From assembly GCA_016839055.1 (NCBI GenBank), contig JAEKNX010000007.1:1-64000 (forward strand): DNA of 64,000 nt. The letters are read 5' to 3'. Numbering within the stretch: position 1 is the first letter of the stretch; every line of letters starts with the position of its first letter. Below, one piece after another: positions 1 through 64,000 of the stretch. The notes beneath the pieces were generated by a model, which was not told where the DNA came from, searched no databases, and was given only the letters and a program-made list of their open reading frames with translations. This DNA is from Spirochaetales bacterium (GTDB lineage: Bacteria; Spirochaetota; Spirochaetia; UBA9216). Made by a program: the position numbers and the translations under genes.

Positions 1-89
1 CTCTGAACCCTAAACTGTATCTCATAATTGAATATCTCCTTAAAAAGTTGATGCTTCAACTATGTTGACATATAGGGTTATCCTCTCTA

Positions 90-1307
90 ATGGAAATATC
101 AGATACTCCTGATGTTGTAGATCTCCTTGATAAAGTTCTCAATATTGCTATTAAAATAACTGAATCGAAATATGGTTATATTTATCGATATGATGAGCAA
201 AAGCGTCAATTTATTCTTAACACCTGGTCAAAAGATGTGCATGCAGATTGTAAAGTAGTTAAGAGACAGACAACCTACGATCTTGATAAGACAGGTTGCT
301 GGGGTGAAGTTGTGAGGCAGGGAACGCCTTTTTTGCTCAATGATTATTCATCAAAAAATGAATTTGTGAAGGGTATCCCAAAAGGTCATATTGAAATCAA
401 GAAAATTTTGGCAATACCAGTTTCCTCAAATAATGAGATAGCGGCCACTATAGGAGTTGCAAATAAAGATTTTGATTACGATGAAGGTGATATAAGACAG
501 TTAACGCTTCTGATGAATGCAACATGGAAAATTGTAGAGCAGAAGGATTATGAGGAAAAATTAGTAATTGCCAAAGAGAAAGCTGAGGGAAGCGATAGAT
601 TGAAGAGTGCATTTTTATCAAATATAAGCCATGAAATAAGAACTCCGTTAAATGGTCTGTTAGGTTTTTCCCGACTTCTATCAGATGACAGATATGATGA
701 AATTGATAAATATAAGTTTCTTCAAAATATTAATCAAAGTGGTGAAAGGCTTACACAAACTATTGATGCGATGATTGATATGTCAATTATCGATGCTAAT
801 TTGATAGAAATTAATCTGTCAATTATATCCGTACATGATTTATTAAATGCCCTTACAGCTATATTTAAACCTGAAGCTGAAAAGAAAGGATTGGAATTTA
901 TCTGCACTAATACTGAAGATGTAAAAATACAAGTTGATGAATATAAATTAAAAACAGTTTTATCTAATTTGATTCAAAATTCTTTAAAATTTACTGAGAA
1001 GGGGAAGTTAGAGCTCGGTTTTAATTCATATGAAGATAGTAATGAGTTTTTTGTCTATGATACAGGGATTGGGGTTCCAATGACACAACAGGCTAAGATC
1101 TTTAACCTGTTTGAACAAGTTGAAAATGATTACACCAGGAACTTTCAAGGGATAGGCTTAGGTCTTTCAATAGCGAAAGCATATGTAGAGGCTATGGGAG
1201 GGGGTATGTCAATGGAATCAGTAGAAAGTGATCCTGAATCAGGAGTTTCTGGGTGGTCCATTTTTAAAGTAGCAATTAAAAATCATATTAAAATAGAAGC
1301 TGTATAA
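90..1307 (+). CDS. GAF-domain sensor histidine kinase, N-terminus uncertain
   Basis: This is a cytoplasmic-looking histidine kinase with no membrane segment. A GAF domain covers residues 15-150 (SKYGYIYRYDE; LAIPVSSNNEIAATIGVANK). It is followed by a HisKA dimerisation helix with the H-box FLSNISHEIRTPLNG, where His181 is the predicted phosphoacceptor. An ATPase domain follows, with an N box (NLIQNSLKFTEKG), a G1 box (DTGIGVP) and a G2 box (GIGLGLSIAK). No receiver domain and no partner regulator lie beside it. The start is doubtful: the ATG has no clear ribosome site, and the same frame is open upstream of an in-frame TGA at 66-68 back to the window edge. The gene may therefore be the 3' part of a longer sensor broken by a nonsense codon. 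The gene is noticeably AT-rich compared with the metabolic genes further right. Confidence 0.85.
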   Translation: MEISDTPDVVDLLDKVLNIAIKITESKYGYIYRYDEQKRQFILNTWSKDVHADCKVVKRQTTYDLDKTGCWGEVVRQGTPFLLNDYSSKNEFVKGIPKGHIEIKKILAIPVSSNNEIAATIGVANKDFDYDEGDIRQLTLLMNATWKIVEQKDYEEKLVIAKEKAEGSDRLKSAFLSNISHEIRTPLNGLLGFSRLLSDDRYDEIDKYKFLQNINQSGERLTQTIDAMIDMSIIDANLIEINLSIISVHDLLNALTAIFKPEAEKKGLEFICTNTEDVKIQVDEYKLKTVLSNLIQNSLKFTEKGKLELGFNSYEDSNEFFVYDTGIGVPMTQQAKIFNLFEQVENDYTRNFQGIGLGLSIAKAYVEAMGGGMSMESVESDPESGVSGWSIFKVAIKNHIKIEAV

Positions 1308-1341
1308 AACAGCTGGTCATAAAATAAACGAGGTTGTTGTA

Positions 1342-2865
1342 ATGAAATTTTACTACAGTATTATAATCCTACTACACATTTTGATTCTTAATATCAGTGC
1401 TGATAACAAAGTAAATCTAATTGTTCAATCAGAACCAGACTATCCTCCTTTCTGTATTGTAGATGAAAAAGGCAATGCTGCCGGATTCTCGGTCGATCTT
1501 TTTAGAGCAGCTGCAGAAATTATGGGATATGAGGTAGAATTTCAGGTTGGATCCTGGAATGAAATAAAAAATAATCTCGCAGAAGGAAAGATTGATGCAT
1601 TACCCCTTGTGGGCAGGTCTCCTGAAAGAGAAAAAATTTATGATTTTACAGTTCCATACCATAAATTAAATGGAGCGGTTTTTGTAAGAAAGAATTCGAA
1701 GAAAATAATTAAATATGAAGATCTTGATGGTGCTGCTATTCTTGTAATGAAAGGCGACAATGCTGATGAATATACCAGTCGAACCTTCAAAAATGCTACT
1801 ATAGTTAGAACTGATACATTTGAATCTGCTTTTAATCAGTTAAGTAAAGGCAATGGTGATGCTGTTATAGCTCAAAAACTTATGGGGCAGGAATTATTAA
1901 AACTCCTTGAATTGAAGGGTATAACCACCTTAAATATTCCACTTGAAGGATTTGCACAAGATTTTAGTTTTGCAGTAAAAAAGGGAGATTCAGAACTATT
2001 AGCACATTTGAATGAAGGTTTAGTCCTTCTTAATTCAAATGGAACATATGAAAAACTGTATAAAAAATGGTTCTATCGCCAGCTGCCTGAAATGAATTTC
2101 AATGATATCGTTAAAGTATTCCTGCCTGTTATTCTTGCAATAGTTATACTTATTTTTGTATTCGCTGTAATTTATCTTGAGATTAGAGTTAAAAATAGAA
2201 CCAAGTCTTTGAGAGCTGAGGTTGCTGAAAGGAAAAAGGCGGAGCAGGAAATAAAACAACAACTGGAAGAGCGGGGAATCTTACTTAGGGAAGTTCACCA
2301 TAGAATAAAGAATAATTTTACAATTATAGAATCTTTTATTAATTTATCAAGCAGGAATCATGAAAACCATGAAGTTAAAAAAGCTCTGGAAGTGACTTCA
2401 AGCAGAGTAAGCAGTATGCGGGTTTTGTACGAAAAACTCTTATTGGACGATACATATAAAGAGATCTCTGTTGAAGATTATGTCAAACCTCTAATTACAG
2501 AAATCATCACATTTTTCGCATCAGATAAAGATATTAGTCTTATAACAAAGATAGATGACATTCTTTTGGACACTAAATCAATGTTCTATATTGGAATAAT
2601 ATTAAATGAAATAGTGACTAATAGTATGAAATATGCATTTCCTGAAAAAAATATTGGGACTATCGAAATTCAAATTGAATATGAAGGTAATCAATTCCTT
2701 AAAATTAAAGTGAAGGATGATGGCGTTGGACTTACTAATTCAACGACAGAATTAAAGACAGGTTTTGGCACCACTATTATAGAAATGTTATGTAAACAGA
2801 TGAATGGGCACTACCATATACAAAATAATAACGGGGTTGAAAATATTATTGAGCTTTCTATTTAG
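1342..2865 (+). CDS. Membrane sensor kinase with periplasmic SBP_bac_3 domain and HisKA_2-type core
   Basis: The product starts with a signal peptide (residues 1-20) and a family-3 solute-binding domain (about 24-248; YPPFCIVDEKGNAAGFSVDL is the usual amino-acid-binding opening). One membrane helix follows at about 258-280 and a short coiled coil at 285-315. The kinase core carries LREVHHRIKNN, the HisKA_2/HPK-type phosphoacceptor motif (His319/His320), then an ATPase domain (NEIVTNSMKYAFPE; DDGVGL). In this family ligand binding in the periplasm controls autophosphorylation in the cytoplasm. The ligand cannot be read from sequence, but the fold suggests an amino acid or other small polar molecule. 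It lies 34 nt downstream of the GAF kinase on the same strand and may be co-transcribed with it. No cognate response regulator is adjacent. Confidence 0.88.
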   Translation: MKFYYSIIILLHILILNISADNKVNLIVQSEPDYPPFCIVDEKGNAAGFSVDLFRAAAEIMGYEVEFQVGSWNEIKNNLAEGKIDALPLVGRSPEREKIYDFTVPYHKLNGAVFVRKNSKKIIKYEDLDGAAILVMKGDNADEYTSRTFKNATIVRTDTFESAFNQLSKGNGDAVIAQKLMGQELLKLLELKGITTLNIPLEGFAQDFSFAVKKGDSELLAHLNEGLVLLNSNGTYEKLYKKWFYRQLPEMNFNDIVKVFLPVILAIVILIFVFAVIYLEIRVKNRTKSLRAEVAERKKAEQEIKQQLEERGILLREVHHRIKNNFTIIESFINLSSRNHENHEVKKALEVTSSRVSSMRVLYEKLLLDDTYKEISVEDYVKPLITEIITFFASDKDISLITKIDDILLDTKSMFYIGIILNEIVTNSMKYAFPEKNIGTIEIQIEYEGNQFLKIKVKDDGVGLTNSTTELKTGFGTTIIEMLCKQMNGHYHIQNNNGVENIIELSI

Positions 2866-3011
2866 AAAATTTTCCACATTAAAATAGGCTGAAATCAAAC
2901 TCGACAAAATTCATCGGCTATCGATGCCAGTATCGACGCCTTTATTATATAAACCCAGAAGCTTTATTTGGAAGGTGGACGACATAAGCTCTCCATATGC
3001 AGCTATATACA

Positions 3012-3097
3012 GCAGTATATGGACGACATAAGCCTACGCACTGAGTTGAGGGGCTAGTGGGCGCAAGCTCGTGGAGGTTCAAGTCCTCTTTGCTGCA
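3012..3097 (+). pseudogene. tRNA-Leu(GAG)-like sequence, probably defective
   Basis: The 3' half is an excellent class II tRNA. It has an anticodon loop TTGAGGG (GAG), a leucine-type variable arm (GGGC GCAA GCTC), a T arm (GGAGG TTCAAGT CCTCT) and an acceptor strand TTGCTGC with discriminator A. CCA is not encoded. The 5' acceptor GCAGTAT pairs with it in six of seven positions, one of them a wobble pair, and the length of 86 nt is right for tRNA-Leu. However, the D arm lacks the GG pair and a proper stem, and the anticodon stem is mispaired in at least two positions. The 5' half looks replaced by a local repeat. I therefore call it a tRNA remnant or chimera rather than a working gene. An intrinsic terminator follows directly. 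Confidence 0.5.
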
Positions 3098-3273
3098 TTA
3101 AAAAAGGATTATCGCATTGGCGGTAATCCTTTTTTATTTCTGGATAATGCGGACTTGAAGAGAAGCCGCCGCCGAGCGATTGCGAGGATGAGCGGACAGG
3201 ACGTCCGCGAAAGGCGGCGGAGCCGGGTCGGGGGGTGGCGACATGATGTCGACGCCGAGGAGACCAAGTCCTC
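3087..3273 (+). repeat. 187-bp direct repeat, copy 1
   Basis: This copy matches 3469-3655 at a constant offset of 382 with three substitutions (positions 3219, 3220 and 3260). It begins inside the tRNA-like acceptor region (TCTTTGCTGCA), includes the terminator hairpin at 3100-3135, and continues into a GC-rich module. That module opens with GGACTTG and closes with CAAGTCC, so its ends are inverted repeats of each other and resemble the T-loop sequence of the tRNA. Internal palindromes include GCGGAC...GTCCGC and CGACAT...ATGTCG. Confidence 0.9.
3100..3135 (+). terminator. Intrinsic terminator after the tRNA-like sequence
   Basis: Perfect 12-bp stem AAAAAAGGATTA / TAATCCTTTTTT with a 12-nt loop. 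The A-run and T-run make it usable in both directions. It lies 2 nt after the tRNA-like 3' end. Confidence 0.85.
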
Positions 3274-3282
3274 TTTGCTGCA

Positions 3283-3318
3283 AAAAAAAAGATCATCCGT
3301 AAGGATGGTCTTTTTTTT
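3283..3318 (+). terminator. Intrinsic terminator, second unit of the repeat patch
   Basis: Stem GATCATCC / GGATGGTC (one G-T pair) with a GTAA loop, extended by facing runs of eight A and eight T. It directly follows another TTTGCTGCA word (3274-3282), repeating the order of tRNA end and then terminator. Confidence 0.8.
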
Positions 3319-3468
3319 GCTATCAGAGAAAGAGGACTTGATCCGAAGGAAGCGCCGAGCTGGCGAGGGGAAGCTCGTAGGACGCGCGCGGCAGCTTCCG
3401 CAGGCGGCCTGGAAGAGTGAGGCACGATGCCGAGCTCAGAAAGGCAAGGTCCTCGGAGAACCTGCGGT

Positions 3469-3655
3469 TCTTTGCTGCATTAAAAAAGGATTATCGCATT
3501 GGCGGTAATCCTTTTTTATTTCTGGATAATGCGGACTTGAAGAGAAGCCGCCGCCGAGCGATTGCGAGGATGAGCGGACAGGACGTCCGCGAAAGGCGGC
3601 ATAGCCGGGTCGGGGGGTGGCGACATGATGTCGACGCCGAGAAGACCAAGTCCTC
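3469..3655 (+). repeat. 187-bp direct repeat, copy 2
   Basis: This is the second copy of the 3087-3273 repeat, about 98% identical. The CGG-to-CAT difference in the GGCGGCGG arm weakens a potential stem and is not compensated on the other side, so strict conservation of RNA structure is not evident. Both copies start at the TTTGCTGCA word that forms the tRNA acceptor end and end at AAGTCCTC. Confidence 0.9.
3482..3517 (+). terminator. Intrinsic terminator, third unit of the repeat patch
   Basis: Identical copy of the 3100-3135 terminator inside repeat copy 2, again directly after TTTGCTGCA (3471-3479). Confidence 0.85.
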
Positions 3656-3787
3656 GGAGAACCGCAGGACCCGATCCATGCGGAACGAAAACGTGGATTT
3701 CCGCAGCCTCACTGGGGTTAAATTATATGAGCCCAGGCCATAGTGAAATATTATGGCCCCTCTTTTGGAAGTTTCCGGCTTAGGATA

Positions 3788-5206
3788 CTATTCTATTAGT
3801 AGTGAGATGCAATTTTTACCGTTGTTTTTTGATTTGTAGAGTGCTTTGTCTGCACGTTTAGTTATGGAAGCCAATGTATCACCTGAAATTACCTCGGAAA
3901 GTCCGAAGCTGCAGGTCATTTTTCCGAATTTATAATCAGATGAAGCGATTATTTTTCTTAATCTTTCGCAAAAGCAGAGAGCTTCATCTGATTTTGTTTC
4001 AGACAGGATTATCAGGAACTCATCGCCTCCTAATCTGAATAATTTATCAGTATCTCTCAAACATTCACTCACAAGTTTAGACAAATTTACCAGGTATAAA
4101 TCTCCGATGGAATGATCAAACTTATCATTGATTTTTTTAAAATCATCAATATCAAACATTATAATTGAAAAAGGAGTTTCATATCTCTGAAAGCGTTTTA
4201 CTTCCTCTGTTCCGACGGTTTCAAGCTTATACCTGTTAAATGTTTTAGTAAGCATATCATGGGTTGAAAGCTTATATAACTCCTCTAAAGTTTGGTTCAT
4301 CTTCTCCTTCATCTCAAAGGTATCGATTCCAATATAAAGGATTTCCCTGATTTCCCTAAGAAACAGCAGATATTCCTCTTCAAACTTATCCATTTTTTTA
4401 AATTGAAGGATAAAAAAAACTTTTTCAACCTGGATAAGTTTATTAGAAAAAATGGGCAAGACAGCGAGTATGTCCCCTTTATCAAATTCGTTGATAATCT
4501 CCTTGAAAGGATTCCGGGAGTTATCTTTATCAAAAATCATGATTTTATCAGGGATATTGTCCAGGATATCATCCTTTTCTAAAAGGGTTCTCATGCGTGA
4601 TGAATAAGGGGTATCCTGGTCAGTTCCAGAAATAAGAGTTGTATAATCATTAATGTTTTTGCTGGCGATAAAAACATTTAAATTTTCTGTTGGCTCCAAA
4701 AGAATGTTTTTAACAGAATTGAGAAATTCATTTAGAGTTTGAGATTTAATTATGGCATGGTTGATCTGGGACTTTACAAAGAGATTACCTCTTAAAAACT
4801 GTTCCTTCTCCAGAAGATTTTTTATATGATTGGTGGAATTTAAAAAATAGTCGAGGGTTTTAAGCTCACAGCGGGTATTCAGGAACCTATTGTTCTCGTC
4901 ATAAACACTTATCCCGTTCAAGACTGTTTCAATAATTAATCCGTCCTTTCTCTTCAACTTGAGAAGCGCATTATTGACGAAACCGTATTCCTTTAAATGT
5001 GGAAAATTTTTTTGAACAACTTTAAAAGAATCTTCAGTTATAAAGTTTCCAAAGAACTGTCCGATAACCTCTTCCCTTTTATAGCCCGTCTCTTCCAACC
5101 ATTTATCATTCACTTGTAGAACTTGACCTGTTTCATTAAGCATCTGAAACATTGAACTTTCAGGTTCAACAGTTCTATCATCAAATGGTTCTTTTTCAGA
5201 TGTCAT
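3788..5206 (-). CDS. PAS domain diguanylate cyclase (GGDEF)
   Basis: A cytoplasmic c-di-GMP synthase. An N-terminal PAS domain (about residues 18-125; LNETGQVLQVNDKWLEETGY) is followed by a GAF-like region (about 150-300) and a GGDEF domain in the last 170 residues. The active-site motif GGDEF (about 393-397) is intact. An RDTD motif (384-387) ahead of it fits the RxxD inhibitory site, so product feedback inhibition is likely. No EAL domain is present. A PilZ-domain protein, a likely c-di-GMP receptor, is encoded divergently about 210 bp away, which suggests a small local signalling pair. The start codon is followed by an acidic leader before the PAS fold. Confidence 0.92.
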   Translation of the reverse strand: MTSEKEPFDDRTVEPESSMFQMLNETGQVLQVNDKWLEETGYKREEVIGQFFGNFITEDSFKVVQKNFPHLKEYGFVNNALLKLKRKDGLIIETVLNGISVYDENNRFLNTRCELKTLDYFLNSTNHIKNLLEKEQFLRGNLFVKSQINHAIIKSQTLNEFLNSVKNILLEPTENLNVFIASKNINDYTTLISGTDQDTPYSSRMRTLLEKDDILDNIPDKIMIFDKDNSRNPFKEIINEFDKGDILAVLPIFSNKLIQVEKVFFILQFKKMDKFEEEYLLFLREIREILYIGIDTFEMKEKMNQTLEELYKLSTHDMLTKTFNRYKLETVGTEEVKRFQRYETPFSIIMFDIDDFKKINDKFDHSIGDLYLVNLSKLVSECLRDTDKLFRLGGDEFLIILSETKSDEALCFCERLRKIIASSDYKFGKMTCSFGLSEVISGDTLASITKRADKALYKSKNNGKNCISLLIE

Positions 5207-5419
5207 ATACTACCCCAACTAAATGATAGGAAAATTTTTCCTGTCGATCAAGGATCAATAGGAAAAATTGCGGCGGAGCATAGGGGATGTTGGCGTACTT
5301 GTCTGAGACCTATTTGATGAAAAGCAGTACCAGGACTTAATCCTTGTACCATTATCCGGATTCAATAATTTTATCAATTGTGCCGATAAAGATAGGGTTG
5401 ATATTCTGGAGGAATGATT

Positions 5420-5743
5420 ATGGCGGAAAGTGATTTTGTTAAAAGAGCTTCAAGGCTTCCGCTAGATGTAGAAGTTAACTGTGATGGAAGCTATATTTCC
5501 TATAGTAAGGATATAAGTGAATCCGGGATTGCGATTATTACTGACGCCGAACTTGAAGTAGGGAAATTCATCCAGATGAAATTCCATCTTCCAGGGGTTG
5601 AAACTGAAATAAACGCTTACGGCAAGGTTGCCAGGAGTGCGGCTGTCTCCGATAATTTTTTTGAATGCGGAATCAGTTTTTGGGATATTGCGGAAGAAGA
5701 TAAAGAAGCACTTCAGGAATTTTTTAAGAAAAGTATAGTTTGA
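5420..5743 (+). CDS. PilZ-domain protein
   Basis: A 107-residue single-domain PilZ protein. It has a basic N-terminal switch (KRASR) followed by DISESGIAI, matching the D/NxSxxG part of the c-di-GMP-binding signature, and a beta-barrel pattern thereafter. The switch reads KxxxR rather than the usual RxxxR, which may lower affinity. A GGAGGA ribosome site at 5408-5413 is six bases from the ATG at 5420, so this ATG is preferred to the one at 5414. It lies divergent from the diguanylate cyclase gene and probably reads out its product. The effector partner is not visible in the sequence. Confidence 0.88.
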   Translation: MAESDFVKRASRLPLDVEVNCDGSYISYSKDISESGIAIITDAELEVGKFIQMKFHLPGVETEINAYGKVARSAAVSDNFFECGISFWDIAEEDKEALQEFFKKSIV

Positions 5744-5868
5744 GACAGTAATAATTTAACTGAAGTTTTGCATCATTCCGGGCCGGATACTCCCGGCATT
5801 GTCTCAAAATCTTCGATAGAGCCTCATGGGATAAAATCAAATCATGAGAGGGAGGTGAAAAATACTCT

Positions 5869-6165
5869 TCAGATTCCGTATCTATCCATATCTACCTTAC
5901 CGTTTATGTCAAATTCAATTCCTTCTGATTCAAGCAGCTGCCTCTGAAGATCAGCGGCTGCGCCTTTGAGTGATATGTTTCCACTGCTGCCGATTACGCG
6001 ATGCCAGGGCAGCCCGTATTTTTCACTCGATGAATGGAGCAGACGGGATACCTGACGGGCAGCCCGCGGATTTCCGGCTATTTCGGCTATCCGGCCGTAA
6101 GAGCTTACTCTTCCTTTGGGAATGCTGTTGATGATATTGATTAACTGAGTTGAAAATACGGTCAT
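5869..6165 (-). CDS. Alkyltransferase-like (ATL) DNA-damage recognition protein
   Basis: A 98-residue protein of the O6-alkylguanine-DNA-alkyltransferase DNA-binding fold. The motif reads PWHRVIGSSG where repair enzymes have PCHRV, so the alkyl-acceptor cysteine is replaced by tryptophan. This is the hallmark of ATL proteins, which bind O6-alkylguanine and hand it to nucleotide excision repair instead of repairing it directly. The helix-turn-helix (RAARQVSRLL) and the arginine-finger region (PRAAR) are present. The ATG at 6165 overlaps the stop of the upstream lipoprotein gene (ATGA), giving translational coupling. The longer upstream reading is not supported by homology. Confidence 0.88.
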   Translation of the reverse strand: MTVFSTQLINIINSIPKGRVSSYGRIAEIAGNPRAARQVSRLLHSSSEKYGLPWHRVIGSSGNISLKGAAADLQRQLLESEGIEFDINGKVDMDRYGI

Positions 6166-6977
6166 TTCAATTCGGGGGCAACGCCAAGTGAGTAATAGTA
6201 TCTGCCGTTCGGGGTGCGCCATCTGTCGAGAATGTAGAACCCAGGAATGACTACCTTGGAGGTTTCCAGATTCTGCTGAATAGAAGCAGTACCAATAGCA
6301 TTCTCAATCTGTCTTTTTCCGGTAACAATATCTACCGATATCTGGCGCGCCAGATCTTCGAGTGCCTGGTTGTCAGATGCAGTAAATGATTCGGCTACAT
6401 ATCCTGCCTGGAGAGAGATTCCTACACTGACCATGTATCCAGGGATTTCCGGTATTACATTTGTCCATTCCGGCTTGCCGTTTTTCCATTTTGTACTATA
6501 GGGAATGGCCGGGAGATTTTCATCAGCGAGTTCAGCAATGATATAAGTGCCGTAGGTATCCTTAAACACCGCTATCAGGCTGAGCCTGTCGATCATGTCG
6601 AGAGCGAGCCCTCTGTCCCAGACTACCTCGAGATTTCTAATATACCTCATGGACGAATTGATTCTTTCGGTGTAGAACTGCGACACTGCTTTAACGGCAA
6701 TATATTTTGAAGCTTGTTCTGATGCTTGAAGCAGGGCGGCGGGCAGCTCGTCTTCCCTCCGACTTTTCCGAATTACCGAAGCAAAAAATCTGGGTGTGCC
6801 GTTTACAGGGTATGTATTCAGCATCGCCTGAAAATCACTTTCTGAGAAATCTATAGGGCTGGAGTATACTGATACGGGGACAGATTTCGTCTTATTATCA
6901 CTATTAGTGCTGCAGGAAATAAAGAGTGAAGAAGTTATAAGAATTAATAAAGTTATCTGTTTCATTGTTTTATTCAT
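6162..6977 (-). CDS. Putative LPP20-like lipoprotein
   Basis: A predicted lipoprotein of 271 residues. MNKTMKQ is followed by a hydrophobic stretch and a lipobox LFISC. After the cysteine is a low-complexity linker rich in Ser and Asn, then a globular part (FFASVIRKSRRED to GVAPELK) that resembles LPP20-type envelope proteins in layout. The repeated pattern of a helix with QASEQASKYIAVKAVSQF and later DNQALEDLARQISV fits this group. I cannot assign a function. The start at 6977 is chosen because it opens the signal peptide. It is co-oriented and overlaps the ATL gene by 4 nt, but no shared role is obvious. Confidence 0.7.
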   Translation of the reverse strand: MNKTMKQITLLILITSSLFISCSTNSDNKTKSVPVSVYSSPIDFSESDFQAMLNTYPVNGTPRFFASVIRKSRREDELPAALLQASEQASKYIAVKAVSQFYTERINSSMRYIRNLEVVWDRGLALDMIDRLSLIAVFKDTYGTYIIAELADENLPAIPYSTKWKNGKPEWTNVIPEIPGYMVSVGISLQAGYVAESFTASDNQALEDLARQISVDIVTGKRQIENAIGTASIQQNLETSKVVIPGFYILDRWRTPNGRYYYSLGVAPELK

Positions 6978-7162
6978 GAGTCGCCCTGTATTAGTAAGAT
7001 TTATAAGGTGATTATAGCTTAATAGTATACTTAAAGACAAATCCTTAAGTTTGTTTTCGAAGAAATATGCAGATTTATTACCCGCGGGGCATGGGGGCTT
7101 AATTAAATAACGGCAGAAAGCCATGACGCTTCCTGCCGAAACTGCAGTCGGCGGGTTAAACT

Positions 7163-8152
7163 TTAGTTTTCCATAGCCCCGTCAAAATCGACAGTAGAGG
7201 CGGAAAAATTATATTTTTTTACAAACTCATATGATTCTTTTGCTCCGAACTCACGGTCCATACCATTGTCCTCCCATTCTACTGAAAGCGGGCCGGTATA
7301 GCCTATGTCGTTCAGCGCCCGGATGATTTCTTCAAAGTTGACATCGCCATGGCCAAGTGAACGAAAGTTCCAGCCCCGCCTTGCGTCTCCGAACGGCAGG
7401 TGGGAGCCGAGGATGCCGCTTCGTCCATCAAGGGTGACGGCGGCGTCTTTCATGTGAACGTGATAGATTTTATCTCCGAAGTCGCGGAGGAAAAGATGCG
7501 GCTCTACGCCCTGCCAGATAAGGTGACTGGGGTCAAAGTTGAGGCCCAGGGTCTTTCTGTATTTGAATTTTTCAAAAAGGCGTTTGGTTGTCCAGTAGTC
7601 GAATGCGATCTCGGAAGGATGTACTTCCAACGCAAATTTTACTCCCTGTTTGTCAAATTCGTCAAATATCGGAGTCCACAGATCGTATATTCTCTGAAAT
7701 CCTTCCTCGACCATTTCTTCGGTAGTAGGAGGAAATGAATAAAGATAAGCCCAGATGGGGGATCCCATGAAGCCTGTCACTATGCCGCAGCCCATGGCTT
7801 TCGCGGCTTTCGCCGTATTCTTCATTTCTTTGATACCCCATTCTCTGATGGCATCCGGGTCTCCGGCAAATTGGGAAGGAGCGAATCCGTCGATTCTGGG
7901 ATCCCAGCGGTCTCCGACACACTGGCCGATGAGGTGTGATCCGATTGCCCAGCATCCGAGGCCGTTATCATTAAGAATTTTTTTCTTTGCTTCGACATAA
8001 GCAGGATCAACCGCCGCTTTCCCGACTTCCATATGATCGCCCCAGGTGCAAATTTCTACACCCTCATATCCGAATGATTTTACCAGTCTGCATGCGTCCT
8101 CGAAGCTGAGATCAGCCCACTGCCCTGTGAAGATTGTAATTGGTCTGCTCAT
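7163..8152 (-). CDS. Sugar phosphate isomerase/epimerase family TIM barrel
   Basis: A xylose-isomerase-like TIM barrel (AP_endonuc_2 fold) of 329 residues. Typical strand-end motifs include GYEGVEICTWGDHMEVG, LEVHPSEIAFD, NFDPSHLIWQG, HVHMKDAAV and SVEWEDNGMDRE, which place metal ligands Glu/Asp/His at the usual barrel ends. Members act as ketose epimerases, isomerases or 3-keto-sugar-processing enzymes; the exact substrate is unknown. It is the last gene of a leftward cluster, 18 nt after a Gfo/Idh/MocA oxidoreductase. That pairing recurs in 3-keto-glycoside and rare-sugar pathways. An AAGGAG ribosome site precedes the ATG. Confidence 0.88.
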   Translation of the reverse strand: MSRPITIFTGQWADLSFEDACRLVKSFGYEGVEICTWGDHMEVGKAAVDPAYVEAKKKILNDNGLGCWAIGSHLIGQCVGDRWDPRIDGFAPSQFAGDPDAIREWGIKEMKNTAKAAKAMGCGIVTGFMGSPIWAYLYSFPPTTEEMVEEGFQRIYDLWTPIFDEFDKQGVKFALEVHPSEIAFDYWTTKRLFEKFKYRKTLGLNFDPSHLIWQGVEPHLFLRDFGDKIYHVHMKDAAVTLDGRSGILGSHLPFGDARRGWNFRSLGHGDVNFEEIIRALNDIGYTGPLSVEWEDNGMDREFGAKESYEFVKKYNFSASTVDFDGAMEN

Positions 8153-8170
8153 TTTATTCTTTCTCCTTAT

Positions 8171-9346
8171 TTAAAACTTTATCCAGATTGCACCCTTTTC
8201 AGAGCTTTCAACACACATTTCAATAAATTTTACACCCTGTGAGCCTTCCACAGGTGTTGGGAAATCAAGGTCATTTTCAGTTAGGGTCTCTCCGGCCTTT
8301 TTCCTGACGAGAGCACCGATAAAAGTTGTATATATTGTGGCAAAGGCTTCAAAGTATCCTTCGGGATGGCCCGAAGGTGTCCTGATAACCGATGTCGGTC
8401 TGGGATAAAACTCATCCCGTCCCCGGCTCAGTATCTGCTTGGGTTTATCGAGGTAGGTTACTTTCAGATAGTTAGGATCTTCCTGACGCCATGAGAGCGA
8501 CCCCTTCGAGCCGTAAACTCTTATACTCAGATCGTTATCGTGACCGGCTGCAATCTGTGAGCTCCAGTAGACTCCGGTTGCTCCACTTGTGTAATTGACC
8601 ATTATCGTCGCGTTGTCATCGAGGACTCTGCCTTCAACGATTTTATCAAGGCGGGCGCAGAGGCTGTCAATATCAAGCCCGGTTATATAGCTTGCCAGGT
8701 TTTCCACGTGACTTCCAATGTCGCCTAGGCAGTTTGAGATGCCGCTCTGTTTCGGGTCGGTCCGCCAAACGGCCTGCTTGTTGTCAGGATTATTTTCAAT
8801 GGGTTCTGCAAGCCATTCCTGAGGATATTCAGCGTTAACAAATCTTATCTCGCCTATGTCGCCGCGTTTTACCATTTCTCTTGCGTGTTTTACCGCCGGA
8901 TAGCCGGTATAGGTATAGGTGACACAGAATAGAAGACCTTTTTCGGCGGCAAGCTTCAGCAGCTGCTCTGCTTCTGAGGCGCTTGTTGTCAGCGGTTTAT
9001 CGCAGACAACATTTATTCCGTTTTCCAGGAAGGTTCTGGCAATCGCGAAATGAGTGTTGTTTGGTGTTACTATCGAGACAAAATCAATTCCGTCGGTCCT
9101 GTCTGCTTCGGCTTTTGCCATCTCCGGGTAGGAAGGGTAGAGCCTTTTCTTCTCAATGTTAAGTGCCTCGCCTGTTGAAAGAGTATTTTCCATGCTTCGT
9201 GAAAAGCATCCCGCCGTTAAAACAGCCTTTCCGTCAAGGCCGACGGCATGCCGGTGAACTTCGCCGATGAAGGCGCCTTCTCCTCCTCCCACCATGCCAT
9301 AACGGATAATATCGGCTTTTCCGCCGCTTTTACTTGCTTCAATCAT
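8171..9346 (-). CDS. Gfo/Idh/MocA family NAD(P)-dependent oxidoreductase
   Basis: A 391-residue sugar dehydrogenase. The N-terminal Rossmann fold has a glycine-rich loop (YGMVGGGEGAFIG), and the catalytic CDKPLTTS motif (the EKP/DKP lysine) lies near residue 120. The C-terminal alpha/beta domain carries GDIGSHVENLASYITG, where Gfo/Idh/MocA enzymes have their active-site D/H pair. Family members oxidise or reduce sugar hydroxyls, for example at C1 or C3. It sits between a FucI-like isomerase and a TIM-barrel epimerase with 13- and 18-nt gaps, so it is part of one transcript. An AAGGAG site precedes the ATG. The substrate cannot be read from sequence. Confidence 0.9.
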   Translation of the reverse strand: MIEASKSGGKADIIRYGMVGGGEGAFIGEVHRHAVGLDGKAVLTAGCFSRSMENTLSTGEALNIEKKRLYPSYPEMAKAEADRTDGIDFVSIVTPNNTHFAIARTFLENGINVVCDKPLTTSASEAEQLLKLAAEKGLLFCVTYTYTGYPAVKHAREMVKRGDIGEIRFVNAEYPQEWLAEPIENNPDNKQAVWRTDPKQSGISNCLGDIGSHVENLASYITGLDIDSLCARLDKIVEGRVLDDNATIMVNYTSGATGVYWSSQIAAGHDNDLSIRVYGSKGSLSWRQEDPNYLKVTYLDKPKQILSRGRDEFYPRPTSVIRTPSGHPEGYFEAFATIYTTFIGALVRKKAGETLTENDLDFPTPVEGSQGVKFIEMCVESSEKGAIWIKF

Positions 9347-9359
9347 TGTCCGCTCCTTT

Positions 9360-10766
9360 TTAACAGTTTATTTTTAATATGTCATAACCGAGATAGGTTT
9401 CAAATGCTTCCTTCAGCGCATCCTGATGATGTCCGGTGGTTAGTCCGACATGGTGTCGAAAGCCGTTTCGACCGATATTATATAATTTTGTCTGCAGGTT
9501 AGGAATTTCCGCAACTCCGGCGCAACCGAAGAAATCCTTCTCAATAGGATCATCGGTTATCAGCCCTTCTCCTGAATAGAAAATCAATTTACCATCTTCA
9601 GTCTTGGAACTGCAGAAAGTCATAGGCGATGGAGCAATCCGTCCTGAATTGCAGCCCCAGCCACAGCCGTCTCCGAAGCTCTTTGCGAACATCGGGTGCT
9701 GGATGATCTGTCCTTTTCCGGCCATCAGTTTCTGAGGGACGGGGCCGCAGTGAAACAGGATGCACTTGTCAGGGTCGTCGCCGTAGTCGTTGTTCCAGTC
9801 GAGGATTGTCGCCGGCTGTTCTGATGCGAGGCTCAGCGCGCGCATCGGAATTGCGTTTGCAACATCGAGTTCGCAGGCGGCAGCTATTCCGCGGTCGCTG
9901 AGTGCGGAAAGAATGACACAGGGTGCTATTCCGAGTTCCAGCTCAAGTTCTATCCAGCAGCGCAGCGCAAGTGCGTCGAGCTGGTAATCGATGATGTAGT
10001 CATCAAGAACGCAGGCTGTTTTGCATATTTGATCAAGTTTTTCATCGGGTACACCCTGCCAGCCTGTATAAGCCAGGAGGAACTCTCGTTTTTCCCTGAA
10101 CTGAGTTTTTCTCGTATTGAACTTTCTAACCCGGCTTATCAGGTCACTGAGGTCGTATGTTTCAGTGGTAATACCGTATTTCTGAAGGGTCAGCTCATCA
10201 TATCTGACAGTCTTGAAGGCTGTGGTTCTGGCTCCGACAGCGCCTATCGTGAACCGCCTCATCCCTCTGACAATCCGGCAGACTGCCGCAAACTGTTTAA
10301 GTTCCGCCTCGAACTCATCCGAGCTCGGGTGAACGGTGTGTGACTTGAAAATGGTAAACGGCAGACGGTATTGATAAAATACATCCATAACCGAAAATTT
10401 TCCGCAGAATGAATCTCTCCTGTTCTGGAAATCCATCTTCCCTATTTCATCCGGATATGCCTGGATAAATATTGGAACTCCGCAGTCTTCAAGAGCGGCC
10501 ACTGCTCCGGTCTCATCGCCGAAATTAGGAAGCGATAGAATAACTCCGTCATACTTTCCTCTGTGTGCCTCGAGAAATGCTGAGTATTTCCTGCCCTCGG
10601 CCGTTGTTTCAACCGCTCCGTAGAGGGTGAAGTTTTCGTTCATTATGAGAGTGCTGTGTCCGGCATTCTCTACGGCATTTTTAATTTCTTCCCTTGCTCC
10701 TGCAATCAATTCTCCGGGGAAAAAGCCCCGGTTGCCAAAAAAAAGGGCAAATGTCAGTTTTCGCAT
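9360..10766 (-). CDS. L-fucose/L-arabinose isomerase-family protein
   Basis: A 468-residue protein with the three-domain layout of the fucose/arabinose isomerase group. It has an N-terminal Rossmann-like domain (ALFFGNRGFFPGELI; YDGVILSLPNFGDETGAV), a middle domain (VGARTTAFKTVRYDE) and a C-terminal domain (LFHCGPVP, GLTTGHHQDAL). It would interconvert an aldose and a ketose using a divalent metal. Conserved acidic and His residues such as CWIELELELG and HCG fit a metal site, but I cannot confirm every ligand. It lies between a Gfo/Idh/MocA oxidoreductase and a cupin isomerase-like gene. Together with the FGGY kinase and class II aldolase across the locus, it fits a ketose-1-phosphate route. 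Confidence 0.75.
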   Translation of the reverse strand: MRKLTFALFFGNRGFFPGELIAGAREEIKNAVENAGHSTLIMNENFTLYGAVETTAEGRKYSAFLEAHRGKYDGVILSLPNFGDETGAVAALEDCGVPIFIQAYPDEIGKMDFQNRRDSFCGKFSVMDVFYQYRLPFTIFKSHTVHPSSDEFEAELKQFAAVCRIVRGMRRFTIGAVGARTTAFKTVRYDELTLQKYGITTETYDLSDLISRVRKFNTRKTQFREKREFLLAYTGWQGVPDEKLDQICKTACVLDDYIIDYQLDALALRCWIELELELGIAPCVILSALSDRGIAAACELDVANAIPMRALSLASEQPATILDWNNDYGDDPDKCILFHCGPVPQKLMAGKGQIIQHPMFAKSFGDGCGWGCNSGRIAPSPMTFCSSKTEDGKLIFYSGEGLITDDPIEKDFFGCAGVAEIPNLQTKLYNIGRNGFRHHVGLTTGHHQDALKEAFETYLGYDILKINC

Positions 10767-10778
10767 AGCCTTGATCCT

Positions 10779-11990
10779 TTACTTGTACTTTTTTATGTAT
10801 GGGACATTATCAACATTGATATCCGGTCCGAAGAATTTAAAAATTACCATATTCTCGTTGCAGGTGTTTTCAATCCAGTACCCGGCCAGAGCCTTGTCGG
10901 CGGTCATAAGAAGCTCATCCCGGCTTTGAGTCAGGCTGACTTTCTGGCCTTCGGTTTTAAAGCCGTCAATATTACCTGTTCCGCGCCATATAAAAAGTCC
11001 GTGAACTCCGCCGGCCCTGCTGAAAAACTTCTTTCCCGGTTCGACAGTTATTCTCAGACCGCTGAATTTGACTGTGTTGTACCAGACCCATTCCTCTATT
11101 GCTCCGTCCTGTCTTGTTTCTTCTACAAGCTGCGGGCTGAGATGGTAGTTTTCATAAAAATACGGATCGGCATTGGCTTCCCAGTCTACCAGGTCGAGGG
11201 CTGCCTCTTCTTTTCTGGCGGTCCATATGTCTTCGGGAATATGATGGTGAAGTAGATCTTTTCCTATTTTCAGCCCTTCAATCTCAGCCTGGAGGACAGC
11301 CATTACGTCTGAAGATTCCTGAAGCTCGAGCGTCAGGGCCGTACCGGGAGCGTGAAGCAGGCCCGATGGAAGATGGAACCCTTCTCCGGGAACGTTCAGG
11401 TAGGCGCGGGAGTATTTGAGAATGCTCTCACCTTCCCACTGCCTGAGGTATTTTAGGAATATTTCTTTCTGTCTGTTTTCTCTGACGACTGATGGGTGAA
11501 CACCGAAGAACGTTTCCGGATGCGGACCGAGGGGTTTATCAAGAAAGTGATATGCTTCTTCTTTGGAATTCATACCAACTTTTGCCGCGTCATCATCCAT
11601 CTGATGAAGATGATAGAAGATTCTGGTGCCGAAATCATATATTTTCAGCAGTCGCCCGAGACAGTTATGATTCTTGGAATAGTCTGTACCGAGGATTTCT
11701 TCTCTGCATTCGGCTAGGGCTTCGGTCAGGAGGATGTCTTCTCCGTCTATTTTCAGATATGAAAGCCCCTCGTTCTCAACCTTGATTCTGTTGTCTACCC
11801 GGGTTTCAGATACCAGCCAACGCTCGCAAATGTAGCCCCGTTTCCCGACGTCATACTCGGCATCGGAAAGACCAAGGCGTTTTCCGGGCGGCATAAAGTC
11901 TCTGGACACCCAGCTGGGACGCAGAAATAGTATTCCGTCATTTTTTTTGAGTTCCCGAAGTACAATACTGCGGATTTTTTCTTTTTTCAT
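10779..11990 (-). CDS. Class I mannose-6-phosphate-isomerase-like cupin protein
   Basis: A 403-residue cupin-type protein. The central part resembles class I mannose-6-phosphate isomerases: KPLGPHPETFFGVHP, then VPGEGFHLPSGLLHAPG and LTLELQESSDV, matching the metal-binding His/Glu cupin core. The C-terminal second cupin ends in KKFFSRAGGVHGLFIWRGTG. A plausible role is aldose-ketose isomerisation of a free or phosphorylated hexose or pentose. ATG at 11990 is preferred over 12008 because GGGAGA lies a suitable distance ahead of it. It is the first gene of the leftward cluster after the AraC-type regulator, which lies 85 bp further upstream and probably controls it. Confidence 0.72.
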   Translation of the reverse strand: MKKEKIRSIVLRELKKNDGILFLRPSWVSRDFMPPGKRLGLSDAEYDVGKRGYICERWLVSETRVDNRIKVENEGLSYLKIDGEDILLTEALAECREEILGTDYSKNHNCLGRLLKIYDFGTRIFYHLHQMDDDAAKVGMNSKEEAYHFLDKPLGPHPETFFGVHPSVVRENRQKEIFLKYLRQWEGESILKYSRAYLNVPGEGFHLPSGLLHAPGTALTLELQESSDVMAVLQAEIEGLKIGKDLLHHHIPEDIWTARKEEAALDLVDWEANADPYFYENYHLSPQLVEETRQDGAIEEWVWYNTVKFSGLRITVEPGKKFFSRAGGVHGLFIWRGTGNIDGFKTEGQKVSLTQSRDELLMTADKALAGYWIENTCNENMVIFKFFGPDINVDNVPYIKKYK

Positions 11991-12075
11991 AGTCACTCTC
12001 CCGCTCATTTACCTGTGCAGAAGGCTGACCTGTGTGTGTTTTTATATGATAACTCCCCTTTTTGGAATTGACAAG

Positions 12076-14016
12076 TCAGTAATTTGTCTGCACATCATTT
12101 TTGGGGGAGTAAAACTGATTCAGGTATTCAATTCCGTATGGGAAAGGTGTTTTTATCCTTATTACAAGCGTCTCGTCACTATATGTAATTATTTGCAGAC
12201 TTGACGAAAGAGTTTCCAGTTCAATATTAGCCATACTCAATTCTATCGGATCCTGATCCTCCTCTATGAAGGGGATCCCTTCTTCGCGCTTAATGAGCTT
12301 GTCTATCTTTATATACTTTCGCTTTGGGAGATCTGCTGATGAAAGTGCAATGGTTGTTAGAAGCATCTTTTCTTTGCATCTGTGATCGATTTTAATATTG
12401 CCTGTGTCGATATCGAATGTGAGGGTTTTGATTAAAAAATACAATGCTCTGATAAGGCGCTGATCTTCTGTAAAGGCTATATCCGGTATATCGCCTGATA
12501 TGGTAAATTCTGACGTTATATTCTGATGTGCCATGGATTCTCTGATTAAATTCTCAAACCTGATAAACAAAAGCTCCGGATCAATTCCTTTTTTATCCGG
12601 GCTTGTGCTCTTGAACAAGCCCTGGATGTATGAATTCAGGCCTTCAAGCAGAAGTTGAATGCGGGTGGCATGGAAAGAATCCTGTTCCACGCAGCTATTA
12701 GTGAAGTCGGTACTGTCAAGCAGGTTACTGAGCTGACCCGAAAGGTGGATCATCGCATCGGCCTGATGTTCTGAAATATGTTTCTGCTGTTTTCGGGCTT
12801 CTTCTATCTTTTTACGCTCCTGGATTCTTTCGGTGATATCGCGGCTGATTCCTACAAGTCCTAGGATTTCCCCCTCGTCATCGTGAAACGGTGCCTTATG
12901 TACTTCAAAGTACCTCTTTCTGCCGTCCGGGTAGGTCATTTCCTCTTCATTCTTATAGGCTCTGTTGTGTTTGAAGATTATTGCATCCCTTATTTTGAAG
13001 AAATCGGCTTCTTCCTTCGGGAACATTTCATAGTCTGATTTTCCGACGATTTCATCTTTTGTAAGCCCCAGAACTTTGCAGATAGCCTTATTGCCGCTTA
13101 TCATGATTCCATTAGTATCTTTTATAAATACAAGATCCGGAATGGCATCAATGACGGTCTGAAGTAGATCATAGGCGTGTTCTTTCTCTTTGATAGTTAC
13201 CTGCTGTCTGTATTCCAGTGTGTTTATATAATTATTTCGGTATTGGGTTGGGCTAATGGACATAAAATGCTTGAATGTTTTACTGAAATGGGCAGGACTT
13301 GAAAAGTTGAGTTCCTCGGCAATGAGTGAAAGCGGTTTGTTGGTGGAAAGAAGCTGGGAAATAGCTTCTTCAATCTTAATACTTGTGAAGTATTTCATTG
13401 GAGTTGTTCCCATCCTGATCTTGAACAGTCTGATGCAGTGCGGTTCTGAGATGCACAGGTGCTTGCAGAGTTCACTCAAAGACAGCTCTTTGTACATTCT
13501 TTCGTGCATGTATTTTACTGCTTTTTCAATATATTTGTGGTGGCCCTGGCTGATATGTGTTTTGTTTTCATAATCGGGCAGATCGTAGATGAGAGATATA
13601 AGTAAGTGTCTGGCGGATTCTCTCTGAAAATTACTTTCGGAATTCAGTTTTCCAAGGACTTCTTCAAGCAGAATCCTCTGATTAGGATTAAGTTGAAACG
13701 ACTTCTGGCTAAGCTGCTGGTCGAGAAAATCTTTCAGTTTATCCTCATTCTCCTTCGGAGTGAGCTTGATTATAAAGTATCCGAGGGAGCTTTTTGATCT
13801 TACCGGATTTATTGAAAAATGATCACCTGGATGGGTTATAAAAAATGCTCCTGAGTTTATTGGAAACTTGATTTTGTCTATCCTGAAAAAGCCTTCCGTG
13901 TCGCTGAAATAATGAAGGCGGTATTCTCCAGACTTCTGGATGATCAGATTGTTGAAATACTGTGATTTTTCATAATTATTTGAAAAACTGAGGTAATTAA
14001 AGTCCTTTATTTCCAT
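12076..14016 (-). CDS. AraC-type regulator with PAS and degenerate kinase-like C-terminus
   Basis: An unusual 646-residue regulator. The N-terminal cupin-like sensor (about 1-155) is followed by two AraC helix-turn-helix motifs (LSLSELCKHLCISEPHCIRLF and SLIAEELNFSSPAHFSKTFKHF, about 175-265). A PAS domain comes next (AIPDLVFIKDTNGIMISGN, ending GISRDITERIQE, about 285-400). The final 230 residues look like an eroded histidine kinase: the segment around DQRLIRALYFLIKTLTF sits where the ATPase N box would be but lacks the asparagine, and no G boxes are seen. It therefore probably binds a ligand but does not phosphorylate. The gene lies between the two arms of the sugar locus and divergent from the binding-protein gene. 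ATG 14016 is chosen over an upstream TTG. Confidence 0.85.
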   Translation of the reverse strand: MEIKDFNYLSFSNNYEKSQYFNNLIIQKSGEYRLHYFSDTEGFFRIDKIKFPINSGAFFITHPGDHFSINPVRSKSSLGYFIIKLTPKENEDKLKDFLDQQLSQKSFQLNPNQRILLEEVLGKLNSESNFQRESARHLLISLIYDLPDYENKTHISQGHHKYIEKAVKYMHERMYKELSLSELCKHLCISEPHCIRLFKIRMGTTPMKYFTSIKIEEAISQLLSTNKPLSLIAEELNFSSPAHFSKTFKHFMSISPTQYRNNYINTLEYRQQVTIKEKEHAYDLLQTVIDAIPDLVFIKDTNGIMISGNKAICKVLGLTKDEIVGKSDYEMFPKEEADFFKIRDAIIFKHNRAYKNEEEMTYPDGRKRYFEVHKAPFHDDEGEILGLVGISRDITERIQERKKIEEARKQQKHISEHQADAMIHLSGQLSNLLDSTDFTNSCVEQDSFHATRIQLLLEGLNSYIQGLFKSTSPDKKGIDPELLFIRFENLIRESMAHQNITSEFTISGDIPDIAFTEDQRLIRALYFLIKTLTFDIDTGNIKIDHRCKEKMLLTTIALSSADLPKRKYIKIDKLIKREEGIPFIEEDQDPIELSMANIELETLSSSLQIITYSDETLVIRIKTPFPYGIEYLNQFYSPKNDVQTNY

Positions 14017-14474
14017 AGGCAGCTCTCTTTTATGCAATTATAGGGTATTTTTATAGAATGTGTTATTTCTTTATTTTCATTAAATTATAAAAAACACTCC
14101 TTAGAGATGATTCAAACCGCCATATATTGTGGTAAAAAGATAATAATATATAAGTAATAGTTATTTTTAAGTATTAAAAAAAGCTGAAACCGGGCTGATA
14201 ATTACACTTCATTAAAAATATTGATATATAATTATTAATAATAGACAGATAAAACAGGAGGATTCGTTAATTTCAGCGTAACCCTGGAGGGTTCCGAATA
14301 TCTTACAAAAGTGAATACCTGCCATATGAAAGCATCCTGCTAAGCACCCGCGCTACGGAATAATAAATAATTTAAATTATGCTTGCCTGAGAGGGCAGCC
14401 TGTGTGTGTGAAAAGATGTTTTCTGCCATATCAGCTGAAAACGTTTAATTTAACAAATTTTTTTGGAGGTTTTC
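14017..14474 (+). promoter_or_regulatory. Divergent regulatory region with long structured leader of the sugar ABC operon
   Basis: This 458-bp gap separates the AraC-type regulator from the binding-protein gene. The left half (14040-14250) is very AT-rich and probably holds both promoters. The right half (about 14255-14420) is richer in G+C and contains short hairpins such as AACCCTGGAGGGTT (near 14279) and GCCTGAGAGGGC (near 14385). A GGAGG at 14259 is followed by no start codon. The leader matches no riboswitch class that I can recognise. Confidence 0.45.
14436..14449 (+). promoter_or_regulatory. cre-like LacI-family operator candidate
   Basis: TGAAAACGTTTAAT fits the catabolite-responsive-element consensus in 13 of 14 positions around the central CG. 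It lies 15 bases ahead of the ribosome site of the binding-protein gene. This is a pattern match only; no LacI-family gene is present in the window. Confidence 0.3.
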
Positions 14475-15815
14475 ATGAAAAAGGTATTGTTACTGGCACT
14501 GGCACTGGCACTGGCGCTGGTTTTCAGCGTATCGTTCATTTTCGCCGGAGGTGCTCAGGAATCCGCAGCTGATGAAGATCAGTTTATTACTATTCACTGG
14601 GCTCAATGGGCTCCTGCTGATTATCTGCAGAAACTGAGTGAAGGTTTCACGGCTGAAACCGGTATCAAGGTCATTGTAGAACAAACCCCGTGGGAGACAT
14701 TCGTGCAGAAGTACAATGTTGAAATGATTGCAAGATCAGATGCATGGGACATAATTGTCGGAGACAGCCAGGATCTCGGAAACATGGCAGACAGCGGTCA
14801 CTATGTTGATTTGACCAAGTTTTTCAATGACAATGGTCTGAAAAACAAATTTACCGAATCTTCTGTTGCCGCTTATGCTGAATATCCTGCAAAATCAGGA
14901 AAATACTGGGGAATCCCCGCAGAAGGTGACTGTCTCGGTTGGGCATACCGAAAAGATCTGTTTGAAAAACCCGAGAATGCCGCCGCTTTTAAGGCGAAAT
15001 ACGGTTACAAGCTCGATGTACCCAAAAATTGGGACGAAATGCTCGATATAGCGGAATTTTTCCATGATCCTGACAATGGATTCTACGGAATCAGTATCTA
15101 CGGCGATAACGGCTATGACTCCCTTGTTATGTTCGCCGAGCAGATGATCTGGACCTACGGCGGAGATCTCGGCGATTACGCCACTGGTCAGGTTCTCGGA
15201 ATACTTAATACCCCCGAGTCAGCGGCCGGACTGAAGAGATACAAGGAACTTTTTCAATTTGTTCCGCCTGCATTCAATGATGCATTCTTTGTTAAGGCGA
15301 ATGACGCTTTCACAGCCGGTATAGTTCCTATGACATGTAACTACTACGCATTCCTGCCCGCCCTCGCTAATAACGCAACCAATCCTTATGCTGACGGCAC
15401 TGACTATTTTGCGTGTCCTCCCCAGAAGGGCGCAGACGGCATAATCAGACAGTACTCAGCTCTCGGCGGCCAGGGTGCCAGTGTAATTACTTATTCAAAG
15501 AAAAAAGATCTTGCGATGAAATGGATGGAATGGTTTATACGAGATGACGTACAGATGGAATGGGCGAGAATAGGCGGCTACTCCTGTTCAAAAACGGTTC
15601 TTGATTCAGATACCTTCCTTAATGCGGCTCCTTACAATCCTGCTTTCGCTGAATCTCTTAATATAATGAAAGATTTCTGGAGTCATCCTGACTACGGTGA
15701 ATTGATGGAAATCGCAGCAAGGACTCTTGGTAATTACATTATTCGCGACAACGGTACTGCCGAAGAGGCTCTTCAGGCATGTGCTGAAGAATGGGACGCG
15801 GTAATCAATAAATAA
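14475..15815 (+). CDS. Sugar ABC transporter substrate-binding protein
   Basis: A 446-residue family-1 solute-binding protein. The signal peptide ends in IFAGGAQES and lacks a lipobox cysteine, a spirochaetal style, so the mature protein is probably periplasmic rather than lipid-anchored. The mature part has the usual opening (ITIHWAQWAPADYLQKLSEGFTAETGIKV) and hinge motifs (DIIVGDSQDLGNMAD; YWGIPAEGDCLGWAYRKDLF). The signal sequence contains an in-frame hexanucleotide repeat coding Leu-Ala (14493-14516). A GGAGG site at 14465-14469 sets the start at 14475. It heads a rightward operon with two permeases and two ATPases. The imported sugar is not identifiable. Confidence 0.93.
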   Translation: MKKVLLLALALALALVFSVSFIFAGGAQESAADEDQFITIHWAQWAPADYLQKLSEGFTAETGIKVIVEQTPWETFVQKYNVEMIARSDAWDIIVGDSQDLGNMADSGHYVDLTKFFNDNGLKNKFTESSVAAYAEYPAKSGKYWGIPAEGDCLGWAYRKDLFEKPENAAAFKAKYGYKLDVPKNWDEMLDIAEFFHDPDNGFYGISIYGDNGYDSLVMFAEQMIWTYGGDLGDYATGQVLGILNTPESAAGLKRYKELFQFVPPAFNDAFFVKANDAFTAGIVPMTCNYYAFLPALANNATNPYADGTDYFACPPQKGADGIIRQYSALGGQGASVITYSKKKDLAMKWMEWFIRDDVQMEWARIGGYSCSKTVLDSDTFLNAAPYNPAFAESLNIMKDFWSHPDYGELMEIAARTLGNYIIRDNGTAEEALQACAEEWDAVINK

Positions 15816-15858
15816 ACGAAAAAAGTGTTGTAATAAAGTCGATGTAATTTCATCAAAG

Positions 15859-15880
15859 ACCGGCTGTGTATGCAGCCGGT
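15859..15880 (+). terminator. Stem-loop between binding-protein and permease genes
   Basis: Perfect 8-bp stem ACCGGCTG / CAGCCGGT with a 6-nt loop, followed by TATAT rather than a T-run. Such a hairpin more likely protects the binding-protein mRNA, giving excess binding protein, than ends transcription. Confidence 0.55.
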
Positions 15881-15921
15881 TATATCATGTTTCTTAAAAT
15901 ATAGCTTAGGTATGTGATTTT

Positions 15922-16824
15922 ATGAAGAAAACAATGAATAATCTATCAGGCCCGCTGAACCGCCAAATGAGTGATACGGTATTTGTACGACTCTGTATTC
16001 TGCCGGTAATCATTCTTCTGATTGTGATAAATATTTTTCCATTATTTTATTCCCTCATTCTCAGTTTTACTGAATATTCAGCAAGAAAAGCCTTTTCTCC
16101 GGAATTTATAGGTAATGCCAACTACAGGGATCTGTTAACAGATCCGACCGTCTGGGTCAGGTTTGTCACTACGGCTAAATATGTGGTTATGTCTGTTGCC
16201 GGTGAGATGATTCTAGGCTTCAGCATTGCACTTCTGCTTCAGGAGAAGTTCAGGGGAAGAGGTGTTCTTCAGACCCTGCTTGTTCTGCCGATGACCATGT
16301 CGCCGGTAATTGTAGGTCTTATGTGGAAGCTTTTCATGGATCCGAATTGGGGCATGTTCAACTACTTACTTGGGCTTGGCCGTATCGACTGGGCGTCAAA
16401 TCCTGATATCAATCTTTATGCAATTGTAATTGCAGATATCTGGATGTGGACTCCCTTCGTTATGCTCCTGTCCATAGCAGGGCTGTCGGCAGTTCCCCAA
16501 TCACTATATGAGGCGGCTGAGATTGACAGGGCGTCATGGTGGTTCAAGTTTACCAGGATTACCCTCCCGATGGTTTCGCCGCTTTTGATGATAGCCCTCA
16601 TTTTCAGGGTAATGGAGGCATTCAAGGTCTTTGATGTGCCCATGGGTATATCGGGTACCGGCTCATCGGCACCGCCTCTGATAGCGATGAAGCTCTATAA
16701 GGACACCTTTTTAACCTGGAAGACGGGTTACGGATCCGCCCTGGGCTATATCGTTCTTCTGATCGTTATAGCTATTACATCAATCTTTGTTAAATATCTC
16801 AACAAGGCTAAGCAGGAGGACTGA
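15922..16824 (+). CDS. Sugar ABC transporter permease (MalF/UgpA type)
   Basis: A 300-residue inner-membrane permease with six predicted helices, opening with VRLCILPVIILLIVINIFPLFYSLILSFT. The cytoplasmic EAA loop is QSLYEAAEIDRASWWFKFTRITLPMVSP, which docks on the ATPase subunits. It pairs with the following gene as the heterodimeric channel of a carbohydrate uptake (CUT1) transporter. The stop is one base ahead of the next ATG, and an AGGAGG site inside its last codons serves the downstream gene. The ribosome site of its own start is weak. Confidence 0.93.
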   Translation: MKKTMNNLSGPLNRQMSDTVFVRLCILPVIILLIVINIFPLFYSLILSFTEYSARKAFSPEFIGNANYRDLLTDPTVWVRFVTTAKYVVMSVAGEMILGFSIALLLQEKFRGRGVLQTLLVLPMTMSPVIVGLMWKLFMDPNWGMFNYLLGLGRIDWASNPDINLYAIVIADIWMWTPFVMLLSIAGLSAVPQSLYEAAEIDRASWWFKFTRITLPMVSPLLMIALIFRVMEAFKVFDVPMGISGTGSSAPPLIAMKLYKDTFLTWKTGYGSALGYIVLLIVIAITSIFVKYLNKAKQED

Positions 16825-16825
16825 T

Positions 16826-17770
16826 ATGGCTGAAATCAGACAATATAAGGGTATTAAACATTATCTGGTCATCATCGTTCTGATATCAATCACAGTAATA
16901 ATGATGATTCCGTTATTTTATATAGTAAATACTTCATTCAGACCCTGGGCCGAGATCAAGTCCTATCCGCCGAAATTAGTCTATGAACCAAGTATAGGAA
17001 GTTATATCCGGGTTTTTACCGCAAGGACGGTTTATCCTTCGGGAACCACCCCGAGTGATGAAGAGCTTGCGGCAATGACGTGGTATGAGCAGATTGTTTA
17101 TAAAGATACTAATGAAGAGGTTGTCCGGCGCGGAGATTTTCCGAAAAGGTATGCGAACAGTCTTCTAATATCCATAACGACAACCCTGCTTACGGTAATT
17201 CTCGGCACGATAGCCGCCTACGGTTTCTCGCGTTTCAAGGTGAGAGGGGAGGGGAATCTGCTGTTCTTCATCCTGAGCACGCGTATGCTTCCTCCGGTAA
17301 TAGTTGTTATCCCGGTTTTTCTAATGTACAGGACGGTCGGTCTCAATGATTCTTATATCGGGCTGATTCTTCTGTATACAGCCTTCAACGTTTCTTTTGC
17401 GGTATGGGTTCTCAAAGGGTTCATAGATGAGATACCCCGTGAATACGAAGAGGCGGCAATGGTAGACGGATACACGAGATGGGAGACCTTTCGTAAGGTA
17501 GTTCTACCTCAGTCTGTCACAGGAATAGCGGCAACCGCGGTGTTTGTATTTATTTTTTCATGGAATGAGTACGCGTTTGCGTTTCTTCTCACCAGGAATA
17601 CCGCACAGACTGTTCCTGCGTGGCTGCCGTACCAGATGGGCGTGCTCGGTTATGACTGGGGTGCCGCGGCAGCGGGTTCTGTATTGTTTTTAATCCCTGC
17701 AATGATATTGACTATTCTGCTTCGAAAGCATCTTGTTCGCGGAATATCTTTCGGTGCAATAAGGAAATAG
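16826..17770 (+). CDS. Sugar ABC transporter permease (MalG/UgpE type)
   Basis: A 314-residue permease with six predicted helices. The EAA loop reads REYEEAAMVDGYTRWETFRKVVLP. Between helix 1 and helix 2 there is an extracytoplasmic insertion of about 50 residues (PSGTTPSDEELAAMTWYEQ and onward), longer than in simple MalG proteins. The ATG at 16826 has an AGGAGG site in the end of the preceding permease gene, so the upstream extension is rejected. It forms the second half of the CUT1 channel. Confidence 0.93.
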   Translation: MAEIRQYKGIKHYLVIIVLISITVIMMIPLFYIVNTSFRPWAEIKSYPPKLVYEPSIGSYIRVFTARTVYPSGTTPSDEELAAMTWYEQIVYKDTNEEVVRRGDFPKRYANSLLISITTTLLTVILGTIAAYGFSRFKVRGEGNLLFFILSTRMLPPVIVVIPVFLMYRTVGLNDSYIGLILLYTAFNVSFAVWVLKGFIDEIPREYEEAAMVDGYTRWETFRKVVLPQSVTGIAATAVFVFIFSWNEYAFAFLLTRNTAQTVPAWLPYQMGVLGYDWGAAAAGSVLFLIPAMILTILLRKHLVRGISFGAIRK

Positions 17771-17779
17771 GAGAAACTT

Positions 17780-18028
17780 ATGTCTTATCAATTCTGGATA
17801 GCAATAGGTCTATATGTGATTTCCATCGTGCTTTTCAAGTTCATCCTCCACATTAAGCGAAAGCATCTTCAGGATATGGCAATGTGGTGCATGATAGCGG
17901 GAATTGTTTTCCTCTGTCAGCCGCTGTCGGCTTTTCTGTTTCATTATGGAATAGGGGTGCTCGGATTCGGCCTTCTGTGGTGGAATATTGCCAATAACTC
18001 AAAACCGGATGAAATAATAGAGTCATAG
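17780..18028 (+). CDS. Small membrane protein in sugar ABC operon
   Basis: An 82-residue protein with about two to three hydrophobic segments (FWIAIGLYVISIVLFKFIL; MWCMIAGIVFLC; FLFHYGIGVLGFGLLWWNI) and a polar C-terminus. A good GGAG site precedes the ATG, 9 nt after the permease stop, so it is genuinely translated with the transporter. I do not recognise the family. Some ABC systems with two different ATPases, such as the rhizobial glycerol GlpSTPQUV transporter, also encode a small membrane protein. By analogy this one may be an accessory subunit. Confidence 0.7.
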   Translation: MSYQFWIAIGLYVISIVLFKFILHIKRKHLQDMAMWCMIAGIVFLCQPLSAFLFHYGIGVLGFGLLWWNIANNSKPDEIIES

Positions 18029-18041
18029 TGGAGAATGAAAA

Positions 18042-18893
18042 ATGAAATATGGAATGAATACGCTTTTGTTTGAAGCAAGATTTACAAACGATGCCGTTAT
18101 TAATTTCCCAAAATTCAAAGAAATCGGATTTGACGGTGTGGAAATAGCCCTTCAGGAAAAGGGCGATATTGATACAGCTCTGGTAAAAGACAAGCTGAGC
18201 GAAAACGGCCTGGCCTGTGGTAGTCTCTGTGCGCTCATGGGTGCGGGAACTGATTTGCGGGGGCCTGGCAAAGAATCAATTGAAAATGGCAAACAATATA
18301 TCCGGGATCTCATTGATACCGCGGTAGAAATTGGAGCGCAGGTGATTGTCGGACCTCTTTATTCAGCTGTGGGCCGGGCCGAAATGGTTGAAGCTGCGCA
18401 GCGAAAGACAGACTGGCAGCTTGTAAAAAGAGGTCTTAAAGAAGTCTGCGCCTATGCTGAAGACAAAGGGATTTACCTTGCCCTCGAGCCTCTTAACAGG
18501 TTTGAAACCGATTTTATAAATATCTGTGCGGACGCACTTAGGATGATTGATGAAGTCGGCAGTTCGATGCTTAAAGTGCATCTTGATACCTTTCATATGA
18601 ATATAGAAGAAAAAAGCTCTGCCGACGCAATTCGCGCAGCAGGAGATCTGCTTTATCTTCTTCATGCGAGTGAAAATGACAGGGGAGCTCCGGGAACAGG
18701 ACAGGTCAGCTGGGAAAGTATAGCCGAGGCGCTCAGGGATGTTCAATATGACAGGTGGGTAGTAATTGAATCCTTTACTCCCGAGGTTGAAATTATAGCG
18801 AGAGCGGCATCAATCTGGCGGCAGACTGAGAAAGACGGATGGGCACTGGCAGAGAAAGGACTTAAATATATTAAGGACCTTTTCGGTGATTAA
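18042..18893 (+). CDS. Ketose 3-epimerase (D-tagatose/D-psicose 3-epimerase family)
   Basis: A 283-residue TIM barrel whose metal site matches ketohexose 3-epimerases closely. Glu149 (LEPLNRFETDFIN), Asp182 (HLDTFHMNIEE), His208 (LLHASENDRGAPG) and Glu243 (VIESF) have the spacing of the Glu/Asp/His/Glu set of the family. GPLYSAVG near residue 104 is also typical. It would invert C3 of a free ketose, for example fructose/psicose or tagatose/sorbose. Its place inside the ABC operon, with a kinase and aldolase downstream, suggests it channels an imported sugar into a phosphorylatable ketose. The exact ketose is not determined by sequence. Confidence 0.85.
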   Translation: MKYGMNTLLFEARFTNDAVINFPKFKEIGFDGVEIALQEKGDIDTALVKDKLSENGLACGSLCALMGAGTDLRGPGKESIENGKQYIRDLIDTAVEIGAQVIVGPLYSAVGRAEMVEAAQRKTDWQLVKRGLKEVCAYAEDKGIYLALEPLNRFETDFINICADALRMIDEVGSSMLKVHLDTFHMNIEEKSSADAIRAAGDLLYLLHASENDRGAPGTGQVSWESIAEALRDVQYDRWVVIESFTPEVEIIARAASIWRQTEKDGWALAEKGLKYIKDLFGD

Positions 18894-18919
18894 AACTATA
18901 AGAATAGAGGTTAGGCAGC

Positions 18920-20029
18920 ATGGCTGATATAGTCTTAAAGAATGTGTATAAACGGTTCGGAGATTTTACCGCGGTGAAGGATCTTAATCTGAACGTTTTC
19001 GATAAGGAGTTTCTGGTTTTACTCGGGCCTTCCGGCTGCGGAAAAACTACGACCCTTAGAATGATCTCGGGACTCGAATTACCGTCCGAGGGGCAGATAA
19101 TACTGGATAATGAGGATGTGACTCAGAAGAGAGCTTCCAGGCGGGATATCGCATTTGTATTCCAGTTGTTCGCTCTTTATCCGCATTTGAGTGTTTATAA
19201 TAATATTTCCTTTCCGCTTAAAACCCAGGGCATTGATAAGAAGCAGATTGAGGTTGAAGTCCAGAAGATTGCAAAACTGCTTCAGATAGATCATATACTT
19301 AAAAAGAAACCCAAGCAGCTTTCAGGCGGAGATCTTCAGAGAGTCGCTCTGGGACGGGGACTCATACGAAAGCCCAAGGCGATGCTTCTTGATGAACCAA
19401 TCGGCACGCTTGATGCGAAGTTCAGGGAAGAGATGCGTACCGAGCTTAAGAATCTGCATATCGATTCGGGTTCTACAACAGTATATGTAACCCATGACCA
19501 GGTCGAGGCAATGGATATGGGCGACAGAATTGCTGTCATGAACCATTCGCTGCTTCAGCAGATCGGCGAACCTCACGAAGTTTATTCTAACCCGAAAAAT
19601 CTTTTTGTAGCCCAGTTTATCGGCAGTCCGGGGATGAACTTCCTGGAAATGGAATCAGTCACTTCCGACGGAAAGGTTCTGCTGAAATTTACCGGAGATG
19701 GAACTACAATAATACTTCCTGACTTTCTGGAAGAAAAGATTAACAATAAGAAAGAACTCTCAAAAATCACCTGGGGAGTAAGACCTGAAGATGTTGAAAT
19801 AGTACCCGAAGGTACCAAGAATTCCCTCCGGGGTGCTGTTTTTGTAATCGAGAATATGGGAAATCATAAGATAATCGATATCAAACTCAAAGACGGAACT
19901 TTAATCAGGGTTCGTGAGCTTCCGAAATCAAAGCTCCGCATTGGTGACAATGTAAGTATCACATTTGACATGAAGATGGTGCGCCTTTTTGATACCGAAA
20001 GCGGTGATTCCATAGTGTTCCAGGAGTAG
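18920..20029 (+). CDS. Sugar ABC transporter ATP-binding protein (first of two)
   Basis: A 369-residue MsmX/UgpC-type ATPase. It has a Walker A (GPSGCGKTT), a Q-loop (FQLFALYPH), a signature LSGGDLQRVALGRG, a Walker B (AMLLDEP) with IGTLDA after it, and an H-loop (VYVTHDQVEAM). The C-terminal MOP-like regulatory domain covers about 240-369. All catalytic residues are present; the signature has D in place of the usual Q/E after LSGG. It is followed after only 3 nt by a second, distinct ATPase, so the transporter probably uses a heterodimer of ATPases, as in glycerol-type Glp systems, rather than the usual homodimer. Confidence 0.93.
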   Translation: MADIVLKNVYKRFGDFTAVKDLNLNVFDKEFLVLLGPSGCGKTTTLRMISGLELPSEGQIILDNEDVTQKRASRRDIAFVFQLFALYPHLSVYNNISFPLKTQGIDKKQIEVEVQKIAKLLQIDHILKKKPKQLSGGDLQRVALGRGLIRKPKAMLLDEPIGTLDAKFREEMRTELKNLHIDSGSTTVYVTHDQVEAMDMGDRIAVMNHSLLQQIGEPHEVYSNPKNLFVAQFIGSPGMNFLEMESVTSDGKVLLKFTGDGTTIILPDFLEEKINNKKELSKITWGVRPEDVEIVPEGTKNSLRGAVFVIENMGNHKIIDIKLKDGTLIRVRELPKSKLRIGDNVSITFDMKMVRLFDTESGDSIVFQE

Positions 20030-20032
20030 AGA

Positions 20033-21121
20033 ATGGCTGAATTGAAGTTAAATGGTGTAACAAAGAAATTTAATGGTATTACAGCCCTGGATAGTCTTGA
20101 GCTGGAGGTGGAGAACGGTGAATTTTTCGTACTTTTAGGTCCTACCGGTGCCGGTAAAACAACAACGCTCAGACTGATTGCGGGTCTTGAGAAGGCCGAT
20201 GAGGGGGATATTATCCTCGGTGGAGATGTCATAAACAGCCTTAATCCGGCCGACCGTGATGTCGCTATGGTCTTCCAGTATTATACGCTATATCCGCATA
20301 TGACAGTAAAGGAGAATTTAGCGTTTCCGTTGAAATCACGGCGGAGAAATTTTTCCGAAGCGGAGATAGAAGAAATGGTTCTTAAGGCTGCAAAAACACT
20401 CAAAATTGAAAGCAAGCTTGAACGAAAACCGACTGAGCTCTCCGGAGGAGAGATGCAGCGTGTCGGTATAGGCCGGGCAATTGTCCGGAATCCGAGAATA
20501 TTTCTTATGGATGAACCGCTTTCCAATCTTGATGCAAAACTTCGAGAAAGCATGCGGTCCGAACTTGCTAGACTGCATATAGACATGGGCGAGACCTTCA
20601 TCTATGTGACCCATGATCAGGTAGAAGCTATGACAATGGCTGACAGAATCGGGGTCTTAAATGAAGGCAGACTGATGCAGATAGGCACACCTGATCAGAT
20701 TTACAATAAACCGGCCAATACCTTTGTGGCGACCTTTGTCGGCAGTCCTCAGATAAATCTGATAGAGGCTGAAGTGGAAGGAAATGAGCTCAATCTTAGA
20801 TCTCTCCAGCAAAAAATATCAATGAATGCAGCACAGAATAAGGTATTGAAGGAAAAAGGCATTACAAAAATTTTGTACGGAATCAGACCTGAAGAGATCT
20901 CTGTAGTAACAGCAAAAGGCCGCAACTGCTGTAGCGGCTCGGTTAAGTTCAAACAGAGTATGGGGGCGGAAGATATTTTGAACCTCAATATCGGAACAGG
21001 GAGCATGAAAGCCATTGTTTCACCGCAGCTTGGGATAAAAGAAGGGGATGAGGTGATACTGAATGTTGAAGCAGACCGCAGCCATCTCTTTGACCTCGAG
21101 ACGGGAGACGCAATAAGATAA
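20033..21121 (+). CDS. Sugar ABC transporter ATP-binding protein (second of two)
   Basis: A 362-residue ATPase paralogous to the preceding one. Motifs are GPTGAGKTTT (Walker A), FQYYTLYPH (Q-loop), LSGGEMQRVGIGRAI (signature), IFLMDEPLSNLDAKL (Walker B and D-loop) and VTHDQVEAMTM (H-loop), followed by a C-terminal beta-barrel regulatory domain. Both ATP sites would be complete in a heterodimer. The two proteins differ widely in the C-terminal domain, which argues for an old duplication with division of labour rather than a recent copy. Confidence 0.93.
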   Translation: MAELKLNGVTKKFNGITALDSLELEVENGEFFVLLGPTGAGKTTTLRLIAGLEKADEGDIILGGDVINSLNPADRDVAMVFQYYTLYPHMTVKENLAFPLKSRRRNFSEAEIEEMVLKAAKTLKIESKLERKPTELSGGEMQRVGIGRAIVRNPRIFLMDEPLSNLDAKLRESMRSELARLHIDMGETFIYVTHDQVEAMTMADRIGVLNEGRLMQIGTPDQIYNKPANTFVATFVGSPQINLIEAEVEGNELNLRSLQQKISMNAAQNKVLKEKGITKILYGIRPEEISVVTAKGRNCCSGSVKFKQSMGAEDILNLNIGTGSMKAIVSPQLGIKEGDEVILNVEADRSHLFDLETGDAIR

Positions 21122-21148
21122 ATAAATTCTATAAAAGGGGAGATTGTA

Positions 21149-22036
21149 ATGGGAAAGAAAAAAACATCAATCGGTGCATGGGCATTTATCTGGGGCGGAT
21201 ACAGTGAAGACCCAGTTCCTCATGAAGAGGTAGTCAAAACACTGTCAAAACTTGGTTTTGACGGCATAGAGGTAGCGGCCTTTCCCCCTTATCTGGAGAG
21301 CAATACCAAAGAAAATCGAATGGCTATGAAGAAATTATATGATGATTACGGCCTTGCCCGGTCAGGACTTGCCGCTCCATTTCCTTCTCCATGCACGAGC
21401 CGCAGGGATGAATATCTCGACGCTGTGAAATCAAATCTGGAAATATGTGATGATCTCGATATCCCTAAACTGAGGGTCGATACGGTTGATCCTCCGACGG
21501 AAGTTCCCGGCGGAATGGATTATGAGAGCTGTTTTGCGAAGGTGGCTGATATCTGGAGGACTTCGGCAGAGCTTTGTGATGAGGCCGGACGCCAGCTGAT
21601 CTGGGAATTCGAGCCCGGCTTTCTGTTCAATAAACCATCAGAGGTTGTCAGGATGGTCTATAAGGTCGATCACCCGAACTTTACTATCCTTTTTGACAGC
21701 TGCCATGCCCATATGTGCGCCGTTGAAGGTTCGAGACAGATGGGCGAAACCGAGACTCTCCCCGGTGGGGTGGTTCAGTTTGCCCATATGCTGACCGGCA
21801 AGATAGGTCACATCCATCTCATAGACTCGGACCGCAGCCTGCATGACGGGGACACCTCAACCCACGCGCCGCTTGGAGCCGGAATCCTGAACTTCGATGA
21901 AATTTTACCGGCAATAGTCGAGGCGGGATATAACGACCCCTGGTGGCCTATCGATCTCTGTTTCTGGCCGAAAGCCCTTGAGGTGACGGCAGACTGTAAG
22001 GTCTATCTCGATAAACTGATTGCAAAGCATGGCTAG
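21149..22036 (+). CDS. Sugar phosphate isomerase/epimerase family TIM barrel
   Basis: A 295-residue xylose-isomerase-like barrel. Strand-end motifs are GFDGIEVAAFPPYL, LRVDTVDPP, LIWEFEPGFLFN, ILFDSCHAHM, IGHIHLIDSD and PWWPIDLCFW, giving the usual Glu, Asp, His and Asp/Glu positions for a divalent metal. It differs clearly from the ketose 3-epimerase two genes upstream. It is followed by a zinc dehydrogenase and a Gfo/Idh/MocA enzyme, so it may act on an oxidised (keto) sugar. An AAGGGGAG ribosome site precedes the ATG. Confidence 0.85.
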   Translation: MGKKKTSIGAWAFIWGGYSEDPVPHEEVVKTLSKLGFDGIEVAAFPPYLESNTKENRMAMKKLYDDYGLARSGLAAPFPSPCTSRRDEYLDAVKSNLEICDDLDIPKLRVDTVDPPTEVPGGMDYESCFAKVADIWRTSAELCDEAGRQLIWEFEPGFLFNKPSEVVRMVYKVDHPNFTILFDSCHAHMCAVEGSRQMGETETLPGGVVQFAHMLTGKIGHIHLIDSDRSLHDGDTSTHAPLGAGILNFDEILPAIVEAGYNDPWWPIDLCFWPKALEVTADCKVYLDKLIAKHG

Positions 22037-22045
22037 GAGGAAGTA

Positions 22046-23125
22046 ATGAAAGGAAAGATGAAAGCCCAGGTTTTTTATGATGCCGAAAACATGAAGCTGG
22101 AAGAAGTAGATATTCCGCAGATCAGTGACGTTGAAGTGCTGGTTAAGGTAAAATATGTCGGGATATGCGGATCAGACGTGTCTTATTATTTCGGAATGAG
22201 TCCGCTTGATACCGCTAATGGAAAGGGCCCTCTAATTCTAGGACATGAGTTTACCGGAGAAGTTGTTGAGGTCGGCGCGGTTCCGAAAGCGCTCGGTCTG
22301 TTCAAGCCGGGTGACAGGGTCGTTGTGAATCCTGTTCAGTACTGTAATGCCTGTTATGCCTGTGCAGAAGGTAATACTCACTGCTGTACGAATATGTCGG
22401 TAAACGGGGTTTCCAAGAACGGAGCTTTTGCCGAATACGCGGCCTCTCTCTATACGGGGCTCTTTAAGCTTCCTGATGACGTGAGCTACAGCGACGGCGC
22501 CTTCATCGAGCCGCTGGCCTGTGCCGTTAACGGTATGAACAAGCTTGAAATTGAGCCCGGGCAGTTCACCGTCGTCTTCGGCCCCGGAGCAATAGGGCTG
22601 ATGATGGTGCAAATGGCCAAGTCTATGGGAGCCGGAAAGGTTCTTCTGGTGGGTACCCGAGATTACCGGCTCGAGATGGGGAAGAAGGCAGGAGCCGATT
22701 ATCTTATAAATGTGTTCGATAAAAAATCACCCTATTACAAGGAAGACGTGAGGGCCGCGGTAGCTGAGCTTACAGGTGGAAAGCTTGCCGACAGGGCAAT
22801 CTGCCCGACCGGTTCCAATGAAGGTTTTGAGCTTGCGGTGGAAATCTGCGGAAACTGTTCGATAATAGTCCATTTCGGACTGCCCGATGGCGATGCGAAG
22901 TTCTGTATTCCTGCTCTAAAGTTTCATACAATGGATAAACAGATTCGCTCAGCATGGCTTGCCCCGGGAGTCTGGCCGCAGACTCTCCGGATGGTGAAAG
23001 AAGGACTTGTCGATGTGAGCAGCCTTGTTACCCATACAGTGCCTCTCGAGGATACCGGAAAAGCTATAGAATCACTCAAGAGCAAGGAGAATAATCCGAT
23101 GAAGGTTCAGGTCAAAATCAGTTAA
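22046..23125 (+). CDS. Zinc-dependent MDR-family sugar/polyol dehydrogenase
   Basis: A 359-residue medium-chain dehydrogenase. The catalytic zinc site is built from Cys in GICGSDVSYY and the GHEFTGE His/Glu. The structural zinc loop has the cysteines in CNACYACAEGNTHCC. The NAD-binding Rossmann segment is VVFGPGAIGLMMVQMAKSMG. The best general comparison is with sorbitol, threonine or other polyol dehydrogenases, which interconvert a secondary alcohol and a ketone. Gaps of 9 and 10 nt to its neighbours and an AGGAGG site show it belongs to the sugar operon. The substrate is unknown. Confidence 0.9.
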   Translation: MKGKMKAQVFYDAENMKLEEVDIPQISDVEVLVKVKYVGICGSDVSYYFGMSPLDTANGKGPLILGHEFTGEVVEVGAVPKALGLFKPGDRVVVNPVQYCNACYACAEGNTHCCTNMSVNGVSKNGAFAEYAASLYTGLFKLPDDVSYSDGAFIEPLACAVNGMNKLEIEPGQFTVVFGPGAIGLMMVQMAKSMGAGKVLLVGTRDYRLEMGKKAGADYLINVFDKKSPYYKEDVRAAVAELTGGKLADRAICPTGSNEGFELAVEICGNCSIIVHFGLPDGDAKFCIPALKFHTMDKQIRSAWLAPGVWPQTLRMVKEGLVDVSSLVTHTVPLEDTGKAIESLKSKENNPMKVQVKIS

Positions 23126-23135
23126 GGAGAAATGA

Positions 23136-24260
23136 GTGAAAGCTGAATCAGGTGTTAAAGTAGTAATTGCAGGTCTGGGTTTCGGGTCGGAGTTCATTCC
23201 TATTTATAAAGATTTAAAAGGTGTTGAATCAGTAGGAATATGCGCCAGAACTGCTTCTAAGGTAAAGGAAGTCGGTGATCAATATGATATTCCCCCAGAG
23301 ATGAGGTTTACTGATTTTAACGATATTCTGAAGCGGGAAGATATAAATACTATTCATATTGTTACCCCGCCCCAGTCACATGCTGATTTGTCAGTAGCCT
23401 CGCTCAAAGCAGGAAAGCATACTGCCTGTACGGTACCGATGGCCCTGAGCGTCGATGACTGCAAGGCCGTTGTAAAGGCCAGGAAGGCAGCTGATAAGGT
23501 TTACATGATGATGGAAACCGTCCTTTACAGCCGTGAGTATCTCTTTGTTAAAGATCTTGTAACAAGCGGCAGGCTAGGCAGGGTTCAGTTTGTCAGAGGC
23601 TCTCATCAGCAGGATATGGGGCTTGAAGGCTGGCCGGAATACTGGCTTGGTTTTCCGCCGATGTTCTATGGCACCCATGCAATCAGTCCCCTTGTTGATA
23701 TTAACGGCACCCTCGTTGATTCGGTAGTCTGTCACGGTTCGGGACGGATCGATGAGGACATGATTCCCAGATATAACTCACCCTTCGCGATAGAGACCGC
23801 TACATTCAAGCTTCAGGACAGCGATGTCAGGGCCGAGGCCACTCGCTCGCTCTACAGTACGGTAAGACAGTACCGTGAAAGCTTTGACTGTTACGGCGAC
23901 AAGATGGCCTTTGAATGGGAGCAGATTGCCGAAGAGGGCCACGTTCTTTTTGAAGGCGGCGAGAGTGCAAGGAGAATACATGTCCCGGACACCGACCCGA
24001 TGCTGCCGGAAGAGATTAAGAAATACACGAAGCGGGAGCAAATCCACGATCAGGACCATGTGTCATTTATCCAGGGGGCAGGGCACGGCGGCTCACATCC
24101 TCATCTCGTGAATGAGTTTGTTAAAGCCATACTTGAAGGACGGGACTCCGCCGTGGATGCCGTCAAGGCTGCAAATATTACATCAGCCGGCCTCTGCGCG
24201 CATGAGTCGGCAATGAATAACGGCCGAGAGGTGAAAGTCCCGGATTTTGGTGCTTTTTAA
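23136..24260 (+). CDS. Gfo/Idh/MocA family oxidoreductase (second)
   Basis: A 374-residue NAD(P)-dependent oxidoreductase. The Rossmann loop is VVIAGLGFGSEFI. The catalytic-lysine position deviates from the family: the segment reads CTVPMALSVDDC where EKP is usual, so the lysine of EKPxA is missing. The C-terminal domain contains FYGTHAISPLVD, which supplies the His of the active site. Translation starts at GTG, with AAGGAGA six bases ahead; the nearby ATG is out of frame. The missing lysine suggests altered chemistry, perhaps like relatives that use another base, or a binding role. It closes the first half of the rightward operon. Confidence 0.82.
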   Translation: MKAESGVKVVIAGLGFGSEFIPIYKDLKGVESVGICARTASKVKEVGDQYDIPPEMRFTDFNDILKREDINTIHIVTPPQSHADLSVASLKAGKHTACTVPMALSVDDCKAVVKARKAADKVYMMMETVLYSREYLFVKDLVTSGRLGRVQFVRGSHQQDMGLEGWPEYWLGFPPMFYGTHAISPLVDINGTLVDSVVCHGSGRIDEDMIPRYNSPFAIETATFKLQDSDVRAEATRSLYSTVRQYRESFDCYGDKMAFEWEQIAEEGHVLFEGGESARRIHVPDTDPMLPEEIKKYTKREQIHDQDHVSFIQGAGHGGSHPHLVNEFVKAILEGRDSAVDAVKAANITSAGLCAHESAMNNGREVKVPDFGAF

Positions 24261-24282
24261 CTCTTTTAGTTTCGTAACCATC

Positions 24283-24316
24283 AGCCCGTTCCCGGTAAAG
24301 GGTCCGGGCTTTTTTA
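24283..24316 (+). terminator. Internal terminator/attenuator in the sugar operon
   Basis: AGCCCG (24283-24288) pairs with CGGGCT (24305-24310), with an inner CCC/GGG pairing, followed by six T. It falls between the Gfo/Idh/MocA gene and the aldolase gene and should reduce read-through into the aldolase-kinase pair. Confidence 0.65.
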
Positions 24317-24330
24317 AAAAGGATGAGAGG

Positions 24331-25233
24331 ATGAAGAACATTGCGGAAATAATGAGAATTGCCAGGGAGAGGGAGATCCTGATACCGGCAATGAATATAG
24401 CACATCTGCCTATGACAAGGCCTATGATTGAAGCAGCCGTAGACACCGGGACTTTTGCCCTGATGGAAGTGTCCAGAGTGGATTGGAATAACTTCGGTGC
24501 CGAGAGTCTGAAGGCCGTCTTCCTCTCTTATCAGAAATACAAGAATGAAAATAATACAAGACTGCATCTCGACCATATTCCGGTGATTGATGAAAATCAG
24601 GTTAGGCTCGACTATATGGCGTATATCAGCGAGGCTGTTGAGCTTGGTTACGATTCGGTGATGATTGATGGTTCGAGGCTCAGCCTGGCCGATAATATCG
24701 CGGCCGCGGCGGAAGTCTGTGAGCTTGCCCATGAAAACGGGGTTGCCGTTGAAGCAGAGCTGGGTGCGGTACTCGGCCATGAGGCCGGCCCTATCCCGCC
24801 TTATGAGGACTTGATTGCAAGCGGCAGGGGTTTTACCGATGTTGCCGAGGCGGTAAGATTTGTCGAAGAATCAGGCTGTGATTGGCTGTCTGTTGCGGTT
24901 GGGAACATCCATGGCGCAATCACCGGTGCCGCGATGGATCAGAAAAAGCTTGAGGCCAGGATAAACCTTGAGCACCTCTCGAGGCTCAATGACGCCCTCG
25001 GCGTTCCGCTTGTCCTGCATGGCGGCAGTGGAATCAATCTGGACTATGTCCGGAAATCAGTGAAATCCGGAATTACTAAAATGAATATTGGTTCGGATCT
25101 GCGTCAGACCTATGAAAAGGCGTTGAAAGACCACGGCCGGGTGGAGAAGGCTCAGAAAAGGCTCTATGACCGCTGCTGTGAAATCTATACAGATGAACTC
25201 CTTGTAGCCGGCAAGGCTCAGCAGTTCAGATAA
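24331..25233 (+). CDS. Class II fructose-bisphosphate/tagatose-bisphosphate-type aldolase
   Basis: A 300-residue class II (zinc) aldolase. Zinc and catalytic motifs are LHLDHIP (Asp and His), EAELGAVLGHEAG (Glu), AVGNIHGAI (His) and VLHGGSGI (His). The C-terminal phosphate-binding stretch is TKMNIGSDLR. It would cleave a ketose 1-phosphate or 1,6-bisphosphate to dihydroxyacetone phosphate and an aldehyde. The ATG at 24331 has GATGAGAGG just ahead and opens the conserved fold (MKNIAEIM), so longer readings are rejected. The FGGY kinase that follows probably makes its substrate. Confidence 0.9.
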   Translation: MKNIAEIMRIAREREILIPAMNIAHLPMTRPMIEAAVDTGTFALMEVSRVDWNNFGAESLKAVFLSYQKYKNENNTRLHLDHIPVIDENQVRLDYMAYISEAVELGYDSVMIDGSRLSLADNIAAAAEVCELAHENGVAVEAELGAVLGHEAGPIPPYEDLIASGRGFTDVAEAVRFVEESGCDWLSVAVGNIHGAITGAAMDQKKLEARINLEHLSRLNDALGVPLVLHGGSGINLDYVRKSVKSGITKMNIGSDLRQTYEKALKDHGRVEKAQKRLYDRCCEIYTDELLVAGKAQQFR

Positions 25234-25246
25234 GGATGATGAAACA

Positions 25247-26731
25247 GTGAGTTATCTCGGAATTGACCTTGGTACAACCGGCTGCAAGACTGTTCTTTTT
25301 GATGAAAGGGGAACGGAATTGGCTTTTGCCTATCGTGAGTACACGATAGTAACAGATGAGCGCGGGCACGCTGAGCTGGATTCAAGGCGGGTCTGGAACC
25401 ATGTGAAAAACATGATAAGAGAATGTGCCGCGCAGGCTGAAGGCGTCATTGATGCGGTTTCGGTAAGCTCTCTAGGTGAGGCCATGGTTCCGGTCTCGGA
25501 GGGGAGGGAGTCCCTGGGGAATTCTCTGCTGAACTTCGACAGCCGGGGCGGGGAGTATCTTGACGACTTCAGGAAGCTCATCTCAGATACTGATCTCTAC
25601 AGGATCAACGGTAACGTGTCCGGTCCGAACTATGCTCTAAGTCGCTTTCTCTGGTATCTGAATAAACACAGAGCCCTCTATGATAAGACCTATAAATTCC
25701 TCTTGTGGGGGAGCTATATCCTGTTTATGCTCGGAGCCGATCCGGTAATCGATTATTCCCTGGCCAACAGAACACTGCTTCTTGATATCAAAACAAAGAG
25801 GTGGAATTCTCAGCTGATTGAGAGACTCGGCCTCGATGCTCTTAAGCTCCCGGAGCTTGCCGAGGCAGGCAGTCTATGCGGCCGGATGTCCGTCAGCCTT
25901 ACAGAAGAACTCGGGCTGCAGTCCCCTCCGCTTCTTGTTGTCGGAACCCATGATCAGTGTTCGAATGCCGTAGGCTGCGGTGTCCTTAATAAGGGAACGG
26001 CAATGTACGGGATGGGAACCTTTCACTGCATTGTTTCGGTTTTCGAGCAGCGTCCGCGTACTTCCGAGATGCTCACTAGGGGGCTCAACACCGAGCACCA
26101 TGCGGTTCCGGGCCGCTGGGTTTCCTTCATCTATAACCAGGGTGGAATTCTGCTTAAATGGTTCAGAGATACCTTTGCCCCGGACTCGGCCGGAGGAGTG
26201 GATCTGTTCAGGAGGCTCCTGGACGAAATGCCTGAAGGACCGAGTCCTGTTTCTGTTCTTCCTCATTTCACTACTACCGGAACGCCGGGGTTTATCGATA
26301 AGACCAGCGGGCTGATTGCCGGACTGACAATCGATACCTCCCGCGGGGATATCTGCAAAGGGGTCCTCGAGGGGATAGCCTTTTATCTGAAAGAGAACCT
26401 CGATAATCTTCCTGAGGGAATGATAATTGATGAGTTTACCGCAGTCGGCGGCGGCAGCAGATCAGACCTATGGATGCAGCTGACTGCGGACATTCTCGGG
26501 CGGCCGTGCATGCGGACTCAAGAGGCTGAAGCCGGAGCATTGGGAGCAGCCATATTAGCAGCCTGCGGAGCCGGATACTATAACAGTATTACTGAGGCGG
26601 TAGAGCAGATGGTTTCTTTCGGTGAAGTTTTTCGGCCGGCAGCAGGCTGTGATCGGTATCTTGAAAATTACATGCGTTACAAGGAAATAGCTCCGCGCTT
26701 CGGCGACTTTCTTTCACAGTTTAAAAAATAA
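25247..26731 (+). CDS. FGGY-family carbohydrate kinase
   Basis: A 494-residue sugar kinase. The N-terminal ATP/sugar domain opens with YLGIDLGTTGCKTVLFDE. Further motifs include AVSVSSLGEAM, VVGTHDQCSNAVGCG (the catalytic Asp in the HDQ segment) and the C-terminal ATP-binding GGGSRSDLWMQLTADILG. It would phosphorylate a ketose or polyol at the end hydroxyl. It starts at GTG with AAGGA ten bases ahead. As the last gene of the operon, after an aldolase, it most simply makes the ketose 1-phosphate that the aldolase splits. Family members include xylulo-, fuculo- and erythrulokinases; I cannot choose among them. Confidence 0.9.
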   Translation: MSYLGIDLGTTGCKTVLFDERGTELAFAYREYTIVTDERGHAELDSRRVWNHVKNMIRECAAQAEGVIDAVSVSSLGEAMVPVSEGRESLGNSLLNFDSRGGEYLDDFRKLISDTDLYRINGNVSGPNYALSRFLWYLNKHRALYDKTYKFLLWGSYILFMLGADPVIDYSLANRTLLLDIKTKRWNSQLIERLGLDALKLPELAEAGSLCGRMSVSLTEELGLQSPPLLVVGTHDQCSNAVGCGVLNKGTAMYGMGTFHCIVSVFEQRPRTSEMLTRGLNTEHHAVPGRWVSFIYNQGGILLKWFRDTFAPDSAGGVDLFRRLLDEMPEGPSPVSVLPHFTTTGTPGFIDKTSGLIAGLTIDTSRGDICKGVLEGIAFYLKENLDNLPEGMIIDEFTAVGGGSRSDLWMQLTADILGRPCMRTQEAEAGALGAAILAACGAGYYNSITEAVEQMVSFGEVFRPAAGCDRYLENYMRYKEIAPRFGDFLSQFKK

Positions 26732-26808
26732 TTAATGTATAAGTCCGCAGGGTGCAGATTCCGCCTTAATTTCTTTGCTTTTTTCATATATATGAGTAAT
26801 TTAAGCAT

Positions 26809-27804
26809 ATGAATAAAGCTAGTAAAATAAAAATCATATTTTTAATCTTCTTTCTTGTCTCAACTTTTTCTTTATCCATTGCGGCTGAGGGCATGAGAGA
26901 GAGTAGTTCGGAAAGTGATACGACGGAGGCTATGTCTGTGAAAGAACGAATGAATAAGAGGCTTGATACCGATGCGTTTCGGGTCATTGAATTGAAGGAT
27001 ACTGAAAGGCCGTTTACCGGGGATTATTGGGATAATCATGAAGATGGAACCTATGTCTGCAGGCGCTGCGGTGAGCCGCTTTACAAGTCGTCGGATAAAT
27101 TTGATTCCAACTGCGGATGGCCCAGTTTTGATGATGAAATTGAGGGAGCAGTAAGGCGGCAGATTGATGCGGATGGACACAGGGCTGAGATTCTCTGCAA
27201 CACCTGTGATGCTCATCTGGGACATGTTTTTCTCGGTGAGAAGTTAACTGATAAGGATACAAGGCATTGTGTAAACTCATTGTCGATGAGATTTGTTCCT
27301 ACTTCCGGCGAAACCGGAAGGGCAGTATTCGCCGGAGGCTGCTTCTGGGGAGTTGAGTACTTTTTCAATAAGGTGGACGGAGTTAAGGACGTAACTTCCG
27401 GCTATACGGGCGGCAGCACGAAATACCCGACATATAAGGAAGTCTGTAATGATGATACCGGTCACCTAGAGGTTGTCGAAGTGCTCTATGATCCTGAGAT
27501 CGTGAGTTATCGGGAGCTTGCAAAACTATTCTTTGAAATCCATGATCCAAGTCAGAGTAATGGCCAGGGCCCCGATATTGGGGACCAATATTTGTCGGTT
27601 GTTTTTTATGAAAACGCCGACCAGAGGAAGACGACCGAGGAGCTTATAGCAATTCTTAACGAAAAAGGAATGAATGTGGCTACCAGCATCCTGCCCGCGG
27701 CAGCCTTCTGGCCTGCAGAGGATTATCATCAGGACTATTACGCTAAAAACGGAAAATCTCCATACTGTCACTCTTATACCAGTCGATTTCAGGAAGATAA
27801 TTAA
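26809..27804 (+). CDS. msrAB: Exported MsrB-MsrA fusion methionine sulfoxide reductase
   Basis: A 331-residue bifunctional enzyme with a signal peptide (about residues 1-26). The MsrB domain comes first (about 50-165): zinc cysteines Cys84, Cys87, Cys130 and Cys133 and the catalytic RHCVNSLSMRF (Cys154). The MsrA domain follows (about 170-325): catalytic GGCFWG (Cys178), then DPSQSNGQGPDIGDQY and the end motif YHQDYY. It reduces both stereoisomers of methionine sulfoxide in exported proteins. The B-then-A order is the reverse of the classical A-B fusion PilB/MsrAB. No TlpA-like thioredoxin domain or ccdA-like electron donor gene is adjacent. A bidirectional terminator follows. Confidence 0.93.
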   Translation: MNKASKIKIIFLIFFLVSTFSLSIAAEGMRESSSESDTTEAMSVKERMNKRLDTDAFRVIELKDTERPFTGDYWDNHEDGTYVCRRCGEPLYKSSDKFDSNCGWPSFDDEIEGAVRRQIDADGHRAEILCNTCDAHLGHVFLGEKLTDKDTRHCVNSLSMRFVPTSGETGRAVFAGGCFWGVEYFFNKVDGVKDVTSGYTGGSTKYPTYKEVCNDDTGHLEVVEVLYDPEIVSYRELAKLFFEIHDPSQSNGQGPDIGDQYLSVVFYENADQRKTTEELIAILNEKGMNVATSILPAAAFWPAEDYHQDYYAKNGKSPYCHSYTSRFQEDN

Positions 27805-27811
27805 TAAAAAA

Positions 27812-27842
27812 AGCCGCGGCAGAAATTGAACTGACCGCGGCT
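27812..27842. terminator. Bidirectional intrinsic terminator
   Basis: AGCCGCGG (27812-27819) pairs with CCGCGGCT (27835-27842) between A- and T-rich flanks, serving the convergent msrAB and FMN-binding genes. Confidence 0.8.
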
Positions 27843-27860
27843 ATTTATTATTTTTGTGAA

Positions 27861-28772
27861 TTACTTGCCGAAAGCATCTGAAAATAATTTAACAATGTCG
27901 TTGATGTGGATGCTGACACCTGCAATTGCATCAGTTGTAGCATCAGCCTTCATCTCGGGAACGCTCTGGTTTTTAAGAATATAAGCTTCAAGCATCTCAG
28001 CCTGTTCATTCCATTCAAACTTTGAACCCGCAAATGCCTTCATACCGTATCCCTCTCCGAGTTCATCTTTTGACAGCGGTTTACGCGGATCCGGGTTGCC
28101 GTCTTTGTCTTTTGCAAAGAGGTTTGCGTTCGAGCCGTCATCAGCGAGGGGGTTTTTATTCACTGCATTCAGGTTTACCGAAACGATTGTTCCGTTTGCG
28201 ACAATGAAGTCCGCGGCTGCAGCCCATCCATTATCAGCCGGGGCGAGTTTTACGTTTACAACATAGTCGTTGGCTTTGATTTTGCCGGCAGGAACAGCCT
28301 TGCCTGACAGAGCTTTTCCGGCAAGAGTATAGAACTCAATAACATGAACACTTACGCCGGTGCCTGCATCAGTCTTGAGCATATCGGTATGGCCCTCAGC
28401 GTCAGTATACTTGAATGCGGCAGGATCCTGATTTTTCAGCAGCCATGCTTCAGCGGCTTCAGCCTGTTCATACCAATATGACGCGGCTTTTCCGTACTTA
28501 ACCATACCGTAGGCTTTATTCTCTGACATTCTGCGTTTGTCGCCTTGAGGCTGTATGTTGGTTCCGCCCCAGTATGTCTCGGATATCTTGCCGTTTTCAA
28601 CACTGATAACGACGAAGTATTTCCAGCCGGATCCGGCGAAATTTTCTTCCTGAGCATAATAAACGCCATCCGTGTAGGATGGTCCGGATGATTCCTGATT
28701 CCCTTTGGCAAAAATAGTTGTTCCTGTAAAAACAATCAGCAGAACAGTAAGTAAGAGAAATAGTTTTTTCAT
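27861..28772 (-). CDS. Exported FMN-binding domain protein with two repeats
   Basis: A 303-residue exported protein whose signal peptide ends IFAKGNQES, again spirochaetal and lacking a lipobox. The mature part contains two similar halves, each with a GYGMVKYG or GYGMKAFA word, an EQAEAAEAWLLKNQ or EQAEMLEAYILKNQ helix, and a final TGVSVH or AGVSIH motif. That motif lies where RnfG/NqrC-type FMN-binding domains have the flavinylated SGAT threonine; here Ser replaces Thr. The duplication indicates two flavin sites per chain if both are modified. An AAGGAGATATCA site sets the start at 28772. Its electron partner is not in the window. Confidence 0.83.
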   Translation of the reverse strand: MKKLFLLLTVLLIVFTGTTIFAKGNQESSGPSYTDGVYYAQEENFAGSGWKYFVVISVENGKISETYWGGTNIQPQGDKRRMSENKAYGMVKYGKAASYWYEQAEAAEAWLLKNQDPAAFKYTDAEGHTDMLKTDAGTGVSVHVIEFYTLAGKALSGKAVPAGKIKANDYVVNVKLAPADNGWAAAADFIVANGTIVSVNLNAVNKNPLADDGSNANLFAKDKDGNPDPRKPLSKDELGEGYGMKAFAGSKFEWNEQAEMLEAYILKNQSVPEMKADATTDAIAGVSIHINDIVKLFSDAFGK

Positions 28773-28874
28773 TGATATCTCCTTAATATTTTTCATCAGT
28801 ATGTTAATAATAGACTGATTTACTAATGTATTATAAGAATTATAGTTATAGATGTCAAACTAAGGGATGAATAA

Positions 28875-29312
28875 TTATTTTATTGGTGCTATTACGCCTT
28901 TTTTGAGGATGATGTTCGCATAGAGAGCCGTTTCGCCGGTTGATACTACCGCGAACGCATCTCTCGTTCTTTTGTAGTATTCGAAGCGCTCGATGAACTC
29001 ATATTTCACGTCAATATCCTCATGTTCGGCTACAATTTTCCTGATGGTGTCCCAGATGACTGGAACTGTTGTATCTCCGGGGACAACCTCCATCAGTCCG
29101 GCCTGATACTCTGAATAGGTATCGAGAGGAAGCAGCTGCATCACGGCGCTCAGGACATCCGGCAGATTATGACCGTCGGCTCTGACAAGGCGTTTTGCGC
29201 AGGATGCAGCTGGAAAGTTCGCGTCGACAATTACAATGGTATCTCCATGTCCCATTTCCTGCAGAATCTTAAGCAGGTCGGGTGAAAGAATTGATGGTAT
29301 TCCTTTTAGCAT
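28875..29312 (-). CDS. RbsD/FucU-family sugar mutarotase
   Basis: A 145-residue protein of the RbsD/FucU fold, opening MLKGIPSILSPDLLKILQEMGHGD, with DANFP (the active-site Asp) and the family pattern VVSTGETALYANIILKKGV at the C-terminus. FucU interconverts the anomers of L-fucose; RbsD acts on ribopyranose. The start at 29312 follows a TAGGAGAAGAATA ribosome site. It diverges from the mannose-1-phosphate guanylyltransferase gene. Its length and the retained tyrosine near the C-terminus fit FucU better than RbsD, but I regard the sugar as undecided. Confidence 0.85.
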   Translation of the reverse strand: MLKGIPSILSPDLLKILQEMGHGDTIVIVDANFPAASCAKRLVRADGHNLPDVLSAVMQLLPLDTYSEYQAGLMEVVPGDTTVPVIWDTIRKIVAEHEDIDVKYEFIERFEYYKRTRDAFAVVSTGETALYANIILKKGVIAPIK

Positions 29313-29465
29313 TATTCTTCTCCTATTGTATAAATTAAGCGATACATTCGGTGACTTAGTCCCCGGCATAGATTGAAATTATAGCACATGAAATATCAGT
29401 TTATCTATGTAAGGCTTTTGAAATCGAAAATTGACAGTATGCTGTTTATATACTACCCTCCCTAT

Positions 29466-30560
29466 ATGAGATATGCATTAATATTAGCCGGAGGAAGCGG
29501 AACAAGGTTATGGCCGATGAGTACGGCCTCCAAGCCTAAGCAGCTTATTCCATTTGTAAACGGCAGGAGTCTTCTTCAAATTGCGTTTGAACGGTTGGAA
29601 GGTCTTGTTGAAAAGGATAAAAGATTTATATGCGCCGGAAACTCCCATAAGGATATGATAATAGAGGGGCTTGAAGGATTCAATGAGTCGCAGTTTATCG
29701 GTGAACCAGATGGACGCGACACGCTGAACGCTCTCGCCTATAGTTCGGCGGTACTTAGAAAATTAGATCCGGATGCAGTCATAGCTGTCTTCACGGCAGA
29801 TCATATAATCGAGCCTGTTGATGAGTTTCTTAGGGTTGTGGAGAAGGGATTCAGAACGGCCGAAGATAATGAGAAGAGCCTTGTGACCTTCGGAATTACG
29901 CCCACCTACGCAGCAACCGGTTTCGGGTATCTGGAGTTAGGCCTTGGCCTGTCAGGGGGCTCACGTAGACTCCGGAGGTTTAGGGAAAAGCCTGTGCAAG
30001 CGGATGCGCAAGATTATTATTCTGCCGGTCCGGAGAATTATCTCTGGAACAGCGGCATGTTTATTTGGAGGGCTGATACCCTTCTTGAATGCGTTGAAAA
30101 ATACGAGCCGGAATGCTATCGTGGAATTATGAAAATAGTCGAAGCCCTGGAAAGTGACAGCTTCGATGATGTGCTGAATGATATTTATCCAGGTTTGAAA
30201 AAGATAAGCATTGACTTTGCGGTAATGGAGCCTGCTTCCGGAGACCCGGATTTTACCGTCGCGGCTGTTCCTATGCCGCTTACCTGGCTTGATATCGGCT
30301 CCTGGTCGGCATATGCCGGAATTTGTGAGATAGATGCGGCCGGGAACAATTACGGAATTAAAAATCATCTCCTTCTTGAGAGCAGCGGAACACTGCTCGC
30401 GTCAGAAGATGAGGATCATCTGATTGCCGGTATAGGCCTGGAAGATCTTATTGTTATTCACACATCGAAAGCTACGCTGATCTGTCCGAAAAATCGGGAT
30501 CAGGAGATAAAGAAGCTGTATAGTTCTATTGAAGAGAAATATGGTGATGTTTTTATCTAA
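29466..30560 (+). CDS. manC: Mannose-1-phosphate guanylyltransferase
   Basis: A 364-residue nucleotidyltransferase. The activator loop LAGGSGTRLWPMST starts at residue 8, and FREKP and YLWNSGMFIW match the GDP-mannose pyrophosphorylase family. It makes GDP-mannose from mannose 1-phosphate and GTP. It lacks the C-terminal cupin isomerase domain found in bifunctional enzymes, so it is monofunctional. The start MRYALILAGG is set by homology; no ribosome site is evident ahead of it, so a short-leader or leaderless transcript is possible. The next gene follows after 3 nt and is very probably co-translated. Confidence 0.88.
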   Translation: MRYALILAGGSGTRLWPMSTASKPKQLIPFVNGRSLLQIAFERLEGLVEKDKRFICAGNSHKDMIIEGLEGFNESQFIGEPDGRDTLNALAYSSAVLRKLDPDAVIAVFTADHIIEPVDEFLRVVEKGFRTAEDNEKSLVTFGITPTYAATGFGYLELGLGLSGGSRRLRRFREKPVQADAQDYYSAGPENYLWNSGMFIWRADTLLECVEKYEPECYRGIMKIVEALESDSFDDVLNDIYPGLKKISIDFAVMEPASGDPDFTVAAVPMPLTWLDIGSWSAYAGICEIDAAGNNYGIKNHLLLESSGTLLASEDEDHLIAGIGLEDLIVIHTSKATLICPKNRDQEIKKLYSSIEEKYGDVFI

Positions 30561-30563
30561 TTA

Positions 30564-32591
30564 ATGAGCAATATGGAGAACTTCTTGGCTTTAAGGAAAA
30601 AGGAAAAAGATAAATACAGGCTGCTTAAGCCTGATGAAATACAAACAATGACGGACCGCGGCTGTGTATGCGAAGATTGGGATGATGTTAATGTCGTTGA
30701 CGGGTTCACTCCGGAGGGCTTTAAGAACGTTATTTTCTACGGCGTGGTGAAACTCGGAAGAATGGACAAACGGATAGAGTCGGTTAGCGGTATTAGCCGT
30801 AAATGCGGGGTCTATAACGCGGCTGTTCACAATTGTACTATTGGAGACAATGTTTATATCCGCAATGTATCAAACTATATTTCCAATTATATAATAGAGG
30901 ATGATGTCGTCATTGACGGCATTAATACCCTTGAAGTAAGGGGCTCAACAACCTTCGGTAACGGCATTAGGGTAAAGGTGATAAACGAGGGCGGAGGTCG
31001 TGAGGTTCCTATTTATGACAGGTTGTCTGCTCATGAGGCCTACATAATTGCGCTCTACCGCCACCAGATAGCCCTCCTGGACAGAATGCGCGCGATAATT
31101 GATAATTACTCGGAATCTGTGAGATCAGGGATTGGAGTCGTCGGTAAGAGCGCGCATATCTCAAACTGCGGGAATATCATAGATGTGAAGATTGGAGAAA
31201 GTGCCGAGATTATTGGAATAGTGAGGCTAAAGAGCGGTACAGTAAACAGCAGCTATACGGCCCCGACAAAAGTCGGCGCCGGTGTTATTGCCGATGATTT
31301 CATCCTCGCATCGGGATGCAGCGTCCTTGACGGTGTCATCATCGACAAGTGTTTCATTGGGCAGGGTACTGAGCTGTCTAAACAGTATTCGGCTGAGAAC
31401 TCTGTTTTTTTCGCGAACTGCGGAGGTTTTCACGGCGAGGCTTGTTCGATTTTTGCCGGCCCCTATACGGTTACTCATCATAAATCAACTCTGCTTATCG
31501 CGGGACTCTATTCTTTCATTAATGCCGGATCAGGCTCTAATCAGAGCAATCATATGTATAAACTAGGACCTGTTCACCAGGGGATTCTTGAAAGAGGAAC
31601 CAAGACAACATCCAATTCATATCTGATATTCCCTACCAGGATCGGCGCGTTTACACTTGTAATGGGCAGGCATTCAGCCCGATCTGATACGGCGGATTTC
31701 CCATTCTCTTACCTGATTGAAGAAGATGGTGAGAGCGTTCTGGTTCCCGGGGTGAACATTAAGAGTGTGGGAACCATCCGGGACTCAAAGAAGTGGCCGG
31801 GACGTGACAGACGGCTTGGCTCTGACCGGCTTGACTACATAACCTTCTACCTTCTAACTCCCTATACCGTTCAGAAAATGATAAACGGAAAGGCTCTGCT
31901 GCAGCAGCTGCGCGACAGCGCAGGTCATTCGACCCAGAAGTTTTTTCATAATGGTGTTCGGATAAGCCGGACTGCCCTGGATAAGGGGATTAAATACTAT
32001 GATCTCGGAATCACCAGGTTCACAGGTAACGTGCTTGTAAGTTTGCTTCAGAAAAACAACTTCAGTACAATCGAAGAACTGCGTGAATGCCTTGAAACCG
32101 GAAATGAATATGGAAAGAGCAGATGGCTGGACCTTGCCGGGCTCATTGTTCCTGAGGCAGCGGTTAATGAATTATTTAAAAAAATTAAAGACGGTAACAT
32201 TACAAAGCCCGAAGAGTTGAACGCAGAGTTCAGGGAAATGCATGAGAACTACAGCGCCTACGAGATTGCCTGGATGACCGAGCGGCTTGAGGCAGTTCTG
32301 GGTAAAAGTATAAAAGAGCTTTCATCTGAAGACCTTTTAATAATCCTTGAGCAATGGATCACAGCAGTGGAAAGCCTCGACAACATGCGCTGTGAGGATG
32401 CCAGAAAGGAATTCAGCGCGACGGCGATGGTCGGCTTCGGAATAGACGGAGATCTATCCGACCGGAGGAAGGACTTTATCGAGGTAAGGGGTGAGGAAAA
32501 CTCGAATGATTTCATCACTCAGCTGAAAGACAGGCTCATGCTCAAGCAGCAAACTGTTAAAGAGCTTAAAGAAAAACTAGCTTCCTTATAA
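30564..32591 (+). CDS. DUF4954 beta-helix protein
   Basis: A 675-residue protein of the DUF4954 family. The first two thirds (about 70-330) carry many short repeats of the left-handed beta-helix kind (NCTIGDNVYIRNVSNYISNYIIEDDVVIDG; KVGAGVIADDFILASGCSV), as in hexapeptide acyl- and nucleotidyltransferases. The middle segment has GPVHQGILERGTKTTS. The last third is helical (LNAEFREMHENYSAYEIAWM). The role of DUF4954 is, to my knowledge, not established. Being encoded 3 nt after a mannose-1-phosphate guanylyltransferase suggests a job in nucleotide-sugar or glycan metabolism. No signal peptide or membrane segment is seen. Confidence 0.75.
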   Translation: MSNMENFLALRKKEKDKYRLLKPDEIQTMTDRGCVCEDWDDVNVVDGFTPEGFKNVIFYGVVKLGRMDKRIESVSGISRKCGVYNAAVHNCTIGDNVYIRNVSNYISNYIIEDDVVIDGINTLEVRGSTTFGNGIRVKVINEGGGREVPIYDRLSAHEAYIIALYRHQIALLDRMRAIIDNYSESVRSGIGVVGKSAHISNCGNIIDVKIGESAEIIGIVRLKSGTVNSSYTAPTKVGAGVIADDFILASGCSVLDGVIIDKCFIGQGTELSKQYSAENSVFFANCGGFHGEACSIFAGPYTVTHHKSTLLIAGLYSFINAGSGSNQSNHMYKLGPVHQGILERGTKTTSNSYLIFPTRIGAFTLVMGRHSARSDTADFPFSYLIEEDGESVLVPGVNIKSVGTIRDSKKWPGRDRRLGSDRLDYITFYLLTPYTVQKMINGKALLQQLRDSAGHSTQKFFHNGVRISRTALDKGIKYYDLGITRFTGNVLVSLLQKNNFSTIEELRECLETGNEYGKSRWLDLAGLIVPEAAVNELFKKIKDGNITKPEELNAEFREMHENYSAYEIAWMTERLEAVLGKSIKELSSEDLLIILEQWITAVESLDNMRCEDARKEFSATAMVGFGIDGDLSDRRKDFIEVRGEENSNDFITQLKDRLMLKQQTVKELKEKLASL

Positions 32592-32596
32592 CCATT

Positions 32597-35500
32597 TCAG
32601 AGAACAGTCTCATCCCGCCACATCGACTCTTCAGGGAGTGCTCCGCTGAGGAGCTTGTTCTTGAGATTGATTGTTCTCTCATCGGCGGTAACCTTGTAAT
32701 ATGCCTGCAGCTTTTTGTTCAGCTTGTCAAAAAGCCGCGGGATCTCGCTTCTGTTTCCGACAGCGGAACTTGCTATCATCAGCATTCGGTATGCAGACTC
32801 ACATAAGGGATCAGCATCAATCAATGTTCTCGCCCATTCAAGCCCCTCTCTGAACTCAGCGGAATTGAAAGAAAGCTGGATCATTTTAAATAGGACATTT
32901 CGAAATTTTGCCTTTAGAATTTCTCTTTCATCTCTTATGAAATCATAGTATAGATCACTTTCAAGGAAGTCGCCCTTATAAAGCTCGATCGCGGCGGTGA
33001 ACATTCTTACAGATGTTTCACGGCTGCCATTCGTCTCCGCCTCATTTCCGAGGGTGATATATTCGAGGAAACGATCAACATCGGTTACTACTGATTTTTC
33101 CTTGAACCTTATCGAATTTACATCAGTTGAGAGGAACTCGTCCTTGTCATTCAGCAGTTTTCGGAGGCGGTAGATTATTGTATTCAAGTTGTCTCTTGCA
33201 CTTTTATAAGAATAACGGGGCCAGAACAGCTCATAAATCCTTTCTTTCATCACACCGTTTTTACGGTAAACGATGAGGAGTTTCAGCAGATCCATGACTC
33301 TTTTCTGTCCGCCGAGAAGATCCGCGGAAATTTCCCGGCCTCTTACAACAACTGAAAAGTGCCCTAGAGTGGTTATCTCCAACTCATACTGTGATTTTGA
33401 AATATTTTCATACTGTTTATCGTGTTTTAGTCTCGGAAAATCCTCAAATATTGTACTTCCGTCTATTTCCGCGATTTTCTTTAGCAGCTCTGGTGAGCAG
33501 ATATCTATATTTGTGTATTCTTTGTCTCTGATTATCGCCTTCATTTCCTTGAAGTAAGCGGCGGAGGACGCTTTATCGCCTGTTAGATGTTTCGCATAGC
33601 CGCCGAGTGCGGCAGCTGTCGCATAGGGGTAGGGGTATTCTTCGGCCGATATCATTCCGAGGAGATCGTCAATAATCTCGATACATTTTTCCGCTCCCTC
33701 GGTATAGAGACTGGTCTCAGCGAGTGCAAGATAGCTGAACGGGAAGTCTGTCAGCAGCAGCTTGACATTTTCCACGTCAAGCAGTCTGTTGCAGTAGTAT
33801 TTTGCCCGGTGTTTGTTGTTGTTCCTGTAGGATAGAAGCATCTCAAAAAGAAATCTGAAGTTATAGCGGAGATATAGATTTTCTCCGGTTTCACTCTCTC
33901 TGAGTTTCTCATAAAGAGAATCGGCCTTATCTGTATTATTCAGATAAAGATTGTAGTAGACTAGATTAAGCTCAAGATAGGGTCTGAATGCAAATTCGGT
34001 GCCGGAGGCGGATAATGCCTTATGAATCTGCGAAATGGCATTGGAAATTTCCCCGCAATAAAAGAATGTGTCACCAAGGTAGAAACTCGAAAGGCTTTGA
34101 TACTGCCGGTAAAGATGGAAGCTTCCCTCGCTGAAGAGGTTTTCGGTCTTCTTGAGCAGCCTCTTTGCGGCATTAAATTCGCCTCTTGCGATATAGATTT
34201 TGGAAAGTACAAGTCTTGAACAGAGGAAGGCCTCTTCGTTGTTGATTCTTGTCGATGTCTCTTCGGCCCTGAGGGCTATTTCAAATGCTTTATCCTTCGA
34301 TGCTCCGGTCCACCATTGTCCAAGGGGAATCAGAACTTTAAGCAATTCGCGCTGCTCGGTATTTACTTTTTCGCCTGAGGATAACAGGAACTCGTCGGCC
34401 ATGTTGATAATATTACCGACTGTTTCCGCGTTGGTCTGGAAGAAGAAATAATTAGTCAGCAGAACCGTATAGATGGACGCTTCCCTGTTGTGTTCTCCCG
34501 TGTTTTTAAAAATATAGAGCAGTTTGAGAAGTTTCTTCCTCGAGGTCTCCGGCTGCATAAGGTTGTTGACTATGGCTTTGTAATATGCGATTGAGGAATC
34601 TTCCTCCTGCATAGATTCTGGAAAGAATTCGAGGACTTCGTTTATTGATTCATACTCATTACTGTTGATCAGATTTTCAGCAAAGGTTATCAGTTGCTGT
34701 TTGGCTTTTTCATATTCACCTGCCTCGCAGAGGTATTCTACAGCCTTTGCCGGATTTTCTTCCTCCATGAAGTAGTCGGCAATATCAACAAGGTTCTTTT
34801 TTTTTACTTTTGGTTCCATCTGGTTCAGTTCTGAAAACAGAAATGTTCTGAAAATTGGATTAAATACAAATCGGTACGAGGAAGGATTGAGGGTAGTGAT
34901 AAATAGATTAGTTCTCTGAAGATCTTTTATAAGCTGAAATCCGCTGTCGCCGGTTATGAGCTCAACCAAATGCGGCGTGAAATCAGTCGTGGCGCTAATT
35001 TTAATGATGGCTTTAGCCTTGTCGGCCGGAAGTAGGGGCATTATCTGGGTTTTGAAGTAATCATCAATTTCCGGTATAGACTGGGTAAGCAGGAAGTCCT
35101 CAAGCAGGTGTTCTCCCTCTTTCCTGCTCAGGCAGCAGATTCGTTCCAGAAGAAATATTATTCCTGTAATCCATCCTTCGGTTACTTCGATGAGTCTTTC
35201 GAGTATTATCGAATCAAAACTCATGTCATAGAGGTTGTAAATCAGAGAATGAATATCGTCTCTATTGAAGGCGAGATCCTTATTTTTAAGCTCGGCAAGT
35301 TCTTTTCTGGATCTAATCCTTGAAAGAGAAAGATTGGGTAATTCCCTTGAGAGCAGGATGATCTTGATTTTCTCAGACATGTCGTCGAGAATTTTTTCAA
35401 TAACTGAACAGGTTTCGACTGCATTGTTTACATATTCAAAATCATCAAGAATAAGATACAGGTTATCAGCCATTCTGTTTTTCATTCGTTCGATGAAGGC

Positions 35501-35815
35501 TGCCGCGGCTTCAACAGGAGATTTCTCATTCCTCCGGCCGGCCCCCGCCTTCTGGTAGCGTCCCTCATGATATATTACAAGGTAGCTTTCCAGTCGTTCA
35601 ATAAATTTTCTATAATCACTGTCTTCTCTTTTTATTTTATACCAGATACATTTTTTTTCTTCATTCTTGATGAAATCATATACAGCGGCAGTTTTTCCCT
35701 GTCCAGGGCCGGCATCGATAATGATTACCTGCTTTTCTTCAAAATACCGATAGAGCCTCGGTCTTGATTGTAGTTTTTTCACCTCTGGAGGAAGAAATTC
35801 CTTTGAAACCGGCAT
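32597..35815 (-). CDS. Giant P-loop (MalT-like) regulator with C-terminal wHTH and BTAD domains
   Basis: A 1072-residue regulator. An N-terminal STAND-type ATPase has Walker A AGPGQGKTAA near residue 40 and a LYLILDDFEYV Walker B. A long helical TPR-like region follows (about 350-790). An OmpR-type winged helix (ITTLGHFSVVVRG...ERIYELFWP...NTIIYRLRKLL, about 812-910) and a BTAD domain (about 915-1055) complete it. In SARP regulators the wHTH-BTAD pair is at the N-terminus; here it is C-terminal and follows a MalT-like sensor. The ATG at 35815 has a GAGGTG site. It diverges from the aminotransferase gene, a likely target. Confidence 0.85.
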   Translation of the reverse strand: MPVSKEFLPPEVKKLQSRPRLYRYFEEKQVIIIDAGPGQGKTAAVYDFIKNEEKKCIWYKIKREDSDYRKFIERLESYLVIYHEGRYQKAGAGRRNEKSPVEAAAAFIERMKNRMADNLYLILDDFEYVNNAVETCSVIEKILDDMSEKIKIILLSRELPNLSLSRIRSRKELAELKNKDLAFNRDDIHSLIYNLYDMSFDSIILERLIEVTEGWITGIIFLLERICCLSRKEGEHLLEDFLLTQSIPEIDDYFKTQIMPLLPADKAKAIIKISATTDFTPHLVELITGDSGFQLIKDLQRTNLFITTLNPSSYRFVFNPIFRTFLFSELNQMEPKVKKKNLVDIADYFMEEENPAKAVEYLCEAGEYEKAKQQLITFAENLINSNEYESINEVLEFFPESMQEEDSSIAYYKAIVNNLMQPETSRKKLLKLLYIFKNTGEHNREASIYTVLLTNYFFFQTNAETVGNIINMADEFLLSSGEKVNTEQRELLKVLIPLGQWWTGASKDKAFEIALRAEETSTRINNEEAFLCSRLVLSKIYIARGEFNAAKRLLKKTENLFSEGSFHLYRQYQSLSSFYLGDTFFYCGEISNAISQIHKALSASGTEFAFRPYLELNLVYYNLYLNNTDKADSLYEKLRESETGENLYLRYNFRFLFEMLLSYRNNNKHRAKYYCNRLLDVENVKLLLTDFPFSYLALAETSLYTEGAEKCIEIIDDLLGMISAEEYPYPYATAAALGGYAKHLTGDKASSAAYFKEMKAIIRDKEYTNIDICSPELLKKIAEIDGSTIFEDFPRLKHDKQYENISKSQYELEITTLGHFSVVVRGREISADLLGGQKRVMDLLKLLIVYRKNGVMKERIYELFWPRYSYKSARDNLNTIIYRLRKLLNDKDEFLSTDVNSIRFKEKSVVTDVDRFLEYITLGNEAETNGSRETSVRMFTAAIELYKGDFLESDLYYDFIRDEREILKAKFRNVLFKMIQLSFNSAEFREGLEWARTLIDADPLCESAYRMLMIASSAVGNRSEIPRLFDKLNKKLQAYYKVTADERTINLKNKLLSGALPEESMWRDETVL

Positions 35816-35940
35816 AAAGATCACCTCATTGTTGGAATATAATAATTTGACAGGCTTATGTTATCCTGCGGTCAGATTCGTGACATCACATTATTGTATA
35901 AAAGAATAGAAAATACAACATATTTTATGAGAGGTTGAAA

Positions 35941-37242
35941 ATGAAAAGCGGACCAAAAAGCAAAGCAATGTTTGACAGAGCGGCGCAGTCCATACCGGGT
36001 GGAGTATCATCAAATTTTAGATATTGGGGAGCGGATGAAACACTGGTTGTTAAAAAGGCCGAAGGTGCCTACCTGTGGGATCAGGATGATAAGCGTTATG
36101 TTGACTACAGGCTCGGTTTCGGTCCTGTAGTCCTTGGCCATGCCAGGCAGGAAATAATCGACCATGTTACTGAGGCAATGAAGATTGGTAATTGTTTTGC
36201 AATGACAAACGAATATGAGATCAGAGTTGCTGAAAAAATTAAGAAGCTAACAGGTGTTGATCTTGTAAGAATGTCCAATACAGGAACAGAAGCAACGATG
36301 GGCGCTATTAGAATTGCACGGGCATTCACCGGTCGTGATAAAATTCTAAAGTTTGACGGTGCCTATCATGGATTTCAGGACTATACTCTCTGGAATACTT
36401 ATCCGCCCGCATCGGGTGTAGGTTACCGGGAGTCGCCCTTTCTCGTTCCTCAGGGCTCTGGAATACCGAGATCAATAGGGGATCTTCTGTATTCCCTTCC
36501 GTTCAATGATAAGGAACTTCTGGAACATAAGTTGAAGGAAAGGTGGCAGGATATTGCCTGTATCATCGTTGAGCCTTTGCTCGGTAATCAGGCTTCAATT
36601 ATGCCGCAAGACGGCTTTCTCGATTTTATCAGGGCGCAGTGCGATAAATATGGAATTGTAATGATTCTTGATGAGGTTAAGACCGGTTTCAGAATTGCGA
36701 AAGGCGGTGCTCAGGAATACTTCAATGTTAAGGCCGACATCGTAACTTACGCTAAATGTCTCGGCAATGGTTTCCCTGTAGCAGCAATAGCGGGTCAGAA
36801 GCATATAATGGGAGAAGTTGGCCCGGGTAAGATTCCACATGGCGGAACATACGGCGGCAATGTGATTGCAATGGCAGCCGCCGAAAAGGTTCTTGATCTT
36901 ATCGAAGCCGGAGAACTGGAGAAGGTTGATGCTCACGGTAAGAAACTCCGGGCGGGCTGGAAGAAGATTCTTGACGCGGCAGGCGTTCCCTATGTAATTC
37001 AGGGGCCGGATGCAATGCCCGGTATCGTTTTTACTAAGGAGCCTGTCTGCCGTGAATACAAAAATTGGGCCGACGGAGACCATGATACCTATCATGCAAT
37101 CATCCAGAAACTGTTTGAGAAGGGCGTAATGCCTGACATCGACTCGAGAGAGCCGTGGTTCATCTCAGCCTGTCATACCGACGCAGATGCTGACTTTGTG
37201 TTAGGCGCCTTCGAGGAATCAGTTAAAGAAGTAATAGGTTAG
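35941..37242 (+). CDS. Class III PLP-dependent aminotransferase (glutamate-1-semialdehyde mutase-like)
   Basis: A 433-residue fold-type I aminotransferase. The substrate region is IPGGVSSNFRYWG; the glycine-rich PLP phosphate loop is SNTGTEATMGAIRIARAFTGRDKILKF; YHGFQDY and LDEVKTGFR follow. The PLP lysine lies in TYAKCLGNGFP. It resembles glutamate-1-semialdehyde aminomutases and omega-aminotransferases. Because heme genes are absent and a sodium symporter and a saccharopine-dehydrogenase-like enzyme follow, a role in catabolism of an amine or amino acid is more likely. ATG 35941 has AGAGG ahead. A 12-bp inverted repeat follows the stop. Confidence 0.88.
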   Translation: MKSGPKSKAMFDRAAQSIPGGVSSNFRYWGADETLVVKKAEGAYLWDQDDKRYVDYRLGFGPVVLGHARQEIIDHVTEAMKIGNCFAMTNEYEIRVAEKIKKLTGVDLVRMSNTGTEATMGAIRIARAFTGRDKILKFDGAYHGFQDYTLWNTYPPASGVGYRESPFLVPQGSGIPRSIGDLLYSLPFNDKELLEHKLKERWQDIACIIVEPLLGNQASIMPQDGFLDFIRAQCDKYGIVMILDEVKTGFRIAKGGAQEYFNVKADIVTYAKCLGNGFPVAAIAGQKHIMGEVGPGKIPHGGTYGGNVIAMAAAEKVLDLIEAGELEKVDAHGKKLRAGWKKILDAAGVPYVIQGPDAMPGIVFTKEPVCREYKNWADGDHDTYHAIIQKLFEKGVMPDIDSREPWFISACHTDADADFVLGAFEESVKEVIG

Positions 37243-37245
37243 AAA

Positions 37246-37286
37246 AACAGCCTCTTCTGTGGCTATTAGTCATGGAAGAGGCTGTT
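37246..37286 (+). terminator. Stem-loop after the aminotransferase gene
   Basis: AACAGCCTCTTC (37246-37257) pairs perfectly with GAAGAGGCTGTT (37275-37286). The T-run is weak (AAATTT), so termination may be partial. Confidence 0.6.
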
Positions 37287-37426
37287 AAATTTATAGCTGG
37301 ATGAAATGAGGGAGGGTATTATTCTCGCGATTTCAGCAGGTTTTATAGTTTAATAATTATTAATTTGAATTGAAAAAAAATGAACTGCGGGCAACTGGGG
37401 TTACACGCGTTCTTTTTAAATAACAG

Positions 37427-37476
37427 CATACTATCAGCGTTTTAACATAATGGCGTCACCGACAATAGATAGTATG
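37427..37476 (+). promoter_or_regulatory. Spaced inverted repeat upstream of the symporter
   Basis: CATACTATC (37427-37435) and its exact complement GATAGTATG (37468-37476) lie 41 bp apart centre to centre, about four helical turns, 36-86 bp ahead of the symporter start. This could be a two-site operator or a long hairpin in the leader. No known site was recognised. Confidence 0.35.
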
Positions 37477-37512
37477 AATAAACAAACAAATTAGGAATTG
37501 AAGGAGAAGAGA

Positions 37513-39021
37513 TTGGAAAACTCAGTAGTTCAATTGCATGTCATTGACTGGGCCATTGTCATACTTTACATTGCCTTCATGCTCTTTGTCGGGTTTTATT
37601 TCTCGAAAAAGAAGCAGGGCTTTGATGATTACTTCATGGCCGGACGCTCCCTTACCGCACCGCTGTTGGTGGGAACCTTGGTATCAACCTTTTATGGTCT
37701 CGATACTCTTTTCGGAACCTCTGAAGTGGGGTTCTATGAAGGAATATCAGCCTTCTTTGCGTATTCGCTGCCCTATACAGCGCTTTATGTAATAATGGCT
37801 GTCCTTGCACCGAAGTTTAAAGAAATGTTTCCAGACGGAACCACAATGCAGGATATTGCGTTCCGTAAATACGGAAAACCTGCCGGGATCTTTACTTCTA
37901 TTGCATCATTTCTTTATTCAACCAACACTATGGAAATGATGGGGATCGGATTCATCCTGAATCTTATCACCGGTATGCCTATCTGGACGGGAGTGATTAT
38001 CGGAGCGGTTCTTGTTCTTGTTTACACCTGGACAGGCGGTCTGTGGGCGGTAACCATGACCGACTTTATTCAGTTCATCTCGATGATGATAACGGTCGGA
38101 ATCGCCCTCATCGTGGCATGGAAGGCTATCGGCGGTTACGACGGTGTCTTCGAAGGTCTGGTTGAATGGACAGGAAGCGAGGAGGACGCGAATTACTTCT
38201 TCAGCGTCGGGGCGGGATACTTGAGCCCGTGGACGCTTGTGTCATACGGAGTAACCTCTCTCGCGGTACTCGCAGAGCCTGCATTTTTTCAAAGAGTCTT
38301 TGCATCATCAGGGCCTAAGGAAATACAGAAAGCATTTGCCGCCGGTGTTCCAATGTGGCTGTCGTTTGACTGGTGTGTTACCTTTCTCGGAATTCTCGGA
38401 GCCGCTGCAATCGGTCTTGGAATTATTCCTGAGGTTGAAGCAAATCAAGCACTCTTTGCTATCGTCGGACAATATCTACCGGTAGGACTCCTTGGAGTAT
38501 TTCTCGCCGGAGTTCTTGCGGCCGCTATGTCTACCGCCGACTCATACTTCCTCGTTGCAGGAGGTGTTATCGGTTACGATATCTATAAAAATGTAATAAA
38601 ACCCGATGCAACATCAGAACAGATAGAGAGGATGACCAAGCTTGGTATGCTTGTTTCAGCTGCCCTTGCTATAGGTCTTGCTTTTACCTTTGACAGGATT
38701 ATGGAAGTATGGGTTTTTCAGGCAACAATTATTCTGTCGGTAGCCCTGGTTCCTGTTTACTTCGGAGCCTTCAGCAGGAAGCCGCCTAAGAAGATTGCCG
38801 GTACCCTTGCAACCGGATTTGGTCTTATCTTCTCGGTTGTATGGTATATATGGTCCAACTTCTTCGGAACCTGGAGCGACGAATGGGAAGTCTACCTGAT
38901 TAAGATTGGAAATATTGAGCTCTGGCAGGAGCATGGTATACTTATAATTGTACCGACTGTTATCATTATATATTTGATAGCAAACGCCGTCGGTAAAGAA
39001 ACTGTAGCGGAGGTTTCATAA
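37513..39021 (+). CDS. Sodium:solute symporter family (SSS) transporter
   Basis: A 502-residue inner-membrane transporter with about 13 hydrophobic helices. Diagnostic stretches are GFYFSKKKQGFDDYFMAGRSL near the N-terminus, VYTWTGGLWAVTMTDFIQF and GVFLAGVLAAAMSTADSYFLVAGGVI, the SSS sodium-binding signature. It imports a solute with Na+, in this context perhaps an amino acid, amine or polyamine. Translation most likely starts at TTG 37513, since AAGGAG at 37501-37506 is well placed; no ATG fits. Its stop overlaps the ATG of a 41-codon membrane peptide by one base. Confidence 0.9.
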   Translation: MENSVVQLHVIDWAIVILYIAFMLFVGFYFSKKKQGFDDYFMAGRSLTAPLLVGTLVSTFYGLDTLFGTSEVGFYEGISAFFAYSLPYTALYVIMAVLAPKFKEMFPDGTTMQDIAFRKYGKPAGIFTSIASFLYSTNTMEMMGIGFILNLITGMPIWTGVIIGAVLVLVYTWTGGLWAVTMTDFIQFISMMITVGIALIVAWKAIGGYDGVFEGLVEWTGSEEDANYFFSVGAGYLSPWTLVSYGVTSLAVLAEPAFFQRVFASSGPKEIQKAFAAGVPMWLSFDWCVTFLGILGAAAIGLGIIPEVEANQALFAIVGQYLPVGLLGVFLAGVLAAAMSTADSYFLVAGGVIGYDIYKNVIKPDATSEQIERMTKLGMLVSAALAIGLAFTFDRIMEVWVFQATIILSVALVPVYFGAFSRKPPKKIAGTLATGFGLIFSVVWYIWSNFFGTWSDEWEVYLIKIGNIELWQEHGILIIVPTVIIIYLIANAVGKETVAEVS

Positions 39022-39146
39022 TGGGGTGGAATGTAACATGTTATATAATGGGTGCCATTTCTATAATCGGACCTATTTGTTTGATCTTCTGGTATCTGCA
39101 GGGCGCTAAAGCGCAGCTCGCAAGACTTAATAAGAAAGAGGAGTAA
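39021..39146 (+). CDS. 41-residue single-span membrane peptide coupled to the symporter
   Basis: This small gene starts at the ATG that shares its first base with the symporter stop (TAATG at 39019-39023). GGAGG lies nine bases ahead at 39010-39014. The product has one hydrophobic segment (CYIMGAISIIGPICLIFWYL) and a basic-charged tail (GAKAQLARLNKKEE), so the N-terminus should face out. Translational coupling to the transporter suggests a small accessory subunit, comparable in idea to MetS, which supports the transporter MetP. I do not recognise the family. The stop codon lies inside the first of three palindromes. Confidence 0.75.
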   Translation: MGWNVTCYIMGAISIIGPICLIFWYLQGAKAQLARLNKKEE

Positions 39147-39227
39147 ATCACCTCCGGTGATTTACTCTGGAGTTTCCCATGGGAAACTCCACGGATATAA
39201 ATACTGTCCCCGGCTTTCCTGCCGGGG
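39143..39227 (+). repeat. Three consecutive perfect palindromes after the symporter operon
   Basis: Three strong hairpins follow each other. GTAAATCACC/GGTGATTTAC has a 3-nt loop (39143-39165). TGGAGTTTCCC/GGGAAACTCCA is a perfect 24-nt palindrome (39168-39191). CCCCGGC/GCCGGGG has a 6-nt loop (39208-39227). None has a T-run. Such clustered palindromes resemble IS200/IS605-type ends or a palindromic repeat element more than a terminator. Confidence 0.7.
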
Positions 39228-39319
39228 AGATGTCTGTATAGCATGACTAATTAAAAAAATAACAAACAACGGACTGTTAGTCTGAATCGGCTGAAAAGCT
39301 TTATTTGAGGTGAAAGGAA

Positions 39320-40540
39320 ATGAAGAAGGTAATCGTAGTTGGAGTAGGAGCTCAGGGGAGCACTATAGCTAAGAGACTTGATGAAGAAGCGGGTGTCTCG
39401 GAAGTAATCTGTGCGGATTACGATAAGAAAGCTGCCGAAAATGTAGCGTCGCAGCTTAAAAAAGCAAAAGCGGTACAGCTCAATGCGAGGAATGTAGATG
39501 AGATAGTGGCGGCAGCCGAAGGTTGTTACCTCATAGTGAACGGACTGGCCCCTGACTTTAACATGAATGTCATGGATGCTGCTCTTAAGGTGGGCGCCTG
39601 TTATCAGGACCTTGCATCGGGACCGGTCAGTGATCTTGATTTTGTCTCTGCTGTTAAAAGATGCCTGAACAGGTCCTCTGAATTTGAAGCCAAAGGGCTT
39701 ACGGCCCTGATAAATACCGGTTCTGCACCGGGAATGGCTAATGTTCTGACAAGACATGGGGTTGAAAAAGTCGACAGTTGCGACAGGATTGATATCTTTG
39801 TTTATGATGAAATATGGTCAAAAAAATTCATCCCTTTCTGGTGGTCTCCCGAGACGGCCTTTGCTGACATGGCCGCAGAACCTATTGTTTATAAAGACGG
39901 AGAGTTTAAGAGAGTTCCCCCGTTCAATAATCCTCAGATGACCGAATTCAAAGGCGTCGGAGAGAAGAGAATGACCGATCATGAGCATGAAGAACCGGTC
40001 ACGATGGGACTTCTTGCCGACAAGTTTCTCAAGGGTGTAAAAGAGGTTAACTTCAGGTACGGCGGCCCCGGACTCGAGCTTGCTGAATCACTCTACAAGA
40101 TGGGCCTTCTTTCTGATGAGAAACTCAATGTAAAGGGACAGGAAATTGTGCCGATGGATATTATCTCGAGGCTCACTCCGCCGGCGCCTAAATATGCCGA
40201 TGAAATCAAGGCCGTGCTTGATGAGGGAATGGTTTCCGAGGATGGTGTATTCCTGGTGCGTGTTACCGGCAAGAAAGACGGCAGGGAAACCAGGGTTGAT
40301 CTTTACTGCTACGCTCCCGGCTTAACTGAAGCCTTCGCTAAAGCTGGAATAACCCATGAATCCTATTTTACCGGACAGGCCGCCTTCCTTTTTACAAAGA
40401 TGTTTGTGAATGACGTGTTGACGACAAAAGGCTGTTTCCCTCCTGAATGTCTCGAAGACAAGGAGAGAGAGTACTATCTCAGTGAGGCCGCAAAGTTAGA
40501 TATTCTTGTTGATGAGATTATTGAGACAAGATTGTATTAA
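39320..40540 (+). CDS. Saccharopine dehydrogenase family protein
   Basis: A 406-residue oxidoreductase. The Rossmann fold opens with KKVIVVGVGAQGSTIAKRL. LIVNGLAPDFNMNVMDAALKVGACYQDLA and NTGSAPGMANVLTRHGV are typical of saccharopine dehydrogenase, carboxynorspermidine synthase and related enzymes that act on Schiff-base or 2-amino-dicarboxylate substrates. Its neighbours, an aminotransferase and a sodium symporter, suggest a pathway for import and breakdown of an amino acid or amine. GAGGTGAAAGG precedes the ATG. A good intrinsic terminator follows. Which substrate is used remains open. Confidence 0.85.
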   Translation: MKKVIVVGVGAQGSTIAKRLDEEAGVSEVICADYDKKAAENVASQLKKAKAVQLNARNVDEIVAAAEGCYLIVNGLAPDFNMNVMDAALKVGACYQDLASGPVSDLDFVSAVKRCLNRSSEFEAKGLTALINTGSAPGMANVLTRHGVEKVDSCDRIDIFVYDEIWSKKFIPFWWSPETAFADMAAEPIVYKDGEFKRVPPFNNPQMTEFKGVGEKRMTDHEHEEPVTMGLLADKFLKGVKEVNFRYGGPGLELAESLYKMGLLSDEKLNVKGQEIVPMDIISRLTPPAPKYADEIKAVLDEGMVSEDGVFLVRVTGKKDGRETRVDLYCYAPGLTEAFAKAGITHESYFTGQAAFLFTKMFVNDVLTTKGCFPPECLEDKEREYYLSEAAKLDILVDEIIETRLY

Positions 40541-40609
40541 GGGAACCTCTGATAATCCTTAATTGGTTTTATTAAAGGTTATAAAGGCGCCATGCCTTTC
40601 CATATTTTG

Positions 40610-40644
40610 AGGCTGTCCGGTTTATCTTCCGGATAGCCTTTTTT
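40610..40644 (+). terminator. Intrinsic terminator
   Basis: AGGCTGTCCGG (40610-40620) pairs with CCGGATAGCCT (40629-40639), one G-T pair, 8-nt loop, followed by a T-run. It ends the symporter/dehydrogenase operon. Confidence 0.85.
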
Positions 40645-40714
40645 ATAGGAAATATTATTCTTTTAATATTGCGGATTTCAGCTTAAAATAATCCATCATA
40701 ATATGGAGGAATTG

Positions 40715-41251
40715 ATGAATAACAAAATACGAGCATTTTTAATTATCCTGCTTATTTCGCTCCTGCTGCCGGCGGTCCTTTTTGCGGCTGACGACATCAC
40801 GGGATTATGGAAGACCATCGATGATGAGACCGGCAATCCAAAGGGGGTTATCGCTGTCTATGAGTATCAGGCGAAGATTTACGGCAGGGTGATAGCTTCT
40901 TTCGATGATGAAGGAAGGGAGATTGATGATGATATGTATAGGCAGATTAATACATCACCTTTTCTGGTAGGGGAACCGGCATTCAACGCATTGACTATAA
41001 TCTGGGATATGAAAGATAAAGGCAATAAATGGGCCGGCGGGAAGATAATGGATCCAGGTGATACTGAGGTGAAACCGGGAATATATGATTGTGAGATCTG
41101 GAAAGAAGGCCGAGATCTGATTGTCAGAGGACAGATTTTCATTTTTGGAAGAAACCAAACCTGGAAACCGATGAGGAACTCAGAATTTCCTGAAGGTTTT
41201 ATTGTTCCCGACTGGAAGAATTTTCGGCCTGAGATTCCCAAGCTAAAATAA
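40715..41251 (+). CDS. Exported DUF2147 protein
   Basis: A 178-residue protein with a signal peptide ending LPAVLFAAD. The mature part fits DUF2147: DITGLWKTIDDETGNPKGVIAVYEYQAKIYGRVI at the start, IIWDMKDKGNKWAGGKIMDPGDT in the middle and LIVRGQIFIFGRNQTWKPM near the end. The last stretch matches the family's terminal RG...G..Q.W pattern. Family members are exported beta-barrel-like proteins of unknown role. GGAGGAATTG sets the start at 40715. The gene stands alone between two terminators. Confidence 0.85.
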   Translation: MNNKIRAFLIILLISLLLPAVLFAADDITGLWKTIDDETGNPKGVIAVYEYQAKIYGRVIASFDDEGREIDDDMYRQINTSPFLVGEPAFNALTIIWDMKDKGNKWAGGKIMDPGDTEVKPGIYDCEIWKEGRDLIVRGQIFIFGRNQTWKPMRNSEFPEGFIVPDWKNFRPEIPKLK

Positions 41252-41330
41252 GCGATGCTTTAATAAGTGGTATGCTGAAACTTTGATATATGAAATTATG
41301 CATGTCAAGCTATTACTAAATAAATAAGGT

Positions 41331-41360
41331 ATCGGACCGGCCTTCGCCGGTCCGATTTTG
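41331..41360 (+). terminator. Intrinsic terminator
   Basis: ATCGGACCGG pairs perfectly with CCGGTCCGAT around a CCTTCG loop, followed by TTTTG. Confidence 0.8.
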
Positions 41361-41533
41361 TCTAGTTATAAAAACATCCATCATCATTTTGTATCCTCCA
41401 TTCACATGCCTGAACTCAGGCAGCCGCGATGTGCTCACCGAGTGCGATGAGCTCTGCAGCTCTCAGGGGGAATTATATTGTTTTTTTAAGTTTGAATATT
41501 GTTTTTGGATTGTCGGTCAACTAAGATCTTTGT

Positions 41534-41645
41534 ATGGACTTTAACAGAATAAAAACTGCTGATCTTATTCTCTTTGTCGCTTCTATTCTTTGTTTCGTAA
41601 TCCTATACCTCATCCAGCTGAATAATTATCTGCTTTTTCATTTGT
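41534..41645 (+). pseudogene. 5' fragment of IS-split MASE3-like sensor kinase gene
   Basis: From ATG 41534 the frame codes 37 residues of a first membrane helix (ADLILFVASILCFVILYLIQ), then runs into an insertion sequence at 41646. The remaining part of the gene starts at 42962 after the element. Joining 41645 directly to 42963, which removes the element and one 8-bp target copy, gives an uninterrupted frame across the junction (FHLFVEVFS). The full ancestral product would be 500 residues. This fragment alone would be a short hydrophobic peptide with a few IS-coded residues. Confidence 0.88.
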
Positions 41646-41667
41646 GGCGCTTCCGGTTTCTGTGTGG
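41646..41667 (+). repeat. Left terminal inverted repeat of the ISL3 element
   Basis: GGCGCTTCCGGTT followed by a variable triplet and then GTGTGG. It directly follows the target copy at 41638-41645. Confidence 0.93.
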
Positions 41668-41698
41668 TAAAATTAGAAAAATCTGTTAAAATTAATCT

Positions 41699-42943
41699 AT
41701 GAGTGAGAGTTTAGAAGAATTTTATAGTAATCTACTGGGTATAGAAAGTCCTTGGAAAGTTGCGTCAATAGATCGTGATAGTGCCAATAAAAAAGTAATT
41801 GCCATAGTCAAAATCAAGGAAGGAGTTCCATTTTTTTGTCCTGTTTGTGGTAAGGAAGTAAAAAAGTATGATCAAAGAATACGACGATGGCGTCATCTTG
41901 ATTCCTGTAACCACAAAACAATTCTTGAAGGGGCGATTCCACGAATTAAGTGTCCTGAGCACGGAGTAAAACAGATACCGGTAAAATGGGCGGAAGAAAA
42001 TTCCCGTTTTACTCTTGAGTTTGAATCTGCTGTAATCCTGTGGCTTAAGGATGATCCTATCTCAACAGTGGCAGCGAACTTTGGACTCAGCTGGGCCTCC
42101 GTAGATGGGATTATGAGCCGTGCTGTAAAACGGGGATTAGCAAAACGAAAAATAACAACACCACGAAATATTGGAATTGATGAAACATCTTTTAGAAAAC
42201 GTCATGAGTATGTTACAGTAATTCTAGACAAGGATAGTGATTCAATTATTGATGTTTTGGATGATAGAAAGGCAGAAACCTTAAAAAACTGGTTTAAGGT
42301 TCAGCAAAAGAGTGATTTTTCTAAAGTTGAGAGCATATCTATGGATATGTGGGATCCTTTTATTAATGCCGTTAAGTCTAATTTTGTAGAAGCTGAAAGC
42401 CTTATTTCATTTGATAGGTTTCATGTAGCTCAACATTTCGGAAGAGCTTTGGACAAAGTAAGAGCGCAGGAGCATCGTATTTTATCCGAGCAAGGCATAA
42501 GCCCCCTTCTCCGGACTAAACATCAGTGGCTTAAAAATTCCAACCGAACCGATAATCGAACTATATCCAGAAAAGAGTTTATGAGTCTTAGCAGAATGAA
42601 TCTCAAAACGGCCAGAGCTTGGCGTATCAAAGAAGCCGCAGCGACTCTATGGAATTACAGATACATGGGAGTAGCCGAGAAAGCCTGGAAAAGACTTCTT
42701 TACTGGATAAGCCATTGCAGGTTGAAGCCAATGATAAGCGTTGGGAAAATGATTCGTAAGTATTTCTGGGGCATTCTTAATGCTATTCGCCTTAAATCAA
42801 ATAACAGCATGTTGGAAGCAAAAAATGCCCGTATTCAGCGAATAAAGAAAGTTGCATGTGGATTTCGTAATAAAGAACGCTTCAAGAATGCTATTCTTTT
42901 TCATCTTGGAGGTCTTGAGCTTATGCCGTCTTCCACACGATAA
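41699..42943 (+). CDS. ISL3-family transposase
   Basis: A 414-residue DDE transposase. The N-terminal zinc-binding region has Cys47, Cys50 (FFCPVCGKE), Cys70 and Cys85/His88 (IKCPEHGVKQIPVKWAE), as is usual in ISL3. The catalytic triad is predicted as Asp161 (NIGIDETSF), Asp216 (ISMDMWDPF) and Glu373 (NSMLEAKNARIQ). The C-terminus (RNKERFKNAILFHLGGL) is complete, so the enzyme looks functional. The start ATG lies 53 bp inside the left end. The last codons run into the right inverted repeat. Confidence 0.95.
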   Translation: MSESLEEFYSNLLGIESPWKVASIDRDSANKKVIAIVKIKEGVPFFCPVCGKEVKKYDQRIRRWRHLDSCNHKTILEGAIPRIKCPEHGVKQIPVKWAEENSRFTLEFESAVILWLKDDPISTVAANFGLSWASVDGIMSRAVKRGLAKRKITTPRNIGIDETSFRKRHEYVTVILDKDSDSIIDVLDDRKAETLKNWFKVQQKSDFSKVESISMDMWDPFINAVKSNFVEAESLISFDRFHVAQHFGRALDKVRAQEHRILSEQGISPLLRTKHQWLKNSNRTDNRTISRKEFMSLSRMNLKTARAWRIKEAAATLWNYRYMGVAEKAWKRLLYWISHCRLKPMISVGKMIRKYFWGILNAIRLKSNNSMLEAKNARIQRIKKVACGFRNKERFKNAILFHLGGLELMPSSTR

Positions 42944-42954
42944 CCGGAAGCGCC
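42933..42954 (-). repeat. Right terminal inverted repeat of the ISL3 element
   Basis: On the minus strand it reads GGCGCTTCCGGTT, a variable triplet, then GTGTGG, matching the left end in 19 of 22 positions. It overlaps the last codons and stop of the transposase gene. Confidence 0.93.
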
Positions 42955-42958
42955 TCAT

Positions 42959-44353
42959 TTGTTTGTAGAAGTTTTCAGCATAGTAATCGCGTTTTGTGTT
43001 TTTATCATTGTATGGAACGGAAGAAGGTATCTGAAAGACAATTATTTGCTGCTGTTAGGTCTGGCTTATCTGTTTATCGGTTTCATTGATTTACTCCATG
43101 TTGCCGGCTATAAGGGAATGAGTATTTTCAGAGACTATGATTATTATGCGAATCAGTTCTGGATAGCCGGACGAGGCATTGAGGCAGTTTCTTTTCTGTC
43201 AGGTATATTGCTGATTAGTCGGAAGAAAACTTTGCCGATTGCGAGCGTTCTAACCGTTTATGCTGTTGTGACCGGAGGGCTGGTTTACTCAATTCTATTC
43301 TCAGACATATTCCCCGAATGTTTTATTGAAGGGGAGGGCCAGACTTCTTTTAAATTAATGAGCGAGTATGTAATAATTTTAATTCTTTTATTAACGTTGT
43401 TTCTGGTTATTAAGAAACGTAACAGATTTGCGGGGAATACCTTCGTTTATATATTGATATCAATTCTTTTTACAATTATTTCAGAGTTCGCATTTATGTT
43501 TTATATCAGTAATTATGGCTTTTCCAATATGGTAGGACATTATGCAAAGATAGTATCTTTCTACTTTATTTACAGGGCGATAATCCGTAAGAATATTCTT
43601 GAGCCTTATGACAGTATTTTCAGGGAACTAAATGTTAAGACCGAAACGCTGGACAAGGCGAATGAAATGAAGACGAGGCTTTTCACTATTATATCACATG
43701 ATCTGACAGGTCCGTTGGCAGGAGTTACCGGTGCAGCAGGCACTCTGGATGACAATTTTGAAGAATTATCTGATATTCAGAGGAAAGAACTGGTTTCCGA
43801 ACTGAGGAAGGCTGTTGAGGGCACCGAAGGGATGATTGAAGATCTGCTTGCCTGGTCTAAAATAGAGATCGGGGGCCATCAGCTCAGGCAGGCTGTGTAT
43901 AATCTTGAAATGTTGCTTGAGGAAGTCCTGAGGCCAATCCTGCCTTCCTTATTAATGAAGGATATTAAGCTTGAATTGCTGCTAAAAAATCCTGAACTGC
44001 TGCAGATAAATGTTGACAGAGATACATTCTTCATAATTATCAGAAATATCCTTTCAAACTCATTGAAGTTCTCCACATCAGGCTCGGTTATCATTCTTTC
44101 TGCGGAAACTGAGAATTCTGAAGTCATAATAAGGATAAAAGACAATGGCAGTGGAATGAACTTCAATGAGGAAATTTTTTTGAATCCGGTTAATAGTTCA
44201 TCGCGGGGAACCGCAAATGAAAAAGGAACAGGACTTGGCCTGTATATGATAAATAAATATATGAGGGAGAACGACGGTACGGTAAATATTGAAAGCAGCC
44301 CGGGTGCCGGAACCACTGTAACTCTGACATTTCCCTCTCCGCTTGAAGACTAA
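42959..44353 (+). pseudogene. 3' fragment of IS-split membrane sensor histidine kinase
   Basis: This carries the rest of a MASE3-like sensor kinase: about six further membrane helices (FVEVFSIVIAFCVFIIVW through about residue 210), then a HisKA segment with LFTIISHDLTGPLAG. The predicted phosphoacceptor is the His of ISHDLTGP. The ATPase part has NILSNSLKFS, DNGSGM and GTGLGLYMI. All kinase motifs are intact. The frame lacks its native start. A TTG at 42959, with GGAAG from the IS end eight bases ahead, could still allow translation of a protein missing one membrane helix. Without that it is a pseudogene. A terminator follows. Confidence 0.88.
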
Positions 44354-44355
44354 AA

Positions 44356-44380
44356 AGGACGGCCTCAATCAGGCCGTCCT
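44356..44380. terminator. Bidirectional intrinsic terminator
   Basis: AGGACGGCCT / AGGCCGTCCT, perfect 10-bp stem with a CAATC loop, flanked by A-runs on both sides. It separates the kinase fragment from the convergent oxidoreductase gene. Confidence 0.85.
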
Positions 44381-44402
44381 AAAAAAATCATATCAGTGAA
44401 AC

Positions 44403-46202
44403 TTATAAAGCTTTCTTGTATGCCTCAATAAACTTTTTCTCAATTCCGAGCTCTTCAAGTTTTTCGATTGTCGGTCTGCCTAGTTCATCCCAGCCGCGGT
44501 AGGAGTAATATTCATCCATGGCTTTGTCGAAAGCCTCTTTTGTGTAGGCGATATCCTTTGGAGGTCCCGCCTTTAAAAGTTCCTTGTGAAAGCGTCCTGG
44601 AAGCTTGTCTTCCTTACGGTCGAAGCCAGCCATGATGTTGAACATCCGCTGCAGGTTGAAGATCCTCTCTCCGGTTTTGTAGATCTTGTCGGCCGGCCAT
44701 GCTCCGCCGTAAGACAGCTCGAAGAGGCGGCCGAGGGTTTCGTCGTTAATCGGCCAGAAGTCGCACACGCCCATCGAGAACTTGCAGAACTGGGAGTTCT
44801 GCATATCGGCGACGAGTTTTCCCTTTCCCTCGAAGGAGAATGGATCTAGTTCACCCCATGCCTCCTCGGCAATCGGGTATGCTGACATGTGGCATCCGCC
44901 GCGTGGGGCGGTTACATAGGCAATTCCCATTGACCATGATCCGCGGGGATCGTAGCCCGGCAGCTCAAGGCCCTTGACCTGAATTGCGTAATCCTCTCCG
45001 CCGTATTTTCCCGACAGTGCTTTTGAGCCGAGGGCTGCCTCATCGCCTATTCCGTCTCTATTGGCTATTTTGGTCAGCATGTCTATGACTGCATCGATTT
45101 CTCCGAATTTGATCCCGAAGTCATGAAGGCCCTTCTCGGTCATCTCCATCATATAGGCTATTGTTCCGCCTGCTGAAATCGTATCGAGTCCGAGATCGTC
45201 ACAAATCGAATTGAATTCAATGACTTTTTCCCTGTTTCCGATGCCCAGTGATGAGCCTCCAAGGACTATGCTCTCGTATTCCGGACCCTCAACCGAAGCC
45301 GCTCCGTCAACAACGTAGTTTCCACAGGCTATTCCACAGGAGAAACAACCTTTCTTGTTTTTTCTGACATCCTTGAATGACTGGCCATTGATTTTTTCGG
45401 CATCTTCGAATCTTCCTTCCTGAAAGTTTCTGGTTGGAAGCAGCCCCGATTCCTGGCTGTAATCCACAAGGCAGGAAGTTCCGAGGTCGTAGATCTCGTT
45501 GTCATCAGAAGTGACCTCATCTCTTGTTGTTACTTCCTTCGAATATTTCATCAGCCCTTCAATGTCTTTTACTGAAACACCGAGCTTGCCGCGAATTGCT
45601 ATTGCCTTCAGGTTTTTGCTTCCCATTACTGCGGCAATTCCACCGCGGCCGAGCTGGCGGTATTTCTCAGATGATATACAGGCATAGGGGACGAGATTTT
45701 CACCTGCGGGGCCTATTGCGAGCACCTTCAGCTCATCATCACCTATTTCTTCCTTGAGTTTCGCGTCCACCGCGAAGGTTCCGAGACCTTTGAGGAAGGC
45801 GGCGTCCCTTATTTCGACTTTCTTGTCGGTGATATAGAGGTACGAAAGCTTTTCAGCCTTTCCAATTATTTCTACAGCGTCATAGCCGGTGTATTTAAGC
45901 TCTGCTCCTGTGTGGCCGCCGACGGAACCGTCGCTTATTGTTCCCGAGAGAGGAGACTTTGTTGTCATTGCAAGCTTTGATGAGCAACTAACTATGGTTC
46001 CGCCCATGACCGATGTTGTAATAACAACCTTGTTCTCAGGAGAGAGGGGGTCGGTTGCCGGATCGAAGTTTTCCATCAGAATACGTGAACCGAGGCCTTT
46101 CTGACCCGTATAGAGTTCTACCCACTCCACGGGAGTTTTTTCATCGGCGATAACGGATGAAGAAAGATTAATTTTAAGATACTTACCCATTAAGCTGTTC
46201 AT
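44403..46202 (-). CDS. Aldehyde:ferredoxin oxidoreductase family protein
   Basis: A 599-residue tungsto/molybdopterin enzyme. The N-terminal pterin-binding domain (MGKYLKINLSS; YTGQKGLGSRIL; PLSGTISDGSVGGH) is followed by a CxxCxxxC set at Cys286, Cys289 and Cys293 (CFSCGIACGN). A cysteine-containing segment near residue 497 (FCKFSMGVC) completes the [4Fe-4S] site. Relatives oxidise aldehydes to acids with ferredoxin as acceptor; many have unknown substrates. The ATG at 46202 overlaps the stop of the polyferredoxin gene (ATGA), so both are co-translated as an enzyme/electron-carrier pair, in the manner of YdhV/YdhY. Confidence 0.9.
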   Translation of the reverse strand: MNSLMGKYLKINLSSSVIADEKTPVEWVELYTGQKGLGSRILMENFDPATDPLSPENKVVITTSVMGGTIVSCSSKLAMTTKSPLSGTISDGSVGGHTGAELKYTGYDAVEIIGKAEKLSYLYITDKKVEIRDAAFLKGLGTFAVDAKLKEEIGDDELKVLAIGPAGENLVPYACISSEKYRQLGRGGIAAVMGSKNLKAIAIRGKLGVSVKDIEGLMKYSKEVTTRDEVTSDDNEIYDLGTSCLVDYSQESGLLPTRNFQEGRFEDAEKINGQSFKDVRKNKKGCFSCGIACGNYVVDGAASVEGPEYESIVLGGSSLGIGNREKVIEFNSICDDLGLDTISAGGTIAYMMEMTEKGLHDFGIKFGEIDAVIDMLTKIANRDGIGDEAALGSKALSGKYGGEDYAIQVKGLELPGYDPRGSWSMGIAYVTAPRGGCHMSAYPIAEEAWGELDPFSFEGKGKLVADMQNSQFCKFSMGVCDFWPINDETLGRLFELSYGGAWPADKIYKTGERIFNLQRMFNIMAGFDRKEDKLPGRFHKELLKAGPPKDIAYTKEAFDKAMDEYYSYRGWDELGRPTIEKLEELGIEKKFIEAYKKAL

Positions 46203-46606
46203 ACTGCGGCCCCTTTTTTCTGTCTGAGAGAGATGACCCCTTTGGGGCACCATTCGATACACTTCGGTTCTCCTCCGCAGAGGTCGCAGATGGTTGATTT
46301 TTTCTCATTAAGGAAGATGATTTTAGTCGGGCAGTTTGTAACACAGGTATTGCAGCCGATGCATTTCTCCGGATCGACAATCATCCATTTCCCGTTGTTG
46401 CTGATTGCTCCCTCCGGGCAGACTTTTTCACATTTTTTACAGAAAATACAGCTTTTTGAAGCAATTTTAATTCCATCGTCATTATAATCATGTATCATCT
46501 TGAGTCTGGCTTTCTCAGGATTGAAAACGTCATAGTGACTGGCCGAACATGCGAGCTGGCATAATTTGCAGCCTGTACATTTTGAAAGGTCAAATTTTAA
46601 AGGCAT
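46199..46606 (-). CDS. Four-cluster [4Fe-4S] ferredoxin subunit
   Basis: A 135-residue iron-sulfur protein with four cysteine groups: CTGCKLCQLAC, CIFCKKCEKVC, CIGCNTCVTNC and CDLCGGEPKCIEWC. The last has the longer CxxC...C spacing seen in DmsB/HycB-type subunits. It can carry up to four [4Fe-4S] clusters and most likely passes electrons to or from the oxidoreductase encoded directly downstream. AAGGAGG seven bases ahead sets the start at 46606. It has no membrane anchor or Tat signal, so it acts in the cytoplasm. Confidence 0.9.
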   Translation of the reverse strand: MPLKFDLSKCTGCKLCQLACSASHYDVFNPEKARLKMIHDYNDDGIKIASKSCIFCKKCEKVCPEGAISNNGKWMIVDPEKCIGCNTCVTNCPTKIIFLNEKKSTICDLCGGEPKCIEWCPKGVISLRQKKGAAV

Positions 46607-46850
46607 AAATCCTCCTTGGATTTTTCTCCTTTTCAATAATGGAAGGCAGTCTCGTTTCCAATACTACCCGGCGGCCAGACTCCATAGATGCTTTAGCTGC
46701 ATCCTCAGGAGAACAGGCTCGGAGAGTTTATATTATTATAGATCAACAATTTATCTTTGCAATTCTATATTTTAGGTTTTAGAATAATAACACTCTGAAG
46801 TCAGAACCATGCCATAGATCTATGTTATATAACATTATAAGGTGAATGTT

Positions 46851-47054
46851 ATGATCAAGGTAAATGGGAAATTATTAGAGTGGCGGCCGAATATTACATT
46901 TGCTGATATTTACAGGCAGATCGGGTATACCCTTAAGAACCCGAGAGTGATTGTCAGAATAAACGGTGAAGCAGTTGCAAAGACAGAGAGATCGGGATTC
47001 ATTATCCCGGATGAGTCCGATATAGAAGTAATAAACACCCTGTGCGGAGGTTGA
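46851..47054 (+). CDS. MoaD/ThiS-like sulfur carrier
   Basis: A 67-residue ubiquitin-fold protein. It opens MIKVNGKLLEWRPNITFADIYRQIG and ends LCGG, the diglycine tail that is adenylated and thiocarboxylated in sulfur carriers. It starts at ATG 46851 with AAGGTGA five bases ahead. It is encoded divergent from the aldehyde:ferredoxin oxidoreductase pair, so a role in supplying sulfur for its pterin cofactor is attractive. Thiamine or another sulfur pathway is possible too. A YidC-like gene follows after 6 nt, which is an odd neighbour. No moeB/thiF-like activating enzyme is in the window. Confidence 0.75.
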   Translation: MIKVNGKLLEWRPNITFADIYRQIGYTLKNPRVIVRINGEAVAKTERSGFIIPDESDIEVINTLCGG

Positions 47055-47060
47055 TAGATA

Positions 47061-48731
47061 ATGAATAAGAAGATATGGCTAACAGGTGCTCTTTCAATCC
47101 TGGTTATATTTGCAACAGTTTTTATTTATAAAAATTTTATCATGGAAGAACCTGTCCCGGTTGAACCGCCGATTCCTGTTCCCTCCGAAGCCGTTCAAAG
47201 CAGTGCCTCTAATTATATTTCACTCTCCGATGGGCTTAAGCGTGAGATAGAATACTCCAATGATATTTTCACTGTGATCTTCTCAACTGACGGCGGCAAG
47301 ATGACTTCGCTGAGGCTTAACAACTACAGGGACGAAACAGCCGGAACGGTCGAGATGATATTCTCCGGTGACAGCGGACTCTATCCGTTCAGCATCCATC
47401 CCGGGAACTTTGAAACCCCGGAGATAAACGGCATATTTGACGGAAGACTTCGGGGTGATATGGTTATCTTTACCGGTGATTTTTCAAATGAGTCCGGGCA
47501 GGTTTTTACAATTACAAAGACTTACAGCTTCGCCCCCGGCAGCTACATGCTTCAGTTTGACCTCAAGCTCGAATCGGCGGAGGGTCAGCTTCCGATGGGA
47601 GACGGGACTCATCTCTATTCTCTCGGTTTCGGCCCGCAGCTCGGCCCGGAGATTGAAAAGATGAACCGGGGCTATATTTACCGTTACTACTGCCTGAATG
47701 ACGGGGGCGTGAAAAGAAATATCGCGGTTCCCGCGGAAGACGGTTATCTCTCTCTTGAGACTCCCTATAGCTGGCTTGGGATCGAAGGCCGGTATTTTAC
47801 CTACCTGACTATTCCTGCCTTCGACTCCTATCATCCTGCCTGGGATGAGAGAGATGCCGATGGAATCTTTAAGCGTAATTCCTATTACCTTCAGAGGCTT
47901 GCGGGTGAGGCTTCAGGCTTGGTTTCAGATCGTTACTATATGTATTTTGGTCCGAAGGATGAATCCATACTAAGGAGCTTCAACAGTCCTGAGACGAACG
48001 CATTCGCGCTCTCCGGTCTGCAGCTTGATCTAGCATCAGGCCGGACCGGGATAGTCCAGAGGCTGTCCCAGGGCGTGAAGGTTGTGCTGAGGACGCTAAA
48101 CAGGGTAATTCCTAACTACGGAATAGATATCATTCTGTTCGCCCTCCTGATTCAGGTGATAATTTTTCCTATTTCCAAGAAAACCTATAGGAATTCTATC
48201 AGGATGCAGCTGCTTGGACCCGAAATAGGCAGACTCCGGAAGAAACTGAAATATAATCAGAACAAGATGAATCAGGAAATAGCCAAACTCTTTGAAGAGA
48301 ATGATGTAAAGCCAAGGTCGAGTATGCTTCCGTTTATCATTCATCTTCCTTTCTTTATTCTCCTGTACGTGCTGCTGCTGACGGATGTTGATTTCAGGCT
48401 GGCGGCTTTCATTCCAGGCTGGATATCAGATATCTCGCTTCCTGAGCATATTTTTGATTTCTCTCCCGCGGCCATGCCGATAACATCCTGGGATAAGATT
48501 CGTGTCCTGCCGATTATAGTGCTGGCAGTCTCTCTGATACAGTCCAGATATGTTCAGGCTCCCGAAGATTCTATCGGTAGTATGAGGGTAATGTCCTACC
48601 TTCTTCCTATAGTGATGTTTATTGTAATTTACAATATGCCTGCCGGAACCGTCCTGTACTGGCTTACTATGACGGCGACGAATCTTCTTTTACAGTGGAG
48701 AATAAAGACTAAATATGCGCCTGCGAAATAA
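47061..48731 (+). CDS. Divergent YidC/Oxa1-family membrane insertase
   Basis: A 556-residue protein with the Gram-negative YidC layout: an N-terminal membrane anchor (7-25), a Pro-rich linker, a large periplasmic beta-domain (about 52-335) and five C-terminal helices. FPISKKTYRNSIRMQLLGPEI, PFIIHLPFFILLYVLLL and PAGTVLYWLTMTATNLL match the insertase core. The arginine in the groove of typical YidC (Arg366 in E. coli) is replaced by Gln365 in LLIQVIIFPIS. It is not next to rpmH/rnpA, where the main yidC normally lies, so it is probably a specialised paralogue. A CGGAGG site precedes the ATG. The downstream transporter gene overlaps its end by 17 nt. Confidence 0.85.
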   Translation: MNKKIWLTGALSILVIFATVFIYKNFIMEEPVPVEPPIPVPSEAVQSSASNYISLSDGLKREIEYSNDIFTVIFSTDGGKMTSLRLNNYRDETAGTVEMIFSGDSGLYPFSIHPGNFETPEINGIFDGRLRGDMVIFTGDFSNESGQVFTITKTYSFAPGSYMLQFDLKLESAEGQLPMGDGTHLYSLGFGPQLGPEIEKMNRGYIYRYYCLNDGGVKRNIAVPAEDGYLSLETPYSWLGIEGRYFTYLTIPAFDSYHPAWDERDADGIFKRNSYYLQRLAGEASGLVSDRYYMYFGPKDESILRSFNSPETNAFALSGLQLDLASGRTGIVQRLSQGVKVVLRTLNRVIPNYGIDIILFALLIQVIIFPISKKTYRNSIRMQLLGPEIGRLRKKLKYNQNKMNQEIAKLFEENDVKPRSSMLPFIIHLPFFILLYVLLLTDVDFRLAAFIPGWISDISLPEHIFDFSPAAMPITSWDKIRVLPIIVLAVSLIQSRYVQAPEDSIGSMRVMSYLLPIVMFIVIYNMPAGTVLYWLTMTATNLLLQWRIKTKYAPAK

Positions 48732-49623
48732 TAAAATTCTCATCGCCGATCTAATGATTCTGCTTTCCGCTCTTCTTTGGGGCGGAGAATATGTTGTAGT
48801 GAAAGACATGGTTGAATATATGCCGCCGAACTGGATTAACGCTTTCAGGTTCATAGCGGCGGCCGTAATTCTGTATCCCTTTATCAGAAAGCGGATTAAA
48901 CTTGCCGGAGCCGGTGAACTCAAGGCGGGACTTCTTCTAGGTTTCTTCATGTTCGGCGGTTTTACTGCTCAGACTATAGGTATTCAGTATACAACCGCCG
49001 CAAAGTCCGGGTTTCTCACCTCAACCTACGTCATAATGGTTCCGTTCATTTACTGGCTCATTCGACGTAGTTTTCCGGGGATTAAATCCCTTGTAAGCGC
49101 AGTTCTTTGTATTCTCGGTATCTCCTTCATCTCTCTCGATGGGGATCTGGGGCTGAACCCGGGGGACATGCTGACAGTACTCGCGGCTTTCTTTTTCAGC
49201 CTCAGCATTATCGGTTTTGATTACTATGCCAAGAAGTATGATCCGCTGAACCTGACTTTTATCGAGATGCTCTTCGGAGGGCTTTTGTCGCTTGTTCTGG
49301 CCCTGATTTTTGAACCGGTTCCAACTGGAATAAACTGGGGCGCTCTGGAAATTTTCCAGATTCTGTACCTGATAATTCTCGGCTCGCTTGCATGCCACCT
49401 CCTTTCAAATGTGGCCATGAAATGGGCGGAATCCTCGCACGCGTCGATTCTCTGGTCGCTGGAGTCGGTTTTTGCCCTGATTTTCGGCATAATCTTCCTG
49501 CATGAAGGGCTCACAGCCCAGAGTGTCATAGGATTTGCCCTTGTTTTTGCGGCGGTAATTGTGAGTGAAACAGGGAATATTCATATAGTAGAAAAAGTAG
49601 AAAAAACCGGGGCAGATAGGTAA
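48715..49623 (+). CDS. EamA/DMT-family transporter
   Basis: A 302-residue membrane protein with ten predicted helices in two EamA repeats: LLSALLWGGEYVVVKDMVEYMPP...FRF in the first and IIGFDYYAKKYDPLNLTFIEMLFGG in the second. It likely exports or imports a small metabolite such as an amino acid or nucleotide-derived compound; the substrate is unknown. The gene starts within the last codons of the YidC-like gene, so expression is coupled. An intrinsic terminator follows at 49695. Confidence 0.88.
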   Translation: MRLRNNKILIADLMILLSALLWGGEYVVVKDMVEYMPPNWINAFRFIAAAVILYPFIRKRIKLAGAGELKAGLLLGFFMFGGFTAQTIGIQYTTAAKSGFLTSTYVIMVPFIYWLIRRSFPGIKSLVSAVLCILGISFISLDGDLGLNPGDMLTVLAAFFFSLSIIGFDYYAKKYDPLNLTFIEMLFGGLLSLVLALIFEPVPTGINWGALEIFQILYLIILGSLACHLLSNVAMKWAESSHASILWSLESVFALIFGIIFLHEGLTAQSVIGFALVFAAVIVSETGNIHIVEKVEKTGADR

Positions 49624-49694
49624 ACTTCGAACATCTGTTCCAAGTCGCGGGACATTTACAAGATCAAAACTTTATATTACAGTTAATTCATCAA

Positions 49695-49740
49695 CCGAAG
49701 CCCCGGTAAAATAATTCCCGGGGCTTCGGAAGTGTTTTTG
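49695..49740 (+). terminator. Intrinsic terminator
   Basis: CCGAAGCCCCGG (49695-49706) pairs perfectly with CCGGGGCTTCGG (49718-49729), followed after AAGTG by a T-run. It ends the operon before proC. Confidence 0.85.
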
Positions 49741-49807
49741 GCGATATTCCGCTGTGTATTTAAAATCGAAAGCGCAGCTATAAAAACTTCAACACAGGTG
49801 GTACCTT

Positions 49808-50596
49808 ATGCTGAGAATTGGTTTTCTCGGTGCCGGTAATATGGCCTTCGCGCTTGCCGGCGCTGTTTCAGAAAAGATGAATGATACTGTAATAATCCCT
49901 TATGATATAAGCCGTGACAGGCTTGAGCTATTCGCATCGAGTTTTCCGAATGTACAGCCTGCAGGCTCTGCCGAAGAGCTCGCCGAGGGCTGTGATGTCC
50001 TCTTTCTTTCTGTAAAACCTCAGATGATGAGGGACGCTATTTCTTCATTTAAAGAGTTCAGCGGACTGGCCCTCTCAATCGCCGCCGGGCTGAAGCTCTC
50101 GTTCTTTGAAGAGCTAATGCCCCGGGCGAGGGTTGTAAGGGTAATGCCTAACACCCCCTGTCTTGTCGGCGAGATGGCTGCCGGATATTCTGCCGGAAGC
50201 CGGGTAACCAAAGACGATCTTGCCCTGACTGCAAGACTGCTTGAGGCTGCGGGCCGAGCTGTTTTTGTTGAAGAGGAAATGCTCGATGCAGTAACAGGAA
50301 TCTCCGGTTCGGGACCGGCTTACTTTGCCCGGATAGCCGAGGCATTCATAGATGCCGGGATAGATGCCGGTTTAAAGCCGGAGCTCGCCCGTGAGCTTAC
50401 TCTTCAAACCATGAAGGGAACCGCGGCGCTTCTTCAGGAGAAAAATATGAGTCCCAAAGAACTTGTTGCCATGGTTAGTTCTCCCGGCGGAACGACGGTA
50501 GCCGGAAGAGCAGTACTTGAAGCATCGGACTATCGCGCAATAGTCGCCGAGACAGTGAGCAAGACAATAGAACGCAGTAAGGAACTAGGCAAATGA
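49808..50596 (+). CDS. proC: Pyrroline-5-carboxylate reductase
   Basis: A 262-residue enzyme for the last step of proline synthesis. The NADPH-binding loop is GFLGAGNMAFALAG. RVMPNTPCLVGEMAAGYSAG and the C-terminal signature SGSGPAYFARIAEAFIDAG and SPGGTTVAGRAVLE are all present. It heads a proC-proA-proB operon. Its last four bases overlap the proA start (ATGA), so the three proteins are co-translated. Length and motifs are normal for the family. Confidence 0.95.
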   Translation: MLRIGFLGAGNMAFALAGAVSEKMNDTVIIPYDISRDRLELFASSFPNVQPAGSAEELAEGCDVLFLSVKPQMMRDAISSFKEFSGLALSIAAGLKLSFFEELMPRARVVRVMPNTPCLVGEMAAGYSAGSRVTKDDLALTARLLEAAGRAVFVEEEMLDAVTGISGSGPAYFARIAEAFIDAGIDAGLKPELARELTLQTMKGTAALLQEKNMSPKELVAMVSSPGGTTVAGRAVLEASDYRAIVAETVSKTIERSKELGK

Positions 50597-51870
50597 CCTT
50601 GAAAGAACGAACAGCAAAACTCAAAGAATCATCTTACCGTCTGGCCTTAGCAGGTGAGGAGGACAGGAATAGCGCCCTACTCCGGATTGCCTCGGCTCTC
50701 AGAGAACATAGTGCAGAGATTATTGCCGGTAATATGATGGACCTTCGGGCCGCCGAGGAGACAGAACTCGCCGGGGCGCTTTTAAAGCGTCTTTCATTGA
50801 CGGATGAAAAGATCGAGCAGATGGCCATCGGCCTCGATTCTCTGTCTGAACTTCCAGACCCTCTCGGGCGTGAATCTCTTCACCGCGAGCTCGATGACGG
50901 GCTTGTGCTAAAGAGAGTCAGTGTCCCCATCGGTCTAATTGGAGTTATTTTCGAATCCAGACCGGACGCTCTGGTCCAGATAGCTGGACTATGTCTGAAG
51001 AGCGGCAATGCCGTAATTCTCAAAGGCGGCTCCGAGGCGCTCAATACAAATCGGATACTGGCCGGTCTTATTATAAAAGCCGCCGAATCGGTTTCTCCGG
51101 ACTTTAAAGATACAATAATGCTTGTCGAAAGCCGCGAGGAAATATCATCGCTGCTCGAGATGGATCAGTATATTGACCTGATGATCCCCCGCGGCTCGAA
51201 TCAGCTTGTCCGTTATATAATGGATAATACCAAAATTCCGGTTATGGGACATTCGGACGGAATTTGCCATATTTTTGTTGATGCAGATTCAGATGTCGAA
51301 AAAAGTCTCGAACTCATACGAGATTCAAAATGTCAGTATCCTGCGGTCTGCAACGCGATTGAGACCCTCCTTGTTCATGAATCAGCGGCCGACCTCATCA
51401 TCCCGAAGCTGCCCGGAAAGATGCCGGAAGTAAAGCTACTCGGAGACGAGAGGACAAGGCAGCTGATCGATGTTGAGGCGGCGACGGATGAAGACTGGGA
51501 CACCGAGTATAATGATTATATCCTGTCGGTTAAGGTTGTAAGCGGACTGAAGGAGGCCGTGGAGTTCATTAATACCCACGGAAGCCACCACACCGACTGC
51601 ATTCTCACTTCCAGCAAGTCCAATGCTGATGTATTTATGAAGAGCGTAGATTCAAGTTCGACGATGTGGAACTGTTCCACACGCTTTGCGGACGGTTTCA
51701 GATATGGTTTCGGCGCCGAGGTAGGAATCTCGACAGGGAAAATTCATTCGAGAGGACCGGTAGGTCTGGAAGGCCTGACGATATATAAATATTTTCTCAC
51801 CGGAGACGGACACTGTGTTCAACCCTACGCCGACGGACAGAAGAAGTTTACTCATAAGGATCTGGTATGA
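50593..51870 (+). CDS. proA: Glutamate-5-semialdehyde dehydrogenase (gamma-glutamyl phosphate reductase)
   Basis: A 425-residue aldehyde-dehydrogenase-fold enzyme that reduces glutamyl-5-phosphate with NADPH. IGVIFESRPDALVQIAGLCLKSGNA and LMIPRGSNQLVRYI are family signatures, and the catalytic cysteine sits in YPAVCNAIETLLVH. GFGAEVGISTGKIHSRGPVGLEGL closes the active site. It overlaps proC and proB by 4 nt each (ATGA), an arrangement that favours equal synthesis. All key residues look intact. Confidence 0.95.
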   Translation: MTLKERTAKLKESSYRLALAGEEDRNSALLRIASALREHSAEIIAGNMMDLRAAEETELAGALLKRLSLTDEKIEQMAIGLDSLSELPDPLGRESLHRELDDGLVLKRVSVPIGLIGVIFESRPDALVQIAGLCLKSGNAVILKGGSEALNTNRILAGLIIKAAESVSPDFKDTIMLVESREEISSLLEMDQYIDLMIPRGSNQLVRYIMDNTKIPVMGHSDGICHIFVDADSDVEKSLELIRDSKCQYPAVCNAIETLLVHESAADLIIPKLPGKMPEVKLLGDERTRQLIDVEAATDEDWDTEYNDYILSVKVVSGLKEAVEFINTHGSHHTDCILTSSKSNADVFMKSVDSSSTMWNCSTRFADGFRYGFGAEVGISTGKIHSRGPVGLEGLTIYKYFLTGDGHCVQPYADGQKKFTHKDLV

Positions 51871-52649
51871 AACTGCTTATTAAAATCGGAAGCGCTCTAA
51901 TAAGCCGGGACAACCGGATTGATTATAGCTGGCTCACGAAGAAGGTTGATGAGATTGCCTCTCTCTACAGGGAGGGCGTTCAGCCGATAATAGTCAGCTC
52001 GGGTGCTGTTGCCGCCGGGATGGAAATAAAGAGCCTTCGAAAACGCCCGGTAGACACTATAAGTCTTCAGATGCTCTCCGGTATGGGCCAGGTCAGGCTG
52101 AGCCGCTATTATAAAGACCTGTTCAAGGAAAAGTATATTTTTACCGCCCAGCTGCTGCTGACTCATCATAATTTTGATAATCAGAGCGAAGTTGAAACCA
52201 TAACCAGTATAATAAATCAGTATCTTGAAGAGGGGGTCATTCCAATCATCAATGAGAATGACATGACTAACAAGGAAGAGTTTGATTCCGAAGGCAATTT
52301 TACCGATAACGATATTCTCGCAGCCTTCGTAGCGATATCGGCGGATGTCGACAAGGCGCTGATTCTTACTAATGTTGACGGACTCTACGCAGATGACCCG
52401 AACAACGGAGCCGGCGGGAAACCTCCTGAGCTTATCCGGAACGTAGATAGAATTGATGAGAGGGTACTATCCATGGCGTCGAGCGGTAAGAGTGAGCTGG
52501 GTCTCGGAGGGATGAGATCTAAGATCCTGGCAGCCGAGAAGATAACTTCAAAAGGAATTGAGACAATAGTTGCAAACGGTAATTACTCAATAATAGATAT
52601 AATCGAAAACAAGGTTCCCAGCACAATTTTTTCGGTACCGAAGAGCTGA
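51867..52649 (+). CDS. proB: Glutamate 5-kinase without PUA domain
   Basis: A 260-residue amino-acid-kinase-fold enzyme that phosphorylates glutamate for proline synthesis. IKIGSALISRDN and VSSGAVAAGMEI bind ATP and substrate; NENDMTNKEEF, FTDNDILAAFVAISADVDKALILTNVDGLY and GLGGMRSKILAAEKITSKG complete the site. The protein ends after the kinase domain, whereas the E. coli enzyme (367 residues) has a C-terminal PUA domain. In some family members this shorter form is less sensitive to proline feedback. It is the last gene of the proCAB operon. Confidence 0.95.
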   Translation: MKLLIKIGSALISRDNRIDYSWLTKKVDEIASLYREGVQPIIVSSGAVAAGMEIKSLRKRPVDTISLQMLSGMGQVRLSRYYKDLFKEKYIFTAQLLLTHHNFDNQSEVETITSIINQYLEEGVIPIINENDMTNKEEFDSEGNFTDNDILAAFVAISADVDKALILTNVDGLYADDPNNGAGGKPPELIRNVDRIDERVLSMASSGKSELGLGGMRSKILAAEKITSKGIETIVANGNYSIIDIIENKVPSTIFSVPKS

Positions 52650-52714
52650 TCATCGTCGTTTAAAGTTGTAATTTCGGCATACTGCCATTATAGTAAATAA
52701 TGAAGGAAGTTATA

Positions 52715-53389
52715 ATGAAAAAGAGAATTCTGTTTATCACTCTGATTCTTCTATTCCCGATGCTGATTTTTTCAGGGGGACAGTCCGAGGCTGTTTCCGA
52801 AGTCGCGGTGACAGCTGTTGTAGAATATTTTGACGGTGATGTTACTATAAATGATGAGTCTGCCGATTTTGGAATGAAGGTTCCGTTCGGGGCGGTTGTG
52901 ACTACCGGACCCGGCTCATATTGTGAAATTGTTTTTAACCGTAAGAACATCTTCCGGATTCAGGAATCCACTATCGCAGAGATAAGGCTTTCTCCTTCCA
53001 GCCCTGAAATAACAATTAAGAAGGGCACGTTCGCGGCTCTTTTTACCAAACTCGAGGCGCTTACAATGGATGAACCCTTCAAAATTAGAACCCAGACGGC
53101 GGTTGCCGGAGTGCGCGGAACCGCGTTTTTCGTAAAGGCTTTGGACGCGGATAACACCTATATATGTATCTGCAACGGCGAGCTGGAAGTTACAGATACT
53201 GAAGCTGATAGCCGGGAGGTAATTGAATCAGGTCATCATAAGGCTATTTATTTTCGAAACGTAAACGGAGAAACTGTGGTTGATAATGCCCCGATGCTCT
53301 ACCACACGGATGAAGATATGGAAGCTCTGGCCTTCCATATTGATGAGAAAATAAAATGGTATTATGGGAGTTCCGGTAAATCATATTAA
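52715..53389 (+). CDS. Exported FecR-domain protein
   Basis: A 224-residue exported protein with a signal peptide (MKKRILFITLILLFPMLIFS), again followed by GGQSEA, and a FecR domain: VVEYFDGDVTINDESADFGMKVPFGAVVTTG, then SYCEIVFNRKNIFRIQESTIAEI and QTAVAGVRGTAFFVKA. The last is the usual VRGT motif of the family. FecR domains sense ligand-loaded outer-membrane receptors or act as structural envelope domains. No sigma factor or TonB receptor gene is adjacent, so anti-sigma activity is unlikely. GAAGGAAG sets the start at 52715. Confidence 0.85.
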   Translation: MKKRILFITLILLFPMLIFSGGQSEAVSEVAVTAVVEYFDGDVTINDESADFGMKVPFGAVVTTGPGSYCEIVFNRKNIFRIQESTIAEIRLSPSSPEITIKKGTFAALFTKLEALTMDEPFKIRTQTAVAGVRGTAFFVKALDADNTYICICNGELEVTDTEADSREVIESGHHKAIYFRNVNGETVVDNAPMLYHTDEDMEALAFHIDEKIKWYYGSSGKSY

Positions 53390-53506
53390 ATAGAGTCAAG
53401 GTTATCGGCCGCCGCCGTTGAAAAGCAGGCGCCGGCTGCCTTATTGTAACCGGGCCTGCAGAAGATCAGAGCGAAGAACTGAATAAGCTGGAGGGAATTG
53501 ACTTAT

Positions 53507-54865
53507 TCATTTCTGATTTTGCCGAGATTGATAAAAATCTATTTTCCTTGTAATAAACATTATAAAACCTGTAATAACAAAGACTCCGGAAGCGCCTATA
53601 AGAAGCGCCCAATCTTCGGACTGGAGAGTTATAAAGAGAAACAGATAGACAAATATCATCACCGGCGCTATAGCGGCGGCTCGACTGTCGCGGAGTACTG
53701 AATAGAAATAGAGGCATAGCATCAGGGTAACAGCCGCTGATGAGATAAGATAGGACAGGTTGAAACTGATGTGTTCTGACAGCGAGAGCAGCAGCAGATA
53801 GAAGATGATGTTTGCTATCCCCGCAAGAATATACTGGATAATGTGAATCCGGCGGTCGAAGAAGTGCTCAAACAGAAAGAGGGTGATAAACGGAATAAGG
53901 ATGAAGAGAATTGCGTATTTTGCTGCCCTCTCATTCTGCCCGTAATGGTCATGTACATTGATAAAATCAGTCTCAATATATGAGGACATCAGGCTGTACT
54001 CATCGAAGACTCTCTGGTCGTTCCATTTGACCGGAATACCGCTTGAGAGGCTGCTGCAGTTCCACCGGGCCGAAAATCTTTCATCGGTTATATTGTGACT
54101 ATCAGGCAGACAGAATCCTCCGAATGAGGGTGCAGGCCAATCTGCCCGGATATCCACCGATGTCGAGGTAGCGAGCGGAAGAATGCTCACCTTGCCGGCT
54201 CCTCTTATCATTATTTTAAAGCTGAAATCAGTTACAGGCTTGGCTTCGTTTCCCGCCAGGCTGAAGGGTACTTCGGTATATATTCCGCCGGAGCTGAGGT
54301 TGAGCCCCCTGTTTCCGGGATGAAGGGTCACCTCCGTCCCATTCCATTCAGCCTTATTTATCCCTCTTATTCCTTTCTGGTTGGAGAAAGGAATAATGAG
54401 CTCGGCATTTTCAGGATGCAGTTTTTCGTTGTCTTCAAGCTCTTCATCAATACTGCCGAGGTTGAACCGGCCGCTTAGGCTGATTTCACCGGTGAAGACC
54501 GGGCTGTAAAAAATCCCGCGGAACTTGTTTTCGGTATCGAGGTCAATTTCTATTTCAAGGTCTTCTGGGGTGAACCAGAGAGTGAACTCTTCCTCGTAAA
54601 ACTCGCTGCTTTTTCTGCCTTCGCTGTTTATGAAGATCTTTTCAATGCTTCGTTTTCCTGGAACCTTGATTACCGGGCCTGCAAACTGAAGGATACCTCC
54701 GGCAGAGGATGAGATTTCCTCCTTGACTGAGGCCGCACGGTAAGAGCGCTCTGATATGAGTGATACTACCATTGTGATGGGAATAAGCATTATCAGGGTA
54801 AGCCCAACAAGCGTTCCCGCCTTGAATCCCTGGCTGTCTGTAATTCCTGAAATCCTGTTTTTCAT
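53507..54865 (-). CDS. creD: CreD-family inner membrane protein
   Basis: A 452-residue membrane protein. It has one N-terminal helix (AGTLVGLTLIMLIPITMVVSLI), a large extracytoplasmic beta-rich region (about 50-325) and a cluster of about five helices at the C-terminus, matching CreD (DUF4366-like names have also been used). DFINVHDHYGQNERAAKYAILFILIPFITLFLFEH is the characteristic junction. CreD is induced by the CreBC system in enterics and is linked to envelope stress. Here it lies divergent from a CreBC-like two-component pair with a shared, repeat-rich promoter, which supports the same regulatory link. Confidence 0.9.
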   Translation of the reverse strand: MKNRISGITDSQGFKAGTLVGLTLIMLIPITMVVSLISERSYRAASVKEEISSSAGGILQFAGPVIKVPGKRSIEKIFINSEGRKSSEFYEEEFTLWFTPEDLEIEIDLDTENKFRGIFYSPVFTGEISLSGRFNLGSIDEELEDNEKLHPENAELIIPFSNQKGIRGINKAEWNGTEVTLHPGNRGLNLSSGGIYTEVPFSLAGNEAKPVTDFSFKIMIRGAGKVSILPLATSTSVDIRADWPAPSFGGFCLPDSHNITDERFSARWNCSSLSSGIPVKWNDQRVFDEYSLMSSYIETDFINVHDHYGQNERAAKYAILFILIPFITLFLFEHFFDRRIHIIQYILAGIANIIFYLLLLSLSEHISFNLSYLISSAAVTLMLCLYFYSVLRDSRAAAIAPVMIFVYLFLFITLQSEDWALLIGASGVFVITGFIMFITRKIDFYQSRQNQK

Positions 54866-54914
54866 TTTTTCTCCTGTTTTAAACTGATATACGAAGATAG
54901 TATCCCTCCTCAGT

Positions 54915-54958
54915 GACAGAATGACGGCAGAAATAGGGCAGAATTGTGGCAGGTTGAT
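54915..54958. promoter_or_regulatory. Four 11-bp-spaced direct repeats (putative CreB box array)
   Basis: The words GACAGAAT, GGCAGAAA, GGCAGAAT and GGCAGGTT start at 54915, 54926, 54937 and 54948, exactly 11 bp apart, so they lie on one face of the helix. OmpR/PhoB-type response regulators bind such tandem 11-bp repeats. The array lies 50 bp upstream of creD and 43 bp upstream of the response-regulator gene, placed to control both. Confidence 0.65.
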
Positions 54959-55000
54959 AAAGATGATTACAGACTTACGAGTTTATGCTATTTTTATAAT

Positions 55001-55696
55001 ATGCATACTGTAGCCGTCGTAGACGATGAAAAGAATATCCGCAGCATAGTCGGATTGGCTCTCCGGGAAGAAGGATTTTCCGTAGTTGAATTTCCGAACG
55101 GTGAGGCCGCATGGAGTGCCTTTCAGTCTGAAATGCCGGAGGTGATTGTCCTCGATATAATGATGCCCAGGATGAACGGGCTGGAACTCTGCCGGAGGAT
55201 AAGAACGGTGGATCCGTCGGTGCCGATTATTTTCCTGTCTTCGAGAGATGATGAATACGACAAGGTCCTCGGGCTCGAGTCCGGCGGTGATGACTATGTC
55301 TGCAAGCCTTTCAGTATGATGGAGCTCATGGCAAGAATCCGGGCGGCCGTTAGAAGACGCACCGGGGTTTCCGTTGTCGCCGGGAGTGATTATGATGTTT
55401 CAGTCGGTCCGCTGAAGATGTGTTCGGCCGAGCTTGTAAGCCTGTGGCGGGATCTTCCCGTGAGACTGTCAGTCACCGAGTTTAGAATACTGAGTTCTCT
55501 CGCCGCGGTTCCGGGCACGGTAAAAACGCGCGAACAACTTATGTCGGCCGCCTTCCCCGAAGATGTCTATGTCAATGACCGAGCCGCCGACAGCCACATA
55601 AAGCGGATAAGAAGAAAAATAAAGGAAACAGATCCGGAAGCCGAACTTTTCGAGGCTGTTTATGGGCTCGGATACCGCCTGAGGATCAACGAGTGA
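55001..55696 (+). CDS. creB: OmpR-family response regulator (CreB-like)
   Basis: A 231-residue two-component regulator. The receiver has the acidic pocket VVDDE (Asp8, Asp9), phosphoacceptor Asp52 (VLDIMMPRMNG), Ser80 and Lys102 (VCKPF). The C-terminal winged helix covers about 140-231 and ends in VYGLGYRL, typical of OmpR-type DNA-binding domains. It starts at ATG 55001; no strong ribosome site is visible, so the short upstream AT-rich sequence may form a short leader. The stop overlaps the kinase GTG (GTGA). The creB name rests on the divergent creD and is inferred. Confidence 0.85.
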   Translation: MHTVAVVDDEKNIRSIVGLALREEGFSVVEFPNGEAAWSAFQSEMPEVIVLDIMMPRMNGLELCRRIRTVDPSVPIIFLSSRDDEYDKVLGLESGGDDYVCKPFSMMELMARIRAAVRRRTGVSVVAGSDYDVSVGPLKMCSAELVSLWRDLPVRLSVTEFRILSSLAAVPGTVKTREQLMSAAFPEDVYVNDRAADSHIKRIRRKIKETDPEAELFEAVYGLGYRLRINE

Positions 55697-57270
55697 GATT
55701 CATTCTAAACAAGATTTCCGTCAGACTCCTGGCCTTTAACCTCCTGCTGCTCTCTCTTCCGATGATAAGCATTCTCTACCTCGACACCTATGAGGGGCAG
55801 TTGCTTCGCTCCCAGGAAAACTCGATGATTCAGCAGGGCAGAGTGATGGCTGCGGCGCTTTCGGGCAGGAGTCTCGAAACGGAAGCCGGCAGAATAATCA
55901 GGAATCTGAATCAGAGGGTCGATTCCAGGATTCGGGTTGTTGATGCCGGGGGGAGGCTTCTGGCCGATACTTCCCAGCCGGATGTAGCCCCCGCGGCAGC
56001 CGGGACCCGCTATGAAAGCGTCAATGAAAGCGGTTATTCAGCCCGCATCGATGCTCAGGACACCTTCCTCTACAGAATAGCAGTTTATCCGATAAATACT
56101 CTGAAGAAGCTGCTTTTCCCTCCGTCGCCTGATCTCGGACGGGGTGAGTTTTACAGTGGTAAACTTGTACTCGATGGAGATGAGGTCCGTATGGCTCTCG
56201 GGGGCAGGTATGGAGCCGCCACCAGGCTCTCCTCCGGGGGGCAGATCTCGGTTAACCTTTATTCTGCAATCCCTGTTTATTGGTCTGAGAATGAAGAGGA
56301 GGTGGTTGGGGCTGTTCTGGTTTCCCGCTCTACCTATCAGATTCTAAGCTACCTCTACGAGCTCCGGCTTGATATAATCAGAATCTTTCTCATCTTCCTC
56401 ATCCTTTCGGCAGTCCTCTCCTTTGCCCTGGCTCTGAATATTACAATTCCGGTTGTCCGGCTTAAGAATGAGGCCGGTGAAATTCTCGATAAGTCGGGTA
56501 ATTTCCGTAGTCATTTTACCGGGTTCAAGCGGGGGGACGAGATAGGAGAGCTCTCACGGTCACTTACGCGGCTCAGCAGCGACCTGGAAAATAAGATGGA
56601 TTTCATCGATAAATTTACCTCTGACATCCTGCATGAGCTGAAGAATCCTCTCTCGACTATCAGGGGAGCCGCGGAGATGGCATTAAGGGGAGGAGTTGAA
56701 GTACCATCCCTGCTTCAGAATATTCTTGATGAAGAAAGGAGGATGGAGAGGCTCCTTGTTGAGCTTCGAGAGATCAGCAGCCTCGAGAATCTATTTGAGA
56801 ATGAGAAGAAGGAAGAGGTCGATTTAGCTGATATTCTTCCGGTAATCCTGTCGCGCTATCCGCATAAGCAGTATCCGGGAATAAGTAATGAATTTACTAA
56901 TTACACCGGAGAGGAATGCAGAGTCAGGATAAATATCGACAGGCTCGTTCAGGCGGTGACTAATCCTGTTGATAATGCCCTCTCTTTCAGCCCGGAGGGC
57001 GGAACTGTCAGGCTAGGGCTCTATCAGGATGCAGGCTCGTTCCGGATTGAGATTGATGATGAAGGACCGGGCGTCGCGAGAGGAATGGAGGAGCTTGTCT
57101 TCGACAGATTTTATTCGGACAGGGATGATGAGTTCAGAAAGGATCATTCAGGGCTTGGGCTGTCGATAGTGAAATCCATAATCAGCTATTACGGCGGCAA
57201 TTGCTGGATAGAAAACCGGGAAGCCGGCGGATGCAGGTTTATCCTCGTTTTGCCGGCCGGCAGAGCTTGA
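55693..57270 (+). CDS. creC: Sensor histidine kinase (CreC-like)
   Basis: A 525-residue membrane kinase. It has an N-terminal helix (10-30), a periplasmic sensor (about 32-225), a second helix (228-250), a HAMP domain (250-303), a HisKA segment with His314 (FTSDILHELKNPLST) and an ATPase domain (NPVDNALSFSPEGG; DDEGPGV; SGLGLSIVKSII). It starts at GTG inside the stop of the regulator gene. The final 32 bp overlap the end of the convergent glycerol-3-phosphate-dehydrogenase-like gene. The sensor part is typical of this group in layout, and its ligand is unknown. The name is inferred from context. Confidence 0.85.
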   Translation: MRFILNKISVRLLAFNLLLLSLPMISILYLDTYEGQLLRSQENSMIQQGRVMAAALSGRSLETEAGRIIRNLNQRVDSRIRVVDAGGRLLADTSQPDVAPAAAGTRYESVNESGYSARIDAQDTFLYRIAVYPINTLKKLLFPPSPDLGRGEFYSGKLVLDGDEVRMALGGRYGAATRLSSGGQISVNLYSAIPVYWSENEEEVVGAVLVSRSTYQILSYLYELRLDIIRIFLIFLILSAVLSFALALNITIPVVRLKNEAGEILDKSGNFRSHFTGFKRGDEIGELSRSLTRLSSDLENKMDFIDKFTSDILHELKNPLSTIRGAAEMALRGGVEVPSLLQNILDEERRMERLLVELREISSLENLFENEKKEEVDLADILPVILSRYPHKQYPGISNEFTNYTGEECRVRINIDRLVQAVTNPVDNALSFSPEGGTVRLGLYQDAGSFRIEIDDEGPGVARGMEELVFDRFYSDRDDEFRKDHSGLGLSIVKSIISYYGGNCWIENREAGGCRFILVLPAGRA

Positions 57271-58684
57271 AAGTATACTTCGCTTCGCCGGCCCCTACAA
57301 TGACGGAGTCTCCTTCCCCCGCATAAGACTCCGCCGAGCGTTTAAGCGCCGAGACAGCTTCAGAAATAAATCTAACCGGTATCTCCTCGGCCGAGACTGC
57401 CGGGATTATAACCGGCACCCCGGCTATAGTAATTTCAACCGTGGTGCTGACTCTCTGGCGGAACCCCTCTGCCTGGCTGCCTGAGCGTTGTGAGCCATGT
57501 GTCTGCCTGAAATATTCTTCACCCCGCCTGCAGCCGTAGACTCCTTCGCTAAGAAGACAGCCCTCCGGGCATATTATGCAGACCATCAGTTTCTCTCTCT
57601 CAAGTTTTGTGAAATAATCAGCGTCAAGATTCCGGTTCGGTGCGGGCTCGGTATAGGGCCGGCTTGGAATCACATCGCCTCTGAATCTGTCTCTATCTGT
57701 AAGGTACGTAAGCACGGACTCGGCTGCCTTGGAACCTTCTTCGGCCGCCGAGTCGGCAAGGTCATTTATATGAAGACAGTTCCCCGCGGCAAAGAGGCCC
57801 GTAACCGTTGTTTCGAAGGCTGAATTAGCGTCCGGATGAAAGCGGTCTGAAAGACAGAGGCCCGCGCTTTTTACCGTCTCGAGTTCGGGAATGAGGCCGG
57901 CCGCGAAGAGGACGGTGTCGCAGTTGAAGTCCATGTCGCCGCCGGGTACCGGATGGAGCCCTTTGTCAACAGCGGAGGTTTCAACGGAGGTCAGCCGCCC
58001 CCGGCCCCTGATCTCCGAGATCTGCCGGCCAAGATGCAGGGGGATTCCGAAATGATCGAGGCACTGCACCTTGTTTCTTATGCTGCCGCTCAGATAGGGA
58101 AGGCGTTCGAAGACGGCTAGTACTTTGAAGCCTTCAATTGTGAGCCTCCGTGCCATGATAAGCCCGATATCGCCCGAACCCTGAATAACAAACCTGCACC
58201 CTATGCCGTAATGCCTGAGGTTCAGCAGCGCCTGGGCCTGTCCCGCTGTAAAGACTCCTGCCGGCCTTGTTCCCGGAACTTCGATGTTTTCCCGGGTTCT
58301 CTCCCTGCATCCGGTCGCGGTGATTACCGTTTCGGTCCCGATAGAGAGCAGGCCGAGTTCTCTTGAGTGAACCCTGAGCCGGAATCCTCCGCCGTGTTTT
58401 CTATTAACAGAGCTGACCATTGCTCCGGTTAGAACCTCGGCCTCATCCGGCAGCTGTGCCTCGAGGCGTCGGGCAAATTCGGGCCCTGTTAGATCTTCCC
58501 TGAAAATCTTGAGGCCGAAACCATTGTGAATGCATTGGTTGAGGATGCCCCCGGTAGAGGCGTCCCGCTCGAGAAGGAGAAAATCCTTCATTCCGCCGGC
58601 ATGGAGCCTTAGGGCTGCCGAGAGCCCTGCCGGGCCTGAGCCGATTATTACCGTTTTGTACTGCGACTTTATTTTCTTTGTCAT
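57239..58684 (-). CDS. GlpB-like FAD oxidoreductase fused to a C-terminal DUF1667 domain
   Basis: A 481-residue protein. The N-terminal Rossmann loop is VIIGSGPAGLSAALRLH, and FVIQGSGDIGLIMARRL is a second nucleotide-binding fold, as in pyridine nucleotide-disulfide-type oxidoreductases. GLFAAGNCLHINDLADSAAEEG closes the FAD site. From about residue 370 it continues as DUF1667: CIICPEGC, then GCRRG, giving a CxxCxxxC plus one Cys metal-binding set, and RVSTTVEITIAGVPVIIPAVSAEEIPVRFI. In related bacteria these parts are separate genes in a glpA-like cluster. It overlaps the upstream GlpA-like gene (ATGA), so both form one enzyme. Confidence 0.85.
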   Translation of the reverse strand: MTKKIKSQYKTVIIGSGPAGLSAALRLHAGGMKDFLLLERDASTGGILNQCIHNGFGLKIFREDLTGPEFARRLEAQLPDEAEVLTGAMVSSVNRKHGGGFRLRVHSRELGLLSIGTETVITATGCRERTRENIEVPGTRPAGVFTAGQAQALLNLRHYGIGCRFVIQGSGDIGLIMARRLTIEGFKVLAVFERLPYLSGSIRNKVQCLDHFGIPLHLGRQISEIRGRGRLTSVETSAVDKGLHPVPGGDMDFNCDTVLFAAGLIPELETVKSAGLCLSDRFHPDANSAFETTVTGLFAAGNCLHINDLADSAAEEGSKAAESVLTYLTDRDRFRGDVIPSRPYTEPAPNRNLDADYFTKLEREKLMVCIICPEGCLLSEGVYGCRRGEEYFRQTHGSQRSGSQAEGFRQRVSTTVEITIAGVPVIIPAVSAEEIPVRFISEAVSALKRSAESYAGEGDSVIVGAGEAKYTFKLCRPAKRG

Positions 58685-60141
58685 TTTATCCGCCCGGTCA
58701 GAACCTGTGAAGCAGCGGTGAATTTAATAATCTCTTCCGGGGCAATTCCGGTCTCCTCGCAGAGGATGGCGGCAATTTTGGGAAGGCAGAAGCCGCTCTG
58801 GCAGCGCCCCATCATCGAGTATGTCCGCTTTTTTATCGCGTTAAGGCTCAGGGCTCCGAGGGGATTGTTTATCGCCTGAATTATCTCGGCTCGGCTGATT
58901 CCCTCGCACCTGCAGATAATTTCCCCGTAATCCGGGTTATCCGCAATCAGGGCGGAGAGCTGCTCATCAGAGAGCCCTTCAGTCCGGATTATTCCCCGGT
59001 GCTCACCTATGAATGCCGGATTCTTCCTTAGATCAATTCTCCGGCTGACGAGATCTTCGATAACATATTTCGCAATGGCCGGAGCGCTCGTGAGGCCCGG
59101 CGACTCAATGCCTATAAGGTTAATCATCCCGGGAAATTTCTCTGATTCTTCGATTATAAAATCGGCGAAGCTCAGGCCGCTTCCGCTGTCAAAGAGCTTG
59201 GGGCGGTTTCCCGCATAATTTTTAATAAAGACCACATCCTTTAAGGTCGGAAAAAGCTCCGCTGCCTCTTTTTTTAGCTGACGCATGACCTCTGAGGTTG
59301 TGGCGGTGTCCTCCGCGTCGGCTAGGTAGTCCGCTGACGGCCCTATCAGGATGTTACCGTTGCAGGTGGGCGTGAGGTGTACCCCGAGCCCGCTCCCGTC
59401 AGCCGGCGGAACAGGGTAGACCGGCATACTTAAAAGATGGCCGTCGGCCTTGTCGGTTATGTAGTATTCGCCCCGGCAGGGGTAAGTAAGAGTTTCATGC
59501 TCTTCGATTAGCGACTTAATGCCGGCGGCATGCATTCCAGCACTGTTAACTATTCCGCCGCAGTCGGCTGTTATGCCGGTTTTCGTTGTAAGTCTGAATC
59601 CGCCTCCTTGAAGCGGTATTAAGGCTCTGACCTCGGAGTTCAGAAAGAAGTCGACACCGTTAGCTGCAGCATTTTCAGCGAGGGCGATTGTGAGCTGAAA
59701 CGGCGAGATAATCCCTGTGGACTCGGACAGGAGTGCCCACCTTGCCGACACTCCCGGTTCGAGGCGGCGGATCCGCTCGTGGCCGATAATTGAGAGTCCG
59801 CTGCAGCCGTTTTTTTTCCCCTGCGAGAGCAGATTCCGAAGATAGGGGAGATCTCCATCTGTCTTTCCGACAACAAGCTTGCCAGTTATCCTGAAGTCGA
59901 CATTGAGTTCTTCCGCGAGCGGAGGACACATAGATAGTCCTTCAAGATTGAACCTAGCTTTTAGCGAGCCTGGCCGGATATTGAAACCGGCATGGAGAAC
60001 TCCGCTGTTTGCCTTGCTTATTCCCTCGGCCACATCGGGTTCCTTCTCGAAGAGTGCTGTTTTTAGCTTGTATTTTGAGGCTTCACGGGCAAGGGCGCAG
60101 CCAACAACCCCGCCTCCTATAATTATCAGATCATATTTCAT
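58681..60141 (-). CDS. GlpA-like FAD-dependent dehydrogenase with BFD [2Fe-2S] domain
   Basis: A 486-residue FAD enzyme of the DAO/GlpA type. The dinucleotide loop is YDLIIIGGGVVGCALAREASKY, and SKANSGVLHAGFN follows. The C-terminal BFD-like [2Fe-2S] domain uses ICRCEGISRAEII and MGRCQSGFC (four cysteines). GlpA in anaerobic sn-glycerol-3-phosphate dehydrogenase has the same FAD-plus-BFD architecture. Here the partner GlpB-like subunit is encoded next, and no GlpC is seen. The substrate could be glycerol-3-phosphate or another 2-hydroxy compound. The start at 60141 is set by the fold; the upstream extension is rejected. Confidence 0.85.
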   Translation of the reverse strand: MKYDLIIIGGGVVGCALAREASKYKLKTALFEKEPDVAEGISKANSGVLHAGFNIRPGSLKARFNLEGLSMCPPLAEELNVDFRITGKLVVGKTDGDLPYLRNLLSQGKKNGCSGLSIIGHERIRRLEPGVSARWALLSESTGIISPFQLTIALAENAAANGVDFFLNSEVRALIPLQGGGFRLTTKTGITADCGGIVNSAGMHAAGIKSLIEEHETLTYPCRGEYYITDKADGHLLSMPVYPVPPADGSGLGVHLTPTCNGNILIGPSADYLADAEDTATTSEVMRQLKKEAAELFPTLKDVVFIKNYAGNRPKLFDSGSGLSFADFIIEESEKFPGMINLIGIESPGLTSAPAIAKYVIEDLVSRRIDLRKNPAFIGEHRGIIRTEGLSDEQLSALIADNPDYGEIICRCEGISRAEIIQAINNPLGALSLNAIKKRTYSMMGRCQSGFCLPKIAAILCEETGIAPEEIIKFTAASQVLTGRIK

Positions 60142-60300
60142 TATCACTTCGGTCATTAATATAAAGGAAAGAGGCTGCATTGTTAAGACTGTAAAAAACG
60201 GCATATTGACCGGATTACGTAAAAAATAAAAAAGTATGTAACTTTTTACGCTTCAAACCATTAATGTTAAGGGAGGGTGAATATTTTGTTTGGAGGTTCT

Positions 60301-60939
60301 ATGAAAAAGGTTGTCTTAGCAGTTCTATTCGTAATTCTTGTGTTGCCTGTCAGTGTGTTTTCTTTATCGGATGATTACGGATTCACGTACGGAGATTGGG
60401 AGATAGACGGGAGCAGGCTCTATCAGAATGATGTTAATGTCGGGATAGGAAAAGCCTGGCTTTCGTATCCTCAGGAGGGAGTTGTTGAATATCGTTTCAA
60501 TGTAAGGTATGAAGACGGATTATTAGATGACTCTCATGTAGGATTCGGAATCCATATCTTTGTCGACAAACCGGCAAGAGGATACAGCTGGGGAGAAGGT
60601 CACTCCTACCTTTTATGGCTTAACTATGACAGCAAGCCCGTGTCGGATGATATCCCAGCCGGCCTGAGCCTTCAGATTTACCGAAGCAACGCCAATTGGA
60701 AGATGGAACTCTTGGAATCGGTCAGCCTTGCCGAATTGGAAAAAGTAATCGTGCGCTACCCTGAAAATACAATAGTTCCTTTCAGGATAGTCGCCGATGG
60801 GAGAAGTGGGATAGTTAAACTATATGATCCGGTAAACGAATCAATTTATTACCCTTTTAAATTGGATAACAAGAAAGCCCTGAGCGGAGATTATATTACT
60901 CTCCGCACAAACAGTGCTTCATTCAGTTTTGGATATTAG
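60301..60939 (+). CDS. Exported protein of unknown function
   Basis: A 212-residue protein with a signal peptide (MKKVVLAVLFVILVLPVSVFS). The mature part is beta-rich and starts DDYGFTYGDWEIDGSRLYQ, with a GKAWLSYPQEG...YRFNVRYEDG pattern that could be a concanavalin-like or carbohydrate-binding fold, though this is only a shape impression. No enzymatic motif was recognised. TTTGGAGG ahead of ATG 60301 fixes the start. It stands alone and is followed by a bidirectional hairpin. Confidence 0.75.
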   Translation: MKKVVLAVLFVILVLPVSVFSLSDDYGFTYGDWEIDGSRLYQNDVNVGIGKAWLSYPQEGVVEYRFNVRYEDGLLDDSHVGFGIHIFVDKPARGYSWGEGHSYLLWLNYDSKPVSDDIPAGLSLQIYRSNANWKMELLESVSLAELEKVIVRYPENTIVPFRIVADGRSGIVKLYDPVNESIYYPFKLDNKKALSGDYITLRTNSASFSFGY

Positions 60940-60972
60940 TATATCTTTGAAGGTGTTCCTGTTTTGAGAGTA

Positions 60973-60998
60973 TGAGGCCGTCTTTGCTGACGGCCTCA
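60973..60998. terminator. Bidirectional intrinsic terminator
   Basis: TGAGGCCGTC / GACGGCCTCA, perfect 10-bp stem with a 6-nt loop, between convergent genes. The T-run on the plus side is short. Confidence 0.7.
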
Positions 60999-61008
60999 TT
61001 ATTGTCGC

Positions 61009-61473
61009 TTAAAGTTCGTTCGCGAAGCTTGTCAGTTTTTCCACCCAAACCTTAGTTTTGCGTTCGAAGTTTGAGAAGTGTAGAATTTTCGCCGGCCCTC
61101 CGGCGATTTCTGTCATCTTCGCAAGTGGCTTCGCATGCTCGCTCCCGCCGGAGGTAAGCACAAACGAGTGAGACTTGAATCTGTCCTTGAACTTTATGAG
61201 ATAGGTCCGTATTGCCGGGGGAATATTAGAAGCCCAGACTGGGCTGCAAATGATTACCATCTCATAATTATCGGGGGACTTATCGGTTTCGTTTATTTTG
61301 ATTATATTCTCGTTTATTGCACCCTTACCGCCGGCAAGGAAGCCGAAAGGGCCCCCGTATTTTTTGGGAGAGGTTATCTCTGTTATATCACATTTAAGTA
61401 TTTCGGCCAGTTTTTCCGCTGTTTCTCTTGTTGCTCCTTTTCTCGAGTAATAGACTACAAGTTTATCCGACAT
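61009..61473 (-). CDS. Flavodoxin-family protein
   Basis: A 154-residue flavodoxin fold. The FMN phosphate loop reads YYSRKGATRETAEKLAEIL, close to the flavodoxin T/SxTGxT pattern but with a SRKGAT variant. MVIICSPVWASNIPPAIRTYL and VLTSGGSEHAKPL contact the isoalloxazine ring in relatives such as WrbA and menaquinone-dependent protoporphyrinogen oxidases. It is cytoplasmic and lacks a signal. GGAGG nine bases ahead sets the start at 61473. It precedes the glycerol-1-phosphate dehydrogenase end by only 27 bp but lies downstream of it on the same strand, so the two may be co-transcribed. Confidence 0.88.
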   Translation of the reverse strand: MSDKLVVYYSRKGATRETAEKLAEILKCDITEITSPKKYGGPFGFLAGGKGAINENIIKINETDKSPDNYEMVIICSPVWASNIPPAIRTYLIKFKDRFKSHSFVLTSGGSEHAKPLAKMTEIAGGPAKILHFSNFERKTKVWVEKLTSFANEL

Positions 61474-61511
61474 TTTTGCCTCCATTGTATTTTGAATGTC
61501 TCAAAGAGTCT

Positions 61512-62852
61512 CTATCTATAAAGATACTCTGAATTGCTCTGTATGCCCATGGCGCAGTCGTTGAGTATCCCGATCTCATAGGCAAGATCGAGAATAGTAT
61601 AACGGTTGCGCATGCATTGGGCCTTTGCGTATGTCTTGATTGCCGTTTGTCTGTCAAGATTTATATCCTCCGGGGAAATGGGGCAGCCTGCCGTTCTTAG
61701 GGAATTTTTCATTTCCCGGTAGCTCGGAAGTCTTGACCAGACCCTTGAGCTGAGAACCTCCCAGCCCCCCTTGATTCTTTGCAGTTTCCTCAGGAGCTGA
61801 TCTTTCTCAAGGTGTTTTTTACGGCAGATAGCAAGGTATTCCTCCCAGGAAGGGAGAGCGCCCATCAGCTCCTCTATTTCAGCTGCCCGCTTCGGCCATG
61901 ACGGATATATGTCAACGGCTTTTTCAATATTGATTTCTTCCGCGCCTTTACTGAAGACTTCCTCCATCAGGGCCGTGACGCATAGAATGCCTATTGAAAC
62001 CTGAAAGCCGTGGGAAACCGGATTCCCGTCGGCCCCGAGGTGACCGGACATTTCCCAGATATGACTGAACAGGTGCTCCGCGCCTGAGGCGGCTCGGGAG
62101 CGTCCGAGGACCTGCATTGCAAGTCCGCTGAAGTTGAGTCCTTCGAAGATTCGAGACAATGCTTCAGGCTCTGCCGCGGCGAGTTTTTCCGGAGATGAAA
62201 GCCATCCCTCAAGCCGGGGCTGGACAATCTCCCAGACGGAAGAGTCGATCGGATCATCCCCGGTAAAGTCGGCAATTATCCAGTCCGCCCCGGCTGTCAG
62301 TTTGCTTGCGAGGTCTCCGTAACCCGCGGCCGAGCTTTCCGGAGGAGCAGTTTCGAGGATGTCTGTATCGGCGATGATCACCCTCGGAGCAGGGCATTCC
62401 ATGGTCTGCTTCCGGCCTTCCGAGCTAAGGGCGGCTCCGGATGAGCAGTAGCCGTCCATCGAGGCAGCCGTGCCGACGCACATATAGGTTTTTCCTGTCT
62501 CAAACGCAGCCCTCTTTACCAGATCATTTATCGTCCCGGATCCTACCGCGACAAGGACTGAATCAGGGTGTTTATCAATCTCAGAGGTGATACTCCTGAC
62601 GTTTTCGTAGTCGGCAAGGAGAAATGGCGGGACGGTGAATATCACCGGGGGTAGTATTTCGAATCCGCCGGATTTAAGGCTGACGCTGAGCTTCTCTCCG
62701 GCTGCCTTCCAGGTATTTGTATCTGCAACTATTATAACCTTATTCTCATCCCAGTAAGAATTGAGTAGACTTCCGCACTCGTCGAGAGCCCCGCTGCCGA
62801 TAACCAGATTGTCAGTATTTTTTGCTTTTGCAAGAATTTGTTTTAAATTCAT
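61512..62852 (-). CDS. Glycerol-1-phosphate dehydrogenase-like protein (EgsA/AraM family)
   Basis: A 446-residue member of the iron-containing alcohol dehydrogenase superfamily. The NAD loop is VAVGSGTINDLVKRAA, followed by CVGTAASMDGYCSSGAAL, and AAGYGDLASKLTAGADW holds the metal-binding Asp. SGAEHLFSHIWEM and VSHGFQVSIGIL supply the metal-binding histidines of AraM-type enzymes. It would reduce dihydroxyacetone phosphate to sn-glycerol 1-phosphate, the archaeal-type enantiomer, which bacteria such as Bacillus use for heptaprenylglyceryl phosphate. Two possible ATGs (62852 and 62867) both have imperfect ribosome sites; 62852 fits the family start. Confidence 0.85.
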   Translation of the reverse strand: MNLKQILAKAKNTDNLVIGSGALDECGSLLNSYWDENKVIIVADTNTWKAAGEKLSVSLKSGGFEILPPVIFTVPPFLLADYENVRSITSEIDKHPDSVLVAVGSGTINDLVKRAAFETGKTYMCVGTAASMDGYCSSGAALSSEGRKQTMECPAPRVIIADTDILETAPPESSAAGYGDLASKLTAGADWIIADFTGDDPIDSSVWEIVQPRLEGWLSSPEKLAAAEPEALSRIFEGLNFSGLAMQVLGRSRAASGAEHLFSHIWEMSGHLGADGNPVSHGFQVSIGILCVTALMEEVFSKGAEEINIEKAVDIYPSWPKRAAEIEELMGALPSWEEYLAICRKKHLEKDQLLRKLQRIKGGWEVLSSRVWSRLPSYREMKNSLRTAGCPISPEDINLDRQTAIKTYAKAQCMRNRYTILDLAYEIGILNDCAMGIQSNSEYLYR

Positions 62853-62928
62853 GATATATTTTAACATCCTTTTTAAATTATTTAATTATATACTGGACAT
62901 TTGTGGCGATTATTTCGACAATAGGTGT

Positions 62929-64000
62929 ATGTATAGCGGAAGTTTGTCTGATTCTTTTCAGTTGGCGGTTTCGGTAAATTGCCTTTCATTACTTGTTATA
63001 ATATCAGTAGTCTATCTTGTCTACTTTCTCCAGACACGTGAGAAAACCTTTCTCTCCGGGGTAGTTGTTACTGTTGATATTATGCTTTTTGTACTCGCGG
63101 AGACGCTGATTATTCTGATGGGATGGTGGGATAATGTCCCTGTAGGAAGGCTTCTGCACCGGGCCGAACAGGTGCCGATATATTTTTTCCTTGTAAGCCT
63201 GCCGTATTTTCTCCAGGCTTCGTTTCCTGCCGGGGGATTTTTCAAGGTTGTGCTTAAGGTGATGTTCTGGGCCGGACTTGTTTTCGCCGTCGCTGTCTCG
63301 GCCGCCGGATATATTTTTCCGGATTCACTTGTGTCGATAACCGAGGCCTCGCTTACTCCGCCTGAATCTCCTGGAGATTTTACCAGGGGGCTGGAGGGGC
63401 CTCTCTACAAATTAAGAGACATCTCTCTGTCCATCTACATCTTCCTTGCCATTGTATATTCCATTTTCTATCTGCTTAAGAGTCAGAGGAATTTTCAGAA
63501 TATTATGCTGTTATTCGGACTTACATTTTCCATTTTCGGCGGTATCGATGATATGCAGTATCTGTACACTGGTAGAAATTTGCTGTTGGACGGGCTCCGG
63601 TTTTCCCGCTTCACCCTTGGTGCCACGCTGATGATGATTTTTTTCCTGGCTGCTGTATTCAGCAGGTATTTTGAAGCGCACACCAGGCTGCTTGAAAAAA
63701 CCCATGATCTTGAAATATCCGAAGGAAAATATTCGCTTCTTATGGATGCTGCCGATGAAATTCTGTTTTCTCTATCGGCAGAGTTGAAAATTATCTCGGC
63801 AAATCATAAGGCGGAGCATTTATTTTCTCTCCATGATCAGAAGAAGAATTTCATGGACTGCCTATACCATAGTGAGTTCGAATCGATGGCTGATAATCAG
63901 TACTATCGCGAACAGCTTCTGGAGCTGTGGGATGCCGGAAGCAAGCTATCTTTCAATACTTACATCGAAGACCCTGTCACGCGTGAACCAGTTGAGTATC
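62929..64000 (+). CDS. Membrane-anchored PAS-domain sensor, truncated by the window edge
   Basis: This reading frame starts at ATG 62929 (MYSGSLSDSFQLAV) and remains open to the right edge. About six hydrophobic segments occur in the first 240 residues: LSLLVIISVVYLVYFL, VTVDIMLFVLAETLIILMGWW, PIYFFLVSLPYFLQA, VMFWAGLVFAVAVSAAGYIF, LSIYIFLAIVYSIFYLL and LGATLMMIFFLAAVF. A PAS domain follows (SEGKYSLLMDAADEILFSLSAELKIISANHKAEHLF). The missing 3' part may hold a kinase, cyclase or phosphatase domain. The ribosome site (AGGTGT) is close to the ATG and weak. It diverges from the glycerol-1-phosphate dehydrogenase-like gene across 76 bp. Confidence 0.8.
   Translation, partial: MYSGSLSDSFQLAVSVNCLSLLVIISVVYLVYFLQTREKTFLSGVVVTVDIMLFVLAETLIILMGWWDNVPVGRLLHRAEQVPIYFFLVSLPYFLQASFPAGGFFKVVLKVMFWAGLVFAVAVSAAGYIFPDSLVSITEASLTPPESPGDFTRGLEGPLYKLRDISLSIYIFLAIVYSIFYLLKSQRNFQNIMLLFGLTFSIFGGIDDMQYLYTGRNLLLDGLRFSRFTLGATLMMIFFLAAVFSRYFEAHTRLLEKTHDLEISEGKYSLLMDAADEILFSLSAELKIISANHKAEHLFSLHDQKKNFMDCLYHSEFESMADNQYYREQLLELWDAGSKLSFNTYIEDPVTREPVEY

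Follow-up and report, generated by a model that had tools for sequence, protein, structure and literature searches.

A tandem array of three tRNA-linked repeats behind a degenerate tRNA-Leu(GAG) in a spirochaete, with a likely mobile core and ends matched to the local tRNA

Based on a 64,000-nt stretch of DNA from a Spirochaetales bacterium (hereafter the window, meaning the whole stretch) and its comparison with some 150 relatives, we have identified a tandem array of three repeats behind a dead tRNA-Leu(GAG) gene. The array falls within the definition of tRNA-linked repeats (TLRs) and is a spirochaete version of the TLRs known from E. coli. We consider it likely that each repeat specifies a structured RNA made by transcriptional read-through, with a non-autonomous mobile core and ends copied from its target, and that the array has been shaped by unequal exchange. 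The comparison suggests that the core moves between tRNA genes and adopts the end sequence of the local tRNA.

The repeating unit is composed of an inverted copy of the tRNA T-arm, a GC-rich core folding as a three-way junction, a direct copy of tRNA nt 56-73 and a terminator. In the window, the parts are arranged as follows:

3010..3097, + strand: degenerate tRNA-Leu(GAG) pseudogene (alignment to the intact tRNA-Leu(GAG) of G001 and to that of G000:C14; ARAGORN negative)
3080..3097, + strand: tRNA nt 56-73, CAAGTCCTCTTTGCTGCA, the repeated sequence
3098..3142, + strand: terminator A (-21.7 kcal/mol, z -7.2, U run)
3151..3159, + strand: module 1 left end, inverted T-arm copy (inverted-repeat search)
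3158..3264, + strand: module 1 core (match to covariance model R1, 72.5 bits)
3265..3282, + strand: module 1 right end, matching tRNA nt 56-73 exactly (18/18 nt)
3283..3325, + strand: terminator B (-19.5 kcal/mol, z -7.0)
3333..3342, + strand: module 2 left end, inverted T-arm copy (inverted repeats)
3341..3445, + strand: module 2 core, a different core subtype (R1 match, 85.0 bits)
3445..3479, + strand: module 2 right end, interrupted (CAAGGTCCTC, a 15-nt interruption at 3455-3469, then CTTTGCTGCA)
3480..3524, + strand: terminator A', identical to A (folding)
3533..3541, + strand: module 3 left end, inverted T-arm copy (inverted repeats)
3540..3646, + strand: module 3 core, a 98% copy of module 1 (R1 match, 75.6 bits)
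3647..3655, + strand: module 3 right end, truncated to CAAGTCCTC

The word TTTGCTGCA occurs exactly at 3089, 3274 and 3471 and at no further site on the + strand of the window (chance expectation 0.24). Each occurrence is directly followed by a terminator, a long A-stem-U hairpin, and exact search and folding thus agree with the original prediction, which had named these three positions. A direct repeat of 187 nt with 98% identity (3087-3273 and 3469-3655), comprising modules 1 and 3 with terminators, and the inverted ends GGACTTG...CAAGTCC, recovered by inverted-repeat search, had likewise been foreseen. The array has the order A-B-A', module 2 belonging to another subtype than modules 1 and 3, and it stops at 3655, where module 3 has neither the acceptor part nor a terminator of its own. 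The open reading frames crossing the modules are mechanical only, which rules out a protein-coding repeat, and none within the units is integrase-like. Rfam gave no gathering-level match in the window modules; the only such match in the window is a Moco (Molybdenum cofactor) riboswitch at 46610-46736 on the - strand (67.8 bits). After the last module, at 3680-3704, lies a hairpin with CGAAAACGTG in its loop, which comes after the last module in locus L009 as well (~1594-1618) and may be another short core type.

ARAGORN detects no tRNA anywhere in the window, and the region is accordingly not an array of several intact tRNA genes. The tRNA-Leu-like origin that had been assigned to the repeated word holds for the 3' half of the pseudogene, which is nearly perfect when aligned to intact tRNA-Leu(GAG); the gene itself is no longer intact, with decay in the D-arm and in the 5' strand of the anticodon arm. 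A 14-nt direct repeat, TGGACGACATAAGC, is located upstream of and within this decayed 5' half (2976-2989 and 3020-3033). An intact tRNA-Leu(GAG) is present elsewhere in the same genome (G000:C14:1288-1371). This module-free gene has a trailer of ~110 nt that, in two relatives, aligns with the sequence after the right end of the module and not with the sequence after the tRNA gene. Since the trailer follows the right-hand tRNA end, the insert separates the tRNA from the trailer native to it and is bordered by a tRNA 3' end on either side; the case is not fully independent, because the trailers that flank the two tRNA-Leu families also occur as repeats. A trailer-like repeat around CTGACGCCAGTATTGACGCC also occurs upstream of the pseudo-tRNA (2910-2955) and in loci L012, L013, L021 and L145; it recurs downstream of tRNA-Leu genes and, in L012, near a transposase-like gene.

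The anatomy is widespread. A DNA search retrieved related modules at two tRNA-Met loci of the same genome, and relatives within the class carry modules behind Leu, Gly, Met, Arg and Ser tRNAs. The R1 model was built from 16 cores, which had themselves been noticed near tRNAs, with the tRNA-derived ends trimmed off, so that the linkage to tRNA genes became testable on new matches. In the genome of the window, R1 detects 12 modules at 7 loci, among them three in the window, two from C24 and three from C7. All adjoin tRNA genes or tmRNA, with the pseudogene of the window as the exception, and a weak additional fragment lies in a tRNA-Ser cluster. With that cluster left out, 9/44 tRNA genes of this genome are followed, at a distance of no more than 750 nt, by a second copy of their last 18 nt. 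The possibility, raised with the original prediction, that the module occurs only here and nowhere near other tRNA genes is thus strongly contradicted.

Across Spirochaetota, 46/296 genomes contain R1 matches, nearly all of them from the same class and many from a Treponema-like genus; since many of these genomes are metagenome assemblies, array sizes could be wrong. In the working set, 135/157 modules follow a same-strand tRNA or tmRNA that lies at most 1.2 kb upstream, the usual distance to the core being 50-80 nt, and several of the others are cut by contig ends. The host genes comprise about 30 isoacceptors plus tmRNA. Behind tmRNA (L025 on G000:C15, and L061 on a Treponema sp. contig), the module ends are copied from the tRNA-like 3' end of the tmRNA. 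The occurrence of the same anatomy in many independent genomes rules out a unique or artefactual feature. Exact matches to the core pattern in non-spirochaete genomes mostly have no R1 score and were treated as chance. A search of the open-access subset of the literature, which is not proof of absence, returned no description of spirochaete TLRs.

The ends of the modules are specific for the adjacent gene. The right end equals nt 56-73 of the local tRNA exactly in 91/133 modules and with at most two mismatches in 108/133, compared to 1.5% for other tRNAs at the same tolerance. On the left, the end contains nt 56-65 as reverse complement with at most one mismatch in 107/133, compared to 4.1% for other tRNAs. 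By position, tRNA-specific matching of the left end extends from nt 57 to ~65, is weaker to ~71 and fades in the acceptor, with nt 56 and inward positions being non-specific; modules in this test were preselected on nt 56-65, and it is unbiased only at positions outside that stretch. Where the right end fails to match, it is still a copy of the local tRNA that has been truncated or has decayed, none being derived from another one. CCA is present in 0/89 right ends and is missing from the genes as well, so that the copies stem from gene DNA and not from mature tRNA; copying of mature tRNA by reverse transcription is thereby ruled out.

Sister cores in one genome illustrate the same rule. Among the 21 most similar core pairs from the same genome, a small set from few genomes that is not phylogenetically independent, the right end resembles its own tRNA more closely in 42/42 cases and the left end in 38/42. 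This is well exemplified by the modules behind tRNA-Trp and tRNA-Arg(TCG) of genome G259, which share 81% core identity, yet both ends of each match its own gene. Core identity of at least 75% is reached by 11.2% of the pairs at different tRNAs of one genome, against 2.9% of the pairs at the same tRNA across genomes and 0.6% otherwise. Within one genus, some tRNA-Met genes are occupied, some are empty and some retain a remnant tail only, and some relatives carry no insert at the same tRNA. The core is probably mobile; against this reading, the analysis identified no machinery for its movement.

These observations also bear on a purely local explanation, in which cores are inherited vertically, multiply by tandem duplication and unequal exchange without any mobility, and have ends that co-evolve with the neighbouring tRNA. 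Local growth is indeed evident: the window holds the 98% duplicates, terminators alternate as A-B-A-B in L009, terminators have been duplicated together with tRNA ends in L147 and L164, and L010 (1210-1360) contains a chimeric module, an apparent recombinant of two core subtypes. At several loci where terminator and tRNA end are duplicated jointly, tandem duplication alone suffices as an explanation, which counts against our main reading, and gene conversion following arrival could in principle re-establish the match of the ends. We conclude that arrays grow locally by tandem duplication or unequal exchange, and the contribution of unequal exchange that the original prediction had allowed for is apparent in the alternating A-B-A arrays and the chimeric module. 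As the whole account, local duplication is nevertheless quite improbable in our judgement, given that cores resemble each other more between different tRNAs of one genome than at the same tRNA elsewhere, that both ends fit the local tRNA simultaneously at many positions, and that presence varies between congeners.

A mobile core with target-copied ends is also to be distinguished from integrase-type mini-islands. According to this scenario, a tyrosine recombinase supplied in trans would insert small circles, whose attP site contains a tRNA 3' end, at the T-loop, and the old tRNA 3' end would be displaced. The displaced native trailer adjoining the right-hand tRNA end, the boundary at C56 within the T-loop and the tandem accretion of units are all in line with it. 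An integrase, however, is normally confined to one or few tRNAs, whereas a single class of modules spans about 30 isoacceptors plus tmRNA and the ends of sister cores have been re-matched. In addition, the inverted left copy is superfluous in an integrase model and the units contain no integrase-like ORF. We therefore regard mini-islands as very unlikely. The repeated insertion of an element that regenerates a tRNA end, as originally predicted, stands insofar as the trailer is displaced in two relatives and ends are matched at about 30 isoacceptors; its comparison with integrases does not extend to the modules themselves, which encode none.

The fold of the core is a three-way junction that shows strong covariation. 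In RNAalifold analysis of 126 non-redundant modules, P1 is formed by the two tRNA-derived ends, P2 is the 5' domain and P3 the 3' domain. Over 31 pairs, 86% of the cells are paired, compared to 63% after shuffling the 3' partners (maximum of 200 shuffles 64.5%), a control that leaves the relatedness of the modules in place. Compensatory types occur in P1, P2 and P3, with several per pair, and an earlier, smaller alignment had double changes in 16/19 pairs. The excess of G-U over A-C in P3 (41 vs 11) points to the tRNA-sense strand; P2 has no such excess (13 vs 18). Single modules fold only modestly better than their shuffles (z -1.6 to -3.2). Two columns switch between Watson-Crick pairs and tandem G-A, with GA/GA in 35/126 modules. 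C-G closes the hairpin loops, whose sequence is A(N)GGA(N) or ACGAN.

The resemblance of these loops to the CsrA SELEX consensus RUACARGGAUGU (PMC7652899) makes it attractive to consider the modules as CsrA-binding small RNAs, i.e., as decoys comparable to CsrB and E. coli RrB that would titrate the translation regulator CsrA in step with tRNA transcription and would be retained for that reason. GGA lies in C-G-closed loops of P2 in 115/126 modules, of P3 in 89/126 and of either in 122/126, giving the several GGA loop motifs of the CsrB/RsmZ type, and AGGA is found 2.27 times per module compared to 1.32 in shuffles. RrB binds CsrA via loop GGA motifs according to PMC8144298. The presence of csrA in 45/46 module-bearing genomes is uninformative, since the gene is near-universal (267/296 genomes regardless of modules). 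Against a decoy role, a 99% complete genome without detectable csrA (G262) carries five modules (L094, L241, L242) and has kept GGA in 6/8 loops of the four modules read. A share of the P3 loops is of the ACGA type and lacks GGA, the other 19 E. coli TLRs have a CsrA-binding score <0.01 in PMC8144298, and module presence differs between species. Retention as CsrA decoys thus seems unlikely to us. Two modules of G262 have ACGAU in place of AGGAU in the P2 loop.

To account for the array as a mobile core with target-copied ends, we propose the following mechanism. Polymerase reading through the tRNA terminator would transcribe the units, and their RNA would fold with the tRNA-like end closing the structure. 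This end would permit normal tRNA-type 3' trimming, leaving the host tRNA unharmed and releasing a small RNA, as has been measured for E. coli RrB. The core would act as a non-autonomous mobile element: upon its arrival downstream of a tRNA, the DNA of nt 56-73 would be copied directly on one side and inverted on the other, e.g., by fold-back or template-switch synthesis. Arrays might afterwards lengthen or shorten via unequal exchange between direct repeats. That the units persist behind a dead tRNA and are missing from relatives is more readily reconciled with an element that is tolerated than with a function essential to the host. Their retention at a pseudogene and their absence from congeners favour an element that is dispensable and propagates itself.

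The original prediction knew of no named family with this arrangement, and here it has to be amended, since the anatomy is that of the E. coli tRNA-linked repeats as they are described in PMC8144298. According to that text, TLRs go back to Egan & Landy 1978 and Rudd 1999 and are defined by 18-19 bp at their 3' end that repeat the end of the gene upstream without mismatch; E. coli K-12 has 22 copies at ten tRNA or rRNA loci, with one to five per locus, and their function is given as not known. The spirochaete modules lie directly downstream of a tRNA/rRNA-type gene on the same strand (135/157, the gene in the window being the degenerate tRNA-Leu). The 3'-end identity is present as an exact 18 nt in module 1, interrupted in module 2 and truncated in module 3, and tandem copies number three in the window, two at C24 and three at C7. 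Both kinds of repeat follow tRNA/rRNA genes on the same strand in tandem copies with GC-rich hairpins, and both are terminator-flanked (rrnB T1-TLR-T2 in E. coli). We found the TLR anatomy in the E. coli tyrT-tyrV, argV-argQ and rrnB regions. The tyr repeats carry an inverted tRNA-end copy on the left as in spirochaetes and the arg repeats only a partial one; the consulted passages of PMC8144298 make no mention of this left end.

The spirochaete modules differ from those of E. coli in phylum and in core sequence, and a single core type serves about 30 isoacceptors plus tmRNA. Unlike in E. coli, the right end stops at nt 73 without CCA, and the host tRNA in the window is a pseudogene. R1 scores on E. 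coli TLRs are non-significant (5-9.5 bits) and unreliable, because GC-rich hairpins bias the score; although the best R1 matches in six E. coli loci fall in TLRs (E 0.1-1), we do not claim core homology. RtT RNA (RF00391; rttR of tyrT-tyrV) is a TLR subtype bounded by tRNA ends, with the anatomy found in spirochaetes, and a tandem G-A motif has been reported for it (PMC7657543). Identity with RtT is ruled out, since the RF00391 model, which matches 4/4 E. coli copies, has no gathering-score match in the window and none at E<5 in six related loci. RrA, RrB and RrF are TLRs that, according to PMC8144298, become small RNAs by T1 read-through and interact with Hfq and CsrA in vitro; they have a hairpin with an AGGAC loop and, unlike the spirochaete modules, are attached to 5S rRNA. 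Integrative elements that insert at tRNA genes resemble the modules in restoring the tRNA 3' end and leaving behind a displaced copy, yet the modules contain no integrase, measure about 170-190 bp, carry an inverted copy and use many tRNAs.

A core-free search pattern retrieved the same anatomy with another core in 5/19 IMG/VR viral contigs (L224, L226, L230, L232 and L235), most other matches being ordinary tRNA clusters. These arrays consist of tRNA end, terminator, inverted T-arm, hairpin core and tRNA end, with several cores beginning GATCAAATGCAA or similar, and they probably represent a proteobacterial TLR family. A phage-borne spirochaete core is ruled out, as the viral contigs contain no exact match to the core pattern. 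Tentatively, and with rather less than even confidence, TLRs could be viewed as minimal mobile elements found across bacteria, having a folded core without fixed ends and acquiring target-derived ends at each new tRNA or tmRNA gene, with nt 56-73 copied at the DNA level, direct on the right and inverted on the left, by an as yet undescribed insertion mechanism of the fold-back or template-switch kind. Such ends would then be what the unrelated cores of E. coli and of the proteobacterial-like viral-contig copies have in common.

In summary, knowledge of E. coli TLRs dates back to 1978, and they include RtT RNA and the rrnB T1-T2 spacer, with no accepted function or origin. What is new is that TLRs are spread in spirochaetes, that tmRNA also serves as a site, that the inverted left end is general, and that sister cores of a single genome each have ends matched to their own tRNA. 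Two old questions become testable, namely the source of the tRNA-specific ends and the activity of the RNA, e.g., in CsrA binding. With the spirochaete anatomy at ~30 isoacceptors and tmRNA, its covariation and its presence or absence among congeners, what had been a curiosity of one species turns into a class.
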